Assembly: GCF_000828085.3 (NCBI RefSeq)
Contig: NZ_JXCA02000001.1
Location: 283,296-347,295, forward strand
Reading direction: 5' to 3'
Origin: Scytonema tolypothrichoides VB-61278
GTDB lineage: Bacteria; Cyanobacteriota; Cyanobacteriia; Cyanobacteriales; Nostocaceae
DNA: 64,000 nucleotides
Part shown: piece by piece, positions 1 to 64,000 of the stretch
Position numbering within the stretch: position 1 is the stretch's first letter
Layout: every line of letters begins with the position of its first letter
Made by a program: the position numbers and the translations under genes
The notes under the pieces: generated by a model
Seen by the model: only the letters and a program-made list of their open reading frames with translations
Told to the model about the DNA's origin: nothing
Databases searched by the model: none

Positions 1-6
1 GCAGAT

Positions 7-41
7 CGCTCTTTGGAACACGCTGCGCATACCAAAGAGCG
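7..41. repeat. Hairpin-forming palindromic repeat
   Basis: Two perfect 10-base arms (cgctctttgg at 7-16 and ccaaagagcg at 32-41) enclose a 15-base loop. It resembles the short palindromic repeats scattered through the window; a related hairpin lies at 63944-63985. The rest of 1-126 shows no gene. Confidence 0.6.
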
Positions 42-126
42 AGGATGCTTTAGGCTGAGGTGCGATACGCCATAAATCCTGCGGACATTGATAACACGGA
101 AAGCATGATCACACAAGCTTGGTCAG

Positions 127-1521
127 TTAAATATTAGTGCTCATCATGATTGACTCCAAAGGTAATCCCCGCTGTATAGATTCGCGGCGTTTCCACAGGT
201 GTTCTTTGAGGTCGGGAGAACCAAATTCCATGATGGGGTTGTAGTATACGTTCGACAGCGTCCAAACTAGGGTTACTTGTTTAGCGTGTTTTTGAGCCAC
301 CGCAGATGGGTCATACTTAGGATTATGTTCGTCCCAAAGACCAAGAGTGGCATAGTCTATGTCACCACCATCCTCATACTGTTTGTTATTTACCCACGAA
401 TGAAAGAACGAAGAGTGGAAAATCATGTAGATACAAAGCTGCTTCAGGTCTTTGATATTGGCGATCGCAAGTGTTCCCAATTCCGGGTTGAGGATTGAGT
501 GGGTCACTAAGTCCTTGGACATTCCCTCAACCTCCGACCAATAAGTCTTAATACCCGTATGGTGTGCCTCGAAGAATTGCGACACGTAATCTCTAAACGC
601 TTCCCATACACTGTTTGCCGCCGGGTCAAAGTTGTTGTTATGCACGTAATCTTTTAACGCATAACCAGAAGGACTCCAATTACGGTAAGACAGGCGTCTA
701 ATTTCATCTTTAAGTACATTGTCTACTTCTTGGGAACTCAAAGCCGAAGCTTCAGGAATAATACCTGTATCACCAAATATTATGGAGCCTCCTAAAACGT
801 TAATGTTGAGTAGACCGTCGAAGTGAGGTTCAAGCAGCAAGCGGATTGGGTTATTAACTATATTGCGATAGTACGCTATTGCATACTGACCCATATTTAT
901 ATGGGTACGTGCGAGGTGAGTCTGAATTTCTTGAAAGACAAACTCAGCAGTGCGGAATAATCGCTTTGACCATTCCCAGTCAGCATCACCAGGCACATGA
1001 GTCTCTGTTTCGCCGTTGAGAGTGAATTCAATCGAGTCAAGATATAAAGCTTTATCTTCGAGTTTGAATCGTGCCTCAATTAAGGAAGGTAGAATACCAC
1101 CTTCTTTAAGTGTATACTTGGTGCAATCGTAGCGGATGATGTACTGCCAAGGCTGGTGTTTGACTCGCTTGAATTTACCTGGGTTGAAACCGTTGAGACG
1201 ACGTTCGACAAAAAAATTATCGCTGAACTTGTCAGGATGGCACCGGGTTAAGTTAGCAGGCATCCATTGAGGGGGTCTTTGTCCTATCTTTGCCATTGCT
1301 TCGAGAACACCAGTGATGCCCGGTGTTGGCGGCACAGGTGGTGAACCTGGGGTTTGGGTTTGTAGGGGAACTAGACGATGCATCGCAAGGTTTGCCACAT
1401 ATCGCGGCTTCGGCTGGACTCTTGCGGGTAAAGGACGTTTGGCGTCAAAGGATGGTACGTCTTGACCGGGCTGCCCAGCGTAGATATATTCTTCTTTGGG
1501 GTTCGGCTGGCTTGCTTGCAT
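127..1521 (-). CDS. Compact lipoxygenase (catalytic domain only)
   Basis: A 464-residue protein of the lipoxygenase family, non-heme iron dioxygenases that insert O2 into polyunsaturated fatty acids. All five expected iron ligands are visible: the HxxxxH pair in THLARTH (H202, H207), H374 and N378 in HSWVNNKQY, and the C-terminal Ile464. The helix around residues 205-241 (INMGQYAIAYYRN through LLLEPHFDGLLNIN) follows the family core. The N-terminal 70 residues are Pro/Gln-rich and no PLAT membrane-binding barrel is seen, so the protein is about half the length of plant enzymes. No signal peptide is evident. It stands alone, facing the window edge. Regiospecificity cannot be read from sequence. 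Family assignment is strong. Confidence 0.88.
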   Translation of the reverse strand: MQASQPNPKEEYIYAGQPGQDVPSFDAKRPLPARVQPKPRYVANLAMHRLVPLQTQTPGSPPVPPTPGITGVLEAMAKIGQRPPQWMPANLTRCHPDKFSDNFFVERRLNGFNPGKFKRVKHQPWQYIIRYDCTKYTLKEGGILPSLIEARFKLEDKALYLDSIEFTLNGETETHVPGDADWEWSKRLFRTAEFVFQEIQTHLARTHINMGQYAIAYYRNIVNNPIRLLLEPHFDGLLNINVLGGSIIFGDTGIIPEASALSSQEVDNVLKDEIRRLSYRNWSPSGYALKDYVHNNNFDPAANSVWEAFRDYVSQFFEAHHTGIKTYWSEVEGMSKDLVTHSILNPELGTLAIANIKDLKQLCIYMIFHSSFFHSWVNNKQYEDGGDIDYATLGLWDEHNPKYDPSAVAQKHAKQVTLVWTLSNVYYNPIMEFGSPDLKEHLWKRRESIQRGLPLESIMMSTNI

Positions 1522-1817
1522 AGTAATATAACCGCAAATTGTGTATTGGTAATAGTGATAGGCTATGCCTAAATCAAATTACAATCACTCAAAGCGCAAT
1601 TTCAGGATTCTAGGTAAAATATTTACACCTGTTTTGATGAGCGTACTCCAAAAGTTAGAAACTCAGAATGGATGAGCCAGAAGAAAAGTCAAACTTTGTC
1701 CGTTCTTGTTCTGAGTAGAGGACACAGTCGAATAAAAGAATTTTTTAATTTAAATAAGTGCGGATTTCATCCGTGGGTAGATTCTGCGTTCTGCGTTCAG
1801 CCCAAGCTGAGTTCTTT
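1522..1817. other. Intergenic region, no gene seen
   Basis: AT-rich spacer between the lipoxygenase start and the 3' end of the DUF3120 gene. No ORF, tRNA or clear terminator was recognised. Confidence 0.5.
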
Positions 1818-2558
1818 TTAAGCTAGAACTGCTGCCAGTAAAAATAAGCAGTCCACCAATATGGTACTCAAAACCGCTCCACTAAAAGCGTACCAATGCC
1901 GCTGCTTTCCTGATAAAGACAAAAGCCCCACCGTTAACAAGACTATGGCGAGAGTTAGCGCCCAAGCTTGTCCCCAAGGCGTTTGGACTTGTGCCAAAGC
2001 ACTTTGTAAAATTGGTGTCGCCTCCAATGTTGATTCTACTCGCACGATTTGCCGCCAATAAGGGATTAAATCTACCAAGTAAAAATACACATCGGTTAAC
2101 ACTGTACCGAGTAAAGAACCTAAATAAAACCAGTTACCGATTTTCCCCCAGTTCCGACTCAGACACCACAACGCAAACGGTAAACCTATACACTCAATAG
2201 GTAAATGCCATAACGGTTCCCAGCGCAACCAGCCCCAGTAAATTGAGCCTGCGAGCCAACTCCAACTAAATCCTAAAAGCAAATCTCCCCAAACATACGT
2301 AGAGGGACGCGACATTAATTTCAAACTCAGCCATATCCAACCTGCTGTTAAAGCTAAACTCAACCACGGAAGCGATCGCACAAGTGGTGCTTCAATAAAC
2401 ACAGGCACAGACACCAAAAAGACCGCCGCCGCAAAAACTAACCATGCTGGCCCAGAGGCGACTTTCCACAACAAAGGAACATCAGCGCTTTTCGTTGGCT
2501 GAACTGGCTGAATCGTAGTAGTAGAAGCAACGTAAGAGGACAAAGTATTGTTAACCAA
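1818..2558 (-). CDS. DUF3120 cyanobacterial membrane protein
   Basis: A 246-residue integral membrane protein with about six to seven hydrophobic segments (roughly residues 36-55, 62-80, 90-110, 118-135, 143-165, 195-215, 222-245). Tryptophan-rich loops (WKVASGPAWLVF, FSWSWLAGSIYWGWLRWEPLW) are typical of DUF3120, a family that as far as I know is confined to cyanobacteria and has no assigned function. The first 30 residues are a Thr/Ser-rich cytoplasmic tail. It is monocistronic and transcribed away from uppP, with which it shares a 289-base upstream region. Confidence 0.8.
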   Translation of the reverse strand: MVNNTLSSYVASTTTIQPVQPTKSADVPLLWKVASGPAWLVFAAAVFLVSVPVFIEAPLVRSLPWLSLALTAGWIWLSLKLMSRPSTYVWGDLLLGFSWSWLAGSIYWGWLRWEPLWHLPIECIGLPFALWCLSRNWGKIGNWFYLGSLLGTVLTDVYFYLVDLIPYWRQIVRVESTLEATPILQSALAQVQTPWGQAWALTLAIVLLTVGLLSLSGKQRHWYAFSGAVLSTILVDCLFLLAAVLA

Positions 2559-2847
2559 TGTTTTTAATATTTGTTACTTATCTTTATCTTATTTAAGATA
2601 TCACAACATATATCCCCTAGGGGGGTATTTTATTCTAGCTTAATCTAAGAATTAAGAATGTGTTAACGTATTGAGCATTTCATTTACGTATTTCCGTATT
2701 TTGTGGACAATAGGCTCCAAACCGTAAAGTGAGCAGCACGCCTTCCTGCGCCGTGCTGTCTCACCGCGCAGCACAAAGAGCAAAAAGTATTTTGCCTCCG
2801 GGTTTGTCTATGGACTATTTGTGTAATGGGTTGTAAAGACAGTGAGC

Positions 2848-3819
2848 ATGAATAAAGGAATGGCTCTATCAAAACGTCAATGGTTTTTGCTTTTAAGCGT
2901 TGCATCCGCGATCATCTCGGTTGTCGCAGAACCGATAAAAGTTCTCAGCGCCGAACCAAGTGCAGGGGATGGCGTGCAACAGATGAATATTTTCCAGGCT
3001 TTTGTTTTAGGATTTGTACAAGGAGCTACAGAATTTCTGCCTATCAGTAGTACAGCACACTTAAAAGTTGTGCCTGTTGTTCTTGGTTGGGGTGATCCAG
3101 GGGTTGCTTTTACCGCTGTGATTCAGCTTGGGAGTATTGCGGCTGTACTGTGGTATTTCTGGAGCGATTTGACGCAACTTGGGACGGGAGCAGTAAAAGC
3201 GATCGCCCGTTCTGATTACCAAGACAACGACTTTCGTATCACCCTGGGAATTCTCATCGGAACATTGCCAATCGTCTTTTGTGGACTTCTCATCAAAAAG
3301 TTTATTCCTGATTTTGATAACTCACCCTTGCGGAGTTTGGGGGCGATCGCAATTGCTTCAATTGTTATGTCGCTCTTATTAGGGATAGCAGAAAAACTTG
3401 GTACACGAAAGCGGGAATTTAGTCAACTGAATATGTCAGATGGGATATTCATGGGATTAGCTCAAGCTCTAACAGTAATTCCTGGTGTTTCTCGTTCCGG
3501 TTCTACCCTGACAGCAGGATTATTTATGGGTTTAGAAAGAGCAACAGCAGCAAGGTTTTCCTTTTTGCTGGGTATGCCTGCTATTACCTTAGCTGGGTTA
3601 GTTGAGTTAAAAGATGTTTTGGGAGGAGGGTTAGAGAATGCAGGGATAGTTCCTCTGATTGTTGGCGTTGTTTCTGCTGGAATATTTTCTTATATAGCGA
3701 TCGCTGGGTTGTTACGCTTTTTAAAAAATCGAAGCACTTGGGTATTTATTTGGTATCGGTTGGTGTTTGGCGTACTTATATTAGGAGCGATTGGAGCAGG
3801 ATTATTGAAAAATGTTTGA
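2848..3819 (+). CDS. uppP: Undecaprenyl-diphosphatase
   Basis: Membrane phosphatase (UppP/BacA family) that dephosphorylates undecaprenyl diphosphate to recycle the peptidoglycan lipid carrier; overexpression gives bacitracin resistance in other bacteria. Both family signatures are present: GATEFLPISSTAH, with its catalytic Glu, near residue 60, and PGVSRSGSTLTAG near residue 215. Several transmembrane helices follow. The ATG at 2848 was chosen; a GTG two codons upstream is also in frame. An N-terminal extension of about 45 residues with a hydrophobic stretch precedes the conserved core and is not part of the E. coli-type enzyme. No operon partners; tandem AT-rich repeats follow. Confidence 0.93.
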   Translation: MNKGMALSKRQWFLLLSVASAIISVVAEPIKVLSAEPSAGDGVQQMNIFQAFVLGFVQGATEFLPISSTAHLKVVPVVLGWGDPGVAFTAVIQLGSIAAVLWYFWSDLTQLGTGAVKAIARSDYQDNDFRITLGILIGTLPIVFCGLLIKKFIPDFDNSPLRSLGAIAIASIVMSLLLGIAEKLGTRKREFSQLNMSDGIFMGLAQALTVIPGVSRSGSTLTAGLFMGLERATAARFSFLLGMPAITLAGLVELKDVLGGGLENAGIVPLIVGVVSAGIFSYIAIAGLLRFLKNRSTWVFIWYRLVFGVLILGAIGAGLLKNV

Positions 3820-3825
3820 CCAATC

Positions 3826-3985
3826 AGTTGGCAATTATCAATTATCAATTATCAATTTAAGGATACAAGCCTCTAACCAATGAATTGTCAATTATCAATG
3901 AATTGATAATTGTTCATTGTTCATTGATTGGTGAAGTTGTGGGGTAATTGATAATTGTTCATTGTTCATTGTTCATTGATTCTGA
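3826..3985. repeat. AT-rich short tandem repeats
   Basis: Tandem copies of a caattat-type heptamer (3829-3855) are followed by complementary and related units (aattgataattg, ttcattg) near 3890-3980, so parts of the tract can pair with each other. The remainder of 3820-4238 shows no gene; 4050-4090 carries a short palindromic repeat around ggttctcagcctctgggctgg. Confidence 0.7.
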
Positions 3986-4238
3986 CTATGGCAGTTCCAA
4001 GTTGAGTTAAGTATAAACTCATGGCACTAAGCTAAGACACAGCCCTTGTCCTGACTGGTTCTCAGCCTCTGGGCTGGGAACCCATCCACGCCTTGGCTCC
4101 GCCTGAGCGAGATTCTGTTTTGATAAAAAGACAATTTTTATACATTCAGAACCCCTCTCAAAATGAACATACCTAGCAACTGAGCAACTCCAGAGAGGAC
4201 AGTTTTACAATAAAAATTGTGGTGAATCAACCGACCTA

Positions 4239-4751
4239 ATGTATATGCCTGAAACAAACCCAAGGATGGCAAAGACATCAATACCTGCATTAAAGCTTTA
4301 CGAGTCCGACTTCTACGCTTGGACACAGGAACAAGCAACGTTGCTCCGCAACCAACAGTGGAGTCAGATTGACATACCAAACCTAATTGAGGAGATTGAA
4401 TCTTTGGGTAAGCAGCAACGCCAAGAACTGCGTAGCCGTTTGAGTGTGTTGATTGGACATTTGCTGAAATGGGAATACCAACCTCAGCGTCGCCGCCGCA
4501 GTTGGCTAGCAACACTTCGCATACAGCGTCGCGATACGGTACGGTTACTAAAAGACAACCCAAGCCTCAAACCTTATCTTGATGACCCTCTGCAAGAAGC
4601 ATATGAGAATGCTAAGGACTTAGCAATGGGAGAAACTGATTTGCCAGAACAAATCTTTCCTCTCAATTGTCCCTACAACTTAACCGAGATTCTAGAAGAT
4701 TGCTTTTATCCTGGCGAGTTAAGTGAATTAGTAGACAAGTCGGAATCATGA
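4239..4751 (+). CDS. DUF29 family protein
   Basis: A 170-residue soluble protein of the DUF29 family, expanded in cyanobacteria and of unknown function. Diagnostic features are YESDFYAWTQEQATLLR (residues 20-36), the acidic stretch LIEEIESLGKQQRQELRSRL, the HLLKWEYQP segment and the later SLKPYLDDPLQEAYENA helix. Mostly helical, no signal peptide. Starts at residues 1, 3 or 10 (4239, 4245, 4266) are all possible; none has a strong Shine-Dalgarno sequence. Stands alone. Confidence 0.82.
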   Translation: MYMPETNPRMAKTSIPALKLYESDFYAWTQEQATLLRNQQWSQIDIPNLIEEIESLGKQQRQELRSRLSVLIGHLLKWEYQPQRRRRSWLATLRIQRRDTVRLLKDNPSLKPYLDDPLQEAYENAKDLAMGETDLPEQIFPLNCPYNLTEILEDCFYPGELSELVDKSES

Positions 4752-4764
4752 ACACCTCTGATCA

Positions 4765-4876
4765 ATAGACAAGATTGCAAAAGTGAAATTTTACGAGGTT
4801 CTGTTAAAAGTTAAGAGTTAAGCCTTAAGAGTCCCCTGTTAAGAGTTCCCTACTTCTGCAACAAGTCCAATGTTGT
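4765..4876. repeat. Dispersed repeat, copy 1 (MITE-like)
   Basis: About 110 bases starting atagacaagattgcaaaagt and ending near acttctgcaacaagtccaat; the ends are imperfect inverted repeats (ttgcaaaagt / acttctgcaa). A second copy lies at 63691-63776 and is nearly identical over its first 42 bases. No ORF inside. Confidence 0.65.
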
Positions 4877-4929
4877 AAGAATCTGTGACTAAATCTGTCA
4901 TTGCTCCTTTTGAATTTGTCTAATGAACA

Positions 4930-5046
4930 ACACAGCGATCTGCCGTTCGCGCAGCGTGTCCCGAAGGGACTCACGCTCATGCGCTCGCGCTTTGCAAAGT
5001 AAGGCAAGCGTTTGCGCAGCGCCCCCTTAGGGGCTAGCTATCGCCC
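4930..5046. repeat. GC-rich palindromic repeat cluster
   Basis: Overlapping GC-rich palindromes with words such as gcgcagcgtgtcccgaaggg and gcccccttaggggctagcta. Bases 5021-5045 are an exact 25-base inverted match to 58950-58974. The cluster fills most of the 4752-5126 gap; no gene is seen. Confidence 0.7.
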
Positions 5047-5126
5047 TCATCTCCAAATTAGTTCTCTCGTCTTTACCGCTAAACTTTATTCTTTAATTTG
5101 AAAGTTTGGATTTGAAATTTTTGATT

Positions 5127-6035
5127 TTAAGTTTTTGAATTGAAATTGCTGAGTGCTACTTTGAGTTGCCCACAAGCTTTTTCAATCGCATCTATACTAC
5201 CAGGATTGACAAGTCCGTAGTAGTCGAACTCATAGACTCGATTATTTTTCGTTGCTTTGAGTTGATTCCAAAAAGACTCTGACTTGAAAGATTTTAATAA
5301 TCCAGGTTGAGGACTAACAACAATTAAGACTTCTGGATTTGCTTCCAAAACTTTCTCAGCAGAAAGCGTCACATAACCAGGTATTGAAATTTTACCTTGT
5401 AAATCTGCAGACACATTTTGTGCTTGAAATTTCTCTAGCAAATTTCCTGCCCAACTTTTCTTGCTTGGTGACAAAATTGGTTGACGGCTAACCAGCACTA
5501 ATGTGGAAGGATTCTGAGTCGGCTTATCAGGCAAAAAAGTTTGATACCGATTTAATAGCGGTGTAGGATCGACATTAACTATTGTTGCCAGAGTTCTGGT
5601 TAAATTTTGTAATCCATCCCAACTGTCAACTTTAGTGAGTAAAGTTGTTATACCCAGTTCTTTGAGTTTGTCGGTAGTCAGATTAGAAAAACCTTCAGCG
5701 CCAATAACCAAATCTGGTTTCAGTGCTACGATTTTCTCTAAATTTGGTGGTGTTTGCCCTTCACTCACACGAGGAATATCTTTAAATCGTGGGTCATTTT
5801 TGAATAAACTACTACCACTGATACCGACTAGTTTTGTGCTATCAAGTTGAGAAATAATATCAGATGAAAGAGATGAAAGGGTAACAATTCTTTTGACTGA
5901 CTTTTGGGAGAGTGGTTGCGATGTAGAGATAGAACTAGAATCTGTATTTTTTGCCTGCTCATTTGTTACAGTGCAAGCAAAAGTAACCAGACTTAACCAC
6001 AGTATTAATCCAAATAGTATGAAACGGCGCTGCAT
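5127..6035 (-). CDS. ABC importer substrate-binding lipoprotein (Fe3+-siderophore/cobalamin type)
   Basis: Periplasmic binding protein of the BtuF/FecB class. The N-terminus has a basic start, a hydrophobic run and a lipobox (LVTFAC, Cys about residue 21), so it is probably a lipoprotein. The two-lobe fold is suggested by KRIVTLSSLSSDIISQL, LEKIVALKPDLVIGAEG, LSAEKVLEANPEVLIVV and a C-terminal NNRVYEFDYYGLVNPGS segment. Start chosen at the ATG at 6035, preceded by GGAG at 5-base spacing. It lies 15 bases downstream of the ATPase gene, so the two are co-transcribed. The substrate cannot be fixed: no cobalamin riboswitch is visible. The cognate permease is probably the gene at 11936-12934. Confidence 0.85.
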   Translation of the reverse strand: MQRRFILFGLILWLSLVTFACTVTNEQAKNTDSSSISTSQPLSQKSVKRIVTLSSLSSDIISQLDSTKLVGISGSSLFKNDPRFKDIPRVSEGQTPPNLEKIVALKPDLVIGAEGFSNLTTDKLKELGITTLLTKVDSWDGLQNLTRTLATIVNVDPTPLLNRYQTFLPDKPTQNPSTLVLVSRQPILSPSKKSWAGNLLEKFQAQNVSADLQGKISIPGYVTLSAEKVLEANPEVLIVVSPQPGLLKSFKSESFWNQLKATKNNRVYEFDYYGLVNPGSIDAIEKACGQLKVALSNFNSKT

Positions 6036-6050
6036 AATCACTCCATATTT

Positions 6051-6860
6051 TTATTCATTGCTAGATTCAGCTTGGTATTCATCATCAATAGCTGCTAAGG
6101 AGCAAATTTGCAAACCAACTGGCGTTTCCAAGACAGCAACTTTTACACCCAAAACATCAGCTAAATTTTCAGGCGTTAAAACTATCCTTGGTTCTCCCAC
6201 TGCCCAAATTTTACCTTGGCACAACAGCGCAATGCGAGAGCTATACCTTGCGGCTAAATTCACATCATGCAACACTGTGATAATGGATAAACTTTGTTCT
6301 TTGTTGAGTTGTTTGAGCAGTTCCAGTAACTGCAACTGGTAGCGGATATCTAGATAAGTCGTTGGTTCATCTAATAGCAGAACTTGCGGATCTTGAGCTA
6401 AGGCTAACGCTAAAAAAGCTCTTTGTCGTTCACCGCCGGATAATTGTTCTACGGGGCGATCGCACAAAGATTTCATCCTAGTTAATTGTAAAGCTTTCTC
6501 AACTTTATCTCTATCTTCTGAATCTAACTCCCATTGCCACCAAGGTTGATGGGGTGTGCGTCCTAAAGATACCAACTGTCGCACCGTTAACCCTGCAGGT
6601 ATCGTTTGCTGTTGCGGTAATAACGCTAATTTTTGGGCGACAGCAGTAGCCTTTTGAGTGTGAATAGCTTTCCCATCCAGTAGCACAGCGCCTGTTTGTG
6701 GTTTCAGCAGGCGACTCATGAGTTTTAGGAGGGTGGATTTTCCGGAACCATTCGCACCGACTAGACTTAGCCATTCTCCTGCTTGGAGTGCGATTTGGAT
6801 TTCTTGGACAATTGGTTTACCATCGTATCCACCAGTGAGATTGTTTGTTTCTAATGGCAT
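6051..6860 (-). CDS. ABC importer ATPase (FecE/BtuD type)
   Basis: Nucleotide-binding subunit for a metal-chelate importer. Visible motifs are Walker A GANGSGKST, Q-loop LPQQQTIPAGLT, signature LSGGERQR, Walker B VLLLDEPTTYLD and the switch HDVNLAARY. Start chosen at the ATG at 6860 (MPLETNNLTGGYDGK), where family homology begins; an in-frame GTG at 6905 overlaps the end of the XisI remnant and is less likely. It is followed by the binding-protein gene. The usual partner permease is not adjacent: 5 kb of accessory DNA intervenes before the permease at 11936-12934. Confidence 0.9.
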   Translation of the reverse strand: MPLETNNLTGGYDGKPIVQEIQIALQAGEWLSLVGANGSGKSTLLKLMSRLLKPQTGAVLLDGKAIHTQKATAVAQKLALLPQQQTIPAGLTVRQLVSLGRTPHQPWWQWELDSEDRDKVEKALQLTRMKSLCDRPVEQLSGGERQRAFLALALAQDPQVLLLDEPTTYLDIRYQLQLLELLKQLNKEQSLSIITVLHDVNLAARYSSRIALLCQGKIWAVGEPRIVLTPENLADVLGVKVAVLETPVGLQICSLAAIDDEYQAESSNE

Positions 6861-6901
6861 TTTATTACGCCAATCCGTTACATGAGAGCAGTTACAGTTT
6901 C

Positions 6902-7093
6902 TCACCCCACTGCAAAGTCTGTGTACTGTCGCACATGAGGCGCATGATATGCTAGCACAATATCTTGCTTGGGAACTCCTCGCGCCACAAACTGATCTGC
7001 AATTGCATCCTCAGTTCCGTCATGCTGCACCCAAATTTTTCCATTCTTAATATCCACATCCAGCACACAGCCATAGATCCGAGTGCTACTATT
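6902..7093 (-). pseudogene. xisI: xisI C-terminal fragment
   Basis: Reading the minus strand gives about 63 codons ending TGA at 6902-6904 that match the C-terminal half of XisI, the fdxN-element excision controlling factor: RIYGCVLDVDIKNGKIW, QHDGTEDAIADQFV, GVPKQDIVLAYHAP, VRQYTDFAVG. The N-terminal half and any start codon are missing; the sequence joins a nucleotidyltransferase remnant at a 22-base repeat. No XisH partner is present. XisI-like genes are abundant in Nostocales and most have no link to heterocyst excision. Confidence 0.8.
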
Positions 7094-7095
7094 AG

Positions 7096-7117
7096 GTGAA
7101 TTTTAACGCGCATCACA
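7096..7117. repeat. 22-base direct repeat A, copy 1
   Basis: gtgaattttaacgcgcatca plus two bases, identical to 8452-8473. This copy covers the last codons and stop of the nucleotidyltransferase remnant and lies at its junction with the xisI fragment. Confidence 0.75.
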
Positions 7118-7324
7118 GTCAAATAGCTGACCGAAGTGAAACAACCACCTATCATCCTGGAGGTAGAACTGGTAGCTTGTGGTAAAGACTGTAACATCGA
7201 AATCAGCCAATTCATCAACAGGTTCGTTCTGTGCTTCCGAACCAACCAGAATGATAGCGCGTATTGGTTCTTCGCCTTCTGCCCATTGGATAATTCAGTT
7301 GAAAATCTCACTCGCCTTGCTCAT
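7103..7324 (-). pseudogene. ANT(6)-like nucleotidyltransferase N-terminal fragment
   Basis: Minus-strand codons read MSKASEIFN, an in-frame TGA at codon 10, then IIQWAEGEEPIRAIILVGSE, AQNEPVDELADFDVTVF, and YLQDDRWLFHFGQLFD before a TAA at 7103-7105. The GSE...DFDVTVF arrangement resembles the nucleotidyltransferase active-site segment of aminoglycoside 6-adenylyltransferase-like proteins, which are about 280-290 residues long. Only about 70 codons remain and one is a nonsense codon, so it is not functional. The ancestral function, resistance or otherwise, cannot be inferred. Confidence 0.7.
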
Positions 7325-7470
7325 TAGTTTGATGACAAAACTGTTTATAATAAGCTTCAAGACAGCATAGCATTACGTACTACAAAATATAGTTTAATAA
7401 GCAGAACTGCAAAAACTAGGAAACACCACTGTGACAGCAAATCAACCGACTATAGATGTTGACTCTTCAG

Positions 7471-8088
7471 CTAATTTTTTCGCAACATATTGATGTCGAT
7501 GGTGATTGCTGTACCCTGGATTTTTCCACTTGTAAGGGGATAGTATGAGACAAATCCACGGCTTGGACTGTCAAAGAGATACCCACGACGTGAGGCTGGA
7601 ACTTTGCCTTGCTTGACTAAAGACATGAAGGCTTCGAGATATCTGCGTATACTTTGACGATTACCGAGAGTTGCGTTTGTATGGTTTTTAATCAGCATCA
7701 TGAACAAGTCCAAGCTGCGGTCATCTTGTCTGTCAATTAAACTACCGTTTTCTAGGAAAGAACTTGCTACAACTTTACTATCAATTTGTTGCACTTTGAA
7801 GAGAGTATAATAGCGCGATTCTTTCTTGGGATCGTTCACATAACAGATCCAGGAACCGTCTGGGTTTTGTATAAAACCTTGTTGCGCAAGGTAGGAAAGC
7901 GGAGAATTGGTTGGCTGATTTTGTGGAGTCGGCAACAAATCCGCAATTGGATCGAAAGAGCAAATTCTTTGCAGTGTTCTCTGTTGAGGAGCATTGGTAA
8001 CTTCCTCTGCTAGTGTCATAAAAGAAACAGCAGTAAACGCAGACGCAGAGAATGCGAATGCGCTAAGCAAACGAATAATTATATTCAT
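7471..8088 (-). CDS. Hypothetical secreted protein
   Basis: A 205-residue protein with a clear signal peptide (residues 1-28: basic start, hydrophobic FAFSASAFTAVSF, cleavage near LAEE). The mature part contains two Cys (ICSFDP, WICYVND), an NPDGSWICYV segment, and a C-terminal region with RRGYLFDSPSRGFVSYYPL and GTAITIDINML. Not recognised as a named family. It is monocistronic, with about 480 bases upstream that hold two repeat copies but no gene. Composition fits the host genome. Confidence 0.65.
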   Translation of the reverse strand: MNIIIRLLSAFAFSASAFTAVSFMTLAEEVTNAPQQRTLQRICSFDPIADLLPTPQNQPTNSPLSYLAQQGFIQNPDGSWICYVNDPKKESRYYTLFKVQQIDSKVVASSFLENGSLIDRQDDRSLDLFMMLIKNHTNATLGNRQSIRRYLEAFMSLVKQGKVPASRRGYLFDSPSRGFVSYYPLTSGKIQGTAITIDINMLRKN

Positions 8089-8568
8089 CTTTTTTTGGTT
8101 ATAAGTGATTATTTGGATACCTTTTCGTAGTGGTCAGGCGTCCTATTTTAGTTCTTAATACTTATATTCAATGCCCGTTATTATATTTCCGGAAAAAAGT
8201 TTGGAAACACATTTCATCTGTTTTTTGAATATTTAGTATTTATCTATACTTTTTTCGATAAAACAATTAGTAAAAACCTATATATACTTCAACGAATATG
8301 TGTTCACTTAGTTCTGGTATAGGTAGGTTTAATCTTTGAAGTAGTTTCTATGTTGCAGTTTTTACCGCGATTTTCGTACTGGAATCATACTCATAGCTTT
8401 CTAGAAGTCGTCTCCATAATATCTCACGAATAAAGCAGGGTGAGGTATGAAGTGAATTTTAACGCGCATCACACCAAAAAGCACTGCACGACTACTACTG
8501 AAGACAAAAGGTAAGAATGGAGTTCTAAAATTGTACAGTAGAAATATTGCACTTGCGTAAAAGAACTC
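8089..8568. other. Intergenic region with direct repeats A and B
   Basis: AT-rich region between the divergent secreted-protein gene and the EAD1 pseudogene. Repeat B (8397-8434; the 25 bases at 8410-8434 are identical to 11701-11725) and repeat A (8452-8473, identical to 7096-7117) lie close together. No ORF or RNA gene was recognised. Confidence 0.6.
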
Positions 8569-9245
8569 ATGAAATTAACTGGTCAGCAATACAAACAATT
8601 CACACAAGCTCTAATTGAGGCATTTCCAGAACAGCAAAGACTTGCTGAATTAGTACAATTCCAGTTTGGAAAAAACCTAAATGCAATCGCAATGGGCAAT
8701 GACTTAAAAGCAATTGTCTTTAGATTAATTCAAGCCGCAGAAGCTGAAGGATGGGTTGATAATTAGTTGTTTTCCACTTAATACAGCAGCTTGACAACCA
8801 AGGTCGCATACCAGAATTAATTCAGGGAGCATTGAATGAACGACCTGGTAATCCTGATGTGCAGAAAGTCGCTCAAGAAATTAACGCTATCGATTCCAAC
8901 GTTAGCAACGAATCAGTTTTCAAATCGTTTGAATTTGATGTGGTAACGGTGAATGCTCAAGGCTGGAAAATTAGCCGCAAAAGATGTCGAGCACAATGGT
9001 TTATACGACATGCATGGCAATGTCTGGGAATGGTGTGCTGATATTTGGCATGAAAACTATGAAGGAGCACCAAAAGATGGCAGTGCCTGTATCGGTGATA
9101 ATCGTTACAATACAATTTCCTGAAGGGTGGTTCTTGGAACGACCTTCGCGGTCTCTGCCGTTCGGCGTATCGCAGCATAATCTATCTGGGCTACGGCTAC
9201 GGATCCGACGGTTTCCGCGTTGCGTGTTCTGCCGCCTGGACTTAG
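8569..9245 (+). pseudogene. Decayed EAD1 / formylglycine-generating-enzyme-like fusion
   Basis: Bases 8569-8766 encode an effector-associated domain 1 (LTGQQYKQFTQALIEAFP, LAELVQFQFGKNLNAIA) ending in a premature TAG. The EAD1 tail resumes in another frame (LNERPGNPDVQKVAQEI, 8835-8885) and runs into the linker [15 protein letters not shown]. About 200 codons of the catalytic core are missing; then [20 protein letters not shown] and, after another frameshift near 9120, KGGSWNDLRGLCRSAYRS and YGSDGFRVACSAAW follow, typical C-terminal motifs of FGE-sulfatase (SUMF1) domains. At least three lesions are visible. Intact EAD1-FGE proteins occur in cyanobacterial conflict and diversity-generating loci. 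Confidence 0.82.
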
Positions 9246-9442
9246 TAGCCCTTTATACTTTTATCCTTTTTACCCTTTACTCTTTTTTCTTTTCTCTGGT
9301 GTCAGCGGAGCGAGATAAATTTTTTTCAGGAAATAGAGTTGCTCAAAATACAACCCACTTGAATATTCTAATTTAAAAATCCCTAAAACACAACTATTTC
9401 AGTATTGAGTGTTTTGGCGATTTCTTCAAATTTATGGAGTAT

Positions 9443-9685
9443 TTACCAAATTTCATTCCCAATTGCAATTCCGGTATCAACTTCAGAATGGAATTTCTCT
9501 GGTGTCATACCTTCTAGTAATTCATCAAGCGTATATTTTTTCGGCTTTCTTGGTGTGATGACAATGCTGTCACCCGAAATGCTCAAACTCACATCGCTTC
9601 CTTCTTGAATTTGTACCTGTTCTGCCAATGCTCTAGGAATGCGAACCGCTAAGCTGTTTCCCCATTTCGTAACGATGGTGGTCAT
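9443..9685 (-). CDS. MazE/AbrB-type antitoxin, orphan
   Basis: An 80-residue SpoVT/AbrB-fold DNA-binding protein like MazE antitoxins: TTIVTKWGNSLAVRIPRALA is the swapped-hairpin domain, and the acidic tail (LDELLEGMTPEKFHSEVD) is the toxin-binding arm. In an operon a MazF toxin would follow, but downstream there is only a short in-frame tail after the stop (LHKFEEIAKTLNTEIVVF) and no toxin ORF. It may be a solitary antitoxin or regulator, or the toxin has been lost. Confidence 0.8.
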   Translation of the reverse strand: MTTIVTKWGNSLAVRIPRALAEQVQIQEGSDVSLSISGDSIVITPRKPKKYTLDELLEGMTPEKFHSEVDTGIAIGNEIW

Positions 9686-9721
9686 AAATTTTCTAATGAT
9701 GTTGGCTGAGAGGATGTTTTA

Positions 9722-9852
9722 AAAGTTTTGGGCGAATAGAATTCGCTACTACACAAGCGAAGTCCGCCTGCGCGGACTAACCAAAAATTAACAGTTTTAA
9801 ACCCGCGCAGGCGGGTTTTGTCTATGTAGCCGCGACTTCCAGTCGCCTGGTC
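9722..9852. repeat. Dispersed GC-rich palindromic repeat
   Basis: Contains the complementary words gtccgcctgcgcggac and acccgcgcaggcgggt around an AT-rich centre, flanked by gaattcgctac and gtagccgcgacttccagtcgc. Repeats with this wording are common in Nostocales. An apparent ORF over it is not credible. Confidence 0.65.
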
Positions 9853-10020
9853 TAGTATGAATGGATACTCTACAAACATCCTCTGAAGAATGACACGCTC
9901 AAATCTTCTTTTCACATGTATCTACTTTGAAGATACATGACCTCTGCCAAAAACGTTAATTGTGAAGTTTTACAGCAATGCCTCTGAGTGATACATTTAT
10001 GTGCCTGCTCTTTCTCTGCA

Positions 10021-10111
10021 CTAAATCCCTGCTTTACGTTGATACAGTAACCAAATAAACAAAGGCGATCCAAAAAGTGCAGTCACAGCACCAACTGGTA
10101 ACTCCACAGCA
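10021..10111 (-). pseudogene. 3' remnant of a second FecCD-type permease
   Basis: About 80 bases (10032-10111) are roughly 91% identical to the 3' end of the intact permease (11951-12030), in the same orientation. The minus-strand reading is AVELPVGAVTALFGSPLF then IWLLYQRKAGI and a TAG at 10021-10023. The C-terminus differs from the intact gene (KAGI versus KGNFN), so it looks like a paralogue remnant, not a recent partial copy. Everything upstream of the last 30 codons is gone. Confidence 0.8.
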
Positions 10112-10182
10112 CTATAAAAAACCTGCCCTTGAGAGTCTTACTCAGGTGGTTTTGTTGACTGTGGAGCTAGATAAATTTCTGC

Positions 10183-10476
10183 TTAGTATTGGGCTTCGAC
10201 GATATACAACGCAGGATTAGCCTCTAACCAGGACAGATGTTTCTCCTGCGGCTCATGCTCAGAAATTGCGGCTTGATAAGCTTCTACACTTTCCCAATGC
10301 GCGACATTAATAAACTGAAACCGAGCGTTGGAATCTATACTGCGATGCAGGTTTGCGTCAATAAATCCTGAGGCATTTTTCAAAGATTGACCCGTTTGGT
10401 TCCACGTTTTGATGAATTCCGCTTCTTTGCCTTGAGGTACAGCAAAGACATTGATGAGTGTGACAGGTGAGGTCAT
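10183..10476 (-). CDS. Antibiotic-biosynthesis-monooxygenase (ABM) domain protein
   Basis: A 97-residue single-domain ABM/dimeric alpha-beta barrel protein: VTLINVFAVPQGKEAEFIKTW, a GFIDANLHRS strand, FQFINVAHWESVEAYQAAI and a C-terminal PALYIVEAQY. Such proteins oxidise or bind quinone-like and polyketide compounds; some are only stress-related. The start at 10476 has a good Shine-Dalgarno sequence (aaggag). It lies 22 bases downstream of the SDR gene on the same strand, so the pair forms an operon, probably under the divergent HxlR regulator. Confidence 0.85.
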   Translation of the reverse strand: MTSPVTLINVFAVPQGKEAEFIKTWNQTGQSLKNASGFIDANLHRSIDSNARFQFINVAHWESVEAYQAAISEHEPQEKHLSWLEANPALYIVEAQY

Positions 10477-10498
10477 TGGTGCTTCTCCTTGGTTATGA

Positions 10499-11233
10499 TT
10501 ATACAATGCCGCCATTTGCCCGCAAGCTCTGTCCCGTCACCCAGTGGGCATCGTCAGAAACCAGCATAGCAACGGCACTGGCAACATCATCCGGATGACC
10601 TAAACGTCCGAGTGGCGTTTGAGCAATTAGTTGATTGACTTGCTCTTGATCGAGTACTAATCCATCTGTATCGGTGACACCGGGAGAAACCGTGTTGACG
10701 GTAATGCCGCGTCTGCCCAACTCTTTCGCTAGTGCAGCACTAAAGTGCTCGATCGCCGCTTTGCAGCCTGCATATGCTCCCCCAGTGGGGATTGCCATTG
10801 CCGTACCACTAGTCGAGATACTGACAATCCGACCGCCATCTGCTAAATGATGGGCGGCTTGCTGTAGGGTAAAGTACACACCGCGCGTGATGTCGAACAT
10901 GCTGTTGTATTCGTCTTCGGTCATCTCTGAGGTGGGTTTGAAGATATTTTTTCCCGCTGCATTGTTGACCAAGATGTCTACTTTACCAAAGTGCTGTATG
11001 GTTTTCTCAAATAGGGCGCGAATCTCTTCCAGGTTACGCACATCTAGCTGATGTGCTATCGCCTGTGAACCTCCTGCTTCAATCGCCCGGACAACTTCCT
11101 CTGCTTTGTCTCGATTGCCCGCATAGGTGATCACAACATTTGCCCCGTCTCGTCCTAATCGTTCAGCAATCGCCCTTCCAATACCGCGAGAGGAACCGGT
11201 AATAATCGCAACTTTTCCCTGTAAAGATGACAT
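10499..11233 (-). CDS. SDR-family NAD(P)-dependent oxidoreductase
   Basis: A classical short-chain dehydrogenase of 244 residues. Visible are the cofactor motif TGSSRGIG (12-19), the adenine-pocket motif HQLDVRN, NNAAG (near 91), the catalytic Ser in SISTSGTA, YAGCK (Tyr and Lys of the YxxxK motif), the PG motif SPGVTDTDG and the C-terminal VTGQSLRANGG. It resembles 3-oxoacyl-ACP-reductase-like SDRs often paired with HxlR regulators. It probably reduces a carbonyl or quinone; the substrate is unknown. First gene of an operon with the ABM gene. Confidence 0.9.
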   Translation of the reverse strand: MSSLQGKVAIITGSSRGIGRAIAERLGRDGANVVITYAGNRDKAEEVVRAIEAGGSQAIAHQLDVRNLEEIRALFEKTIQHFGKVDILVNNAAGKNIFKPTSEMTEDEYNSMFDITRGVYFTLQQAAHHLADGGRIVSISTSGTAMAIPTGGAYAGCKAAIEHFSAALAKELGRRGITVNTVSPGVTDTDGLVLDQEQVNQLIAQTPLGRLGHPDDVASAVAMLVSDDAHWVTGQSLRANGGIV

Positions 11234-11292
11234 CGTGTTACTTGTTGATCGTAAAGATATTCATTCAACAATTACCAGGCTATATTTATGCT

Positions 11293-11308
11293 TACTTTTT
11301 GGGAAGTA
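11293..11308. promoter_or_regulatory. Candidate HxlR-family operator
   Basis: TACTTTTTGGGAAGTA has dyad arms TACTT and AAGTA separated by six bases and lies between the divergent SDR and HxlR genes. It resembles the site described for Bacillus YodB, an HxlR-family repressor. A direct repeat of cttacttttt (11291 and 11309) overlaps it. Operator function is inferred. Confidence 0.5.
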
Positions 11309-11351
11309 CTTACTTTTTTGTTCGTGCCTATAGATAGATGAGGTGAAGTAA

Positions 11352-11681
11352 ATGCCAGAAGAACAGACAGAAGGCACTGTATTTGTGCAGACAACATTAA
11401 AAGTGTTAGGCGGCAAGTGGAAGATTTTGATATTGTGGCACTTGAAAGATCGAACAAGACGATTCAGTGAACTGAAGCGATTAATGCCTGAAATCACAGA
11501 AAAAATGCTGATTCAACAACTTCGAGAACTAGAGAAAGATAAGATTGTCAATCGACATGTTTATTCAGATGTCCCTCCCAAAGTTGAGTATTCGTTCACC
11601 GATTACGGCAGAAGTCTTAAACCTGTTTTACAAGTCCTTTGTCATTGGGGCGAAGAACATCTAAAACGAGGAGAGACTTAG
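11352..11681 (+). CDS. HxlR-family winged-helix regulator
   Basis: A 109-residue MarR-like HxlR protein: LKVLGGKWKILILWHL, RRFSELKRLMPEITEKML, IQQLRELEKDKIVNRHVY and the wing PPKVEYSFTDYGRSL. The N-terminal Cys that lies just before this core in many redox-sensing members is absent (FVQTTLKVL); the only Cys is near the C-terminus (VLCHWGEE). It is divergent from the SDR-ABM operon across 118 bases and probably represses it and itself in response to a small electrophile or quinone. Confidence 0.9.
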   Translation: MPEEQTEGTVFVQTTLKVLGGKWKILILWHLKDRTRRFSELKRLMPEITEKMLIQQLRELEKDKIVNRHVYSDVPPKVEYSFTDYGRSLKPVLQVLCHWGEEHLKRGET

Positions 11682-11687
11682 ATGTAG

Positions 11688-11725
11688 CCTTCTAAAAATT
11701 GTCTCCATAATATCTCACGAATAAA
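11688..11725. repeat. Direct repeat B, copy 2
   Basis: The 38-base block matches 8397-8434 with four mismatches; the 25 bases 11701-11725 are identical to 8410-8434. It starts six bases after the HxlR stop codon. Confidence 0.7.
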
Positions 11726-11759
11726 TCAACTCTGGGATTTTGGCTATTACAAGAATTAA

Positions 11760-11910
11760 AGAAAAAATAAACCGCAAAGACGAGGCAGTGCGTTGCGGTG
11801 AGACCAGTGCTGCAGGAGGGTTTCCCTCCGTAGGCATCTGGCGAACCCGGAGGGGGGTTCCCCCCGTTGTAGCACCTGCCGTGCAAAGAGCACGAAGTTA
11901 AGAGAGTTTT
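11760..11910. repeat. Dispersed repeat with nested palindromes
   Basis: Includes the complementary words ggagggtttccctcc and ggaggggggttccccccg, with gcgttgcggtgagaccagtg between flanking cgcaaagacg and gtgcaaagagcacg. Similar wording appears at 43540-43620. It separates the HxlR and permease 3' ends. Confidence 0.6.
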
Positions 11911-11935
11911 AAAGGGTTTTTGCGTAAATCCTATA

Positions 11936-12934
11936 TTAATTAAAATTTCCTTTGCGTTGATACAACAACCAAATAAACAGAGGTGATCCAAAAAGCGCAG
12001 TGACAGCACCAACTGGTAACTCCACAGCACCCAAGCGAGACAGCAAATCAGCTGCTGTCAGAACTAAAGCACCACCAACAGCACTCAATGGTAAAACAAC
12101 TCGGTAATCTGTCCCAACGAACAAGCGGATTCCGTGGGGAACGATTAAGCCGACAAAACCAATTAATCCGGCGACACTTACAGCACCTGCGGCTAATAGT
12201 GTGGCTATAGCACCGATAAAAATGCGCGATCGCACCAAAGAAACCCCTAACCCAACAGCCAAGTCATCCCCCAAATTCAGTAAATTAACATTACGACCTA
12301 AGAAACTTCCCAGCAATAAGGATAAACAAATATATGGTCCGGCAATAACGACAACGTTCCATCCTCTTCCATTCAAGCTGCCAATCAGCCAATTTAATGC
12401 TGCTTGCACTTGTCCATTGTCTGTCAGCAGCAACAAAACCGATTGAATTGATCCAAATAATGAGCTAATCGCGACTCCACCCAAGATAAGCCGTTCAATT
12501 GAAATCCCATCTCCACTCTTCGCCAGCAGATAAACAAAAAGAGTTGTCAACAAGCTGCCAATCCAAGCAGCCAAAGGAACCCAACTCTGTAATACCCCTA
12601 AGGTGAATATTGGCACAACGACTAAACCAGCACCAGCAGAGATGCCAAGTAAGAATGGATCTGCCAGTCCATTGCGCAGCATTCCTTGAAGCAGTGCGCC
12701 AGACATTCCCAAAGCCGCACCTACCAGAATTGCTGCTAGAGTGCGAGGTAATCGTAAATCCCAGATAATTGTTTGATAGAGCGTATCGCCTTGACGGAGT
12801 ATTGCTTGCCACAATTGAGATGGAGTCATCCCGACCGCTCCAAATGACAGGGAAAGCCCTATCATGAAAAATAGTGCAACACTCAATGATAGAGTTGCCA
12901 GCAGCACACGGTTGCTTGAAATTCTTTTCTGCAC
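11936..12934 (-). CDS. FecCD/BtuC-family ABC importer permease
   Basis: A 332-residue inner-membrane permease with about ten helices. Family signatures are DLRLPRTLAAILVGAALGMS, GALLQGMLRNGLADPFLLG, ISAGAGLVV, the coupling region VAGLIGFVGLIVPHGIRLFV and a C-terminal GAVTALFGSPLFIWLLYQ. It probably forms a dimer served by the ATPase at 6051 and the binding protein at 5127, all on the minus strand and in the order permease, ATPase, binding protein, now interrupted by 5 kb. The promoter region upstream holds no recognisable riboswitch. Confidence 0.9.
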   Translation of the reverse strand: MQKRISSNRVLLATLSLSVALFFMIGLSLSFGAVGMTPSQLWQAILRQGDTLYQTIIWDLRLPRTLAAILVGAALGMSGALLQGMLRNGLADPFLLGISAGAGLVVVPIFTLGVLQSWVPLAAWIGSLLTTLFVYLLAKSGDGISIERLILGGVAISSLFGSIQSVLLLLTDNGQVQAALNWLIGSLNGRGWNVVVIAGPYICLSLLLGSFLGRNVNLLNLGDDLAVGLGVSLVRSRIFIGAIATLLAAGAVSVAGLIGFVGLIVPHGIRLFVGTDYRVVLPLSAVGGALVLTAADLLSRLGAVELPVGAVTALFGSPLFIWLLYQRKGNFN

Positions 12935-13226
12935 CTAAATGTTAATTGCTACTATTAATACTTACTTGACCGAAATAACACAGATAGTTTTTCTTATTTG
13001 ATATTAACTTAAATGCGCTAATTTTCGTCGTTGATTAAAGATTAAAGAATATTCTTAACTATAAAATTAAGTATCAAAAGGTACTCAAAGGCTCAGTAAG
13101 TTAAAATGAGTAGCGATAAACTATAAATTCGTGTTTTATTACTCTTGTGAGCCTACAGGTCTGTAGACTATTGATTATTGCATATTAACTCATAATTAGT
13201 CACTCATATGTCATCACTCACAACTC
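12935..13226. other. Divergent promoter region
   Basis: AT-rich spacer between the permease and radical SAM genes. No cobalamin riboswitch core, tRNA or repeat was recognised; promoters for both genes should lie here. Confidence 0.4.
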
Positions 13227-14561
13227 ATGGCTATCATTCATCCTGCCCGAATTACTAAAGTCCTACCAGATTCCATCGCTGCTGAAATTGGATTTGAACC
13301 AGGAGATGCAATTGTCAGCATCAACGGTACACATCCTCGTGATTTGATAGATTATCAGTTTTTGTGCGCTGATGAGGTCTTGGAATTAGAAGTTTTAGAC
13401 GCTACTGGCAAAACCCACTCCCTGGAAATCGAAAAAGATTATGACGAAGACTTAGGGTTAGAATTTGAAACAGCTCTATTTGATGGTTTGATTCAGTGTA
13501 ATAACCGTTGTCCGTTTTGCTTTATCGATCAGCAACCACCAGGTAAGCGCTCAAGCTTATACCTGAAAGATGATGATTACCGACTAAGCTTTTTGTATGG
13601 CTCTTACTTAACTCTTACCAATTTAGGTGAACGAGAATGGCAGCGAATTGAACAAATGCGGCTGTCTCCTTTGTATGTGTCTGTGCATGCGACTGAACCG
13701 GAAGTCAGAACTAAACTGCTGAAAAATGGGCGTGCAGGACAAATTTTGCAGCAAATCAAATGGTTTCAAAAAAGAAGACTGCAAATTCACGCACAAGTTG
13801 TGGTTTGTCCTAGTATTAATGATGGCGTTCATCTAGAACAAACACTGAGAAATTTAGCATCTTTTCATACTGGGGAAGTACCTGCTGTTGCTTCTGTGGC
13901 AGTGGTGCCAGTCGGTTTGACGCGGTTTCGTCCAGAACAAGATGAACTGATACCTGTGACTAGAGAGAAAGCACAAGAAGTCATTTCTCAGGTGCGATGG
14001 CTACAGCAAGAATTTCGCCGCAAAGGAAAAAACTGCCTTTGGCTTGCTGATGAATGGTTTTTAATTGCTGGTGTAGATTTACCAGATGAATCTGAATATA
14101 AAGACTATCCTCAAATAGATAATGGTGTTGGTTCTATTCGTCTGTTTCTGAAACAATTTACAGAAGCTGCTGACAAGTTGCTACCGCCAAAAGTTCAACC
14201 AAGAAAATTAACTTGGGTTGTTGGCAATGCAGTAGAACAAGCGTTTCAACCTATCTTGAAGCGATTGAATTCTGTTGAAGGTTTAGAGGTCAAAATGTGT
14301 GCTTTGTCAAGTGATTACTGGGGACAAAGTATTAGCGTTACTGGCTTGCTAACAGGTCATGATTTGCTTTTGAAGTTACAGGGGCAAGATTTGGGAGATG
14401 GAATTTTGCTACCAAATGTCATGCTAAAACATGGTGAATTGATATTCTTAGATGATATAAGTGTTGAGGATGTGGCTTGTAAGCTGGATGTCAAAATATT
14501 TCCAGTGGCGGGAGTTGAAGAGTTTCTTCAAACCTGTATAAAACCATTTAATGTACTATAA
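13227..14561 (+). CDS. PDZ-radical SAM-DUF512 protein (TIGR03279-like)
   Basis: A 444-residue protein with an N-terminal PDZ-like domain (residues 5-65: ARITKVLPDSIAAEIGFEPG, DAIVSINGTH), then the cysteine motif CNNRCPFC (C91, C95, C98) that binds a 4Fe-4S cluster for S-adenosylmethionine cleavage, and a C-terminal DUF512-type domain (LPPKVQPRKLTWVVG, VTGLLTGHDLLLKL, GILLPNVMLKHGELIFLDD). This architecture is conserved throughout cyanobacteria, but the substrate is unknown to me. The cysteine spacing CxxxCxxC is canonical. Starts at an ATG 11 bases after a short tcatcactcacaactc run. Confidence 0.9.
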   Translation: MAIIHPARITKVLPDSIAAEIGFEPGDAIVSINGTHPRDLIDYQFLCADEVLELEVLDATGKTHSLEIEKDYDEDLGLEFETALFDGLIQCNNRCPFCFIDQQPPGKRSSLYLKDDDYRLSFLYGSYLTLTNLGEREWQRIEQMRLSPLYVSVHATEPEVRTKLLKNGRAGQILQQIKWFQKRRLQIHAQVVVCPSINDGVHLEQTLRNLASFHTGEVPAVASVAVVPVGLTRFRPEQDELIPVTREKAQEVISQVRWLQQEFRRKGKNCLWLADEWFLIAGVDLPDESEYKDYPQIDNGVGSIRLFLKQFTEAADKLLPPKVQPRKLTWVVGNAVEQAFQPILKRLNSVEGLEVKMCALSSDYWGQSISVTGLLTGHDLLLKLQGQDLGDGILLPNVMLKHGELIFLDDISVEDVACKLDVKIFPVAGVEEFLQTCIKPFNVL

Positions 14562-14627
14562 TGAATCGTCTGGAAATTGTATTCAAAAACGAATCGCTGA
14601 GTTGCACTAATATATAGCGTGCCTGTA

Positions 14628-14692
14628 GGGTTTACCCTTCGGCTCCGCTCAGGGTAAACTTTGTTCTTTAAAGGGTGCCCTACGGGCAGATT
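14628..14692. repeat. Nested palindromic repeat
   Basis: Inner arms gtttaccct / agggtaaac and outer arms tgcctgtagggt / gtgccctacgggca give a two-level hairpin between the radical SAM and GH10-like genes. It may act as a terminator but lacks a T-run. Confidence 0.6.
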
Positions 14693-14718
14693 TTGAATTG
14701 TTAAAGCGAGAGTGTCTA

Positions 14719-17598
14719 GTGAGAAATCAGAAAAGACGAGGTAAAAAGATAAAATCAAAAATTCAAAAAGTAGGATTTCTGATTCTAAATTTCAATTTGT
14801 TAATATTTCATTTACTAAACATTCTCCCAGCCACGGCGACAACTTCAGAACCAGTATTGAGCATAGTCCAGAGTGACGAAAATGTAAATCAGTGGACAGG
14901 AATCACAAACCGCTTGCAAACGGCTGGGGTGAAGTATTGTGTGATTCCTCTATCTAGTGTGAGGAGTGCGGCAGATTGGGGCTCGCGCATAGTTTTATTT
15001 TTACCAAATGTCGAGTTATTAACGCCAGCACAAGCCATAGCCCTTGAAGAATGGATGAGCAAAGGAGGACGTTTAATTGCAAGCGGTCCTGTAGGGAGTT
15101 TATCAGCACCAGGAGTGCGACAGCTACTGCGAAGTATTCTGGGCGGTTATTGGGGATTCAGCCTTAATAGTCCACAAAAGCTGCAACCATCACCAAAAGC
15201 AAAATTCATAGAATGGGCAAACCAAAACGGACTCTTTGGTGAAGTCAGGGGTGGCGTCGTCATTCCTGATAACGCCACATCTACTGCTGCTGCTATTTGG
15301 GGTGCTAAAGATAGCCCAGCAGCAGTGGTCGCTAATGAGCGTTCCACGTTATTTGGCTGGCGCTGGGGTGTAGATGCTGCTTCCCCAGCACAGCTAGATA
15401 CTGCCTGGTTACAGACTTCCATTAAGCGTTTTTTAAAAAGGTCTTCGACTGCGCCAACTAAAGTAGCGGGAGGTTCTCAAACCTGCTCTACTACCGTAGC
15501 AAAAGCGCCAGCAACTCCTACGGGACAAGGAAGAGCAGGGGGAGCAGGGGAGCAGAGGAGCAGGGGAGCAGGGGAGCAGGGGAGCAGGGGAGCAGGGGGA
15601 GCAATTGCTTCCTCATCTTCCCCATCTTCCCCATCTTCCCCATCTTCCCCATCTCCTGCACCTTCCCCATCTCCTGCACCTCCCCCGCCTCCCCCATCTC
15701 CTACACCTCCTCCCAAAATTGCCACAGCTCCTCAACCTAGGGCTATTCCCAGCATCACACCTCCAAAATCAGAGGAGGCGATTGACCAACTTGAACAAAA
15801 AGTGCGGTTTGATGTTGTTCCTAACTCACAAGCACCGATTAGCAGAACTGAAGTGCTCACCTATCAGCATGAGCTAGAGAATCTTATTGGTAGAGTCGAG
15901 AGTGCCAATTTAGCAGCACTGGCTGTTTCTGAAAATCCTAACAATCCAGCGTTAGCAAAGACGCAACAGGCACAGGTAGCATCAACAAGACCTGGGGCAG
16001 CAGTTCCTACCACAGAACAAGCTTTAGATTCTGCTCGTGAAGTAGTGAAAAACTTGCCCGACTTGATTGCAGAAAAAAACTATGCTCAGGCTCGTCAGCA
16101 ATGGTTGATAGCAAGAGGGAATTTGTGGAACCAATTTCCTCTGAATAAAAGGTTAGCTCAACCAGAAATCAGAGCAATGTGGCTTGATCGAGGAACAATT
16201 ATCCGTGCAGGAAACGAGCAGGGACTGGCTCAGATTTTTGATCGCATGGCGCAAGCCGGGATTAATACCATATTTTTTGAAACGGTTAATGCTGGCTACA
16301 CCATTTATCCCAGCAAGATTACACCCCAGCAAAACCCTTTAGTTAGCGGTTGGGATCCACTAGCATCTGCTGTTAAGTTAGCTCATGAGCGAGGTATAGA
16401 ATTGCACGCTTGGGTTTGGGCTTTTGCGGCTGGTAATCAACGTCACAATCAACTCCTCAATATAAATTCTAATTACCCAGGACCAGTGCTTGCTGCTCAT
16501 CCAGATTGGGCAGGTTACGATAATCGTGGTCAAATGATTCCTTCTGGACAGACCAAACCATTCTTTGATCCAGCGAATCCTCAAGTACGGCAGTACTTGC
16601 TCAGCTTGTATGAGGAAATTGTCAGTCGTTATGACGTGGATGGTTTACAACTAGACTACATTCGCTATCCCTTCCAAGATCCAGGTGCTAACCGGACTTA
16701 TGGTTATGGTAAAGCCGCTAGAGAGCAGTTTCAGCAAATCGCTGGTGTAGATCCACTGAAGGTTTCCCCAAGAGAACGCCAACTGTGGCAAAAGTGGACA
16801 GAATTTCGCACTCAACAAATTGATAGCTTTGTTGCTCAAGTATCGCAACAACTGCGACAAAAGCGACCGAACTTGATTTTATCAGCTGCTGTATTTCCCC
16901 TTCCAGAACAAGAACGCATTCAAAAGCTACAGCAGCACTGGGAAGTTTGGGCAAGGCGCGGCGATATCGATTTAATTGTGCCTATGACTTATGCCCAAGA
17001 TACCCCGCGCTTTGAGCGACTGGCACAACCTTGGATAACAAGTGCTACACAACTGGGTTCTTCCCTGCTGGTACCAGGAATTCGCCTACTTTCTTTGCAA
17101 ACAGTCGGAGCATTCGATCAAATTCAGCTAGTTAGAGACTTGCCTGTTGCTGGTTATGCTCTGTTTGCTGCACAAAATTTTACCAATGAGCTCAACCAAG
17201 TTTTTAGTAACACTCAAGGTAGCGCTCAACGTGGACAAAAACAACCCATTCCCCACCGCCAACCTTTTCAAACTGCTTGGGTTCGTTACACTGCTTTACA
17301 ACGTGAGTGGAAGTTGGCACAGCAAAATAACAAGCTACGAATAACTTCCACAACGCTTTCAAGTTTTAATTCTCAAGCAGAAGTTGTGCAAAGTGCTTTA
17401 AATCAGCTGGCTATTAACCCAGACAATAGTAAGTTGGCAACAGCAAGAACATCGCTTTTAACATTACAGTCTCGATTTAGAGAGTGGATGCGTCTACAAG
17501 CGTTGGAAAATCCATATCAAGTCAGAGTTTGGGAAAACCGTCTTGCCACGATAGAGAAGTTGTTGCGTTATGGAGAACGGGTACAGTTGCACCGCTAA
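14719..17598 (+). CDS. Secreted family-10-like glycosyl hydrolase (GHL10)
   Basis: A protein of about 959 residues with a basic N-terminus and a hydrophobic signal segment (FLILNFNLLIFHLLNILPAT). Residues 45-255 form a domain I cannot name. Residues 275-345 are a low-complexity Gly/Ser/Pro linker encoded by short DNA repeats. The catalytic GHL10 barrel occupies about 480-800: QPEIRAMWLDRGTIIRAGNE, AGINTIFFETVNAGYTIYPS, HAWVWAFAAGN, YDVDGLQLDYIRYP and LIVPMTYAQDTPRFE. The C-terminal helices may be structural. The family is predicted to cleave glycans, probably cell-wall or extracellular; substrate unknown. Start GTG 14719 was chosen; TTG 14698 is an alternative. The stop codon abuts a MITE-like element. 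Confidence 0.85.
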   Translation: MRNQKRRGKKIKSKIQKVGFLILNFNLLIFHLLNILPATATTSEPVLSIVQSDENVNQWTGITNRLQTAGVKYCVIPLSSVRSAADWGSRIVLFLPNVELLTPAQAIALEEWMSKGGRLIASGPVGSLSAPGVRQLLRSILGGYWGFSLNSPQKLQPSPKAKFIEWANQNGLFGEVRGGVVIPDNATSTAAAIWGAKDSPAAVVANERSTLFGWRWGVDAASPAQLDTAWLQTSIKRFLKRSSTAPTKVAGGSQTCSTTVAKAPATPTGQGRAGGAGEQRSRGAGEQGSRGAGGAIASSSSPSSPSSPSSPSPAPSPSPAPPPPPPSPTPPPKIATAPQPRAIPSITPPKSEEAIDQLEQKVRFDVVPNSQAPISRTEVLTYQHELENLIGRVESANLAALAVSENPNNPALAKTQQAQVASTRPGAAVPTTEQALDSAREVVKNLPDLIAEKNYAQARQQWLIARGNLWNQFPLNKRLAQPEIRAMWLDRGTIIRAGNEQGLAQIFDRMAQAGINTIFFETVNAGYTIYPSKITPQQNPLVSGWDPLASAVKLAHERGIELHAWVWAFAAGNQRHNQLLNINSNYPGPVLAAHPDWAGYDNRGQMIPSGQTKPFFDPANPQVRQYLLSLYEEIVSRYDVDGLQLDYIRYPFQDPGANRTYGYGKAAREQFQQIAGVDPLKVSPRERQLWQKWTEFRTQQIDSFVAQVSQQLRQKRPNLILSAAVFPLPEQERIQKLQQHWEVWARRGDIDLIVPMTYAQDTPRFERLAQPWITSATQLGSSLLVPGIRLLSLQTVGAFDQIQLVRDLPVAGYALFAAQNFTNELNQVFSNTQGSAQRGQKQPIPHRQPFQTAWVRYTALQREWKLAQQNNKLRITSTTLSSFNSQAEVVQSALNQLAINPDNSKLATARTSLLTLQSRFREWMRLQALENPYQVRVWENRLATIEKLLRYGERVQLHR
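15530..15712. repeat. Intragenic purine/pyrimidine tandem repeats
   Basis: A G-rich tract (ggagcagg units, 15535-15601) is directly followed by a C-rich tract (cttccccat units, 15610-15700) within the GH10-like gene. They encode a Gly/Glu/Arg/Ala then Ser/Pro linker without breaking frame. The strand skew flips between the tracts. Confidence 0.75.
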
Positions 17599-17716
17599 TA
17601 CCGTTTCACTTTAAGATTGATACAAATAGGCAGCGCTTGGGTGCAGAGGAGCAGGGGAGCAGAGGAGAAAGAATTAGAGACCAATCATTTGTATCAAGTA
17701 TTTCGTGAAATGGTAT
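17598..17716. repeat. MITE-like element with 29-base inverted ends
   Basis: About 119 bases bounded by imperfect inverted repeats (ataccgtttcac...gatacaaa and tttgtatcaag...aaatggtat, 22 of 29 matching) around a ggagcagggg repeat tract. Its first base is the last base of the preceding stop codon. No transposase inside. Confidence 0.6.
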
Positions 17717-18348
17717 AAGGAGTTAAGTAAGGTAAGCATTGCAATGCCCAACGCCAGATGCCTAGGTCGGGAAAGCCCTCCGGGTATCTCCTGCACCAGA
17801 CGCACTCGCGTTCGGGGGTAACTCCTTCGCCCGGAGGGCACGGCCCCGTGCCGAACGGAGACGCTGCGCGTTAGCCTTCTGGCGTGCGCAAAGCGCATAC
17901 GCAATCGACGCTCACCTTAAGAGCTGCGACCCCCTCACCGTCATTCGCACTGGCTCTCCTACTTAACTTCTTGAGTGAAGCGTATTGGTTCATAAGCGAA
18001 GCAGTGCACTGACTTGCCTCTGCTAAAATATATGAAGCATAAATATAGTATAAATCCTCACTTTTTTAAGGGAATCTACGCAAGATCTTACCGATAGACA
18101 AGGTAAAAATGAAAATACACCTGGACTTACGCACGAACAACGTAACTATAGTCCGCAGCGACGTACGGGAAGCATAAGTCAAAGCATTGCGTGTGCAAAT
18201 GCGACGAGCGCGTCTGTTGTTCGGCGCAGCCGTGGCCGTACCCACTAGGAGATACACCAGCGCTGCCTGCTTCTGAGTTGTTTCCTGTTCAATACATAAC
18301 TTAATAGATAGAAAACTATTTTGTGCTAGTAGATTCTTGCAAACATTT
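17717..18348. other. Repeat-rich intergenic region
   Basis: 17740-17920 is a GC-rich cluster of nested palindromes (arms aacgccaga / tctggcgt; gcccggagggcacgg; gcgcaaagcgcatacgc). A second palindromic patch lies at 18120-18260 (gtggccgtacccactaggag). Reading frames over it are not coding-like. The kinase promoter probably lies in 18260-18348. Confidence 0.55.
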
Positions 18349-21270
18349 ATGCACACCTTTGCTCAATTGATTTCACTGCCATCATTAGATTCTGCAATTG
18401 ACTTTTTTCCCCTAACTGTTGCACCTGAAACACTTTTATCAGATGTCATAGCTCTGATGAAGAAGCATCAATCGCAAACAAGGTGTGTGTTGATAGTTGA
18501 GAATTTGCAGATAGTAGGGTGGTTTACAGAGCATGATGCGTTACACCTTCTATTCTGTGACGTCAACCTACAGACTGCCAAAGTGTCTGAAGTCATGAGA
18601 ACTTCGGTACCAACACTAAAATATTCTGAGATTCCTAGTCTAGTATTTATACTGTCATTTTTACGCCAATATAATTTGTTTTGTGTACCACTCATTGATG
18701 AGCAAGGTCAACTCGTTGGTTTATGCACTTATGAAAGTATTTGTCAAGTCATAGAACAACAGGCGGGGGACATTGTATCAAATCCGTCTCATTGCTGCAC
18801 GTTTAAGAGCTGCGAAGATATTACCGAGCAAAAAAGAACTACTGAGACATTGTGTGAGAGTGAGGAGCAATTCCGCAAACTGGCAGATGAGTTACCAATA
18901 CTCATTTGGATGAAGGATGTTAATGGCTTGAACACATTTGTCAACCAATCCTGTGTAGAATTTACAGGACGTCCTTTGGAAGAGTTGCTAGGTGAAGGTT
19001 GTGTAGAAGGAATTCATCCTGAAGATAAACAGCACTGTTGGGATACATACCAAGCAGCATTCAAAAACCATCAACATTTCCAGTATACCTGTCGTTATTT
19101 GCGTCCAGATGAACAGTGTCGTTCGCTGCTCAACATAGGCGTTCCAAGATTTGCGTCTGATGGCAGCTTTGTTGGTTACATTGGCTGCTCTATAGATATT
19201 ACTGAACATGTAGAGACAGAAGCAGCATTACAACAGGCACAGGCAGAACTAAAGCAGGTCAACGCAGAGTTAGAAACGCGAGTTGAGGAACGAACAAGGA
19301 CTGTCAAAGAAATGAATCGGCAGCTGATTTTTGAAATGACTGATCGCCTGTATGCAGAAGAGCAACTGCGCCAATCGCAGGAAATGCTGCAGTTCATTAT
19401 GGACAACATCCCCCAAAGTATCTTTTGGAAAAATACAGCTTCTGTGTACTTAGGTTGTAATCGCATCTTTGCCAAAATAGTTGGTCTTGAGAGTCCAGAA
19501 GATATTCTGGGTAAGACTGACTACGATTTATTAGCTAACGAACAAGAGGCAGACTTCTACTATGAATCTGACCTGAGAGTGATGGAGACTGATACGCCCG
19601 AATATGACGTTATCTTTCGCCACATCCGAAAGAATGGTAAACAAGCTTGGCTGGAGGCGAGTAAAATCCCACTTCACGATCATGAAGGCAATGTCATGGG
19701 GGTTCTTGGGACTTTTGAAGACATTACTGAACGCAAACAAGCAGAAGAAAATTTACAACTGCGCGATCGCGCGATCGCCGCTAGCAGTAATGGCATCATC
19801 ATTGCTGATGTCACAATGCCAGGCTCGCCGATCATATATGCTAACTCAGCATTGGAGGAAATCACTGGTTATTCTGTAGAGGAGGTCATTGGGAAAAACT
19901 ACAGTTTTCTCCACGGTTATGATATCGATCAACCGGGTATGACCGAGTTACACGATGCCATTGCCCAAGGAAAAAGTTGCACCGTAGTTTTACGTAACTA
20001 CCGCAAAGATGGTACACTGTTCTGGAATGAAGTCAGTATTTCTCCGGTTTATGACAATGATGGTCAATTTACTCATTACATTAGTATTCAAACTGATATC
20101 ACAGAACGCAAGCAGGCAGAGGTGGCGCTCTTAGTTTCGCAAGAGCGGTTGCAATATTTACTTTCTTCTAGTCCTGGTGTGATTTATAGCAGCAAGATCC
20201 ACAGCGAGCATAGCATTACGTTTATGAGCGCAAACGTTATCGCAACACTGGGGTATGAAGCACAGGAATTTACTGCCTCTTCTAGGTTTTGGGCTAGTCA
20301 TATTCACCCAGAAGACTTACAGCAGGCGCTTGTAGGGGTGTCAAAACTTGTTGAGCAAGGGCACAATAGTCACGAGTACCGCTTTTTGCACAAGGATGGC
20401 ACATATCGCTGGATGTACGACCAAGCAAAGCTCGTGCGCGATGACGCTGGTGAGCCATTGGAAATTGTCGGTTACTGGCTGGACATCACAGAACGTAAGC
20501 AACTAGAAGAGGAATTAAAAGCTTCGCTGCATAAAGAAAAAGAACTGAATGAACTGAAATCTCGGTTTGTTTCAATGACTTCCCATGAATTTCGTACGCC
20601 GCTGAGCACTATTCTTTCTTCATCAGAGTTGTTAGAACACTACCGCCATAAATGGACTGAGGAAAAACAACTGTCTCACCTACATCGCATTCAAACTTCA
20701 GTCAAGCGTATGACTGATATGTTAAACAATGTCTTAGTGATTGGGAAAGTGGAGGCAGGAAAATTAGATTTTAGACCTGTGCCCTTTGATTTAGTTGAAT
20801 ACTGCCATTATCTCGTGGAAGAATTACAACTGAATGTCAATAATCAACATGCAATCAACTTTAGTAGTCAATCTGATTTCATGCCATGCTGTATGGATGA
20901 AAAATTGCTAGGGCATATTCTTGGTAATTTACTCTCGAATGCAATTAAGTATTCTCCAACTAATACTACTGTCAGATTTACCCTGGCGTTTCATCATGCC
21001 CGAGCAGTCTTTACAATTCAAGACCAAGGAATAGGTATTCCACCAGCAGACTTACCTCACCTGTTTGATTCTTTTCATAGAGCTACAAATGTAGGTAACA
21101 TTCAAGGCACGGGGTTAGGACTAGCAATTGTAAAAAACTGCGTGGAAACTCATCATGGTGAAATTACGGTAAAAAGTGAAATTGGGCTGGGAACTATATT
21201 TACTGTAACTCTGCCGTTAAACAATTACGTTCCATCAGAGGTAAGCCATGACCAAAATTTTAGTCATTGA
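18349..21270 (+). CDS. CBS-PAS sensor histidine kinase
   Basis: A 973-residue soluble kinase. Order: a CBS pair (about 15-140: LLSDVIALMKKHQSQTRCVL, VSEVMRTSVPTL, FCVPLIDEQGQLVGLCTYES), four PAS/PAC modules (starting near 160, 345, 480 and 600, each ending DITE(R/H)), a coiled coil (AELKQVNAELETRVEERTR), a HisKA dimerisation helix with the phosphorylated His in MTSHEFRTPLSTILSSSELL (about 747) and a HATPase_c domain (NLLSNAIKYSPTN, DQGIGIPPADLPHLFDSF, GTGLGLAIVKN). No transmembrane segment, so it senses cytoplasmic signals; CBS domains often bind adenine nucleotides. ATG 18349 was chosen over an in-frame TTG at 18337. It overlaps the next gene by 23 bases. Confidence 0.92.
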   Translation: MHTFAQLISLPSLDSAIDFFPLTVAPETLLSDVIALMKKHQSQTRCVLIVENLQIVGWFTEHDALHLLFCDVNLQTAKVSEVMRTSVPTLKYSEIPSLVFILSFLRQYNLFCVPLIDEQGQLVGLCTYESICQVIEQQAGDIVSNPSHCCTFKSCEDITEQKRTTETLCESEEQFRKLADELPILIWMKDVNGLNTFVNQSCVEFTGRPLEELLGEGCVEGIHPEDKQHCWDTYQAAFKNHQHFQYTCRYLRPDEQCRSLLNIGVPRFASDGSFVGYIGCSIDITEHVETEAALQQAQAELKQVNAELETRVEERTRTVKEMNRQLIFEMTDRLYAEEQLRQSQEMLQFIMDNIPQSIFWKNTASVYLGCNRIFAKIVGLESPEDILGKTDYDLLANEQEADFYYESDLRVMETDTPEYDVIFRHIRKNGKQAWLEASKIPLHDHEGNVMGVLGTFEDITERKQAEENLQLRDRAIAASSNGIIIADVTMPGSPIIYANSALEEITGYSVEEVIGKNYSFLHGYDIDQPGMTELHDAIAQGKSCTVVLRNYRKDGTLFWNEVSISPVYDNDGQFTHYISIQTDITERKQAEVALLVSQERLQYLLSSSPGVIYSSKIHSEHSITFMSANVIATLGYEAQEFTASSRFWASHIHPEDLQQALVGVSKLVEQGHNSHEYRFLHKDGTYRWMYDQAKLVRDDAGEPLEIVGYWLDITERKQLEEELKASLHKEKELNELKSRFVSMTSHEFRTPLSTILSSSELLEHYRHKWTEEKQLSHLHRIQTSVKRMTDMLNNVLVIGKVEAGKLDFRPVPFDLVEYCHYLVEELQLNVNNQHAINFSSQSDFMPCCMDEKLLGHILGNLLSNAIKYSPTNTTVRFTLAFHHARAVFTIQDQGIGIPPADLPHLFDSFHRATNVGNIQGTGLGLAIVKNCVETHHGEITVKSEIGLGTIFTVTLPLNNYVPSEVSHDQNFSH

Positions 21271-22468
21271 AGACGAAAAACTAGTACGAGAAAACATTAT
21301 AGATTTATTAGCCGCAGAAGATTTTGATACGATTGCTGCTGCTAATGGACGCGTTGGATTAGATTTAGCAGTTTCTCAAACTCCCGATTTAATTTTATGC
21401 GACTTAATGATGCCAGAAGTTGATGGTTATGGTGTCTTGACAACATTACGTGAAGAACCAGTCACAGCAAGTATTCCATTTATTTTTCTCACAGCAAAAT
21501 CTGCTAGGGCTGACTTTCGTCAAGGGATGGATTTAGGTGCTGATGACTATCTGACGAAACCATTTACTCGTACTGAACTATTAAATGCGATCACAAGCCG
21601 CTTAGCGAAGAAAGCAACTTTGGCAAAGCAAGTCTCTACCAAATTTGACGCCCAGACTTTCTCTCCCAAAGTACAGATAATGGAAATGTATTTGCGTCGT
21701 GCTATAGAACGGGAAGAGTATGAGCAATTTCTGGTTTACTACCAACCTATAGTCGATATTCATTCTGGTCGAATTATCGGTGCTGAAAGTTTATTACGTT
21801 GGCAGCATCCAGAATTAGGAATGGTTACTCCCACAGAACTGATTCCTTTAGCAGAATCAACTGGTTTAATTCTTCCTATTAGTGATTGGGTATTAAAGAA
21901 AGTTTGTAAACAAATGAAACTTTGGCATAACCAAGGTTTCACAGACTTACGCGTAGCAGTTAACATATCGGGACATCAATTAAAGCAACCTAACTTTAGT
22001 GAAAAAATTATTCATCTTTTATTGGCAAATAATGTAGCTCCAGATTGCTTAGTCTTAGAGTTAACAGAAAACATCATTATGCCAGATATAAATCAAGCCA
22101 TTTCTACTATGAACGAAGTCCACTCTTTCGGAGTCAAAATTGCTATTGATGATTTTGGTACTGGATATACTTCTTTGATTTATTTGAAGCAATTACCCAT
22201 TCATACCTTAAAAATTGATCGATATTTTATTCAATGTATTGCTAACGATTCACAGAAAGCAGTCATTACAACGGCATTAATTCAAATGGCACATAATCTG
22301 AACCTTCATATAGTTGCTGAAGGTGTGGAAACTGAACAAGAACTTGCTTTTTTGCGTCAACATAAATGTGATGCAATACAAGGATTTTTCTTTAGCCATC
22401 CATTACCTGCAACAGAATTTGAAAAAATATTATTTGCTAAAAAACGGTTGAATATGTCAAACGTATAA
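21248..22468 (+). CDS. REC-EAL response regulator (c-di-GMP phosphodiesterase)
   Basis: Receiver domain (residues 1-120; acidic pair E8-D9, phosphoacceptor D52 in LILCDLMMP, Lys in LTKPFT) linked to an EAL domain (about 150-400). The EAL signature reads ESL (GAESLLRW), and the other catalytic motifs look intact: NISGHQL, LELTENIIM, DDFGTGYTSLIYLKQLP, KIDR, EGVETEQE, QGFFFSHPL. It is therefore probably an active c-di-GMP phosphodiesterase. Its start lies 23 bases inside the upstream kinase gene, indicating translational coupling and a cognate pair. Confidence 0.93.
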   Translation: MTKILVIEDEKLVRENIIDLLAAEDFDTIAAANGRVGLDLAVSQTPDLILCDLMMPEVDGYGVLTTLREEPVTASIPFIFLTAKSARADFRQGMDLGADDYLTKPFTRTELLNAITSRLAKKATLAKQVSTKFDAQTFSPKVQIMEMYLRRAIEREEYEQFLVYYQPIVDIHSGRIIGAESLLRWQHPELGMVTPTELIPLAESTGLILPISDWVLKKVCKQMKLWHNQGFTDLRVAVNISGHQLKQPNFSEKIIHLLLANNVAPDCLVLELTENIIMPDINQAISTMNEVHSFGVKIAIDDFGTGYTSLIYLKQLPIHTLKIDRYFIQCIANDSQKAVITTALIQMAHNLNLHIVAEGVETEQELAFLRQHKCDAIQGFFFSHPLPATEFEKILFAKKRLNMSNV

Positions 22469-22489
22469 TGTTTGTTAGTCCATGTCAAT

Positions 22490-22566
22490 AACAGATTATC
22501 AATTATCAATTATCAATTGGATATAGAAATGATCGTTAACAAACAATTGATAATTGACAATTGATA
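22490..22566. repeat. AT-rich heptamer repeats with inverted copies
   Basis: attatcaattatcaattgg near 22496-22520 and acaattgataattgacaatt near 22540-22562 can base-pair. Same family as the tract at 3826-3985. Confidence 0.6.
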
Positions 22567-22675
22567 TTTTAATCAGCCATGTCAAAGACTACTAAGAACC
22601 AAGCAAAGTGGGGTAAACAGTAGTCACTTAAATCAAAAAAAATCTTCAATTTTCAATAATGAAACTTTATTGAAC

Positions 22676-23770
22676 ATGTATAAAATTTTGGTCATAGAAG
22701 ATGAGACAAATGTCAGACAAAATCTTTTGGAATTACTAACCTATGAGGATTTTGATGTCATTGCTGCAGAAAATGGTCAGCTTGGTGTGAAGTTAGCTCA
22801 AAAGGAAATCCCCGACTTGATTATTTGTGATGTCATGATGCCAGAACTAGATGGTTATGGCGTTTTAAAAACATTACGTCAACAATCTATAACAGCAACG
22901 ATTCCGTTGATTTTTTTAACAGCTAAAACTGAGAAAACTTACTTACGTCAAGGGATGGAATTGGGAGCTGATGACTATTTAACAAAGCCTTTTACCCGCG
23001 CAGAACTCATCGCTGCAATTTCTTCCCGATTAAAAAAACAAGTTGCCATTCGTCAGCAGTCACAAAGAAGGCTGGATGATTTGCGTAGTAGTATTACCAT
23101 GTCTCTTCCTCACGAAATGAGAACACCACTAAACGGTATTTTGGGTTTTTCAGAACTTTTAATGAAAGAAGCCGATACCCTTTCTCGGCATGAAATTTTT
23201 GAGATGGCAGAAGGTCTTCATAAGTCGGGAAAACGCTTACACAGGTTAGTTCAGAACTTCTTGTTATACACAGAACTCGAAATGATATCAACAGACCCGC
23301 AACGAATGAAAAACTTGGAAAGCCATAAAACTGTTTTCCCTTCAATGGCGTTGGAAAAATTAATTACCGAAAAAGCTCAACAAGCAGGACGTTATACAGA
23401 TTTCCAAGTTAATTTACAAAGCCCTTGTTGTGTACAAATTTGTGAAACAAGACTTTCTAAAATTTTTGAAGAATTAATTGATAATGCCTTTAAGTTTTCA
23501 ATATCAGGAACACAAGTTTATTTAAAAAGCACTTTAGTTACCAATCAACTGATTATCTCACTTAGCAACTACGGACGAGGTATGACAGCCGATCAAATTG
23601 CTGAATTGGGAGCATATCGACAATTTGAGCGCCAACTCTATGAACAACAAGGTTCAGGTTTGGGTTTAATCATCGCTAAACGTATAGTTGAGTTATACGG
23701 AGGGGAACTGCGTATTCACAGTAAGCTAGGAGAAAAAACAGTTATCCAAGTCGTGCTTCCGTGTATTTGA
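22676..23770 (+). CDS. REC-histidine kinase hybrid
   Basis: A 364-residue protein with an N-terminal receiver (D52 in LIICDVMMPELDG, LTKPFTRAEL) closely similar to that of the preceding REC-EAL protein, followed by HisKA (SLPHEMRTPLNGILGFSELL, His about 145) and HATPase_c (EELIDNAFKFSISG, GSGLGLIIAKRIVELYGG). The N-box is complete. The receiver-first arrangement suggests phosphorelay from another kinase, probably the CBS-PAS kinase upstream. The REC similarity suggests duplication within the locus. ATG at 22676 was preferred to a TTG at 22670. Confidence 0.92.
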   Translation: MYKILVIEDETNVRQNLLELLTYEDFDVIAAENGQLGVKLAQKEIPDLIICDVMMPELDGYGVLKTLRQQSITATIPLIFLTAKTEKTYLRQGMELGADDYLTKPFTRAELIAAISSRLKKQVAIRQQSQRRLDDLRSSITMSLPHEMRTPLNGILGFSELLMKEADTLSRHEIFEMAEGLHKSGKRLHRLVQNFLLYTELEMISTDPQRMKNLESHKTVFPSMALEKLITEKAQQAGRYTDFQVNLQSPCCVQICETRLSKIFEELIDNAFKFSISGTQVYLKSTLVTNQLIISLSNYGRGMTADQIAELGAYRQFERQLYEQQGSGLGLIIAKRIVELYGGELRIHSKLGEKTVIQVVLPCI

Positions 23771-23864
23771 GCCTACTCAAAGTTGTACTCTCCACTCGCT
23801 TCGCTCAAATTCAAAGTTCAAAATTCAAAATTCAAAAAAAGAAAAAAGCATACAAGCCCCCAAA

Positions 23865-23898
23865 TCGATGGAAAATATAAAGAGATTTTTTCCATCGA
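23865..23898. terminator. Hairpin between convergent genes
   Basis: Perfect 11-base arms tcgatggaaaa and ttttccatcga with a 12-base loop, located between the 3' ends of the REC-kinase and the DUF3140 gene. It may terminate transcription from both sides, although no long U-run follows the stem. Confidence 0.5.
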
Positions 23899-23945
23899 GT
23901 AGGCGCAAGGAAAAAGGCGTCCTTATTTCAAGCCCCTAAATTTAT

Positions 23946-24269
23946 TTATGAGTTCTTAATTTTGATAGCGCAGCGTGCCGCAGGCATACTTTGAATTTTG
24001 AATTTTGAATTGTTTTGACGATGGATATAACTAATGACTTTTTTCATGTGTGAAATCTCATCATCAGTGTAGTCATCTTTTTTATTTTGTAGTAGTTCGA
24101 CAATATACCTACCGGATTTATGTCCGATAGATTCATCATCTCCTTGTTTTTGTCCAACCGATTTTGACTCCTTAGTTTCTAGCCAAGATTTAAGTTCCTT
24201 TGCTGTCATATTAACTGAGGAGTAAAACTCGTCAATCACTGATTTGACATCTTTACTCATAACGTTCAT
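23946..24269 (-). CDS. DUF3140 protein with altered C-terminus
   Basis: 107 residues. Residues 3-88 match DUF3140: VIDEFYSSVNMTAKELKSWL, ESKSVGQKQGDDESIGHKSG, DDEISHMKKVISYIHRQ. The last 17 residues (KFKIQSMPAARCAIKIKN) are encoded by an attcaaaattcaaa-type tandem repeat plus a GC-rich repeat, so the native C-terminus has been replaced. Function unknown; these small proteins often lie with DUF2945 genes, as here. Its ATG overlaps the DUF2945 stop (ATGA), so they are translationally coupled. Confidence 0.8.
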   Translation of the reverse strand: MNVMSKDVKSVIDEFYSSVNMTAKELKSWLETKESKSVGQKQGDDESIGHKSGRYIVELLQNKKDDYTDDEISHMKKVISYIHRQNNSKFKIQSMPAARCAIKIKNS

Positions 24270-24484
24270 GACTCCTCAATTTTCTCTAAAGAATCAGGTT
24301 TATGAACTGCCTCTTTTCCAGTTTTGTCACTTTTAACCAAGTACTCTGGGTTATCTTTTGAGGCGGCGACATGATGTCCTTTAATCTGTGTAGGTGAGGT
24401 GAGTTTCTTTTCCACTTCACCTGTGGTTTCACCTTGCGATGTATTCCACTTCACTTTGTCGCTTTTTTTCAACTCGTCAGTCAC
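24266..24484 (-). CDS. DUF2945 (TUDOR-like) small protein
   Basis: A 72-residue basic protein of the DUF2945/hypervirulence-associated TUDOR family: KKSDKVKWNTSQGETTGEVE, KLTSPTQIKGHHVAASKDNP, EYLVKSDKTGKEAVHKPDSL. The fold is an SH3-like barrel; no enzymatic role is known. First gene of a two-gene operon with DUF3140. Such pairs are often stress-induced in other bacteria, but nothing here shows that directly. Confidence 0.87.
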   Translation of the reverse strand: MTDELKKSDKVKWNTSQGETTGEVEKKLTSPTQIKGHHVAASKDNPEYLVKSDKTGKEAVHKPDSLEKIEES

Positions 24485-25017
24485 GGGTTTTTTCCTGTTT
24501 GATGTTTTCCACCCGTTAATTATGTTTGGACTATCAGAAGAATTAATCTTTCTATTGACAGAAAAAGTGGTAAATTCTTCTGTTGAAAGGGCTACCCCGT
24601 ACCAGATATCTGCGTTGCAAAAATGTGTTCTCGGTTTGGTCTGTTGTTACCGAAGAAAGGCAGAGGGCAGAAGGGAATAAAGTCAATTTTGATACATTAT
24701 CGAGTCCTCTGTGCTCTGCAATACGGTAAGACAGCCCCTGCTTTTAAGTATGGAGGGGAATAAATGCGTAGTAACCTTATCAAATCCCTCGGATTTATAG
24801 TGCTTCTCGCTTGCGTGCAATACACAAGTGGAGAGACGTTACATGTAACGTCTCTACGTTATTCGTTCTGCTGTATGTGATCCAAATAAGAACTGCTATA
24901 TGCGTAGGGATACATAGCTGCCTTTTTAATGCACATGAAACAAAGTTGCTCCGTGCGACTAAAAGCCTTGCGGAGCAACAACAGTTTAGAATCCTCGTTT
25001 TTCAAAACAGAGAGAAA
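24485..25017. other. Intergenic region with a perfect palindrome
   Basis: No gene is seen. Bases 24832-24855 are a perfect 24-base palindrome with arms agagacgttaca / tgtaacgtctct; the agagacgt word recurs at the ends of the element at 43499-43643. Confidence 0.6.
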
Positions 25018-25974
25018 TCAACCTATGAGTAGATGCGCCTTATCTACCACAACGTTAATGACATGATGACTGATGGGAAGGCTATCAATTACCATACCTA
25101 GACATAACAACATCATGTATGAGATGGAATAGAGAAATAATCCTTTGGCTAAATTACGGTCTTCTGGATTGTGCAGTAATTGCCAAGCTTTGTAAATAAA
25201 AACTGCTCCCAAGGTAACAGCAATGACTCCGTAAATTATTCCACTGATTTGCAAAGGATAAATCAATGAAAATGTTGCTGCTACTGTAACTAGGGTGTAT
25301 AACCAAATTTGTCGCACCGTAGGCGTAGTTCCTGCAATGACGGGTAACATTGGGACGCCAACTTTTGCGTAATCATCCCGAATCATCAAAGCAAGAGACC
25401 AGAAGTGAGGCGGTGTCCACAAAAAGACAATCGCAAATACTACCCATGCTCCCCAGCTTAACGTACCGGTGACAGCAGCCCAACCTACCAAAGCCGGAAC
25501 TGCGCCTGCGGCTCCACCAATAACGATATTTTGAGTGCTATGTCGCTTGAGAAAATGCGTGTAAATTAGCACATAAAATACAATTCCTGACATTGCTAGC
25601 AGTGCAGCTAGTAGGTTGGCAAAAACGTAAAGTAAGGTAAAAGAAATGACAGCTAAAACACTAGCGAAAATGAGAGCATCACGCGACTGTATTCTACCTG
25701 AAGGCAGAGGACGATGACGTGTGCGCTCCATTTCATAATCGATATCTCGGTCATAGACACAGTTAATCGTCTGGGCACTTGCAGCGGCCATTGTACCACC
25801 ACTAAGTGTAACGAGTAACAACAATGGGTTTACTTCTCCCTTGGCTGCAATCCACATACTTCCAGCAGTGGTAATAAGTAGCAAAGGGATAATTCTAGGC
25901 TTCGTCAGCTGGTAATAGCTTTGAATAACCTGTAGAAATGTCTGATGGTGGCGAGAGACATTAGTCTCAATCAT
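25018..25974 (-). CDS. ctaB: Protoheme IX farnesyltransferase (heme O synthase)
   Basis: A UbiA-family membrane enzyme of 318 residues that farnesylates heme B to heme O, the first step to heme A. The prenyl-diphosphate binding motif [20 protein letters not shown] is intact and the second Asp-rich loop lies near [18 protein letters not shown]. About nine helices. It follows ctaA on the same strand after 76 bases, forming a ctaA-ctaB unit divergent from the coxBAC operon whose enzyme needs heme A. Confidence 0.95.
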
Positions 25975-26050
25975 TTTGGCACTATTTCCTTTTTTTCAAA
26001 CCTAGATAACTGTTCACTGCGTAGATAGCTGTTGACTGTTCAGTGGCTTA

Positions 26051-27010
26051 TTATCTTGCTGTGTTTGCGTTGATAGTCACGCTGTTAGCATTGATCCCAC
26101 CCTTATGAACCCAGTCGCGCAGTGCAAGAACTGTGAAACACACTAAAGTACCAAGCAAAGCTGCTCCTACTGCTTGGTGAGAGACAGTTAGTGGTTCGAC
26201 CTGAAGATGTAATCGAAAAGTGGCAACTCCTATCAGGAGTTGTGCAATAAGCAATCCACCAGCGATATTTGCTAGTCGTCGTAATGCAGGATGCAGTGCT
26301 GGTGTTCGCCATGAAAGAAATACCACTGCCAATGTTGCTACTGTTGGAGGTACTATGCCAGCGATATGACTGTACATCACAGTACAAAGTTGGGATGTGC
26401 CAAAGCATTGGTGTAGTGCCCAACGAGAACCGACTAAAGCACCTAGTAGACTTTGTAGATAAACCAAAATAGCTGCTGTTAAACCTACCCAAGGCAAGTT
26501 ACCCACAGTTCCGGTTGGCTGGTAAGGGGTAAGTGCAGTACCGATGACGAGTAAGGTTGTGAAAAATAACAGCGCTGTTCCTAAGTGAGCGGTTACAATA
26601 TCAAACCGCAAAAGTTCAGTAACCGTGAGTCCGCCCAAGACTCCTTGGAAAACGATTAAAAATAGCGCGAATGTGGATGCCCAAGGCAGCCATCTGGGTA
26701 AAGCTTGACGAGACCACCAGGACATTCCAACGAGTGCGATCGCGCTGACACCAATTAACGCCGCATCCAATCTATGAAACCACTCCAAGAAAACCTGAAA
26801 ATTCATTTGCTTGGTTGGCACCAGTTCTCCGTAACACAAGGGCCAATCAGGGCAAGCAAGTCCAGCATTCATCACACGGGTGGCACTGCCTATTGCCATC
26901 AAAATCAAAGTGGCTATACACATTCTCCACACCAAGCGACGAATTCGTTCCTGTGGAACCTGCGGCGGCGCAGTCGTTATGTTTTGTTGTTCTAGAACAA
27001 ATTCGCTCAT
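26051..27010 (-). CDS. ctaA: Heme A synthase
   Basis: A 319-residue membrane protein with eight predicted helices that oxidises heme O to heme A. The heme-ligand histidines are visible in EWFHRLDAALIG, VTAHLGTALLFF, MYSHIAGIV and VSHQAVGAALLG. The Cys pair in the first extracellular loop (LACPDWPLCYGELVP) is also present. It starts 474 bases from coxB on the opposite strand. Confidence 0.95.
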   Translation of the reverse strand: MSEFVLEQQNITTAPPQVPQERIRRLVWRMCIATLILMAIGSATRVMNAGLACPDWPLCYGELVPTKQMNFQVFLEWFHRLDAALIGVSAIALVGMSWWSRQALPRWLPWASTFALFLIVFQGVLGGLTVTELLRFDIVTAHLGTALLFFTTLLVIGTALTPYQPTGTVGNLPWVGLTAAILVYLQSLLGALVGSRWALHQCFGTSQLCTVMYSHIAGIVPPTVATLAVVFLSWRTPALHPALRRLANIAGGLLIAQLLIGVATFRLHLQVEPLTVSHQAVGAALLGTLVCFTVLALRDWVHKGGINANSVTINANTAR

Positions 27011-27484
27011 GTAAAGATACCTTTTGCCGCTCTTTTTGATTCTGTCTACGTTTCAACCATTTGTCAGTACCGATCCATCTCCCACCCTAGCGTACAACTA
27101 AGGTTCGAGACTGGCTCTCACTATACTGTGAATCACCATAGCTACTTTTTGCCTGAAGCTTTAGGGAATTTTTAAGTTGTGAGGATTGGAAAGAACTTAA
27201 AACCAGAATTCACCAAAATTAAGCGGGGGTGTGGAAGCCCAGGGAAGGTGAGTTTTTTCTGGCTTGGCATTGATTCATGCTAACCATCTATAAAATTTTT
27301 TCCCTCATCGACATCCACCACTCGACACATCCGAGAAACAGATTCTGTTCAAGATCCCAAAAATCAGCCTAAAAATTAATAAAATTTTCATCCCTTCCCC
27401 CAACATATCTCTTAGGCTGGACTAGTGTAGTAAGTGAGTAAACTGCTCAGTCAAATATAGTAAAGCCGTTAACTCAAAAAAACC
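27011..27484. other. Divergent promoter region ctaA / coxB
   Basis: No ORF or RNA gene recognised. It must hold promoters for both heme A synthesis and the oxidase operon; tggactagtgtagtaagtga near 27418-27437 is the most promoter-like stretch before coxB but is not a clear consensus. Confidence 0.4.
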
Positions 27485-28573
27485 GTGAAAATCCCAAGCT
27501 CCATCTGGACGTTACTAATTGGCATCGGGCTGACCCTAGTCAGCCTCTGGTACGGTCAAAATCATGGTCTACTACCAACAGCAGCTTCTGACGAAGCCCC
27601 GTTAGTAGACGGTTTGTTCAACACAATGATGACCGTCTCCGTAGGTATATTTGTGCTCGTAGAAGGTGTTTTAATTTACTCTGCTATCAGATATCGTCGC
27701 CGTGCAGGTGACAATGCAGATGGTCCACCAGTACATGGCAATGTACCACTAGAAATCCTTTGGACAGCGATCCCAACAGTTATTGTTATTGGCATTTCTG
27801 TTTACAGCTTCGACGTTTACAACGATATGGGCGGCTTCAGCCCCCACGCCATCCATGAAGCCCCAATGACGTCACAAGTCATGAACATGCCTGGGGCAGC
27901 GATCGCCGCAACTTTAAGCGATACCCCCCCCAGCACAGAAGCTAACCAAAATCAGGAAAAATCTGATGAGGCAATGCAAGACCCTGCCACAGCGGCAGTC
28001 CGCAATGCTGACCAAATTCCCCAAAAGCGGAATGCTCCCGGTGTAGGAAGTGTTGCTCCTACCATTGGACCTACACCCGAAAATGAAGGAAAACCACCTG
28101 CATTTGTGGTAAATGTCACGGGTTTGCAGTACGCCTGGATTTTTACCTACCCTGAAACTGAAGTCACTTCTGGAGAACTGCACGTTCCCATCGGGCGCGA
28201 AGTGCAATTGAATATGACAGCTAACGATGTTATCCATGCCTTCTGGGTACCAGAGTTTCGCTTGAAGCAGGATGTGATCCCTGGTCGGCAAAGTGAGATT
28301 CGTTTTACACCCAACAAAGAAGGTGATTATACGCTCATCTGTGCCGAACTGTGTGGCCCTTACCACGGTGCGATGAGGACACAAGTTATTGTTCAAAAGC
28401 CAGAAGAATTTGAACAGTGGATCCAAGAACAGGAAGTTGCTAGCGCTGAAGAACTTAAGCAAGCAGTTGCTGTTAATCCTGCCGATCTAACCCCAGATGA
28501 ATTTCTCGCTCCTCATACTAGCCACATGGGAATTCATCCTGAAATGCTACATCAAATTCACCATGAATCATGA
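27485..28573 (+). CDS. coxB: Cytochrome c oxidase subunit II
   Basis: A 362-residue CuA subunit. Two N-terminal helices (about 7-22 and 45-70) anchor the periplasmic cupredoxin domain. CuA ligands are visible in VIHAFWVPEF and CAELCGPYHGAM; the aromatic electron-entry patch is GLQYAWIFTYPE. Residues about 115-195 are a low-complexity, Gln/Pro/Ala/Asn-rich insertion between the second helix and the CuA domain, longer than in proteobacterial homologues. Starts at GTG. First gene of coxBAC. Confidence 0.94.
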   Translation: MKIPSSIWTLLIGIGLTLVSLWYGQNHGLLPTAASDEAPLVDGLFNTMMTVSVGIFVLVEGVLIYSAIRYRRRAGDNADGPPVHGNVPLEILWTAIPTVIVIGISVYSFDVYNDMGGFSPHAIHEAPMTSQVMNMPGAAIAATLSDTPPSTEANQNQEKSDEAMQDPATAAVRNADQIPQKRNAPGVGSVAPTIGPTPENEGKPPAFVVNVTGLQYAWIFTYPETEVTSGELHVPIGREVQLNMTANDVIHAFWVPEFRLKQDVIPGRQSEIRFTPNKEGDYTLICAELCGPYHGAMRTQVIVQKPEEFEQWIQEQEVASAEELKQAVAVNPADLTPDEFLAPHTSHMGIHPEMLHQIHHES

Positions 28574-28602
28574 GTGATTGGTCATTAGTCCTTAACAACT
28601 GA

Positions 28603-28642
28603 CTTCTGACTCCTGACTTCTGACTTCTGACTCCTGAGTTCT
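28603..28642. repeat. Heptamer tandem repeat in coxB-coxA spacer
   Basis: About six copies of a tgacttc/tgactcc-type heptamer fill the spacer just upstream of coxA. Related units occur at 47608-47640. Confidence 0.75.
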
Positions 28643-28651
28643 GAAATTTCT

Positions 28652-30397
28652 ATGACACAAGCACAGGTACAAGAAAAAGCCAATCTTCCAGCTCTGATTG
28701 AAGAGCCGGAGATCAGACCTTGGCGAGACTACTTTACCTTCAACACCGACCACAAGGTGATTGCGATTCAATATCTGGTCACCACATTTATTTTTTACTG
28801 TATTGGCGGTGTGATGGCTGACTTGGTTCGCACAGAACTGCGAACCCCAGACGTCGATTTTGTCACCCCTGAGGTGTACAACAGTTTGTTTACACTGCAC
28901 GCCACAATCATGATTTTTTTGTGGATTGTGCCCGCAGGTGCAGGATTTGCGAACTTCCTGATCCCCTTGATGATTGGGGCAAAGGATATGGCATTTCCAC
29001 GCCTGAATGCTGTTGCCTTTTGGATGATTCCTCCTGCAGGTTTATTACTAATCGCCAGTTTAGTGGTGGGTGATGCACCAGATGCAGGTTGGACTTCCTA
29101 CCCTCCCTTAAGCTTGGTCACAGGTCAAGTAGGTGAGGGGATCTGGATTCTAAGCGTTCTTTTATTAGGTACGTCTTCGATTCTGGGGGCAATTAATTTC
29201 CTGGTGACTATGCTTAAAATGCGTACTCCAGGCATGGGTTTCTTTCAATTGCCTTTGTTTTGCTGGGCAATGTTGGCAACCTCGGCGCTGACTTTGGTCT
29301 CTACGCCAGTGCTAGCAGCTGGTTTAATTCTGCTCTCGTTTGACTTACTTGCAGGCACAACATTTTTTAATCCGACTGGCGGTGGCGATCCAGTTGTGTA
29401 CCAGCATATGTTCTGGTTTTATTCCCACCCAGCGGTTTACATTATGATTTTGCCCTTCTTTGGGGCGATTTCTGAGGTGATTCCGGTTCATTCTCGTAAG
29501 CCGATTTTTGGATATAAGGCGATCGCCTACTCTAGTTTGGCAATCAGCTTCCTCGGACTCATCGTCTGGGCGCACCACATGTTTACCAGCGGTATCCCTG
29601 GTTGGTTGCGGATGTTCTTCATGATCACCACGATGATTATCGCCGTACCAACGGGGATTAAAATCTTCAGCTGGTTGGCAACAATGTGGGGTGGAAAAAT
29701 TCGCCTCAACAGTCCAATGCTCTTTGCAATGGGTTTTGTTGGCACCTTCGTGATTGGTGGGATCAGTGGCGTGATGTTAGCGGCTGTACCGTTCGATATT
29801 CACGTTCACGACACCTATTTTGTCGTAGCACACTTGCACTATGTCCTCTTTGGTGGTAGTGTTTTGGGCATTTATGCGGCAATCTACCACTGGTTCCCCA
29901 AAATGACAGGGCGGATGCTGAACGAATTTTGGGGTAAGGTTCACTTTACCCTGACAATTGTCGGTTTAAACATGACCTTCTTACCCATGCACAAGCTGGG
30001 GATGATGGGTATGAACCGTCGTATTGCTCAGTACGACCCCAAATTTACGTTTTTGAATGAAATTTGTACCTATGGGGCTTATATACTCGCGGTTTCGACA
30101 TTCCCCTTCATTATCAATGCGATTTGGAGTTGGATGTACGGATCCAAAGCAGGTAATAATCCCTGGAATGCACTGACCCTAGAGTGGATGACAACTTCAC
30201 CGCCTGCGATCGAGAATTTTGATAAACCACCAGTCTTAGCGACTGGACCATACGATTATGGTTTAGAGAACACTAGAAAGGGTGTCCCCCTGTCTGATCC
30301 CGATCCAGTTTTATCTGGCGGTGTTAACTCAGTGTTACGCGCCGAACCTGACGAGCCATATCCGGCTATCACTGCTGAGAAAGAAGAACGCTCATAA
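28652..30397 (+). CDS. coxA: Cytochrome c oxidase subunit I
   Basis: A 581-residue heme-copper oxidase core with 12 helices. Heme and CuB ligands appear in LHATIMIFLWIVPAG, YSHPAVYIMILPF (the His followed two residues later by Val-Tyr), WAHHMFTSG and HDTYFVVAHLHYVLFGG. The motif reads YSHPAVY, not GHPEVY: the D-channel glutamate of type A1 enzymes is absent and the Tyr-Ser replacement seen in type A2 oxidases is present. It pumps protons while reducing O2, accepting electrons via CoxB. Confidence 0.95.
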   Translation: MTQAQVQEKANLPALIEEPEIRPWRDYFTFNTDHKVIAIQYLVTTFIFYCIGGVMADLVRTELRTPDVDFVTPEVYNSLFTLHATIMIFLWIVPAGAGFANFLIPLMIGAKDMAFPRLNAVAFWMIPPAGLLLIASLVVGDAPDAGWTSYPPLSLVTGQVGEGIWILSVLLLGTSSILGAINFLVTMLKMRTPGMGFFQLPLFCWAMLATSALTLVSTPVLAAGLILLSFDLLAGTTFFNPTGGGDPVVYQHMFWFYSHPAVYIMILPFFGAISEVIPVHSRKPIFGYKAIAYSSLAISFLGLIVWAHHMFTSGIPGWLRMFFMITTMIIAVPTGIKIFSWLATMWGGKIRLNSPMLFAMGFVGTFVIGGISGVMLAAVPFDIHVHDTYFVVAHLHYVLFGGSVLGIYAAIYHWFPKMTGRMLNEFWGKVHFTLTIVGLNMTFLPMHKLGMMGMNRRIAQYDPKFTFLNEICTYGAYILAVSTFPFIINAIWSWMYGSKAGNNPWNALTLEWMTTSPPAIENFDKPPVLATGPYDYGLENTRKGVPLSDPDPVLSGGVNSVLRAEPDEPYPAITAEKEERS

Positions 30398-30404
30398 ATA
30401 ATGA

Positions 30405-30475
30405 ATTATGAATGATGAATGCTAAAAGATTTCTTCATTCATAATTCATAAATTGTCATTCATAATTTACGGAAA
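30405..30475. repeat. AT-rich repeats between coxA and coxC
   Basis: aatgaattatgaatgatgaa at 30400-30419 and complementary tcattcataattcataaatt at 30435-30454 can form a hairpin in the mRNA between the two genes. Confidence 0.55.
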
Positions 30476-30479
30476 ATTC

Positions 30480-31103
30480 ATGCAAAGTCAAACAATTGAC
30501 CCAGCAAAGACAGCCCTTAACCATCATCACACTGCTACCGCAGAAGCTCATCACGAAGAACATCCAGACCATCGTCTCTTTGGACTGGTTATGTTCCTAG
30601 TTGCTGAAGGAATGATTTTCATGGGGTTGTTCGGAGCGTATCTGGCTATGCGTTCTACAGTACCTGTTTGGCCTCCAGAAGGTACGCCAGAGTTAGAACT
30701 ATTGTTACCCGGAGTCAACACTATCAATCTAATTGCTAGCAGTTTTGTTATCCACAATGCTGATACCGCCATCAAAAAGAATGATGTCCGGGGAATGCAG
30801 CTCTGGTTCGGGATTACTGCTGCAATGGGTATTCTTTTCTTGGTGGGGCAGGTCTATGAGTATACCCATCTTGAATTTGGCTTGACGACAAACTTGTTTG
30901 CCAGCGCATTTTATGTTTTGACTGGCTTCCACGGTTTGCACGTGACTCTTGGAGTTGTAGCAATTCTTGCGGTATTGTGGCGATCGCTCAGTAAAGGTCA
31001 CTACAGCAATGAACATCACTTTGGTATAGAAGCCGCTGAAATCTACTGGCACTTCGTTGACGTAATTTGGATTATCCTCTTCGGTTTGCTGTATCTGCTT
31101 TAA
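30480..31103 (+). CDS. coxC: Cytochrome c oxidase subunit III
   Basis: A 207-residue subunit III with about five helices, shorter than the seven-helix mitochondrial form, as usual in cyanobacteria. Signatures are LFGLVMFLVAEGMIFMGLFG, TINLIASSFVIHNAD, LTGFHGLHVTLGV and the C-terminal AAEIYWHFVDVIWIILFGLL. The N-terminus is His-rich. ATG 30480 was chosen; the 27-base extension to 30453 lies in the repeat spacer. Last gene of the operon, followed by a strong terminator. Confidence 0.94.
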   Translation: MQSQTIDPAKTALNHHHTATAEAHHEEHPDHRLFGLVMFLVAEGMIFMGLFGAYLAMRSTVPVWPPEGTPELELLLPGVNTINLIASSFVIHNADTAIKKNDVRGMQLWFGITAAMGILFLVGQVYEYTHLEFGLTTNLFASAFYVLTGFHGLHVTLGVVAILAVLWRSLSKGHYSNEHHFGIEAAEIYWHFVDVIWIILFGLLYLL

Positions 31104-31144
31104 GTGTTAGTGATGAGTTTTTCGATTCACTCAATTAGCTAACC

Positions 31145-31170
31145 AACCCCCTATAGGGGGTTTTATTTTT
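31145..31170 (+). terminator. Rho-independent terminator of coxBAC
   Basis: Stem aaccccc / gggggtt with a TATA loop (31145-31162), then a T-rich run to 31170. It lies 42 bases past the coxC stop. Confidence 0.9.
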
Positions 31171-31335
31171 TCGGGTAATCTAGATTTCCATCTTACAGCC
31201 GTTTGTGGTCTATTCATATGAAAACCGCTGTAAGAGGGATGACATTAAAAAAAAGCCCAAACGAGTAACGGCTACTCTTCCGTTGCCATCTTGCATCTGA
31301 GCGTCTTGGCGCAAAATTCATTTTTTTTGAATCAA

Positions 31336-32214
31336 TCAGCGGAATTTTTTAGGATCTAGACGATTGCCAGTTTGAGGTTGAGACTGCTGCGAACCAAGCG
31401 ATACACCATTACGAAGTTTTTCCCCAGTACCGCGATCAGCACGATCTAAGAAAGGTTTGAGATTGATTGGGTCTTTAGAAGAAGGAGAAGGTTTTTTGCC
31501 ACCACCAAAAATATTTCGCCCCAAATTGGAGAGTTCGTTACCACCACTTGTATAAGTGTTAACGCCAAAAGTTTGCTGTCCGCTATCAGCAGATGCTAAG
31601 TTTTGGAAAACGCTATTACGGACAACATAAGGGTCTTTTTCGGGGGGTACTGTCAGCACAATGCGACAGTAAGGATTAGCTTCCGTGGTGACGCAGAGAA
31701 TATTTTGTCTGTTCTCTATCGCTGTTTTCAGTTCCACTAACCCATCTGGGCGATATGTTTCCAAGCGTTCGGCAATTGCTTGGCAACGCTGTTGTGCATC
31801 CCAGCCGCCACCCAAAGTCCTAGGAGTTGCCCAAGGGAAGTATTGACCAGGTTGACTTTCTGGCTGGTACATAACGGTGTACTGACCATTGTAAGACTGA
31901 CAGAAAAATCGATTACTGCTACTAATTGGTGATGAAGTGGTCGTTCTCGTTGTAGTGGAAGATCCACCTGTTTCTGTTGTCCTTGTTCTAGTTGTTGTTG
32001 AGCCACCGCCTGCTGGTTCTGTTGGTACAACAATATCACCACCTCCACGAACTTGCGCAAATGCAGCTGCATGACCTAGAACAAAGGATAAACTAACAGC
32101 ACTCAAAAAAAGAAATTTCACAGGTTGAGATAGCATAGACACATCTAAAAAGCTGGAACTTGTTGTTGGGAGTTGATAATTCCAGTGACGAAGAATCTTG
32201 TGATTTTGATTCAA
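31336..32214 (-). CDS. Secreted COP23-domain protein
   Basis: A 292-residue protein. The hydrophobic signal segment is at about 30-50 (VKFLFLSAVSLSFVLGHAAA, cleavage near FAQ). A Thr/Arg/Ser-rich linker follows, then a COP23 domain (about 103-195): FFCQSYNGQYTVMYQ, WDAQQRCQAIAERL, ILCVTTEANPYCRIVLTV, with its four conserved Cys. COP23 is a circadian-oscillating cyanobacterial protein of unknown role. The tail is Gly/Ser/Pro-rich. The TTG at 32214 has a Shine-Dalgarno match (gggag, 7-base spacing); ATG 32136 would give a more normal signal peptide. Confidence 0.8.
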   Translation of the reverse strand: MNQNHKILRHWNYQLPTTSSSFLDVSMLSQPVKFLFLSAVSLSFVLGHAAAFAQVRGGGDIVVPTEPAGGGSTTTRTRTTETGGSSTTTRTTTSSPISSSNRFFCQSYNGQYTVMYQPESQPGQYFPWATPRTLGGGWDAQQRCQAIAERLETYRPDGLVELKTAIENRQNILCVTTEANPYCRIVLTVPPEKDPYVVRNSVFQNLASADSGQQTFGVNTYTSGGNELSNLGRNIFGGGKKPSPSSKDPINLKPFLDRADRGTGEKLRNGVSLGSQQSQPQTGNRLDPKKFR

Positions 32215-32566
32215 CGATTATCTCCCTTTTGTGCAAACAGTTGAATTCCCAAAAATCGGCTCACGAATGTAACGGATATATTACGTGTGGGTTTCACTAG
32301 TTTTCCTGTTCTCAGTTACCTACACGACGTCTAGGGGCGCAGGAATGCTGTGCCTTTACCATTTTCTCAATATCGCACTCAATGAAAATCCGCTATATCC
32401 GCGACAGCTTAAGTTATTTTTTGTAATCTTTAATGCCAAATTCCATACAAAATCTGTAAAAATCAGAAAAATATCGTCGTACATAAGATTCAGATCAATA
32501 AAAAAAATCAAAGTCGCTGTTAAAATCCAAATAATTTATAAGTTACAATTTAAGCCCCCGACTTTT
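32215..32566. other. Divergent promoter region
   Basis: AT-rich. An open frame runs through 32285-32566 ahead of the ABC ATPase, but its Lys/Ile/Phe-rich content does not look coding, so it is treated as leader or promoter DNA. Confidence 0.5.
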
Positions 32567-34453
32567 ATGAGAGAAACTATCCTAGACGTTCGCAATTTAC
32601 AAGTTGAATTTTCCGGTGAGAGTAAAAGTGTCAAAGCAGTAGATGGGATTTCTTTTGAGCTACATCGAGGAGAAACTCTAGGAATAGTAGGGGAGTCGGG
32701 AAGCGGAAAATCAGTCACATCCCTAGCGGTTATGGGGTTGCTTCAAAGTCCTGGTAAAATTAGTGGTGGTGAAATTTGGTTTCACCCTCAAGAGAATGGC
32801 GCACCTATTAATTTAGTGGAGTTGCCTAACGAGCAAATACAGCTCCACAGAGGCGGCGACATAGCGATGATTTTTCAAGAACCAATGAGTTCTCTCAATC
32901 CGGTTTACACGATTGGGTTTCAGATAACGGAAGCGATTTTGCGACACCAGAATCTTTCGGCATCCCAAGCACGACAAGCGGCGATCGCCGGTCTACAAGA
33001 AGTAAAACTCCTTCCTAGCGATGAAGCCCTCAAGCAACAGTATATCGAAACTTGGAAACAAACTTCCTTCGGTTCATCAACTCTAGACGAGCAAAAGCTG
33101 ACACAGTTAGTTAAGCAGCACAAAGAAGCTATCCTAGAACGTTACCCGCATCAACTTTCTGGCGGACAGTTGCAGCGGGTGATGATTGCAATGGCAATTT
33201 CGTGCAACCCATTGCTACTGATTGCTGATGAACCAACCACAGCATTGGATGTGACAGTACAAGCAACGATCCTTGAGTTGCTGCGAGAATTGCAGCAGCG
33301 CCGTGAAATGGCAATGATTTTCATCACCCACGACTTAGGACTGATTTCAGAAGTTGCTGATAAAGTCGCCGTGATGTATAGAGGCAAAATAGTAGAATAC
33401 AATTCGGCAGGACAAATTTTTTCAAATCCCCAGCATCCATACACCAAAGGCTTGGTAGCCTGTCGCCCCACACTCAACCGTCGTCCCCAAAAACTGCTGA
33501 CAGTTTCCGACTACATGAATGTGGAAGAAACGCCAACAGGAGATTTGATCATTCAAGAGAAACAACCTCAACAACCTGTGGAAGTCACAAGTGAACAGAT
33601 GAATCAAAGGTTGCAAAGCTTAGAACAGCAGCAGCCTTTGTTACAAGTTCGCGACTTGAAGGTTGGTTTTCCCATACGGGGGGTGTTTGGTGGCACAAAA
33701 CGTTATTTTATGGCCGTCAATAAAGTTTCCTTTGATGTGAAAAAGGGAGAAACCCTGGGATTGGTGGGAGAATCTGGTTGCGGTAAAACCACTCTTGGTA
33801 GAACCTTGCTACGCTTAATTGAACCAATGAGTGGTCAAATCCTTTTTGAAGGACAAGATATCACAACCCTCAAAGGCAATGCGTTGCAGAAGTTGCGGCG
33901 AGAAATGCAAATTGTTTTTCAAAACCCATTTAGCTCCCTCGATCCACGCTTCAAGGTTGGGGAAGCAATTGCAGAACCTTTGTTGATTCACTCGATTGGT
34001 AACACAAAACAACAACGTCGAGAACGTGTTGCTTACCTCTTAGAACGGGTGGGTTTAAGTGCAGATGCTATCAATCGCTATCCTCATCAGTTTTCTGGTG
34101 GTCAACGTCAGCGGATTTGTATTGCCCGTTCTTTGGCATTAAATCCCAAGTTTATTATATGTGATGAATCGGTTTCAGCGCTGGATGTATCAGTGCAAGC
34201 ACAGGTGCTGAATTTGCTCAAAGAATTGCAAGATGAATTTGGGTTGACTTATATCTTTATTTCTCACGACTTGAGTGTGGTGAAATTTATGAGCGATCGC
34301 ATCCTAGTCATGAATCGCGGTGAAATCGTCGAACAAGGAACAGCAGAAAGTATCTACCACGAACCCAAAGAAGAGTACACCCAAAAACTCATAGCCTCAA
34401 TTCCTACTGGAAGTGCTGAACGCGTGCGACAACGACAAGTACGGGCATCTTAA
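32567..34453 (+). CDS. Fused double-ATPase ABC protein (oligopeptide/dipeptide type)
   Basis: A 628-residue tandem ATPase joining DppD-like and DppF-like halves. First half: Walker [10 protein letters not shown], signature LSGGQLQR, Walker [14 protein letters not shown]. Second half, from about residue 355: [30 protein letters not shown]. In the second Walker B, the proline of the usual DEP is replaced by Ser (DES), but the catalytic Glu is kept. Both halves carry the C-terminal oligopeptide-ABC extension ([31 protein letters not shown]). No permease or binding-protein genes are adjacent. Resembles GsiA/YejF-type proteins. ATG 32567 fits the family start. Confidence 0.92.
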
Positions 34454-34799
34454 ATATTTATTGTGGGTGTCTCTGGTTCCTATGCTCTGCATGGGAACGC
34501 TTCCTTGAGGTGAGGCCTCCCAATAATTATACTGAGACGGCGGTCTACAGTTATGCATTCCTTGTCAGAGACAAGCAACGAGGAAAGAGACTACGCTGCA
34601 CTGAAGTGTCAAAAATCGCTCTTAAGTCAGAGGCAAATTCTGTGTTGTGGTAGAGGATTTTTTGCCTCTACCTAAGTATATTTGTTCATAAACAAATCAT
34701 TAGAAAAATCATATGTTATCGTCCAATTGTGAATAATAAACTCTTGGGATTTTAGTGTAAACGAGCAAATAGCCATAAAAAGGAAGAACAAGCCGCAGC
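34454..34799. other. Intergenic region with dispersed repeat
   Basis: 34470-34610 contains the repeat type with tctctggttcctatgctctg, gcatgggaacgc and gacaagcaacgaggaa; a related copy is at 39885-40025. No gene. Upstream of the following CDS a purine-rich aaaaaggaag may serve as ribosome binding site. Confidence 0.55.
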
Positions 34800-35282
34800 A
34801 TGGATAACACAAACAAAGTTGATAACACCGCAAATAATTCTGCTGAGAATACAACAGATACTGAAGCGAACATTATTCCTCAACCATCATCTAACGAAGC
34901 GAAACAAATTCCTAAAACAATTAACGTAGATGGTCGCCGTCCAGTTGACCCAAGTAATATTGAAGTTCAGGAAACATTTGACATAGATGGCCAGCGTCCG
35001 ATTGTTAAGAGTCATTTTAGCTCTTTAGAAACATTTGACATAGATGGTCAGCGTCCGATCGCCAAGAGCGATTTTCAGGATCATGATATGCTAGCCGTGG
35101 ATGGCAAGCGTCCGATAGACCCAACTGATATAAAGGTTAGCTATACTCTCGATATAGACGGTCAACGTCCGATTGTTAAGAGTCATTTTCAGGTTTCTGA
35201 CACTTTTGAGGTAGATGGTAGCCGTCCAATCACTTCAAATGACACTCAAAAGCCAGAAATAACAAGTGATTATGTAGACTAA
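34800..35282 (+). CDS. (I/V)DGxRP repeat protein, unrecognised family
   Basis: A 160-residue acidic protein. The first 45 residues are Asn/Thr/Glu/Ser-rich and probably disordered. Six tandem repeats of about 19-24 residues follow, each centred on (I/V)DGxRP(I/V): NVDGRRPVDPSN, DIDGQRPIVKSHF, DIDGQRPIAKSDF, AVDGKRPIDPTD, DIDGQRPIVKSHF, EVDGSRPITSND. No signal peptide, Cys or transmembrane segment. DNA of the repeats is also similar, pointing to recent duplication. Function unknown. It lies at the edge of a two-component cluster and converges with a REC gene. Confidence 0.75.
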   Translation: MDNTNKVDNTANNSAENTTDTEANIIPQPSSNEAKQIPKTINVDGRRPVDPSNIEVQETFDIDGQRPIVKSHFSSLETFDIDGQRPIAKSDFQDHDMLAVDGKRPIDPTDIKVSYTLDIDGQRPIVKSHFQVSDTFEVDGSRPITSNDTQKPEITSDYVD

Positions 35283-35308
35283 TATTTTCTACATATTTTC
35301 ATTTAGAT

Positions 35309-35339
35309 GAAATCGAATCTTGCTTAAGATTTCGATTTC
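35309..35339. terminator. Bidirectional terminator candidate
   Basis: Near-perfect stem gaaatcgaatctt / aagatttcgatttc (one bulged base) with a short loop, followed by T/C-rich sequence, between the convergent repeat-protein and REC genes. Confidence 0.6.
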
Positions 35340-35400
35340 TCTCTAAAATTTGTACGTTTCCAGGGTTTTTTCTATATATTATAAAATAATATCCTGTACT

Positions 35401-35775
35401 TTAGCTCAAAAATTTCAAGATTTTTGCGAGTAATATATCTAAGTTGATGGGTTTACGGATAAAGTCATTTGCTCCTATTTTTAATCCTTCTGCTGCATCA
35501 GTTTCATCATAAGCTGTGAGCAGTAAAATCGGAATGAAAGGGAGTTTCTCATTTTGACGAATACATTCAGTCACTTCAAAGCCGTTCATTCCAGGCATCA
35601 TGACATCTAGCAGGACTAAATCAGGTGGTGATGCTTGAATCTTAGTTAAGGCTAAACGACCATTACAAGCAGTATCAATCTCAAATCCCTCTGCTTCTAA
35701 AACTGTTTGCAGCAAAAAGATATTGTCTGCTACATCATCGACAATTAAAATTCGTTGACACTGAGAAAACGGCAT
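35401..35775 (-). CDS. Single-domain response regulator
   Basis: A 124-residue CheY-like receiver: acidic pair VDD (13-14), phosphoacceptor D57 in LVLLDVMMPGMNGFE, Thr in LLLTAYD and Lys in FIRKPINL. No output domain, so it probably acts in a phosphorelay or by protein contact. It lies in the CheB/CheR/kinase cluster. Confidence 0.92.
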   Translation of the reverse strand: MPFSQCQRILIVDDVADNIFLLQTVLEAEGFEIDTACNGRLALTKIQASPPDLVLLDVMMPGMNGFEVTECIRQNEKLPFIPILLLTAYDETDAAEGLKIGANDFIRKPINLDILLAKILKFLS

Positions 35776-35854
35776 AAAAAAATAATGTTAAATGAATTTT
35801 ATTGGTGAAATGGTTTCTATTCGAAAACCATGTACTTGTTAAGGAATTCTTGAA

Positions 35855-36166
35855 TTACCAGACCAAAGCAGGTCGGATTCCAAATTTTACGGGACTGTCA
35901 TCCCATCCGCCCAAACTCTTTAAATCCACACGACTTATGCACGTTTTCGGGTCAGTGAATGGGTTGGTAAATATTTCAACCTCAGTCACTCCTGTGAGAT
36001 CGCGAAAAATGATCCATTGCTCATAATTCGCTTGGATCTCGTCTTTAAGTTGTTTTCCTAAGTGATTGTCTCCTACAATCACACTCACCCACCTCAAAGC
36101 AGTTTGTTCCATGACTTCCATCTGGGACTCAAGCAACATAGCCTGAAGTTCTGTATCACAAAACAA
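35855..36166 (-). CDS. Hypothetical protein
   Basis: A 103-residue frame with coding-like content: LRWVSVIVGDNHLGKQLKDE, EQWIIFRDLTGVTEVEIFTN, SRVDLKSLGGWDDSPVKFGI. Not recognised. A TTG start at 36166 has an aaggag Shine-Dalgarno sequence at 9-base spacing; an ATG lies ten codons in. An opposite-strand frame overlaps its 5' part, so only one of the two is coding there. Confidence 0.45.
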   Translation of the reverse strand: MFCDTELQAMLLESQMEVMEQTALRWVSVIVGDNHLGKQLKDEIQANYEQWIIFRDLTGVTEVEIFTNPFTDPKTCISRVDLKSLGGWDDSPVKFGIRPALVW

Positions 36167-36208
36167 GTTAACAAACTCCTTGGTGAAAAGCCTTTAATTA
36201 ATACCTTC

Positions 36209-36415
36209 GTGATAGAGTCAGATAAACAAGTTGCTGATGTTGTGAGTTCTCAAAGCGACGAGGAAGAAAAGGACTTTGATGAAGAACAAGCAAAGAAAAA
36301 GCGTGCTTTAGCTATTATGCGTGCTGAGGCTGAGGCTAGATATGCTGAGGCTGAGGCTAATTTTGTCAAGGCTCAAACTCTCTTTTTGAAACGGAAAAAA
36401 TTACAATTAAGATAA
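36209..36415 (+). CDS. Small charged coiled-coil protein
   Basis: A 68-residue Glu/Lys/Ala-rich helical protein: SSQSDEEEKDFDEEQAKKKR, ALAIMRAEAEARYAEAEANF and a basic tail. The repeated EAEARYAEAEA suggests a coiled coil. GTG 36209 is assumed as start because the upstream part of the open frame (from 36062) lies antisense to another candidate gene. Unrecognised; it precedes cheB by 100 bases on the same strand. Confidence 0.4.
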   Translation: MIESDKQVADVVSSQSDEEEKDFDEEQAKKKRALAIMRAEAEARYAEAEANFVKAQTLFLKRKKLQLR

Positions 36416-36515
36416 ATCCGCTCAAAGTTAGGTCAATGTGTTACTTGATTCTGCTAGCGTGATCTAAGCAGTGCGATATGCGTAGCTCCGCTGCAATTAC
36501 GAGGAAGAAGAAAAA

Positions 36516-37565
36516 ATGCCCGGACACGATATCATCGTTGTTGGAGCATCAGCAGGCGGAGTTGAAGCACTTTCTTATTTAGTCAAGAATTTACCGCCAG
36601 ACCTGAATGCTGCTGTCTTTGTAGTCCTTCATGTACCTAGCCACGGCACAAGTGTTCTGCCACACATTCTTACGCGTGCTGGAAAATTGCCAGCATCTCA
36701 TGCAAAAGATGGCGAAGTCATTCAATTAAGAAGGATTTATGTTGCCCCACCAAACTATCACCTGCTGGTGAAACCAGGACATATACACCTGACACGGGGA
36801 CCGAGAGAAAATGGTCATCGTCCAGCTATTGACCCACTGTTTCGCACGGCAGCGCGAACCTATGGGCGACGAGTGGTTGCTGTGGTGTTAACGGGTGTTC
36901 TTGACGACGGTACGGCAGGACTAAGGGCAGTGAAAATGCTGAATGGTGTTGCGGTTGTTCAAAATCCCGAAGATGCAATGTATTCTGGGATGCCGCGCAG
37001 CGCAATCGAGAACGTAGATGATATTGACCATATCCTGCCTCTGTCGGGTATTCCAGATATGTTGGTAAATCTAGCTAACACGCCGGTGGAAGGCGAAGAA
37101 GATGCTGTACCTGAGGTGATTGAATTTGAATCTGACTTGGTGGAGTTGGATATGAATGTGCTTAGCAACGAAGCAAGACCAGGCAAACCCTCTACTTTCG
37201 GGTGTCCTGACTGCGGTGGTACTCTGTGGGAACTTTCAGAGGGAGGTTTATTGCGGTTTAGATGCCGTACGGGTCATGCTTATTCAGCAGAAACTTTGCT
37301 GGCAAAGCAATCTGATGCTTTGGAAGATGCGCTGTGGGTTGCTTTGAGGGCGTTGGAGGAGAAAGCATCTTTATCAAGTCGGATGGCGAAACGGATGCGC
37401 GATCGCAACCAACTCTTATCCGCACAACGACTGGAAGAAGAAGTGGAGGATTCTCAAAAACGTGCTGAGGTTATTCGGGATGTCCTGCTTAAGGGTAACG
37501 CTACAGCAGCAGAGGCAAACAACAGCAAAGCGCTAGAAGACGAAGAACCAACTAATATCTCGTAA
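36516..37565 (+). CDS. CheB-type protein-glutamate methylesterase
   Basis: A 349-residue CheB catalytic domain without a receiver. Catalytic triad: Ser in GASAGGVE (about residue 12), His in LHVPSHGTS (about 39-43) and Asp in LTGVLDDGTAGL (about 132). Residues 215-260 contain a Cys-rich segment (FGCPDCGGTLWEL, FRCRTGHAYS) resembling a zinc ribbon, followed by a helical tail with the Glu-rich LEEEVEDSQKRAEVIRD. This domain set is typical of non-motility CheB proteins paired with CheR-PAS. The target is probably not a classical MCP, since none is encoded nearby. Confidence 0.9.
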   Translation: MPGHDIIVVGASAGGVEALSYLVKNLPPDLNAAVFVVLHVPSHGTSVLPHILTRAGKLPASHAKDGEVIQLRRIYVAPPNYHLLVKPGHIHLTRGPRENGHRPAIDPLFRTAARTYGRRVVAVVLTGVLDDGTAGLRAVKMLNGVAVVQNPEDAMYSGMPRSAIENVDDIDHILPLSGIPDMLVNLANTPVEGEEDAVPEVIEFESDLVELDMNVLSNEARPGKPSTFGCPDCGGTLWELSEGGLLRFRCRTGHAYSAETLLAKQSDALEDALWVALRALEEKASLSSRMAKRMRDRNQLLSAQRLEEEVEDSQKRAEVIRDVLLKGNATAAEANNSKALEDEEPTNIS

Positions 37566-37721
37566 ATATTTAGGAATATAGCTCTTGTGACTTCGTTGTC
37601 ATACAGTCGAAACCTCACCCTCGCTTGAATCGGCGCTAAAATCTTTCCCTCTCCGTGGGTTCGGAGAGGGATGCCCGACAGGGCAGGGTGAGGTTCCGAT
37701 CATGCATAGCAAAGCCCAACG

Positions 37722-38132
37722 CTACGATACGAATTTTGCCGCTATGTCTACCAAATCATCAAAAGATGATGTTTGAATGAAGTACGAGTAAGCGCCTAAG
37801 CTGGCAGCTTGAATCAAATGCTTTGGATCGTCATAGGTACTCATCAATACAACAGGTAAATTCTTCAGTTGAGGATGCTGCTTGACCCATGCAAGTAACT
37901 CAAAACCTGACATACCGGGCATATTTATATTTGTCAATATGATGACTGGTAGTGGATAGTTCTCTCTGTTAGCATAAGGTTCTTTGCCCGACAAGTAATC
38001 CACAGCTTCTTGTCCATTTTTGAGAACTTGAAAAGAAACTGGCGCTTTAGCAGCATGAAATAAAGATTGAATAATAAACCCGACATCACGGTTATCTTCA
38101 ACTAACAAAATGGTTTTGGTTTTCTCCCCCAT
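37722..38132 (-). CDS. Rcp1-like receiver lacking the phosphoacceptor Asp
   Basis: A 136-residue receiver of the type found with phytochrome-like kinases (LVEDNRDVGFIIQSLF, GQEAVDYLSGKEPYANRENY). The acidic pair E12-D13 is kept, but the site normally LLD reads LTN (N68 in PVIILTNINMPGMSGFE), and the conserved switch Lys is Gln (YFIQTSSF, Q120). It should not accept phosphate and may be an atypical receiver. Start ATG at 38132 was chosen; the longer frame to 38153 overlaps the upstream REC gene by 10 bases. Probably co-transcribed with it. Confidence 0.88.
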   Translation of the reverse strand: MGEKTKTILLVEDNRDVGFIIQSLFHAAKAPVSFQVLKNGQEAVDYLSGKEPYANRENYPLPVIILTNINMPGMSGFELLAWVKQHPQLKNLPVVLMSTYDDPKHLIQAASLGAYSYFIQTSSFDDLVDIAAKFVS

Positions 38133-38143
38133 TAGTATTATAT

Positions 38144-38629
38144 TTAATTGCAATTGACTAAAATTCTTGCTATTTCTTTGACTAACTCTGTATTATCAAA
38201 AGGCTTAGTCAGATAATTTTGAAACCCAGACCTGAAAGCAAGTTGGCGTGCTTCATCTGTATCTATAGCTGTTAAGGCTATTGCAGGTCTTGCTTTTTTT
38301 TGTGTATTTTCCAGCGTTCTGATTTTACCAATTAATGAATAACCATCCTCTTGCGGCATAACAATATCGATAATTAAAAAGTCTAGTTCAAAATTTTTGA
38401 TGACCTCAAAAGCTTCGCTTGCTGATGTAGCTGTGATGACTTTAGCGCCGTAATCTTCAAGAATAACAGTCATTAAAATAAGGGTATCAATATTATCATC
38501 GACGACAAGAACTCGCAAATTATTGAGAGTCTTAACGTTTGTACTATCATCAGGATGTTGATTATCAAAACTTTTTGACACGATAATACTTACCCCCACC
38601 AAACCCCCCTGACTGTCATCGCTTTTCAT
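38144..38629 (-). CDS. Single-domain response regulator with N-terminal extension
   Basis: A 161-residue protein whose receiver starts near residue 38: LRVLVVDDNIDTL, phosphoacceptor D88 in DFLIIDIVMPQEDGYSLIG, Thr in ALTAIDTDE, Lys in YLTKPFDNTEL. The first 35 residues are polar and variable. It is directly upstream of the pseudo-receiver and directly downstream (2 bases) of a heptad-repeat ORF, making a three-gene minus-strand unit. Confidence 0.9.
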   Translation of the reverse strand: MKSDDSQGGLVGVSIIVSKSFDNQHPDDSTNVKTLNNLRVLVVDDNIDTLILMTVILEDYGAKVITATSASEAFEVIKNFELDFLIIDIVMPQEDGYSLIGKIRTLENTQKKARPAIALTAIDTDEARQLAFRSGFQNYLTKPFDNTELVKEIARILVNCN

Positions 38630-38631
38630 AG

Positions 38632-38871
38632 CTATGTTAAAAAGGTTGCAAGTTCAGCGATCAGTTCAGCACTCTTTGCCCTTGCGGCTATGCTGTTAGC
38701 TGCAAACAAAATGCTTTTGGCTCTAACTTCCCTTGCTGTGCTTCTGATAGCAGCACTCTTTGTTTTGATGACAGCGTTTTGAGTCATTATCACTAGGATT
38801 TTTGGGATAGTGTTACTATGGCTGGCAGGTTTTGAGGTGACCTCGGCAATCAAAACACTACTTTGGGTCAT
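38632..38871 (-). CDS. Small heptad-repeat protein
   Basis: A 79-residue basic protein, unrecognised. The C-terminal half shows a seven-residue periodicity with Ser or Ala at position four: KTKSAAI, RSTAREV, RAKSILF, AANSIAA, RAKSAEL, IAELATF, consistent with an amphipathic helix. Stops two bases before the REC gene, suggesting coupling. The opposite strand also reads hydrophobically, so a chance frame cannot be excluded. An upstream start at 38949 is possible. Confidence 0.45.
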   Translation of the reverse strand: MTQSSVLIAEVTSKPASHSNTIPKILVIMTQNAVIKTKSAAIRSTAREVRAKSILFAANSIAARAKSAELIAELATFLT

Positions 38872-39123
38872 GTTTAAGTCACTTCTGAGGATATATGCAT
38901 TTACTTTCGCTTTGCTTGTCGTGTTTCTAGCTACACGCATTTCAAACAATTAGCTATATGGTACAAACTCAGAATCTACCTATTTACTAGTTATTTGTCT
39001 ATCCGCTACCGTACATAAGTAATATCAATATGGCGTAATAATCGATTCATAGCGATAATTTTTTGTCAAGCTAAAAATCATTGACAATGCAGCTAACTGT
39101 ATAGTTAATTTACGACTAGTTTA

Positions 39124-39855
39124 ATGAAACTAGTGATATCTGTGTCACCAACCTTTTGTAATCGAAATGAAAATCGGCTTCTGGCTATCTTGCCAGCAGA
39201 GGAATACGAACGTCTCCTTCCCCACATGGAGAACATCTTTTTGCCTTTGAAGCAAATTCTCTACGAGATGAATGAACCGATTGAGTACGTCTATTTCCCC
39301 AAGAATGGCGTTGTCTCTCTAGTCACTATCATGGAAGACGGCGCGACAGCTGAAATCGCTACAGTCGGAAACGAAGGAATGATCGGTGTGCCTGTATTTT
39401 TGGGAGCAGATCAAATTCCTGGGCAAGCTTTTTCACAAATTCCTGGTGAGTCGATGCGAATGAAGGCAGAGGAGTTTAAAACTTTTGTCACTCCAGGCAG
39501 TTCGCTTTACAAGATATTACAGCGTTACACACATACACTCTTCAACCAAATTGCCCAATCAGCTGCTTGCAACTGCTTGCACTCTATCGAAAAACGATTC
39601 TGTCGTTGGCTTTTAATGACTCATGACCGAGTAGAATCTGACGAGTTCTTACTCACTCAGGAGTTTCTTGCTCAAATGCTGGGGGTTCGTCGTGCTAGTG
39701 TAAGTGAGGTGGCAAGCATTTTTCAGAAGGCTGGGATAATTAGCTACAGCCGTGGGCAAATGAGAATTCTTGACCGAACTGGCTTAGAAGCGGCTTCGTG
39801 TGAATGTTATGCAAAAGTTAAACAGGAGTTTGAGCGCTTGCTTGGTGGTAATTGA
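39124..39855 (+). CDS. Crp/Fnr-family regulator
   Basis: A 243-residue protein with a cNMP-type beta-barrel (about 20-140: LPLKQILYEMNEPIEYVYFP, EIATVGNEGMIGVPVFLG) and a C-terminal winged helix (LTQEFLAQMLGVRRASVSEV, ASIFQKAGIISYSRGQM, ILDRTGLEAASCECY). The phosphate-binding cassette Arg/Ser pattern of cAMP-binding CRP is not evident (GNEGMIGVPV), so the ligand is uncertain. This subtype is frequent in cyanobacteria and proteobacteria near two-component genes. Confidence 0.88.
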   Translation: MKLVISVSPTFCNRNENRLLAILPAEEYERLLPHMENIFLPLKQILYEMNEPIEYVYFPKNGVVSLVTIMEDGATAEIATVGNEGMIGVPVFLGADQIPGQAFSQIPGESMRMKAEEFKTFVTPGSSLYKILQRYTHTLFNQIAQSAACNCLHSIEKRFCRWLLMTHDRVESDEFLLTQEFLAQMLGVRRASVSEVASIFQKAGIISYSRGQMRILDRTGLEAASCECYAKVKQEFERLLGGN

Positions 39856-40224
39856 CGGGTGTAATTTATGATGCTGTTAGTCTCACGAGGAATGTTACCC
39901 GCACTCACTCTCGTTCTTAGGCTCCGGTCTGGGAATGCTATTCTGTGGGCTGCTGCCTCTAGTAGTAGGTCAGGAGGCAGAGAGCCTACTACCGCTGCAT
40001 TCCTTGCAACAGACAAGGAACGAGACAATAAGAGATTTATTATTTTTCGTTTGTAATAAGCACAAGATATTAAAATACCAATCTGTTTTGAGATTTTTTT
40101 CACCTACTGGTTAAGAATAACTGCTTAGGAGCAATACCTCTTGTTGAACCACTAATTATGCCTGTTTTGGCTATAGTTTGACAACAAGCACAAACGCAAC
40201 TGCATTTATAAAGTATAAACTTAT
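39856..40224. other. Intergenic region with dispersed repeat
   Basis: 39885-40025 contains the repeat type also seen at 34470-34610 (ctcgttcttaggctccggtc, tctgggaatgc, ccttgcaacagacaaggaac). No gene recognised. Confidence 0.55.
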
Positions 40225-42084
40225 ATGAGTAACCAAGAAACCAATCCAGAACTAGAAAATTTATTAGCATACATTAAACGCAACCGAGGCTTTGATTTTA
40301 GCGGTTATAAGCGCACAAGCTTAAGCCGTCGGATTCAAAGACGTATGCAAGTTATTGGAATTGAAAATTATACTGATTACTTAGACTACTTAGAGGTACA
40401 TCCCGACGAGTTTGTTGAGTTATTCAACACAATATTAATCAACGTCACCGCTTTCTTCCGTGAAGGACAAGCTTGGGAGTACATAGCAAGTGACATTATT
40501 CCTGGAATACTTGCTAGCAAACATTTGAGCAAACCAATCCGAGTATGGAGTGCGGGATGCGCTTCTGGGGAAGAAACCTATACCATAGCTATTTTGCTTG
40601 CGGAAGCATTGGGTATGGAAGAGTACACAGCACGAGTGAAAGTGTTTGCCACAGATGTAGATGTGGAAGCTCTCAATACCGCTCGCCAAGCAAGTTATAA
40701 TCCCAAAGATATTCAAAGCGTTCCCGCAAATCTACAGGAAAAATACTTTGACCGAGTGAACGGTCGCTACATAGTTCAAAAAGAATTGCGTCGCGGTGTT
40801 ATCTTTGGTCGCCATGACTTGGTGCAGGATGCACCAATCTCTAGGATTGACCTACTGGTGTGTCGTAACACTTTGATGTATTTTAATACCGAAACTCAAG
40901 CAAAAATTCTTGATCGTTTTCACTTTGCTCTCAATGAGAGTGGTTTTCTGTTTTTGGGAAAAGCAGAAATGTTGTTTACCCGCAACCACTCGTTCACCCC
41001 AGTGGATTTGCGGCGACGGGTATTTACCAAAGTTCCTAACGGCAATCTGCGAGATATGCTATTGAACATGGGTCACTCTTCAGGACACCAACCCGTCTCA
41101 GAGATGGTTGATCAAATCCGCATTCATGAAGCAGCCTTTGAGATTGACCCCGTTGCTCAATTAGTTGTAGATCTCAACAGTATTGTTCTATTAGCTAATG
41201 CTGAAGCTCGTAATTTGTTTAATCTCCATCCTAGAGATTTGGGTCGTCCGTTGCAAGATTTAGAGCTTTCTTATCGACCGGTGGAGTTGCGATCGCGCAT
41301 TGACCACGTCCGCACCAATCGTCGCCCCATCATCTTAAAAGATATTGAGTGGCCCGGTACAGACCGTGACATGAAATATATAGATGTGCAGATAATGCCC
41401 TTGATGGACGACAATACTGATGAACTGTTGGGCGTAAAAATTATCTTCACCGACGTGACTCGCTTTAAAAATCTGCAACAGGAACTCGTCCACGCCAATC
41501 AAGAACTCGAAACGGCTTATGAAGAACTCCAGTCCACAAATGAAGAATTAGAAACGACAAACGAAGAACTGCAATCAACTGTAGAGGAACTAGAAACAAC
41601 TAACGAAGAACTGCAATCCACAAACGAAGAATTAGAGACTATGAACGAAGAACTGCAATCCACAAACGAGGAATTGCAGACTATAAATGAAGAACTACGC
41701 CAGCGCAGCGACGAACTCAACAGAGTCAACGGTTTTTTAGAATCTATCCTCACTAGTTTACGTGTTGGCGTGGTTGTTCTTAGCCCCGACTTGCACATTC
41801 TAATTTGGAACCGCAAAGCAGAAGATTTGTGGGGTTTGCGATTTGATGAAGTTTTTTCTAAGCATTTTATGACTTTGGACATTGGTTTGCCTTTGGAACC
41901 ACTTAGACAACCAATGCGAACAATTCTAATTGGAGACTCAGAACACTATGAAGTGTTACTAGATGCTAGAAATCGCCGGGGTAAAGCAATTCAGTGTCAG
42001 GTTATTTGCAATCCGCTGTTAGGTAGCGGATCTGATATCCAAGGTGTTATTGTCCTAATGGAAGAGCGCGAGCAAGTGGAATAA
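40225..42084 (+). CDS. CheR methyltransferase-coiled coil-PAS protein
   Basis: A 619-residue protein. Residues 1-275: CheR N- and C-terminal domains (FDFSGYKRTSLSRRIQRRM, NVTAFFRE, the SAM motif VWSAGCASGEETYTIA, VFATDVDVEALNTAR, DLLVCRNTLMYF). Then a PAS-like region (300-410), a coiled coil at about 414-505 built from a 14-residue unit related to NEELQSTNEELETT, and a C-terminal PAS domain (VGVVVLSPDLHILIWNRKAE). CheR adds methyl groups to glutamates; with the cluster's CheB it may set reversible methylation of an unidentified signalling protein. No CheB domain is fused here, unlike many homologues. Confidence 0.92.
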   Translation: MSNQETNPELENLLAYIKRNRGFDFSGYKRTSLSRRIQRRMQVIGIENYTDYLDYLEVHPDEFVELFNTILINVTAFFREGQAWEYIASDIIPGILASKHLSKPIRVWSAGCASGEETYTIAILLAEALGMEEYTARVKVFATDVDVEALNTARQASYNPKDIQSVPANLQEKYFDRVNGRYIVQKELRRGVIFGRHDLVQDAPISRIDLLVCRNTLMYFNTETQAKILDRFHFALNESGFLFLGKAEMLFTRNHSFTPVDLRRRVFTKVPNGNLRDMLLNMGHSSGHQPVSEMVDQIRIHEAAFEIDPVAQLVVDLNSIVLLANAEARNLFNLHPRDLGRPLQDLELSYRPVELRSRIDHVRTNRRPIILKDIEWPGTDRDMKYIDVQIMPLMDDNTDELLGVKIIFTDVTRFKNLQQELVHANQELETAYEELQSTNEELETTNEELQSTVEELETTNEELQSTNEELETMNEELQSTNEELQTINEELRQRSDELNRVNGFLESILTSLRVGVVVLSPDLHILIWNRKAEDLWGLRFDEVFSKHFMTLDIGLPLEPLRQPMRTILIGDSEHYEVLLDARNRRGKAIQCQVICNPLLGSGSDIQGVIVLMEEREQVE

Positions 42085-42190
42085 TGAAGTTTTATCCTAA
42101 TGAGCCTTTGAACAATAACCAGCTAGATAGATTTTACATATAAGCGGGATATGTATCTTAGTTGGTACAGGAGACTAAAAGAGGTGCGCC

Positions 42191-43513
42191 GTGAATCTGG
42201 ATAAGTTTCGTCAGCAAATAGAGGAAGTACGCCAGCGCGGTCAATTCTTACAAAATCGTGTTACCCAATCACCTACCTTCCAGGAAGATTTAGTGCTGCA
42301 AGCTATCGAGGAACTTAGCACTGCGTTGGAAGAATTGCGTGTGGCTGAGGAAGAATTGCATCAACAGAATGAGCAATTGCATATTGCTAACCAACAGGTC
42401 GCACTAGAACGTCAACGCTACCAGGAATTATTTGATTTCGCACCCGATGGTTACTTGGTAACAAATACCGAAGGGAAAATTTTGGAAGTCAACCAGGCGG
42501 CGGCTCAATTGTTGAACATCTCGAAAAGTTTTTTGGTAGGGAAAGCGCTGATTAACTTTATTCCTGAGGAAGAACGTCGCGCCTTTCGTAACCAACTCTT
42601 AGAGCTATCCCAGATGCAGCGAATCCAAGAGTGGGAAATCCGCTTGCAACCGAGAAATGGTAATATTTTTGATGCTAGCTTGAGTGTTACTAGTGTTTTG
42701 GCTTCCGAAGACAAACTCCTTGGCTTGCGTTGGCTTGTGCGGGATATCACCTCCCGCAAGCAAGCAGAGGAAAAACTTCGGTCGATTCAGCAAGAGAATT
42801 TAGAGTTACAAGAAACTGCACGCATCAAAACTCAAATGATGTCAGTTCTTTCCCACGAACTGCGTACACCTTTGAATTCAATTTTGGGGTTTTCCCAGCT
42901 GCTGTTGCACCGCTACTATAATCTGTTCCCCCCCGAATTAAGAGACATGATAGAACGGATTACTAGAAGTGGCAAACATTTATTAGGACTGATTGAGAAT
43001 ATGCTTGACTTCTCCAAATTGGAGAGAGATAGGCTACAACTAAATATACAAGAATTTAACTTAGTGGAGCTAGTCACAGCAACCACAGAGGAACTGCGTT
43101 GTCTTGCCGAACAGAAAAACCTAACCTTAGTTTTACACGCCAATATCGAAAATCCCATAGTTGTCAACGATAGTGTTCGTTTACGCCAAGTGTTGGTTAA
43201 CCTAGTTTCCAACGCCATTAAATTCACAGATACAGGCGGCGTGTTTGTAGAAGTAGACCAACACAATCAAGACCAAGTCATGTTGATGGTTAAGGATACA
43301 GGCATTGGCATTCCAGAATCGGAATTAACACACATTTTTCAAGAATTTTGGCAAGTCGATAAGTCAACGACACGCAAGTATGGAGGGATTGGTTTGGGAC
43401 TGGCGATCGCCGATAAATTGGTTCGCCTCATGAATGGTACCATCACAGTTGAAAGTAACCTAGGCGAAGGTTCCACCTTCCGTTTACTATTACCCCGGAA
43501 TGTAGAGACGTAG
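42191..43513 (+). CDS. PAS sensor histidine kinase
   Basis: A 440-residue soluble kinase: N-terminal coiled coil (LQAIEELSTALEELRVAEEE), PAS domain (about 78-190: LFDFAPDGYLVTNTEGKIL, LLGLRWLVRDITSRKQAEE), HisKA (MSVLSHELRTPLNSILGFSQ, His about 222) and HATPase_c (NLVSNAIKFTDTGG, VKDTGIGIPESELTHIFQEF, YGGIGLGLAIADKLVRLMNG). GTG start with aggtg upstream. Lies 106 bases after CheR-PAS, so a functional pair. Its last codons (VET and stop) lie inside the inverted-repeat end of a palindromic element. Confidence 0.92.
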   Translation: MNLDKFRQQIEEVRQRGQFLQNRVTQSPTFQEDLVLQAIEELSTALEELRVAEEELHQQNEQLHIANQQVALERQRYQELFDFAPDGYLVTNTEGKILEVNQAAAQLLNISKSFLVGKALINFIPEEERRAFRNQLLELSQMQRIQEWEIRLQPRNGNIFDASLSVTSVLASEDKLLGLRWLVRDITSRKQAEEKLRSIQQENLELQETARIKTQMMSVLSHELRTPLNSILGFSQLLLHRYYNLFPPELRDMIERITRSGKHLLGLIENMLDFSKLERDRLQLNIQEFNLVELVTATTEELRCLAEQKNLTLVLHANIENPIVVNDSVRLRQVLVNLVSNAIKFTDTGGVFVEVDQHNQDQVMLMVKDTGIGIPESELTHIFQEFWQVDKSTTRKYGGIGLGLAIADKLVRLMNGTITVESNLGEGSTFRLLLPRNVET

Positions 43514-43643
43514 CCCTTCGGGTTCGCCCTTCGGGTTCGGCAGTTCCTCATGGGGGAAACCCCCAAGACCGGACTGCCTCACCAGTCGCCTGCGGAGGGA
43601 AACCCTCCCGCAGCGCTGGACTCACATGCTACGTCTCTACATT
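43499..43643. repeat. MITE-like element bridging two convergent stop codons
   Basis: Perfect 16-base inverted ends aatgtagagacgtagc (43499-43514) and gctacgtctctacatt (43628-43643) enclose GC-rich nested palindromes (cttcgggttcg, tgggggaaacccccaag, ggagggaaaccctccc). The left end contains the histidine kinase stop codon; the right end overlaps the rsmH stop codon by two bases. It may serve as terminator for both genes. Confidence 0.8.
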
Positions 43644-44526
43644 ATTCTCTCTGTGCTATTCTCAACTTTGCAGAACGAGCGCGGGGATTATTGACAATTT
43701 CTTCTTCTTGTGCTTCTATCGGCTTTTTCGTCAAGACCTCCAATAAAGGAGAATCTCTAAAACTATGCTTGACGATGCGGTCTTCTAAGCTGTGAAAACT
43801 AATAATTGCAATTCTGCCACCTGGTGCAAGGGCTTTTGGTGCTTTGCTCAAAAAAGTTTCTAGGGATTTTAACTCGTCGTTGACAACAATTCGCAACGCT
43901 TGAAAAACGCGGGTAGCTGGGTGAATTCTGCCGTAGCGGTATTTTGGGGGGACACAGGAGGCGATCGCCTCTGCCAATTCTGTTGTCATGTGAAATGGAC
44001 GTTGTTGAACAATCCGTCTAGCTATGCGCCGTGACAATCTTTCTTCACCGTATTTAAAGAAAATATTTGCCAATTCAGCTTCATCCCAATCATTAATCAC
44101 ATCAGCAGCCGTCAGAGATTGTCGCCTGTTCATCCGCATATCCAAACTTGCTTGGTGGCGAAAACTAAAACCCCGTTCCGATGTATCCAAATGATGAGAG
44201 CTAACGCCCAAATCAGCAAGAATTCCGGTGAACTTGCTCAGTGGGAACTCGTAATTAGCAAAGTTGCTATGAATAAATTTTACACGTTCTCCAAACGCCC
44301 CTAATATCTTTTGCGCCGCTGCCAAAGCGTCCTCATCCTGGTCAATAGCTGTGACATGCACATCGGCTGCAGCCTCTAAAATCAGGCGAGTGTGACCGCC
44401 ACCGCCTACCGTCGCATCCAAATAATGCCCACCAGGACAGACAGCCAAACCCTCAATCACCTGGCGACTAAGAACAGGCACATGAAAAAAATCTTGTACC
44501 TCCATTCCTTGCACGTCATGCTCCAT
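43642..44526 (-). CDS. rsmH: 16S rRNA m4C1402 methyltransferase
   Basis: RsmH/MraW family. Signatures: [14 protein letters not shown], the SAM motif [75 protein letters not shown] and [17 protein letters not shown]. It methylates N4 of C1402 in the ribosomal P site. Start chosen at ATG 44526 ([11 protein letters not shown]); a frame of nine more codons to 44553 is less likely. Converges with the PAS kinase across a palindromic element. Confidence 0.95.
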
Positions 44527-44722
44527 ATAATAATAGTTGAATAAGTGCAACAAAACGAAACATCAAACGAAAACCCTCAACTGCCAACCTCTCTCCAACT
44601 TACCGCTTAGTTTGCACTCTGTGCGACAGCAGTTTGCACCGTTGGGAAAATCCCACGCCAAGTGCTGCCTCGCCTGTGCGGTTCCATTTTAAAATTTTCG
44701 CAAACCGGAGAACACTCTTTTT

Positions 44723-45910
44723 ATGGCAAGATTATTAGAAACCCGCACTGAACCCATGGTGCTGAACATGGGTCCCCACCATCCCTCAATGCACGGGGTG
44801 CTGAGACTGATTGTTACTCTGGATGGCGAGGATGTTATTGATTGTGAACCAGTACTCGGCTACTTGCACCGGGGAATGGAAAAGATTGCGGAGAACCGCA
44901 CCAACATTATGTACGTCCCCTACGTGAGTCGGTGGGACTACGCGGCGGGGATGTTTAACGAAGCTGTCACAGTAAACGCCCCAGAAAAACTGGCAAACAT
45001 TCCCGTTCCCAAACGTGCCAGCTACATCCGCGTTATCATGCTAGAGTTGAACCGCATCGCCAACCACTTACTGTGGTTTGGTCCGTTCCTAGCTGACGTC
45101 GGTGCCCAAACTCCCTTTTTCTACCAATTCCGCGAACGGGAACTGATTTATGATCTGTGGGAAGCCGCCACAGGTTACCGGATGGTCAACAACAACTACT
45201 TCCGCATCGGTGGCGTCGCGGTAGACTTACCCTACGGTTGGGTTGACAAATGTCTCGACTTCTGCGACTACTTCGTGCCTAAAATAGATGAGTACGAGCG
45301 TTTAGTGACCGATAACCCCATCTTCCGGCGTCGTGTTGAAGGTATTGGCACTATCACCCGCGAAGAAGCAATTAACTGGGGACTTTCTGGTCCAATGTTG
45401 CGTGCTTCTGGTGTGAAGTGGGACTTACGCAAAGTTGATCACTACGAATGTTACGATGATTTCGACTGGGACGTGCAATGGGAAACCGCTGGTGACTGCT
45501 TTGCCCGTTATGTCGTACGGATGCGGGAAATGCGTGAATCTGTCAAAATCATCAGACAAGCCATCAAAGGACTTCCCGGTGGTCCCTACGAAAACCTGGA
45601 AGCTAAGCGCTTAGCAGCAGGCAAAAAATCTGAGTGGGATGCCTTTGATTACCAGTACATCAGCAAGAAAATTTCCCCCACTTTCAAAATTCCTAAAGGT
45701 GAAATTTACTCCCGTATCGAAAGCGGTAAAGGTGAACTGGGAATTTATCTGATTGGTGATGATAACGTCTTCCCTTGGCGGTGGAAGATTCGTGCAGCTG
45801 ATTTCAACAATCTGCAAATTCTGCCTCATCTACTAAAAGGTATGAAGGTGGCGGATATTGTCGTCATTCTGGGTAGTATTGACGTGATTATGGGTTCTGT
45901 AGATAGATAA
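44723..45910 (+). CDS. ndhH: NAD(P)H-quinone oxidoreductase subunit H
   Basis: A 395-residue NDH-1 peripheral-arm subunit (NuoD/NDUFS2 homologue) that shapes the plastoquinone-binding site. Signatures: [69 protein letters not shown] and the C-terminal [19 protein letters not shown]. The HRG arginine is Arg50, equivalent by alignment to NDUFS2 Arg85. In cyanobacteria NDH-1 functions in respiration, cyclic electron flow and CO2 uptake. Stands alone apart from the methyltransferase gene 318 bases downstream. Confidence 0.97.
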
Positions 45911-46228
45911 GGAAATTTTGAAATTTTGAACCGCAGATGGACGCGGATGGACGCAGATGTTTTTCTGTTCTATCGGCGTCTATCTGTATGTATTTGGGTT
46001 TGCAATACGTCAACAACTAGGGGTGTAAGGGGATAGGGGTGTAAGGGTATAGGGGTATAAAGTCGAAGAAGAGGGGGAGAAGGGGCTGGGTGAGGGGGAA
46101 AAAAGAGTCAGTGCTTGTTAGTCCTTTTTCTCCCTGTTCCCTGTTCCCTGTTCCCTGTTCCCTGTTCCCTGTTCCCTGTTCCCTGTTCCCTGTTCCCTGT
46201 TCCCTGTTCCCTGTTTTCTTAAAATCTT
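45911..46228. other. Repeat-filled spacer between ndhH and midA-like gene
   Basis: Contains gatggacgcggatggacgca (45938-45957), a G-rich tract (ggggtgtaagg units, 46020-46060), a gagggggagaaggggc tract and the heptamer array at 46131-46214. No gene. Confidence 0.7.
46131..46214. repeat. Heptanucleotide tandem array, 12 copies
   Basis: Twelve uninterrupted copies of tccctgt lie 14 bases before the next start codon. The complementary unit (aacaggg) recurs three times inside the following gene at about 46809-46832. Confidence 0.95.
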
Positions 46229-47470
46229 ATGCCTTCCAATCAAGAACTATGTAAAGCGATCGCACACCGCATCACGACAAGTCCCCAAAAGCGAATCACT
46301 TTCGCTGAGTATATGGACATGGTGTTATATCATCCGGAATATGGTTACTATTCCACAAAGGCGCTAAAGCTGGGAAAGGAAGGTGATTTTTTTACTTCTG
46401 TTCACCTTGGTGCTGATTTTGGTGAGTTGCTGGCGGTGCAATTTTTCCAAATGTGGGAAGTTTTAGGACAACCTGTGCCATTTTCTTTGGTAGAAATGGG
46501 AGCAGGTCAAGGACTGTTGGCGTTAGATGTTCTTAAGTATATCAAGCAGCAGTACCCAGATTTTTTTAATGCTCTGGATTATGTGATTGTTGAAAAATCT
46601 TCAGTTTTGAGGGAAGAACAACAGCAACGTTTGCAAGAATTTTCTGTGCGTTGGTCAAATTTGGAGGAGATTCCAAGTCAGTCTGTTACTGGCTGCTTTT
46701 TTTCTAACGAGTTGGTGGATGCTTTACCTGTGCATCAATTTGTTTTGCAAGAAGGGCGATTACAGGAGATTTATGTGACAACCGGTGAAGAGTCAACGCT
46801 TAACTCTGAACAGGGAACAGGGAACAGGGAACAGTCAAAAATTTCCCTATCTACTTCTACTGCTGTAATATCATTTGTGGAAGTCGCAGATACGCCTTCA
46901 ACAACCAAACTTGAGGAATATTTTGAACTTGTAGAAATAAATCTCAGTTCTTACTGTGATGGTTATCGTAGTGAGGTTAATTTAGCTGCATTGGATTGGT
47001 TGAGTTTAGTGGCAGATCGTTTGCAGCGTGGATATGTGTTGACGATTGATTATGGTTACAGTGCTAGTCGTTATTATAATCCTATGCGATCGCAAGGTAC
47101 GTTACAGTGTTACTACAATCATCAACGCCATAATGACCCATATATTAATGTTGGGAGACAAGATATTACGGCTCATGTTGATTTTACCACTTTGGAACGA
47201 TGGGGTGAGCGCTGCGGATTAGATAAAGTTGGTTTTACGAAGCAAGCGTTGTTTTTGATGGCTTTGGGCTTGGGAGAACGAATTGCTGGTCTATCTTACA
47301 CAGACCAACCCATCTCACAGTTACTGCACCGCCGGGATGTTTTGCATCAGCTTTTGGATCCTTCGGGTATTGGTGGGTTTGGTGTACTGGTTCAAGCAAA
47401 AGGACTAACCAAACAAGAAGCTGCACAACCATTAAAAGGACTGAGTGTGCCAGAGCAAATGCAAATTTGA
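46229..47470 (+). CDS. MidA/NDUFAF7-type SAM-dependent methyltransferase (DUF185)
   Basis: A 413-residue protein of the DUF185 family, whose mitochondrial member NDUFAF7 methylates an arginine of NDUFS2 during complex I assembly. Signatures: FAEYMDMVLYHPEYGYYS, GDFFTSVHLGADFGELLAVQ, SAM motif LVEMGAGQGLLALDVL, GCFFSNELVDALPVHQFV, LTIDYGYSASRYYNP, GTLQCYYNHQRHNDPYINVG, DITAHVDFTTLERW. Residues about 190-202 (NSEQGTGNREQ) come from in-frame expansion of a heptamer repeat in a loop. It follows ndhH, the NDUFS2 homologue, on the same strand. A TnpB element begins right after its stop codon. Confidence 0.9.
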   Translation: MPSNQELCKAIAHRITTSPQKRITFAEYMDMVLYHPEYGYYSTKALKLGKEGDFFTSVHLGADFGELLAVQFFQMWEVLGQPVPFSLVEMGAGQGLLALDVLKYIKQQYPDFFNALDYVIVEKSSVLREEQQQRLQEFSVRWSNLEEIPSQSVTGCFFSNELVDALPVHQFVLQEGRLQEIYVTTGEESTLNSEQGTGNREQSKISLSTSTAVISFVEVADTPSTTKLEEYFELVEINLSSYCDGYRSEVNLAALDWLSLVADRLQRGYVLTIDYGYSASRYYNPMRSQGTLQCYYNHQRHNDPYINVGRQDITAHVDFTTLERWGERCGLDKVGFTKQALFLMALGLGERIAGLSYTDQPISQLLHRRDVLHQLLDPSGIGGFGVLVQAKGLTKQEAAQPLKGLSVPEQMQI

Positions 47471-47774
47471 CTCTCCCCTGGCTAAAAGCCGAGGGGATTC
47501 TAAGAAGTTGTTCCGAGATCGGTATGTGCCGTTGCTCTCCACTTCTCCAATTTAAGAAGATTGATTCTTCTAGGCTGGATCAATGCAGCCCTAGACACTC
47601 CGATGAAAAGGAGTCAGAAGTCAGAATTCAGGAGTCAGAATACCCCATGCCTGAAGTCAGGGGTTTCAACAAACGAAAATTCTTTCTTTTCTCCACGGAT
47701 AAATCCGGGGGCTTTAAACCTCGATTCATCCACCAGCGAGGTGGAGTCATTCTGACTCCTGGCGACTGACGCCT
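47471..47774 (-). ncRNA. Candidate omega (reRNA) region of TnpB
   Basis: Downstream of tnpB on its coding strand are several hairpins: ctccac/gtggag arms at about 47691 and 47747 around ggataaatccgggggcttta, a cccc...gggg stem near 47643, and the terminal right-end hairpin at 47471-47500. TnpB guide RNAs end at the right end, with the guide lying just outside, here in the 3' end of the methyltransferase gene. A heptamer-type repeat at about 47608-47640 (gtcagaagtcagaattcagg) interrupts the region and may have disabled it. Confidence 0.5.
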
Positions 47775-48980
47775 CTATTCTTCTTTGGTAAAACCATTGT
47801 GCTTACTTTTTCTACCAATATTCAACGAACCATTTAAATCACTATTCACCAAATGCCCATCCTTTGTCCTGTACAATCCGCGCTTAATTCGTTTACCAGA
47901 AAACTGGTATTCTTTTGGATTGTCGGCATTGTAAACAGGTATCTCATCACTATCAACCGCACTTGCTTTAGATGTGTAAGATTCTTCCTGCTCTTGATAG
48001 TTTAACCCATATCTTTCACACATTGCTTTCAGCTTAGAACGCAAGCTGTGAAAAGGTATTTGGACAAAGTTTTGATTGTTGCGTCCACCAATCTTGATGT
48101 CTTGTTTGATGCCGGGATTGTACCCAACAATCACATTAGGAATACTGTTGGTGATGCAGTGATTTACAAGAAGTCGTGCTGTCTTATTCAGGTAATCTCT
48201 GACTTGGTTATTGCGTTTTGCCGTCAGCTTCACTTGTTGATTAGTGATGCCTTTAATACCCTGCTTATCTTTAATAGATTGCAGTTGAGCGTTACGCTTG
48301 TTGAACCATTGGTTAATAGATTTAATTGGTTTACCATCCACGAGAAAGGATGCCCCATTGGTATCAACACAAGCAGCGAGATTATCAACTCCCAAATCAA
48401 TACTAATAGCACTATCGTTTTTAGTTTTGATCGGTTTTGGTTCTACTTCGCTGATAAACTCAACCTCAAAATATCTAGCATTATATTTTGGGTGAATTCT
48501 AACTTCCTTAATTTGATGAATGTTAAGTCTTTTAGGGAATGGAATCCAAACTTCACCATACTGCTTTTTAAAAGCATTGGACATTGGAACTCTAAACTTT
48601 CCCTCCTTAACAATAATTCTGGGAATTATCAGCAACAAATACCCGTCCTTAGGCAGATAATTAGGAAGCTTCACTTTTTGTTGATAGCTCCCATTTTTAA
48701 CTGCATTTATCAAACCGTAGAAGCTTTTAAAAGTCCTGTCTACTACCTTCAGTGTTTGCTGTGCAATATCTGTATTGAGAAATTTATAGTTCTCGTTGGT
48801 TTTGCACAGATGGTATGCAGACTCATAACGCAAGTGTTTACGCTCCTGAAAAAAGTATTGCCGCACTGTGTAAAGCCCTACATTGTAGAGGTTTTTGCTC
48901 AGTCGGCACAACTCGCGCAGAGCAACAAAGTCAGACTTATTCAATTCTCTGATTTGGTTCTTTTGCGTCAAGTACATCAA
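47775..48980 (-). CDS. tnpB: TnpB-family RNA-guided nuclease
   Basis: 401 residues. The N-terminal helical part (LRELCRLSKNLYNVGLYTVR) and the RuvC-like domain are typical: first Asp D195 in SIDLGVDNLAAC and last Asp D381 in NSDLNGSLNIGR. At the second catalytic position, usually Glu, the sequence is VIVGYNPG (G286); Glu residues in EQEESYTSKAS (330-333) are candidates for a relocated acid. The CxxC zinc-finger pairs of standard TnpB are absent, as in the subgroup with the EESYTSKAS / FSGKRIKRGLYR motifs. The frame is intact. A second ATG follows the first. Confidence 0.88.
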   Translation of the reverse strand: MMYLTQKNQIRELNKSDFVALRELCRLSKNLYNVGLYTVRQYFFQERKHLRYESAYHLCKTNENYKFLNTDIAQQTLKVVDRTFKSFYGLINAVKNGSYQQKVKLPNYLPKDGYLLLIIPRIIVKEGKFRVPMSNAFKKQYGEVWIPFPKRLNIHQIKEVRIHPKYNARYFEVEFISEVEPKPIKTKNDSAISIDLGVDNLAACVDTNGASFLVDGKPIKSINQWFNKRNAQLQSIKDKQGIKGITNQQVKLTAKRNNQVRDYLNKTARLLVNHCITNSIPNVIVGYNPGIKQDIKIGGRNNQNFVQIPFHSLRSKLKAMCERYGLNYQEQEESYTSKASAVDSDEIPVYNADNPKEYQFSGKRIKRGLYRTKDGHLVNSDLNGSLNIGRKSKHNGFTKEE

Positions 48981-49215
48981 CTTACTTTCGCTAGTCTTTA
49001 TACAATACAGCGAAAACTAAGTTTGTGCAACACAGGTACACAACAGGCTTCAGCCTGTCGAGTGGCTTTTCCTCCCAGGGCTAAAGCCACGCTCGTTCCA
49101 AGCTCCCGCGAGGTTTTTTATGAAAAATTAAGCTCTATTAACAGTGTGTTGGTGATTGTTGGTCTACCATAGCAGTGATTACATTCGCAATTATATCTTT
49201 TGGAGCGTAATAATT

Positions 49216-49311
49216 ATGAGTTCTCATGATCTTTTAATGTTGGTGTTGCTACTGAGTCCCGGTCTTTTGCTTTCAGTGATGATTATGGTGACTTTTGCAG
49301 CAGGTGGCTGA
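49216..49311 (+). CDS. 31-residue single-helix membrane microprotein
   Basis: An ATG with a GGAG Shine-Dalgarno sequence (10-base spacing) opens a 31-codon frame: MSSHDLLMLVLLLSPGLLLS followed by VMIMVTFAAGG. A polar N-terminus precedes one hydrophobic helix and a Gly-Gly end. The size and pattern resemble small cyanobacterial photosynthetic or NDH-1 subunits (PsaM, PetL, NdhP/Q classes), but I do not recognise it as any of these. It lies between the TnpB element and a dehydrogenase. Confidence 0.6.
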   Translation: MSSHDLLMLVLLLSPGLLLSVMIMVTFAAGG

Positions 49312-49576
49312 TGGAGAATAGGGGACAATAAGAGTGAGAGAGTGAGGGAACCAAAGAAATTTCCTTCACTCACCTCAATTCCCCAGTTCTTAAAGAATAG
49401 ACGCCTTGCAAAAGTCAATTTTTAGAATCACAAAACAAACAAATTCTCTGTGTTTGTTTGCGTCTAAAGTTTGTGGTTCTGTGGTTCAAAATACGCACAA
49501 AATCGGATTTTTGCAAGAAATAATTCTGAAAATGAATGATGAGAAAAAGCGATCGCTTACCAAGGAAGGTGAAAAA

Positions 49577-50449
49577 ATGAAGGTAGCATTTCTGGGGACT
49601 GGATTGATGGGACTACCGATGGCTCAAAGGTTGTTAGAAGCGAATGTAGAAGTTATTGCTTACAACCGCACCCCAGAAAAGTTAGAACCACTCAAAGCAG
49701 CTGGTGCTGAAGTGGTAACACGCCCCTACCAAGCAATTAACGCTGCTGATTGTACCATTCTCATGCTGAGTAATGCTGGAGCTATATACAGTGTTTTGCT
49801 TTCGGATAGGTCTTGGCAAACTGTCGCCGGACGCAGCATTATTCAAATGGGGACTATTACTCCTAGCGAAAGTAAAGAAATCAGAGATGCAGTCGTTGCT
49901 GCTGGTGGTGAGTATTTAGAAGCACCTGTTTTGGGTAGCATTCCAGAAGTCAAAGATGGCAAACTGATTGTGATGGTGGGCGCACACCAAGAACAATATC
50001 AACGCCACCTGGAGTTATTTAAACATTTTGGTCCAGAACCTCTACTTGTTGGTCCTGTAGGATCTGCATCGGCGCTGAAACTGGCGTTAAATCAACTCAT
50101 TGCTTCCTTGACAACAGCTTTTGGTTTAAGTCTTGGTTTTGCGCAGCATCAAGGTATCAATGTTGATTTGTTTATGTACGTTTTGCGCCAGAGTGCTCTT
50201 TACGCACCGACATTTGACAAAAAGTTGCAACGGATGCTTGAGGGCAATTATGCTAATGCGAATTTTCCGACAAAACACTTGATGAAAGACGTAGATTTGT
50301 TTATTGCTGAGGCGAAATCGACTAGTTTAAATCTCAGCAGCATTCAGGGTGTACGCGACATCATAGATATGGCAATGAAAATGTCGTTTAGTAATGCAGA
50401 TTACTCATCAATCTTTTCTGCAATTAATGCATCAACTGACGGTGCATAA
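49577..50449 (+). CDS. Beta-hydroxyacid dehydrogenase family NAD(P)-dependent oxidoreductase
   Basis: 290 residues from the ATG at 49577, preceded by aaggaaggtg. Rossmann motif VAFLGTGLMGLPMAQRLL, the substrate loop MGTITPSESKEI and YLEAPVLGSIPEVKDGKL, the catalytic Lys region GSASALKLALNQLIAS, and a C-terminal FPTKHLMKDVDLFIAEA typical of 3-hydroxyisobutyrate/tartronate semialdehyde/glyoxylate reductase-like enzymes. The true substrate is uncertain. A longer open frame (from 49406) lacks family similarity. No operon partners. Confidence 0.88.
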   Translation: MKVAFLGTGLMGLPMAQRLLEANVEVIAYNRTPEKLEPLKAAGAEVVTRPYQAINAADCTILMLSNAGAIYSVLLSDRSWQTVAGRSIIQMGTITPSESKEIRDAVVAAGGEYLEAPVLGSIPEVKDGKLIVMVGAHQEQYQRHLELFKHFGPEPLLVGPVGSASALKLALNQLIASLTTAFGLSLGFAQHQGINVDLFMYVLRQSALYAPTFDKKLQRMLEGNYANANFPTKHLMKDVDLFIAEAKSTSLNLSSIQGVRDIIDMAMKMSFSNADYSSIFSAINASTDGA

Positions 50450-50589
50450 TTATAGCAGGAAATTGGCTACTTATTCAAGCTCCTACGGAATTGAGATAAC
50501 TTTTGAGGTGTTCAGCTAGAATTTGGACATGGGCAGCGTCAAGACTTTTCCGGCAAACTTGCTGACTTGCCCACCGTCCACGTCAATAG

Positions 50590-52416
50590 TTATTGAGAAA
50601 AAATGAGAGCACTATAGGGACCGATCGCAAAACCAGCACTATGAGGCATATTATCCTTTGGCACTGGTTCAGCGCTGACCGGATATCCTCCCACGTTGCT
50701 AAAATCGCTGCTGTAGCCTGCCCAATCGCTAGAAAAACGACACCACCAAGTCCCCCAAGCGGGTAACCCTACGCGATAAGAATCCCAGGTGCGATCGCTA
50801 AAATTTAAGATCACAATCACATCATCCCCAGGACCACCCTCATTCCAACGGTGGAAGGCAACGACTTTATTGAGGTTATCAACGACGTGACAGTTGATGT
50901 GCTGTCCTCTGAGTCCACGAGTATTGTTGTCCCAATTGCGTCGCAACTGACAAAGACGTTGATAAAGCTGAAATATCCCGTTAAAAGTCTGTTTGCGAGA
51001 CCAATCAAGCGGAACTTGATCGGTAAATTTATTAATTGAGAAAATTTCTTGTCCCTGCCAAATCATGGGAATTCCAGGTGCGGTCAAAACCAAAGCTGCC
51101 CCTAAAATAGTTCGCTTCCTAGCAAACCAAGATTCAGGATTGGAGGGATCGATGCGGCGGGCTAAGGCATCATTATTGCCAGATTCATCGTGGGATTCAG
51201 TATAGATAATCCGCTTAAAAGCATCACCATTGAAGCGGGCGTAGAGGGCGCGAGCAATTCCATCCATATCTCGAAATTGATCGCTAGGGTTTTCTAAAGC
51301 ACGTCGTGCTTCATGGACAAACCAATGCCATTCAGCATCAAAACCTGCTCCCATCTCTGGTGTTGGACGTGTTACCCAGCCGTCATTGTGCCAATCTTCA
51401 GCAATGAAGATTTTATTTGTGGGATAGCGATGAAAAAAGTTTTTCTCATCAGTAATCCAACGTAATAAATTAAACCCCTCGTTATTCCATCCTTGACCGT
51501 TATTGAATCCCCAGACATTGCACGTGCTATCAATTCTCAATCCATCACAATGACATTCGCCTAACATAAACATGAGGTTGTCACGGATAAATTGCCGTAC
51601 TTCCGGACGTCCAAAGTCAGGTCGAGGTCCCCAGTCAGTTGCTTCTCTATCGTCGTTGTAGAAATAAATGCCTCCGTGTTCGCCTTGATGCCAGCCATCA
51701 AAGCGCCATAAACCATCCTCTAAATCACTAGGACCAAAGTGATTAAATACACTGTCAGTAATAACAGCAATTCCTAAACTATGGGCGCGATTGACAAACT
51801 TTTTAAATTCGACAATCCCGCCATAAGCTTCCTCAATAGCAAATGGGAACGCAACATTAAATCCCCAGGAAAAATCGGCGGCGAATTCATTGGGGGGCAT
51901 CACATGAACACAGTTGATACCAAGTTCAAGTAGATGGTCAAGTCGTGAAGTTGCTCTTGCCAGGGTTCCAGGGCGATCGCCTGGATCGTCATCGAATGTT
52001 CCTAAATGAAGCTCATAAATCACCAGAGAATTGTAGTCTGGCATCCGAAAATCAGCATCCGTCCAGGGAAACTCTGATTCGCGGACAATAGCTTTTCCAA
52101 CTGAGTTAGTGATTTGTTTGGCATACGGATCAATCTTATAAAAGGTTGCTCCTGTATCGCGATTAGTAATTTGATAGCGATAGAGCTGATCGGGTGAAAT
52201 CCCAGGTACATCACAAGACCAATAGCCATTATTCTCTGAAGCTAAACCGACTAAGCCAGAAGGTCTGCTATTATCTTGGTCTCGGCTATCGTAAAAAGCA
52301 ACTTGAACCTGGCTGGCGTTGGGTGCCCAAACCCGAAAAGCTGTACCGCCAGGAAACACAATATTGCCCATGCCTTCATGGGTACTGACTTGAGGTGATG
52401 CTGTACTAACTACCAT
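50590..52416 (-). CDS. GH13-family alpha-glucan enzyme with CBM48
   Basis: 608 residues. An N-terminal CBM48-like domain (about 20-110: GGTAFRVWAPNASQVQVAFY, LYRYQI) precedes the GH13 barrel: DSVFNHFG (region I), GLRIDSTCN with nucleophile D296 (region II), FIAEDW with acid/base E340 (region III), ESHDE with H409-D410 (region IV). The C-terminal beta domain follows. The layout resembles branching-enzyme or maltooligosyl-trehalose-type subfamilies; exact activity is unknown. ATG 52416 has an agggg ribosome-binding site; an upstream frame from 52497 overlapping the GMC stop codon runs through a hairpin and is less likely. No signal peptide. Confidence 0.88.
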   Translation of the reverse strand: MVVSTASPQVSTHEGMGNIVFPGGTAFRVWAPNASQVQVAFYDSRDQDNSRPSGLVGLASENNGYWSCDVPGISPDQLYRYQITNRDTGATFYKIDPYAKQITNSVGKAIVRESEFPWTDADFRMPDYNSLVIYELHLGTFDDDPGDRPGTLARATSRLDHLLELGINCVHVMPPNEFAADFSWGFNVAFPFAIEEAYGGIVEFKKFVNRAHSLGIAVITDSVFNHFGPSDLEDGLWRFDGWHQGEHGGIYFYNDDREATDWGPRPDFGRPEVRQFIRDNLMFMLGECHCDGLRIDSTCNVWGFNNGQGWNNEGFNLLRWITDEKNFFHRYPTNKIFIAEDWHNDGWVTRPTPEMGAGFDAEWHWFVHEARRALENPSDQFRDMDGIARALYARFNGDAFKRIIYTESHDESGNNDALARRIDPSNPESWFARKRTILGAALVLTAPGIPMIWQGQEIFSINKFTDQVPLDWSRKQTFNGIFQLYQRLCQLRRNWDNNTRGLRGQHINCHVVDNLNKVVAFHRWNEGGPGDDVIVILNFSDRTWDSYRVGLPAWGTWWCRFSSDWAGYSSDFSNVGGYPVSAEPVPKDNMPHSAGFAIGPYSALIFSQ

Positions 52417-52449
52417 TTTTCCCCTGAATGAATTTCTATGAATGACAAA

Positions 52450-52490
52450 AAGGAATTTTAACCTTCTCAACCGCGTGAGAAGGTTGGGAT
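52450..52490 (-). terminator. Hairpin between GMC and GH13 genes
   Basis: On the minus strand cctTCTCA-type arms (ccttctca / tgagaagg) with a six-base loop are followed by ttaaaattccttttt. It may be an attenuator or partial terminator that lowers GH13 expression relative to the upstream genes. Confidence 0.5.
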
Positions 52491-52493
52491 TCA

Positions 52494-54323
52494 TCAAGGA
52501 CGGACAAGTCTAACTAGATGATCGCTTAAACGTAGTGCGAGGGCAACCGCTGTTAAGCTGGGATTAGCTGCTGGAGAAGTCGGAAATATTGACAAATCGC
52601 AGGCGTAAACAAACTCCTGGTCGAGAAACTTACCGTTTTCATCGACAACGCCTTGTAATTCTGCCTGTGTGCCTTTTGCAATATTGTTGCTGTCTGTTAC
52701 CTGCATATGGAGAGAACCGACCTCATGGGCGACACCGCCAAGCCCACCATCTCCAAATCCTTCGTTAAACTTCACTCCCCCTAAAGCAGTGAGAATATTG
52801 TCTGAGATTTCCCGAACTCTGGCTTCAACTGTGTCAGGAAGTCCAGGATTTTTAATTTTGGCGATCGGACGAAAATCATTGCTCTGATCAAAGTCAATCT
52901 GATTGTCTAAGACCAATTCGGTATTTGTCAGAAAAACAATTTCACAAAGCATATTGCGCTTTTCTGCATTGAGGCGGAAGATGTCTTCATCTAGATAGCG
53001 CCCTTGGTTAAAATCTGCACCTAGTTCAATCAGAATATTAAACGGATCACGAATCCTATTTTCTCCTGGTCGCGGCTCAATTGGTTGGGATACCACCTTC
53101 ACAGATCCAAAACGGTCGTAATAGGGCGAATCGGGCGGAATAGAAAAATGTGTGAACGCAATCGGGTGGTCGGTAACACCCAGCCCTACCAAGCCATTCC
53201 CTATGTTACTGCGTTTGGCAAGGCGCGCACTTTCAAAGCAACCACAAGCAAGAACGACATACTGGGCTGTAAATTCTCGTTCTTCTTCAGAAATAATATC
53301 CCGGGCAACAACTGTACAGGGTTCTCCAGGTTCGATTCTGATGACCTGATGATGAGTGCGCACGGTCAAGTTTTCGGAACCTACAAGACCGCCAGTTCTT
53401 GATGATTCCAGTAGCAAATCTGCTGTGGAAAACATGCCAGTAGTAATAGTATTTGCTCCAGTCAAATTCTGTCTGACTGCTACCGGAGCATCGAAATGGC
53501 TGTATCGAGGAAGCTGATCTCGTAATAGTCGGTGAATTTCCCGTGTGTAGTAAGTCGTTGGTGCGGTAGAACGACCCATCAAATCCTCAGCTAGCTGATA
53601 GTAGCGATCTTCTAAGTCCCACTTAATCTGAATCGGCCAATAATCCAACTCCCAGGAACTCATGCGTGGAATAAAACCGCCCCAAAATACCGATCGCCCA
53701 CCCAAATTAAACGCTTGGGCACCTCCATAGACATTTTCACTACCATCAGTAGGCTGATCGTAATTAATGACCTGATATTGAGGCCAGCGATCCCAGACGT
53801 GTTTCGTAAATACACCGGGGGCAACATGGCGTCGAGGCAAATTTGCAATGTGAGTCTCTAGAGGAACTCCCCCTGCTTCCAGCACTAAAGTCTCTAAACC
53901 GCTATCAGCGAGTTGATCAGCCAATACGCCCCCAGCCATACCAGAGCCGATCACGATAACATCGTAGACGCGACCAGCAGGATCTGGACGGGAAATATCA
54001 AAAAGCTTTGCCTGGGTTTGACCGAGTTCCACAACGGGCTGAACAGGCGAACCAAAGCCAATCTCATTGAGATAAAAAGTATGGCGCTCGTTGTCGGTGC
54101 CAGGAATATTAAAATTGTCACCGTTAGACCAAATCTGCCGATTGAGTGCAAACTTACACAGGAAGCCAGTTAAATACTTGGGATCATCTAGCTCGAATAT
54201 CCAGCGATCGTTTTGGTAGCTGCCTTCAATCTCATTAGTTGTCCATCCATCTTTATCTGTTCGCAACGTAACTTCAGAGAAAGGAGGAATGTGAGCAATG
54301 GTAACTAATTCTACAAAAATCAT
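52494..54323 (-). CDS. GMC oxidoreductase with N-terminal beta-sandwich-like domain
   Basis: 609 residues. Residues 1-95 (TLRTDKDGWTTNEIEGSYQN, DRWIFELDDPKYLTGFLCKF, NRQIWSNGDNFNIPG) look like a starch-binding-type beta-sandwich. The FAD-binding domain follows: VIVIGSGMAGGVLADQLADS with the dinucleotide motif at 126-132 and LVLEAGG; later NLGGRSVFWGGFIPRMSSWE. C-terminal GMC motifs: the catalytic-type His in HEVGSLHMQV and Asn in FPTSPAANPSLTAVALALRL. GMC enzymes oxidise alcohols or sugars; the substrate here may be a glucan end, by context. No signal peptide. Between LamG and GH13 genes, same strand. Confidence 0.85.
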   Translation of the reverse strand: MIFVELVTIAHIPPFSEVTLRTDKDGWTTNEIEGSYQNDRWIFELDDPKYLTGFLCKFALNRQIWSNGDNFNIPGTDNERHTFYLNEIGFGSPVQPVVELGQTQAKLFDISRPDPAGRVYDVIVIGSGMAGGVLADQLADSGLETLVLEAGGVPLETHIANLPRRHVAPGVFTKHVWDRWPQYQVINYDQPTDGSENVYGGAQAFNLGGRSVFWGGFIPRMSSWELDYWPIQIKWDLEDRYYQLAEDLMGRSTAPTTYYTREIHRLLRDQLPRYSHFDAPVAVRQNLTGANTITTGMFSTADLLLESSRTGGLVGSENLTVRTHHQVIRIEPGEPCTVVARDIISEEEREFTAQYVVLACGCFESARLAKRSNIGNGLVGLGVTDHPIAFTHFSIPPDSPYYDRFGSVKVVSQPIEPRPGENRIRDPFNILIELGADFNQGRYLDEDIFRLNAEKRNMLCEIVFLTNTELVLDNQIDFDQSNDFRPIAKIKNPGLPDTVEARVREISDNILTALGGVKFNEGFGDGGLGGVAHEVGSLHMQVTDSNNIAKGTQAELQGVVDENGKFLDQEFVYACDLSIFPTSPAANPSLTAVALALRLSDHLVRLVRP

Positions 54324-54363
54324 AAAAAATACCTTTCATTCGTGAATGAGGAGACTCAGAACA

Positions 54364-55074
54364 TTAAGGAGCAGTTAAAAGGACACTTGAGTTAATTGAG
54401 TCAAGGTTAAAAATTTCACGAATTTCAGATGCATTCAAGGCACGATTATAGATGCGAACTTCATCAATGAGTCCTTCAAATTCGCCATCCACTACCTGAG
54501 GTGCTGCTCCATTTTCTTCCCCACCAATAGTGACAGCATTATCATCGACTCGAATGTTTCCAGTCAGAGGTCGATTGCCAATTTCAATGCCATCAACATA
54601 AAGACGCATGATACTTCCATCGTAGGTTCCTGCTAGATGTATCCAACGATTGTTGTCTGGAACACCACTGTAAATGTCGCCTTCAAGTAAAGTGCCACCG
54701 TCGTCTGTGCCAAGGTGCCACTTATAATGCATCCCGCCATTTTCTGGACCAAAGCCTAAATAAAACTGATCGGGATGCAAAACAGTACCAACTTGTCTAG
54801 AAACGACGACTTTGAAACCCTCCGGGGCTACATTTGGAAACACCCAAGCTGTCACAGTAATTTGATCAGTTAGGCTATTGAGGCTTACCGAACCAGGAAT
54901 ACTGACATGTGAATCATCACGACCCCTAAGTTCTACAGCTTTACCATATATTCCATCGCTTCGAGTGCCATTTATGATCAAGCCACGATTATCATTGCCT
55001 GATCTATCCAGGACAGTAGTACCTTCCGTTTCATCAAATTGCCAATAGCCTATCAGTCCATCATGAATGCCCAT
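54364..55074 (-). CDS. LamG/concanavalin-like lectin domain protein
   Basis: A 236-residue single LamG jellyroll: DGLIGYWQFDETEGTTVLDR, SGNDNRGLIINGTRSDG, SLTDQITVTAWVFPN, WIHLAGTYDGSIMRLYVDG and FEGLIDEVRIYNRALNASEI. No signal peptide or other domain. Such domains bind carbohydrates or proteins. Good ribosome-binding site (ggag). First gene of the LamG-GMC-GH13 unit; 40 bases separate it from the GMC gene. Confidence 0.87.
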   Translation of the reverse strand: MGIHDGLIGYWQFDETEGTTVLDRSGNDNRGLIINGTRSDGIYGKAVELRGRDDSHVSIPGSVSLNSLTDQITVTAWVFPNVAPEGFKVVVSRQVGTVLHPDQFYLGFGPENGGMHYKWHLGTDDGGTLLEGDIYSGVPDNNRWIHLAGTYDGSIMRLYVDGIEIGNRPLTGNIRVDDNAVTIGGEENGAAPQVVDGEFEGLIDEVRIYNRALNASEIREIFNLDSINSSVLLTAP

Positions 55075-55681
55075 GCAAGATTCTCCAAAATAACTAACTT
55101 TTTTATACTATGACTTACGCATTGACAAAAAGTTTCTTGTATGTGCACGTCAGACTTGATTTGCTCAACAGAAGTTAAGCACTCACATCCTTAACCTGTC
55201 TGCATTCTTAATAGATGTAAAGCGAATCAACTTTGGAGACGCATTAATCCATACAAAACGCGCAACCCTATTAGCCAGTGCAACTATAACATTCGACAGC
55301 ACATTCAAGAGCTAGTCGGAAGTAGTGCGGTCTACTTTGGGAGTATCAGGTTCGTCTTCACATAAGCGCAAAGCGCACGCCGGAGGCAAACCTGCAGCGT
55401 GTTCCTTTGGGACTTACGCTCGTAGCGTGCCCGTAGGGCTTATAATTTCAGAGTCCTATAGCAGTTCAAACACAAATTACTAGTGGCACTTTCTAAAAAA
55501 CTCGGGTCAAAATGCCTGCAAAGTCAAATTTCGTAAGGGTTTTACATCGATTCATGACTTTTCTTTGATTTAACTGACTATGAGCCGTTTTGACGTAATC
55601 GACGTATTTTCTTTGTCTAGCATGGGTTTTAGATACTTTTTCTGCCCGAAATTTCTAAAGTACCATTACTTACAAAAATGC
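55075..55681. other. Intergenic region with palindromic repeats and possible IS/MITE remnant
   Basis: 55360-55440 is a GC-rich palindromic repeat (aagcgcaaagcgcacgccgg, gtagcgtgcccgtagggc). 55481-55671 is bounded by loosely inverted ends (agtggcactttctaaaaaac and gaaatttctaaagtaccatt) without a transposase. No gene. Confidence 0.5.
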
Positions 55682-56290
55682 CTACTCCAAACTATTTATA
55701 GTAATATGATTAGGCTGGGTTCTCACTAACTCAAGCCAAGTTTTAATAAATTGATAGTTAGTCAAATCAAAGCCGCCCTCATCCGCTACGTGAGTATAGG
55801 CGTAGAGAGCGATATCTGCTATAGTGTAATGGTCTCCTAAGAAAAAATGCCTGGTTGTCAAATGTTTCTCCATGATATCGAGAGCTACATAACCTAACTC
55901 TCTCTTAGTAGTCAAAGTTTGTTGGTATTCAGGTGGTGCTCCAAGATAGCGAGTGATGTAGCGAGCAATAGCAAGATTTGGCGCGTGGCTGTATTGCTCA
56001 AAAAAAAGCCATTGTAATGTTTGAGCACATTCCAGTCGGTTCTTTGGTAAAAAATCAGTGCCCTCACTGAGATAACACAGAATAGCGTTTGATTCGGAAA
56101 GAAATGCTCCTGTCTCAGTTTCTAACAAGGGGACTTTTCCATGAGGATTCTTAGCGAGAAAATCAGGAGTACGATTCTCTTTTTTCAGAATATCAATATT
56201 TACCCATTCAAATTGTATACATAACTGTTTTAATAATAACTTGACTTTGTAGCAGTTGCCTGATTGGTTAAATCCATAAACTTTAAGCAT
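55682..56290 (-). CDS. Glutathione S-transferase family protein
   Basis: A 202-residue GST with thioredoxin-fold N-terminus (YGFNQSGNCYKVKLLLKQL, NPHGKVPLLE, FLSESNAILCYLSEG) and an all-helical C-terminal domain (WLFFEQYSHAPNLAIARYIT, GDHYTIADIALYAYTHVAD). Ser10 or Asn12 in SGN is the likely activating residue region. Probable detoxification role; substrate unknown. Stands 187 bases from the MenG-like gene on the same strand. Confidence 0.9.
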   Translation of the reverse strand: MLKVYGFNQSGNCYKVKLLLKQLCIQFEWVNIDILKKENRTPDFLAKNPHGKVPLLETETGAFLSESNAILCYLSEGTDFLPKNRLECAQTLQWLFFEQYSHAPNLAIARYITRYLGAPPEYQQTLTTKRELGYVALDIMEKHLTTRHFFLGDHYTIADIALYAYTHVADEGGFDLTNYQFIKTWLELVRTQPNHITINSLE

Positions 56291-56476
56291 ATAATTTTAT
56301 CCAAAAAAGTATTAATTCTCATTGAGATTGAAGCAAACAGAAAGTCATTTACGAGTTCATAACAGGTAAATGTGTAAGCATCTTCTTGTATTGGGTATCT
56401 AGAGTGTTTTATTATTCAACTTTCAGACAACACTTGTTTTTAAAAACTTTACCGTACTATCTTGACTCAGTGTATT

Positions 56477-57223
56477 TTAAGATTGACGTACCGCTATTAA
56501 TCTACCCGCTGCACCTCCGGTATAAGTATTTGTCTTTGTTACTTTTGCACCAGAACTTTCTATTAATTGGATAAAATCAGGCATTTTTAACTGATTAATA
56601 ATGCTTTGGGCTAAGTAGCGATATGGAGTTGTGTCAGCAATAAAAGGACGTACAATCTGGGGTACAATCTTACTCATCCAGATAGTATAAATATTTCTCC
56701 ACAGCACAGGCTTTTCTGGATAAAAATGGTCGAGTATGAGTAAACGACCTCCTGGACGTAAGACTCTTAACATTTGTGCGAGTGACACTTCACGATTTGG
56801 AAAGTTACGGAAAGTAAACGCCGTCACCACTACGTCATATGTGCAATCAGGGCGAGGAATAGCACAGACATCACCTTCAAAATAGCTACTGTCAGCGTCC
56901 ATGCTACGAGCTACTGTTAACATTCCAGGAGATAGATCCATTCCCTCAATTTGTATTCCAGGATAAAAACGATTCAAACATCTGGTAGATTCTCCAGTAC
57001 CACAACCAACATCTAGTATTTTTTCACCTGGCTGCAATTCTAAATCGCGTAAAGCTTGTCGATACCATAAACTAGTGTGTCCAAGAAAAACAAGAGTTCT
57101 TAAGAAATCATAACGAGTAGCAATATCGTCGAAGAGATTACGAATATAATTGCGTTTGTCATCTCCTTCTAATTTAGTTGCTTGCGCTGGAGTGACAGAG
57201 GAATAATTTGTGTTCTGGGTCAT
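56477..57223 (-). CDS. UbiE/MenG-family quinone methyltransferase
   Basis: 248 residues. UbiE signatures: IRNLFDDIATRYDFLRTLVF, SAM motif KILDVGCGTGESTRCL, YDVVVTAFTFRNFPNREVSL, LRVLRPGGRLLILDHFYPE and PYRYLAQSIINQL. In cyanobacteria this family methylates demethylphylloquinone (MenG) in photosystem I cofactor synthesis. The adjacent MenA-like prenyltransferase supports a naphthoquinone role, but whether this is the only copy in the genome cannot be seen, so no symbol is assigned. Confidence 0.87.
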   Translation of the reverse strand: MTQNTNYSSVTPAQATKLEGDDKRNYIRNLFDDIATRYDFLRTLVFLGHTSLWYRQALRDLELQPGEKILDVGCGTGESTRCLNRFYPGIQIEGMDLSPGMLTVARSMDADSSYFEGDVCAIPRPDCTYDVVVTAFTFRNFPNREVSLAQMLRVLRPGGRLLILDHFYPEKPVLWRNIYTIWMSKIVPQIVRPFIADTTPYRYLAQSIINQLKMPDFIQLIESSGAKVTKTNTYTGGAAGRLIAVRQS

Positions 57224-57337
57224 TTTGACTTTCTCACTAATGTTAACTTGGTTGCTAAGTAGTTAGATAAAAATATTATGCGTCGTTGCGTTAGCGCAGC
57301 GTGCCCGGAGGGCATACGAAGCTTAAGCGCAATGACA

Positions 57338-57457
57338 TATAGCAATCCTAATTGAATCATGAAAATCTCCGCTTTCTCTTTACTCTTTTCTCTGTGTTCT
57401 CTGCGTCCTCTGCGGTTCCAAAAAGAACAATTTCACAAATCATCTAGGATTGCTATA
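57338..57457. repeat. 120-base MITE with 13-base perfect inverted ends
   Basis: tatagcaatccta (57338-57350) and taggattgctata (57445-57457) are exact inverted ends, extending imperfectly to about 27 bases. The core holds the ctctgtgttctctgcgtcct-type phrase. No coding capacity. A GC-rich palindromic patch (57285-57320) lies next to it. Confidence 0.85.
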
Positions 57458-57492
57458 GTGACGTTTATTTATGTCCACTTACTTAATAGTCA

Positions 57493-58404
57493 TTAGACAC
57501 TCGGGAGTAAAAATCCGATTCCTAATAAGAGTCCAAGGCTTAAGTACATGGACACAGCAATAAACTTACAGTTACTCACCTGATTAGGCTGGTCATGATA
57601 ATTATTGACATGACTAAATAATTTGAGAGCGTAAAAAAGACTTACGAAACTTAGCAAACTCAGCAGTGGAAATATTTTTAAGAAAACGAAGACACCAATT
57701 AAAAAATATATTCCATATCCCCACCAAGACAAAACCTGCGCAGATTTTGCGGTACCCAAACGTACAACAGGTGAATACTTTCCTCCAGCTAAATCATCTT
57801 CAACTTGGTGAAAATGCGAGCAGAACAAAATTAAGCAGGTTGTTAATCCTACAATGACTGAAGCAGCTAAAGCAGTTAGAGACCAAGTTGGATTTTGATT
57901 GTAATAAGCTGCACTAACAGACAATGGACCATAGGTGATGAAGCAAATTATTTCACCTATACCTTTGTAGCCGAATCGGAAGGGAGGCCCTTGGTAACTG
58001 TAACCTAACAAACATGCGAGTAATACTAAGATAAGAAGCGTTACATCTTTTTGCCAAAAAGCTAATAGCGATGTTGTTAATATACCTATAATTAAAAATG
58101 AATTACCAAACCACAACCAAAAATTTGATGTTTCTTTCCCCGTCAAATTAATAAGAGAGTGTAGTTTATTGACATCTACCCCTGTTTCAGCATCAAACAC
58201 ATCGTTACTAACATTAACCCAAACCTGAATGCAAAGAGATGCAAATAAAAAAATCAAAAAATTTGTGGTATTGAAGTTTCTAGTCTCTGCGATCGCCACA
58301 GTTGTACCCACCCACAGAGGTATGAGAGCAACACTGTAAATAGGAAGCTTAATTGCAGCCCGCCAAAGTTTTCTTCTAGATGAATTATCTATTACTGTTG
58401 TCAT
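57493..58404 (-). CDS. MenA-like UbiA prenyltransferase
   Basis: 303 residues with about eight helices. Prenyl-diphosphate binding motif NVSNDVFDAETGVD and the second Asp-rich site QVEDDLAGGKYSPVVRLG, plus LLGYSYQGPPFRFGYKGIGE, match 1,4-dihydroxy-2-naphthoate phytyltransferase (MenA), which attaches the phytyl tail of phylloquinone. ATG 58404 was chosen over a TTG two codons upstream. The MenG-like gene lies downstream on the same strand, separated by a MITE. Confidence 0.87.
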   Translation of the reverse strand: MTTVIDNSSRRKLWRAAIKLPIYSVALIPLWVGTTVAIAETRNFNTTNFLIFLFASLCIQVWVNVSNDVFDAETGVDVNKLHSLINLTGKETSNFWLWFGNSFLIIGILTTSLLAFWQKDVTLLILVLLACLLGYSYQGPPFRFGYKGIGEIICFITYGPLSVSAAYYNQNPTWSLTALAASVIVGLTTCLILFCSHFHQVEDDLAGGKYSPVVRLGTAKSAQVLSWWGYGIYFLIGVFVFLKIFPLLSLLSFVSLFYALKLFSHVNNYHDQPNQVSNCKFIAVSMYLSLGLLLGIGFLLPSV

Positions 58405-58410
58405 TTGCAA

Positions 58411-59043
58411 AAAGTTTTCTCAAAAAAACTTAACTAAGTGAACCGAAACAAACCAGGGTAAATTGTACCATTTTGGATTTGATGTTTGGCGAAAAGTTTG
58501 AGCGGTGGTTTCCTCCGTAAGCGCAAGCGCACGCGGCTTGGGCGTTAGCCGTAAGGGGTGCCAGTGTTCCCTACGCGCAGCGTCTTGTGGAGGAGACTCA
58601 AAGCTTTTCAAGACGGATTTTTCATTGTGAAAGAGTTACTGGTAATCGCTTAATGCGTTCCATCTGTCGCAAACATTTTTTGAATTGGTATTACTTCAGC
58701 CAAATCGCTTGCTAACTCACAAATGAGATGATATTTTTGGGATTTTTAAATATTTTTCAAAAAATATACCGAGAGTAGTATTTCTACAATTATTCTTAAG
58801 ATAGTTGTCATTTATTTTTATAAAAAGTTACAAAACGAGACCACAATCAAAAAATTAACTTGAGTTCAAAAGATGTTTTAAAGGTTCTTTCCAGAAACCC
58901 TGTGGGCACATACCAGGCGATGCTGTAGCTTTATCAGCGCTCAAAGGGCGGCGATAGCTAGCCCCTAAGGGGGCCGGAGCTAACGCTTGCCTCACGCGCA
59001 AAGCGCTCAGCATTCGCGTGAGGCAAATCGCACTCCTACCTAA
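58411..59043. other. Repeat-rich intergenic region
   Basis: 58500-58600: GC-rich palindromes (gtaagcgcaagcgcacgcgg, ctacgcgcagcg). 58905-59035: another cluster including 58950-58974, the exact inverted match to 5021-5045, and paired cgcgtgaggcaaatcgcac / gcttgcctcacgcg words. The centre (58640-58900) is AT-rich with no gene. Confidence 0.6.
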
Positions 59044-60738
59044 CTAGCAACTTGAGTTATTAAGGCAATCAATTAGCAACTGTTTGGCATTTTCATATTG
59101 CGTTTCATCACCCGCCAAGAGGCTATCGAGTTGGTGTTTCATCAACTGCAATAGGTCGTCTGGGTTTGGCAACATCTGCACTGTTAGCAAAAAGATTTCT
59201 CGCCAGCGTTCTTCACTCATATGGCTGACAAGGTTTTGAAAAGCTTCTTGTGTATGTGATGGTGGACTAGCAACAATTTTTCTGGCTGCAAAGTATTTTT
59301 GAAAGATGATGTGGGAAAAGGAGTAAATGCCTCTTGCTCGCTCAACCAGCAAACCATGCTGAGCTTCTATAGATTTCAAAATATCTTTGGTGTCAACTTG
59401 AAGTGTTTTTAAAAAAGTGCTAATCTCAAGAGATGTTTGGATATGATGGGCAATGCCTTGCTCAATCGCACTTAGCTTGAAGAAGGACTCGCCACGTTCA
59501 AAAGTAGTCCAAGCAATTTGACTCAGGATATCTTCTTTGTGCTGTCGGGAGAGTTGTTTGTAAACCTGATTTCGCTCAATACCGCGCTTAGCATCCCATT
59601 TTTTGAGTAGTAAATCCACTCCTTCTTGATAAAGCTGCGAACTATGAGTTGGAAAATCTTCTGCTTCCTCAAACACCAGACATAACAGAGTCAGTAGCAA
59701 GGGATGAGTTGCGAGTTCACCAAGCGACTGATTCGCGAACAGCTTTTGCACAAAGCGTTCTGCTTTTAGGGTATCTTGACTTTGAAACCACTTGGCAGCG
59801 AAGTCAATGATTTGTTGGTGATCAAAATCAGCAACTTCTACTTCGGTGAACTCTTCAGGAATATATTCCAAAGCTGCAATCCGGCAAGTTATAAGTATAG
59901 AATTGGCGCAAAACCGTGTTGAAACGTTGCGAATCTCCTGCAACACTCGGTTAAGCTCAGTTTTCCTGACTTCATCTAATCCATCTAGTAAAAGTAGCGA
60001 TCGCCCCTGAGTCAAAAGCGTCAAAACCGCCTGAGGTTCAACAACTCCACATTCCTCAAGTTGTGTTGTGATGTAGTCCAACAAGCTTGGTTGCTCACTT
60101 ATCTGGGCAAAGTCCTTAAGGCTAATAAAAATTGGAACAAGATTTGACAAAAACTGACTTAAGTTACATTGAGTAGCGATCCATTTCAAAAACGTCGTTT
60201 TACCCGAACCTGGTTTTCCCCAAATCATCAGCTTGTTGTAACGTTCTACCGCTTCAACTCCTGACACCCGTTTCTGGTAAATGTTGTTTTTGTCAGAATT
60301 CTCATGCAATTGGGTAAGGGAAACCCACCTGCGTCCAGTGACTCGCTCTAAAATCTTGATATCGGTGTATATACTCTCCAACTTAATCGGCTGCTCTTTA
60401 TCTAATAGCCGGATGAGATTACAACGCCTGTGAATGTTGTCGTGAACTTTTTCTCGTACAGTCTGCACCAAACTCTCTATTTGGGAAGCACTTAGTGCAT
60501 CATCTACATCAGGGAGTGAGCAGAAACTTGCAACATCATCCCATTGCAGCCCTAGTTTCTCGCAAATCGTGACAAAAATATAGCGATCAACTGGTTTACC
60601 TTGAAAAAACTTGCTAACTGGCTGACGACTAATACTCAGTTCTTCTGCTAACGCCTGTTGCGTTAGTGAATTACGGATGAGGGCAGCTTGCGCTTTTTTC
60701 ATACCCTCAGCAGATGTTTGAAGCGATCGTCTGCTCAT
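59044..60738 (-). CDS. HTH-NACHT NTPase
   Basis: A 564-residue STAND NTPase. The N-terminal HTH (about 15-60: LTQQALAEELSISRQPVSKF) is followed by a linker and a NACHT domain with Walker A WGKPGSGKTT (174-182), Walker B SLLLLDGLDEV (247-257), the sensor-like ILITCR and the winged-helix region (HPLLLTLLCLVFEEA). The C-terminal 150 residues are helical and include ARGIYSFSHIIFQKYFAARK, a typical post-NACHT motif. No leucine-rich repeats or effector enzyme are seen. Related bacterial NACHT proteins act in antiphage defence. Stands opposite the TA genes. Confidence 0.88.
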   Translation of the reverse strand: MSRRSLQTSAEGMKKAQAALIRNSLTQQALAEELSISRQPVSKFFQGKPVDRYIFVTICEKLGLQWDDVASFCSLPDVDDALSASQIESLVQTVREKVHDNIHRRCNLIRLLDKEQPIKLESIYTDIKILERVTGRRWVSLTQLHENSDKNNIYQKRVSGVEAVERYNKLMIWGKPGSGKTTFLKWIATQCNLSQFLSNLVPIFISLKDFAQISEQPSLLDYITTQLEECGVVEPQAVLTLLTQGRSLLLLDGLDEVRKTELNRVLQEIRNVSTRFCANSILITCRIAALEYIPEEFTEVEVADFDHQQIIDFAAKWFQSQDTLKAERFVQKLFANQSLGELATHPLLLTLLCLVFEEAEDFPTHSSQLYQEGVDLLLKKWDAKRGIERNQVYKQLSRQHKEDILSQIAWTTFERGESFFKLSAIEQGIAHHIQTSLEISTFLKTLQVDTKDILKSIEAQHGLLVERARGIYSFSHIIFQKYFAARKIVASPPSHTQEAFQNLVSHMSEERWREIFLLTVQMLPNPDDLLQLMKHQLDSLLAGDETQYENAKQLLIDCLNNSSC

Positions 60739-60939
60739 TATACTCCATAAGAAATACTTTTTACACGTATATTAGCCGCTTTCAGATAAGTCATGCCCAA
60801 GTCATACAATTCTCAATCTTTACTTATACCCTAACTCACTCAGGAACATAGAATACTGGAATTGTAGTTACTTGACATCTCTTACATAATTAGAGTTTAT
60901 CGCACAACAGATGATGAGAATGTCAAACGAGGTGAAATT

Positions 60940-61557
60940 ATGACAGGAATTAGCGTGACAATAGATGCCCCTTCTGACAAAGACGTAATGCAACAAGCGC
61001 TCTTAAGCATAGCAAGGGGGTTTCAGGATTATCTGAATTCACTACAGCCGGACGAGATTACATACTTGGCGGAACAAATGGACAGTACTCCTAGTAAGGC
61101 AAAGTACTCCAAGGCTGAAACTGAGTTTGCTGCCAAACTTGGTGCCAATAAAATTAGTGATGAAGAGCGAGGTAGATTAGAATTTGCTGCCTTGACTAGG
61201 AATTTTAAATGGAGGCAAGAGTTACTTAAATCTTCGTTAACTGCGCCTCAAGTCGCCCAAATGCTCAATACAACCCGTCAGACGCCACACGATCGCCTGA
61301 AAAAGAACAGCCTAATTGCAGTTCAAGACAATGGAGTTTGGAAGTTTCCCACTTGGCAATTCGATCCGCAAGGACCAGATGGCGTGATTGCTGGATTACC
61401 AGATGTGTTGAATGCCCTCAATGTTCCTGCTATGTCGAAAATTAGTTGGTTGACTCGACATAACAAAGCTTTAAACGGACTTACGCCTATAGAAGCCTTG
61501 AAAAACGGTCAAAAACAGGAGGTTATTGCTGAGGCGTGTTCTGTGGGAGTCTACTAA
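60940..61557 (+). CDS. MbcA/ParS-like antitoxin (Xre-type)
   Basis: A 205-residue protein. The C-terminal part (SKISWLTRHNKALNGLTPIE, ALKNGQKQEVIAEA) matches the antitoxin/toxin-binding domain found in ParS, MbcA and Xre partners of RES toxins. The middle (LTAPQVAQMLNTTRQTPHDR) is a helix-turn-helix and the N-terminal 70 residues are helical and acidic. Ribosome-binding site gaggtg. Followed by a strong terminator and then the RES toxin gene. Probably binds its own promoter as well as the toxin. Confidence 0.8.
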   Translation: MTGISVTIDAPSDKDVMQQALLSIARGFQDYLNSLQPDEITYLAEQMDSTPSKAKYSKAETEFAAKLGANKISDEERGRLEFAALTRNFKWRQELLKSSLTAPQVAQMLNTTRQTPHDRLKKNSLIAVQDNGVWKFPTWQFDPQGPDGVIAGLPDVLNALNVPAMSKISWLTRHNKALNGLTPIEALKNGQKQEVIAEACSVGVY

Positions 61558-61598
61558 TTATGTATTAGAGTTCATTTATCAAATGGTACTAAACTTAG

Positions 61599-61640
61599 AA
61601 ACCCGGGTGTTTGGAGCGACCCGGGTTTTCAGTATTTTTA
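61599..61640 (+). terminator. Terminator between antitoxin and toxin genes
   Basis: Perfect 10-base arms aaacccgggt (61599-61608) and acccgggttt (61619-61628) with a 10-base loop, followed by T-rich sequence (ttcagtatttttattt). Confidence 0.88.
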
Positions 61641-61843
61641 TTTATAAAAATGATTTTTGAAGTCATTACTGAAGTTATACTAAAAATTTTTCTAGAACTT
61701 ATAAAAAACTTCCGGAATGACATAGATGGCTTGTGAATCTTCCAGTTGACAGAGTTTCTAACTTTAGATTTTGTAACGTTTCAAGGCTGATGGAACGTTA
61801 AATCTCCGAATTCTGTCAATCAACCAGAATAGGAGTGAAAAAT

Positions 61844-62617
61844 GTGGTAAAAATAACACCTCCGCCTCCTTGCTTTAGCAAGCCGAAACCAAAATTTTAT
61901 ACCTTAAAGAAAGGTACGGAACTTTTAAGAATATTTCGTCCTGAATATAATACTGCTGCCCTGACCTTTCGTTTTTGGGGTCCACTTCATCGCTTTGACC
62001 ATCATTTGGGAGAGTGTCCCTGTGTTGGCGTTGCACAAGAGAATAATGATACTTGTGGATTGTGGACTGAGGAGGCGTCTTCTCCTACAGAGGAGACAGC
62101 CATTCCACAAAAACATTCCGCTCTTCCTACTTGCTATAAACCATTGGAACGGAAAGCATGCGATGATCTAGAACGTGGGATATACTACGCTGCGCCTGTA
62201 GACCTACTTTCGAGCTGTTTAGTAGAAGTTTTTGGGGACGCAGGCTGTATAGAAATTACTGACCACCAGATTGCTATCATCACTACCACAAGTCGCATAA
62301 AATTATTGGATGTACGCGGTCGTGGTGCAATGCGAGCTGGTGCTAATGACGCAACTCTGGCAAAGACAGACAAACGTGGTATCAGTCAAGCTTGGTCGCG
62401 GTACTTTTATGAGCAAAAAGAAATATACCCTGATATTCAGGGGATTATTTACCGCAATGCTCATAATGATGAAGAGGCGATCGCAATATATGAGTCTGCT
62501 AAACATCTGCTCACCTGTCTACCAGAAAACGTTTTTTCACTAAAACATGAATTGTTCCGGGGTTTAATTCTAAAAGCTGCAGAGGATAATAATCTTGAAG
62601 TAGAGCGTTATTGGTGA
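61844..62617 (+). CDS. RES-domain toxin
   Basis: About 257 residues. RES family landmarks: GTELLRIFRPEYNTAALTFR with the central Arg, WGPLHRFDHHLG, a GIYYAAPVDLLSSCLVEVFG segment carrying the conserved Glu, KLLDVRGRGAMRAGANDATL, and QGIIYRNAHNDEEAIAIYES near the end. Known members modify or deplete NAD+ or ADP-ribosylate targets. GTG 61844 was chosen because AGGAG lies 8 bases upstream; the GTG at 61835 overlaps that Shine-Dalgarno sequence. Cognate antitoxin is the upstream gene, 286 bases away beyond a terminator, so the toxin may have its own promoter. Confidence 0.82.
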   Translation: MVKITPPPPCFSKPKPKFYTLKKGTELLRIFRPEYNTAALTFRFWGPLHRFDHHLGECPCVGVAQENNDTCGLWTEEASSPTEETAIPQKHSALPTCYKPLERKACDDLERGIYYAAPVDLLSSCLVEVFGDAGCIEITDHQIAIITTTSRIKLLDVRGRGAMRAGANDATLAKTDKRGISQAWSRYFYEQKEIYPDIQGIIYRNAHNDEEAIAIYESAKHLLTCLPENVFSLKHELFRGLILKAAEDNNLEVERYW

Positions 62618-62658
62618 TTCTCACGCTCCCTTGAAAGTCAAAACAAAGAAGCAAGAGT

Positions 62659-63585
62659 ATGGATAGTAAATCCGATAATTCTGAGTCTGGTAAAAGTGTA
62701 ATTGCTAGGGAAGCAGTAGATTGGCTACTGCAACGCATCTTCCAACTTCCTAAAAAATGGTTAATTATTAGTATTATTCTTATTCTTATAAGTACTTGTG
62801 AAATAGGCTGGAGCAAAAAAGAATTATTTTCATTTAAATTTAGAGTTACAAATACAACAGCTATTTTTTTGTCGCTGATTTGGTTACCATCTATATTAAA
62901 AGTTTTTGCTTTAAGTGGGGGAGCACTCAAGACACCCTTGGGAGAAATTGGTGGCTCAGGTATGAAGACAATGCTAGAGTCATTAACTGGTGATTCACTC
63001 GGATTTCTCATCGAGCAAACTAAGCGAGCAGAAGAAGTTGCTCCACCGAAACAGCAAGAAGAAATGCGTCAAATTCGTCGAGAATGGCAGAAAGTTTACG
63101 CCTCAACAGTTCCCGTGTCAGACGCCAGACAGGAAATGGAGGGTTTAGCTGAACGCTACAAGCAACTGAGAATAACAATGTCTTCCGGACCACAGCGAAC
63201 ATTTGAAATGGAGTCTGTAACTGGAAGGATGCGTGCTTTAGCTCCAGAGGTCAAATATAGTGTACAGGAAGTTAAAGATCTTTTGCAATCACCGGATCAA
63301 GGGAAACGCTTACTAGGACTTTGTGTTGTCGAGTGGTCTGGTGATGCAATCTATTTTGATTTGGTTTTACACTTGATTAGTCATTCAGAAACAGCGTTTG
63401 AGCAAACGAGTGCATTGCGATCTGTGGAAAAGATGGTGTCTAAACTGGATGCTCACCAGAAGAAAAATTTGCAAGCAGCAATTATTGAACAGCGTAACTT
63501 TAATGAAAAGGAACAGCGTTGGATTAAGCCTGATTCTAATCGTTGGATATTGAGCGATCGCATCTTATCAGCACTCAAAGAATAA
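62659..63585 (+). CDS. Membrane-anchored protein with HEAT-like tail, unrecognised
   Basis: 308 residues. Two hydrophobic segments (about 35-50 LIISIILILISTCEIGW; 67-85 AIFLSLIWLPSILKVFAL) anchor it. A Gly-rich GGALKTPLGEIGGSG stretch and a charged coiled coil (EEMRQIRREWQKV, RQEMEGLAERYKQLRI) follow. The C-terminal 110 residues resemble HEAT-like helices (KRLLGLCVVEWSGDAIYFDL, FEQTSALRSVEKMVSKLD). It follows the RES toxin by 41 bases on the same strand, so it may belong to the same unit. Confidence 0.7.
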   Translation: MDSKSDNSESGKSVIAREAVDWLLQRIFQLPKKWLIISIILILISTCEIGWSKKELFSFKFRVTNTTAIFLSLIWLPSILKVFALSGGALKTPLGEIGGSGMKTMLESLTGDSLGFLIEQTKRAEEVAPPKQQEEMRQIRREWQKVYASTVPVSDARQEMEGLAERYKQLRITMSSGPQRTFEMESVTGRMRALAPEVKYSVQEVKDLLQSPDQGKRLLGLCVVEWSGDAIYFDLVLHLISHSETAFEQTSALRSVEKMVSKLDAHQKKNLQAAIIEQRNFNEKEQRWIKPDSNRWILSDRILSALKE

Positions 63586-64000
63586 ATGTGTATACGCCAG
63601 ATGGGGAAGCGGTGGAGTTGCAGGAAATGATGCGGCGATATCCGCTTGAATAGTAAAAGTTCCGTGCTGCCTATCCCAAATCTTGAAAAATAGACAAGAT
63701 TGCAAAAGTGAGATTTTACGAGGTTCTGTTAAGAGTTCGGGTGTTAAGAGTTCCCGACTTTTGCAAGAAGTTTAATGTTCGAGTAAAGCTATGGCTGCAA
63801 GGTCAAAAGTGCGACCACATGGAATTACGACTGGCGCGTCTACCTTCGCTGCCACCTTGGCTAATGTTGTTGCCAGAGTGGTTGTTAATACGAATTATGA
63901 AGATGCGCCCAACTGAACGTATCTCCTGCACCAGACGCTACGCGTCCTTTGTAGCGTGCGCCTTAGGGCGCATACCACAAAGGACACAAAAAAAAAGAAA
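63586..64000. other. Intergenic region with short remnants and repeats
   Basis: Bases 63592-63651 read VYTPDGEAVELQEMMRRYPL, possibly a gene remnant. 63791-63916 holds a 41-codon frame (MAARSKVRPHGITTGASTF...) of doubtful status. 63944-63985 is a palindromic hairpin (arms gtcctttgt / acaaaggac). No firm gene to the window end. Confidence 0.5.
63691..63776. repeat. Dispersed repeat, copy 2 (MITE-like)
   Basis: Starts atagacaagattgcaaaagt like 4765-4876; inner ends ttgcaaaagt / acttttgcaa are perfect inverted repeats in this copy. The middle differs in length from copy 1. Confidence 0.7.

Follow-up and report, generated by a model that had tools for sequence, protein, structure and literature searches.

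The locus analysed here raises the question of whether the gene directly following ndhH encodes the enzyme that methylates the NdhH protein. The window, a stretch of 64,000 nucleotides from the cyanobacterium Scytonema tolypothrichoides VB-61278 (NZ_JXCA02000001.1, positions 283,296 to 347,295), carries ndhH and, next on the same strand, a gene for a DUF185 protein; this order, described in the earlier note, is confirmed by the open reading frames. The note took the two genes to be an enzyme-substrate pair on the model of mitochondrial complex I, and its premise is sound: in human complex I the methylating enzyme is NDUFAF7, with Arg85 of NDUFS2 as its demonstrated substrate (PMC3829151). The target arginine lies in an HRGxE motif and is numbered R85 in bovine and human, R121 in Yarrowia, R65 in Paracoccus and R249 in E. 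coli NuoCD (PMC3750175, PMC8042128). It is located 3.7 Å from cluster N2 in Yarrowia (PMC8042128) and carries symmetric dimethylation in the complex I of cattle, humans, Pichia and Paracoccus (PMC3750175); methylated arginines are mostly followed by glycine (PMC3750175). E. coli NuoCD conserves the HRG sequence, as NdhH does, but its Arg249 is unmodified (PMC3750175), and unlike the window genome E. coli is among the control genomes with no PF02636 match. Because E. coli retains the arginine in unmodified form, we rejected conservation of this residue as evidence of methylation.

The ndhH gene, for NAD(P)H-quinone oxidoreductase subunit H (a homologue of NDUFS2, NuoD and Nqo4), occupies 44723-45910 on the plus strand and encodes 395 amino acids. 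Its product scores 854 bits against the equivalog model NF005649 (cut-off 583) and 810 bits against NdhH of a solved cyanobacterial structure (6hum_H), and the 7.9 Mb genome holds a single match each for ndhH and PF02636. The arginine-then-glycine of the HRGxE loop, a trait of NDUFS2-type substrates of NDUFAF7, is found as Arg50-Gly51 in the sequence YLHRGMEK. The codons of the proposed methylation site and its neighbour, CGG for Arg50 (44870-44872) and GGA for Gly51, together occupy 44870-44875 (+). Judged from the HRGxE motif, Arg50 corresponds to the arginine that is dimethylated in NDUFS2, as the earlier note had proposed, and aligns with R85, R121, R65 and R249. The position of Gly51 is Ser or Ala in many cyanobacteria that lack MidA.

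The following gene, midA (DUF185, PF02636, COG1565; 46229-47470, +), encodes 413 amino acids and is the proposed NdhH arginine methyltransferase. PF02636 matches the product with 265 bits, against a curated cut-off of 23.3, over the full model (positions 1-249 of 249). When an AlphaFold model (pLDDT 86.8) is compared with the PDB, the first six places all go to COG1565/MidA chains, with TM scores of 0.70-0.76 and the next match at 0.33; the best folds are COG1565 4g67 and 4f3n and Dictyostelium MidA 5zu0 and 5ztz (TM 0.73-0.76). The S-adenosylmethionine-binding motif I (E-x-G-x-G-x-G) is present as EMGAGQG at residues 89-95, and E89, G91, G93 and G95 are found unchanged in every one of the 14 aligned proteins. 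Dictyostelium MidA (5ztz/5zu0) shares its fold and sequence family with the window protein, but is mitochondrial and 24% identical to it over the structural alignment. Residues 189-210 (46793-46858, +) are modelled with low confidence and are mostly gapped in eight aligned relatives; within this stretch, a TCCCTGT heptamer occurs in frame on the opposite strand at 46808-46834.

The two genes do not abut. They are separated by 318 bp (45911-46228), in which 12 perfect copies of TCCCTGT lie at 46131-46215. A scan of this spacer for sigma-70 and terminator consensus sequences gave no match; since shuffled spacers averaged 1.4 and 1.1 matches, the empty scan says little, and co-transcription of ndhH and midA is thus neither shown nor excluded by it. 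In the window the two genes are probably linked through a gene order that has been kept, and not as a tight operon. To the left of ndhH lies a divergent rsmH-like gene (43642-44553, -), which a tblastn comparison of the window protein with the fetched loci also places near ndhH in other cyanobacteria. On the other side, a transposon-type OrfB/TnpB-like reading frame (47775-48980, -; the TnpB name was given by eye) intervenes between midA and a dehydrogenase gene that closely follows midA in several relatives.

The earlier note had suggested checking whether the adjacency recurs across cyanobacteria, and it does. PF02636 was found in 96 of the 194 genomes of a phylum sample, some of the matches outside the class being weak, and comparison of coordinates placed ndhH and then midA on one strand within 1.4 kb in 11 of the 86 class genomes that have both genes. 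They comprise the window's own genome and five more from its family, four from other families in the same order and one from a different order; in the other ten adjacency loci, rsmH lies on the far side in nine and the dehydrogenase gene follows midA in five. Among the 11 we counted G005, in which the contig concerned carries just the 3' end of ndhH. Its ndhH is broken at contig ends (L040, L050, L051), and two contigs end in near-identical N-terminal 80 residues. With the pair absent from 75 of the 86 genomes, and with a 318 bp spacer carrying tandem repeats in the window, adjacency is a weak argument and was set aside as the main one.

Altogether, midA is tied to NDH-1 or complex I genes in four arrangements, ndhH followed by midA being one of them. 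Both genomes of the Cyanobacteriota family f31 (which we take to be non-photosynthetic) that have midA carry it directly before nuoA, nuoB, nuoC and nuoD on the same strand. In three of the four genomes examined from family f25, presumably Pseudanabaena-like (as f21 is presumably Thermostichus-like), and at locus L195, midA follows ndhK-ndhJ, with ndhC also present where the locus extends far enough (L068, L195); the midA locus of the fourth f25 genome, G266, shows no such linkage. Downstream of ndhK-ndhJ in G274 (L269, L270), midA is seemingly split into two overlapping frames. In the fourth arrangement, midA lies directly upstream of ndhH in four of four genomes of the Gloeobacter-like genus g105. 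We also took the best 80 of at least 588 midA loci from bacterial and archaeal genomes, ranked by likeness to an f31 midA. In these 80, nuo or ndh genes are present in the fetched flank of 20, and 11 of those 20 (nine Nitrospirota and two Chloroflexi) have midA ahead of nuoA, with both on one strand. These fractions are not unbiased, because a ranking by likeness to a midA situated in a nuo operon favours loci of that kind.

A further link between MidA and NdhH comes from the residue that follows the arginine. The first two MidA-less cyanobacteria with ndhH that we read, G085 and G193, encode YLHRSMEK. We screened 388 class genomes with a MidA model and two DNA patterns, one for HRG and one for non-Gly residues, the latter blind to Ala; MidA was present in 331 and gave no match in 57. 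YLHRGMEK is encoded in 315 of the 331 MidA-bearing genomes. The other 16 match neither pattern, and the one of these that was read, G135, has YLHRGVEK. By pattern, none of the 331 has HRS without HRG, with 15 matching neither pattern and unread; as the non-Gly pattern cannot detect Ala, some of those 15 may carry HRA. The HRS pattern does occur in three MidA-bearing genomes, each of which also has an HRG copy, and every MidA-bearing genome with a readable motif has an HRG-type NdhH or NuoD.

The 57 MidA-less genomes comprise 41 with only HRS or HRA (39 HRS by pattern; two HRA by reading, G229 and G256), 12 with HRG and four with no readable motif. Seven of the 12 belong to family f26, one of which (G413) has an HRS match besides HRG, and five were judged fragmented or doubtful. 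All 43 HRS matches use Ser codons, and 34 were read inside NdhH; a match in a 44th genome, G056, was dropped, as it codes for Leu and lies far from the ndhH of that genome. G051, of the window's family, has ndhA and no match for ndhH or midA, which looked like a joint loss; its assembly contains a masked stretch, so the loss may be only apparent, and the genome is counted among the four with no readable motif. Fisher's test on 315/0 versus 12/41 gives p of about 6e-44; this value ignores kinship and was not used, as the tree described below leaves two contrasts. The gene order ndhH-ndhA was considered as a trait of the HRS type alone and dropped, the HRG genes of f25 and f26 sharing it.

Second copies of ndhH were met elsewhere in the class. 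Four MidA-bearing genomes (G068, G101, G174 and G185; L171, L172, L160 and L161) have a second full copy, in each case reading HRG. G261, which we take to be Anthocerotibacter, and G269 have two copies each (L156-L159), the divergent second copy reading HRGIEK; at L159 it lies near ndhK.

The Gloeobacter-like genomes bring both residues together in one cell. All four sampled genomes of genus g105 in family f44, which we take to be Gloeobacter (G202 being presumably Gloeobacter violaceus and G222 G. kilaueensis), carry ndhH twice, as an HRG gene and as an HRS gene (HRA in G222). In all four, midA adjoins the HRG gene on the same strand and, each genome having one midA match, it is not beside the HRS or HRA copy. 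A record titled 'Aphanocapsa lilacina HA4352-LM1' shows the same midA-ndhH pair as the g105 genome G242, and a related genome, G252, has a single ndhH, of HRS type, with MidA not found.

An NdhH tree was built with FastTree from 96 rows chosen from the fetched loci. A single clade (support 0.99) holds the Ser/Ala NdhH proteins, along with HRG copies of the Gloeobacter-like genomes and chloroplast proteins; chloroplast NdhH also encodes HRG, and some f26 genomes on the tree have Gly without MidA. Contrasts were counted after 17 rows had been dropped (ten second copies, five doubtful genomes and two chloroplast rows). Only two independent MidA contrasts are present, and the residue follows MidA in 1.9 of the two on average; a sign test on two contrasts is not significant and cannot reach significance at that number.

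Beyond the class, nine of ten MidA-less genomes that were read, chosen from the phylum list, have an HRG NuoD. Three of the ten, from other classes of the phylum (G035, G047 and G053; L315, L313 and L316), of which G035 was read in this copy only, have YLHRSIER in a NuoD-like copy, and resembling copies in the MidA-bearing G007 and G016 read YLHRGMEK. Also outside the class, we chose 20 genomes from the 80 midA loci (the best 80 of at least 588), one of which, L195, is titled as a cyanobacterium. Each of these 20 selected genomes has at least one HRG NuoD, which agrees with MidA needing an HRG substrate. Three of them have a further NuoD copy that reads HTG, as in Thermus. The Nitrospirota were weighed as a further instance of paired NuoD types and rejected; every copy read there is HRG, so that they offer no contrast. 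The association between MidA and the residue is a one-way relation: Ser or Ala goes with the absence of MidA or, in the Gloeobacter-like genomes, with a second copy, and Gly does not prove the presence of MidA. Since HRG prevails in the MidA-less genomes read beyond the class, the converse, that genomes lacking MidA lack Gly, is weakened; the main claim, which rests on MidA implying HRG, is unaffected.

Taken together, we consider it highly probable, as one joint reading, that the DUF185 protein takes the place of MidA/NDUFAF7 in cyanobacteria and that, at an early stage of NDH-1 assembly, it dimethylates Arg50 of NdhH in the way that NDUFAF7 acts on NDUFS2. The sequences show the identity of the genes, the predicted fold, the S-adenosylmethionine motif, the recurrent linkage and the association of MidA with HRG, and from these we infer the activity of MidA on NdhH, the symmetry of the methylation and the role in NDH-1 assembly. 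MidA would use S-adenosylmethionine to dimethylate Arg50 in the YLHRGMEK loop of newly made NdhH. This step would precede the joining of NdhH to NdhK around the Fe-S cluster N2, and the dimethylated arginine would help assembly and tune the site next to N2 and plastoquinone. The enzyme-substrate pair that the earlier note derived from adjacency is thus supported by the four linkages and the HRG association, adjacency itself, lacking in 75 of 86 genomes, having proved thin.

Two other accounts of MidA seem to us improbable, to a similar degree. MidA could act on some other substrate, protein or nucleic acid, its closeness to NDH-1 genes being incidental; a 2025 paper reports that Wolbachia MidA can methylate DNA in E. 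coli (PMC12455994), and most cyanobacteria do not keep the adjacency. Such an account leaves aside the four different linkages to genes of one complex, the pairing of midA with the HRG ndhH in Gloeobacter-like genomes and the link between MidA and the residue flanking the arginine, as well as the demonstrated complex I substrate of the human enzyme (PMC3829151). Alternatively, MidA may bind the HRG loop of NdhH and serve mainly as a chaperone of assembly, with methylation secondary or absent in cyanobacteria. Gene linkage and covariation would look identical under this account, and binding of MidA/NDUFAF7 to NDUFS2 and assembly defects are documented (PMC9006661); against it, the S-adenosylmethionine motif does not vary among the 14 aligned proteins, and a methyltransferase-deficient mutant failed to rescue a Dictyostelium knock-out (PMC9006661).

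A third alternative concerns the covariation only and could hold together with Arg50 dimethylation by MidA: the change from Gly to Ser or Ala and the absence of MidA may be unrelated traits of one group of lineages. We lean against this, while granting it considerable weight in view of the single Ser/Ala clade (FastTree support 0.99), the two independent contrasts and the occurrence of HRG without MidA inside f26 and in nine of the ten genomes read outside the class. It does not readily account for the position of midA beside the HRG copy in all four Gloeobacter-like genomes with both types, for the lack of any HRS-without-HRG match in the 331 MidA-bearing genomes (15 unread), or for HRS in three MidA-less genomes outside the class. 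Another reading, to which we give slightly more credence although still somewhat less than an even chance, is that NdhH comes in two kinds in cyanobacteria, the HRG kind being made and inherited with MidA and the HRS/HRA kind working unmethylated, with Gloeobacter-like species keeping both. One cell of these species would therefore hold NDH-1 with methylated and with unmethylated arginine beside N2. If so, the two complexes probably differ in redox tuning, and Ser or Ala after the arginine would be a mark, readable from the genome, of an unmethylated complex, Gly alone being no proof of the opposite.

Dimethylation of Arg50 by MidA would extend a known reaction to a different complex. The human NDUFAF7/NDUFS2 pair (PMC3829151) has in common with the present case the methyltransferase family, the HRGxE motif and a subunit adjacent to N2, but the target here would be NdhH of the ferredoxin-dependent NDH-1. 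In Paracoccus denitrificans, dimethyl-Arg65 occupies the position of Arg50 in a bacterial NDUFS2 homologue (PMC3750175, PMC11522691), although that complex I, unlike NDH-1, is respiratory, NADH-dependent and alphaproteobacterial. The suggestion in the earlier note that the methylation also occurs in cyanobacteria is supported by inference, but it would not be the first bacterial instance, given the Paracoccus precedent (PMC3750175). A 2024 structure paper states that the modification has been reported in no bacterium besides Paracoccus, and methylation does not come up, under the words searched, in a structure paper on cyanobacterial NDH or in another on spinach NDH. No paper pairing NdhH with dimethylarginine was found in the literature searched. 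The enzyme-substrate pair is already known; in that literature we came across neither an extension of it to NDH-1 nor the Gly/Ser pattern.

So far the modification near N2 has been described in mitochondria and in a single bacterium; its presence in photosynthetic NDH-1 would carry it beyond the mitochondrial line and relatives of that line, and would bring easy genetic systems (Synechocystis, Anabaena) to bear on it. The natural variants, HRS or HRA without MidA and both types in Gloeobacter-like genomes, could help to tell what the methyl groups do from what the arginine does by itself, which earlier work leaves open (PMC8042128).

Two variants of the loop were seen outside these groups. G508, G509 and G512 (L284, L282 and L285) have MidA, one NuoD that reads HTG, with Thr in place of the arginine, and another that reads HRG. 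In the MidA-less family f35 (G077, G096 and G106; L307, L306 and L308), an NdhH-like NuoD reads HRGMEW instead of HRGMEK.
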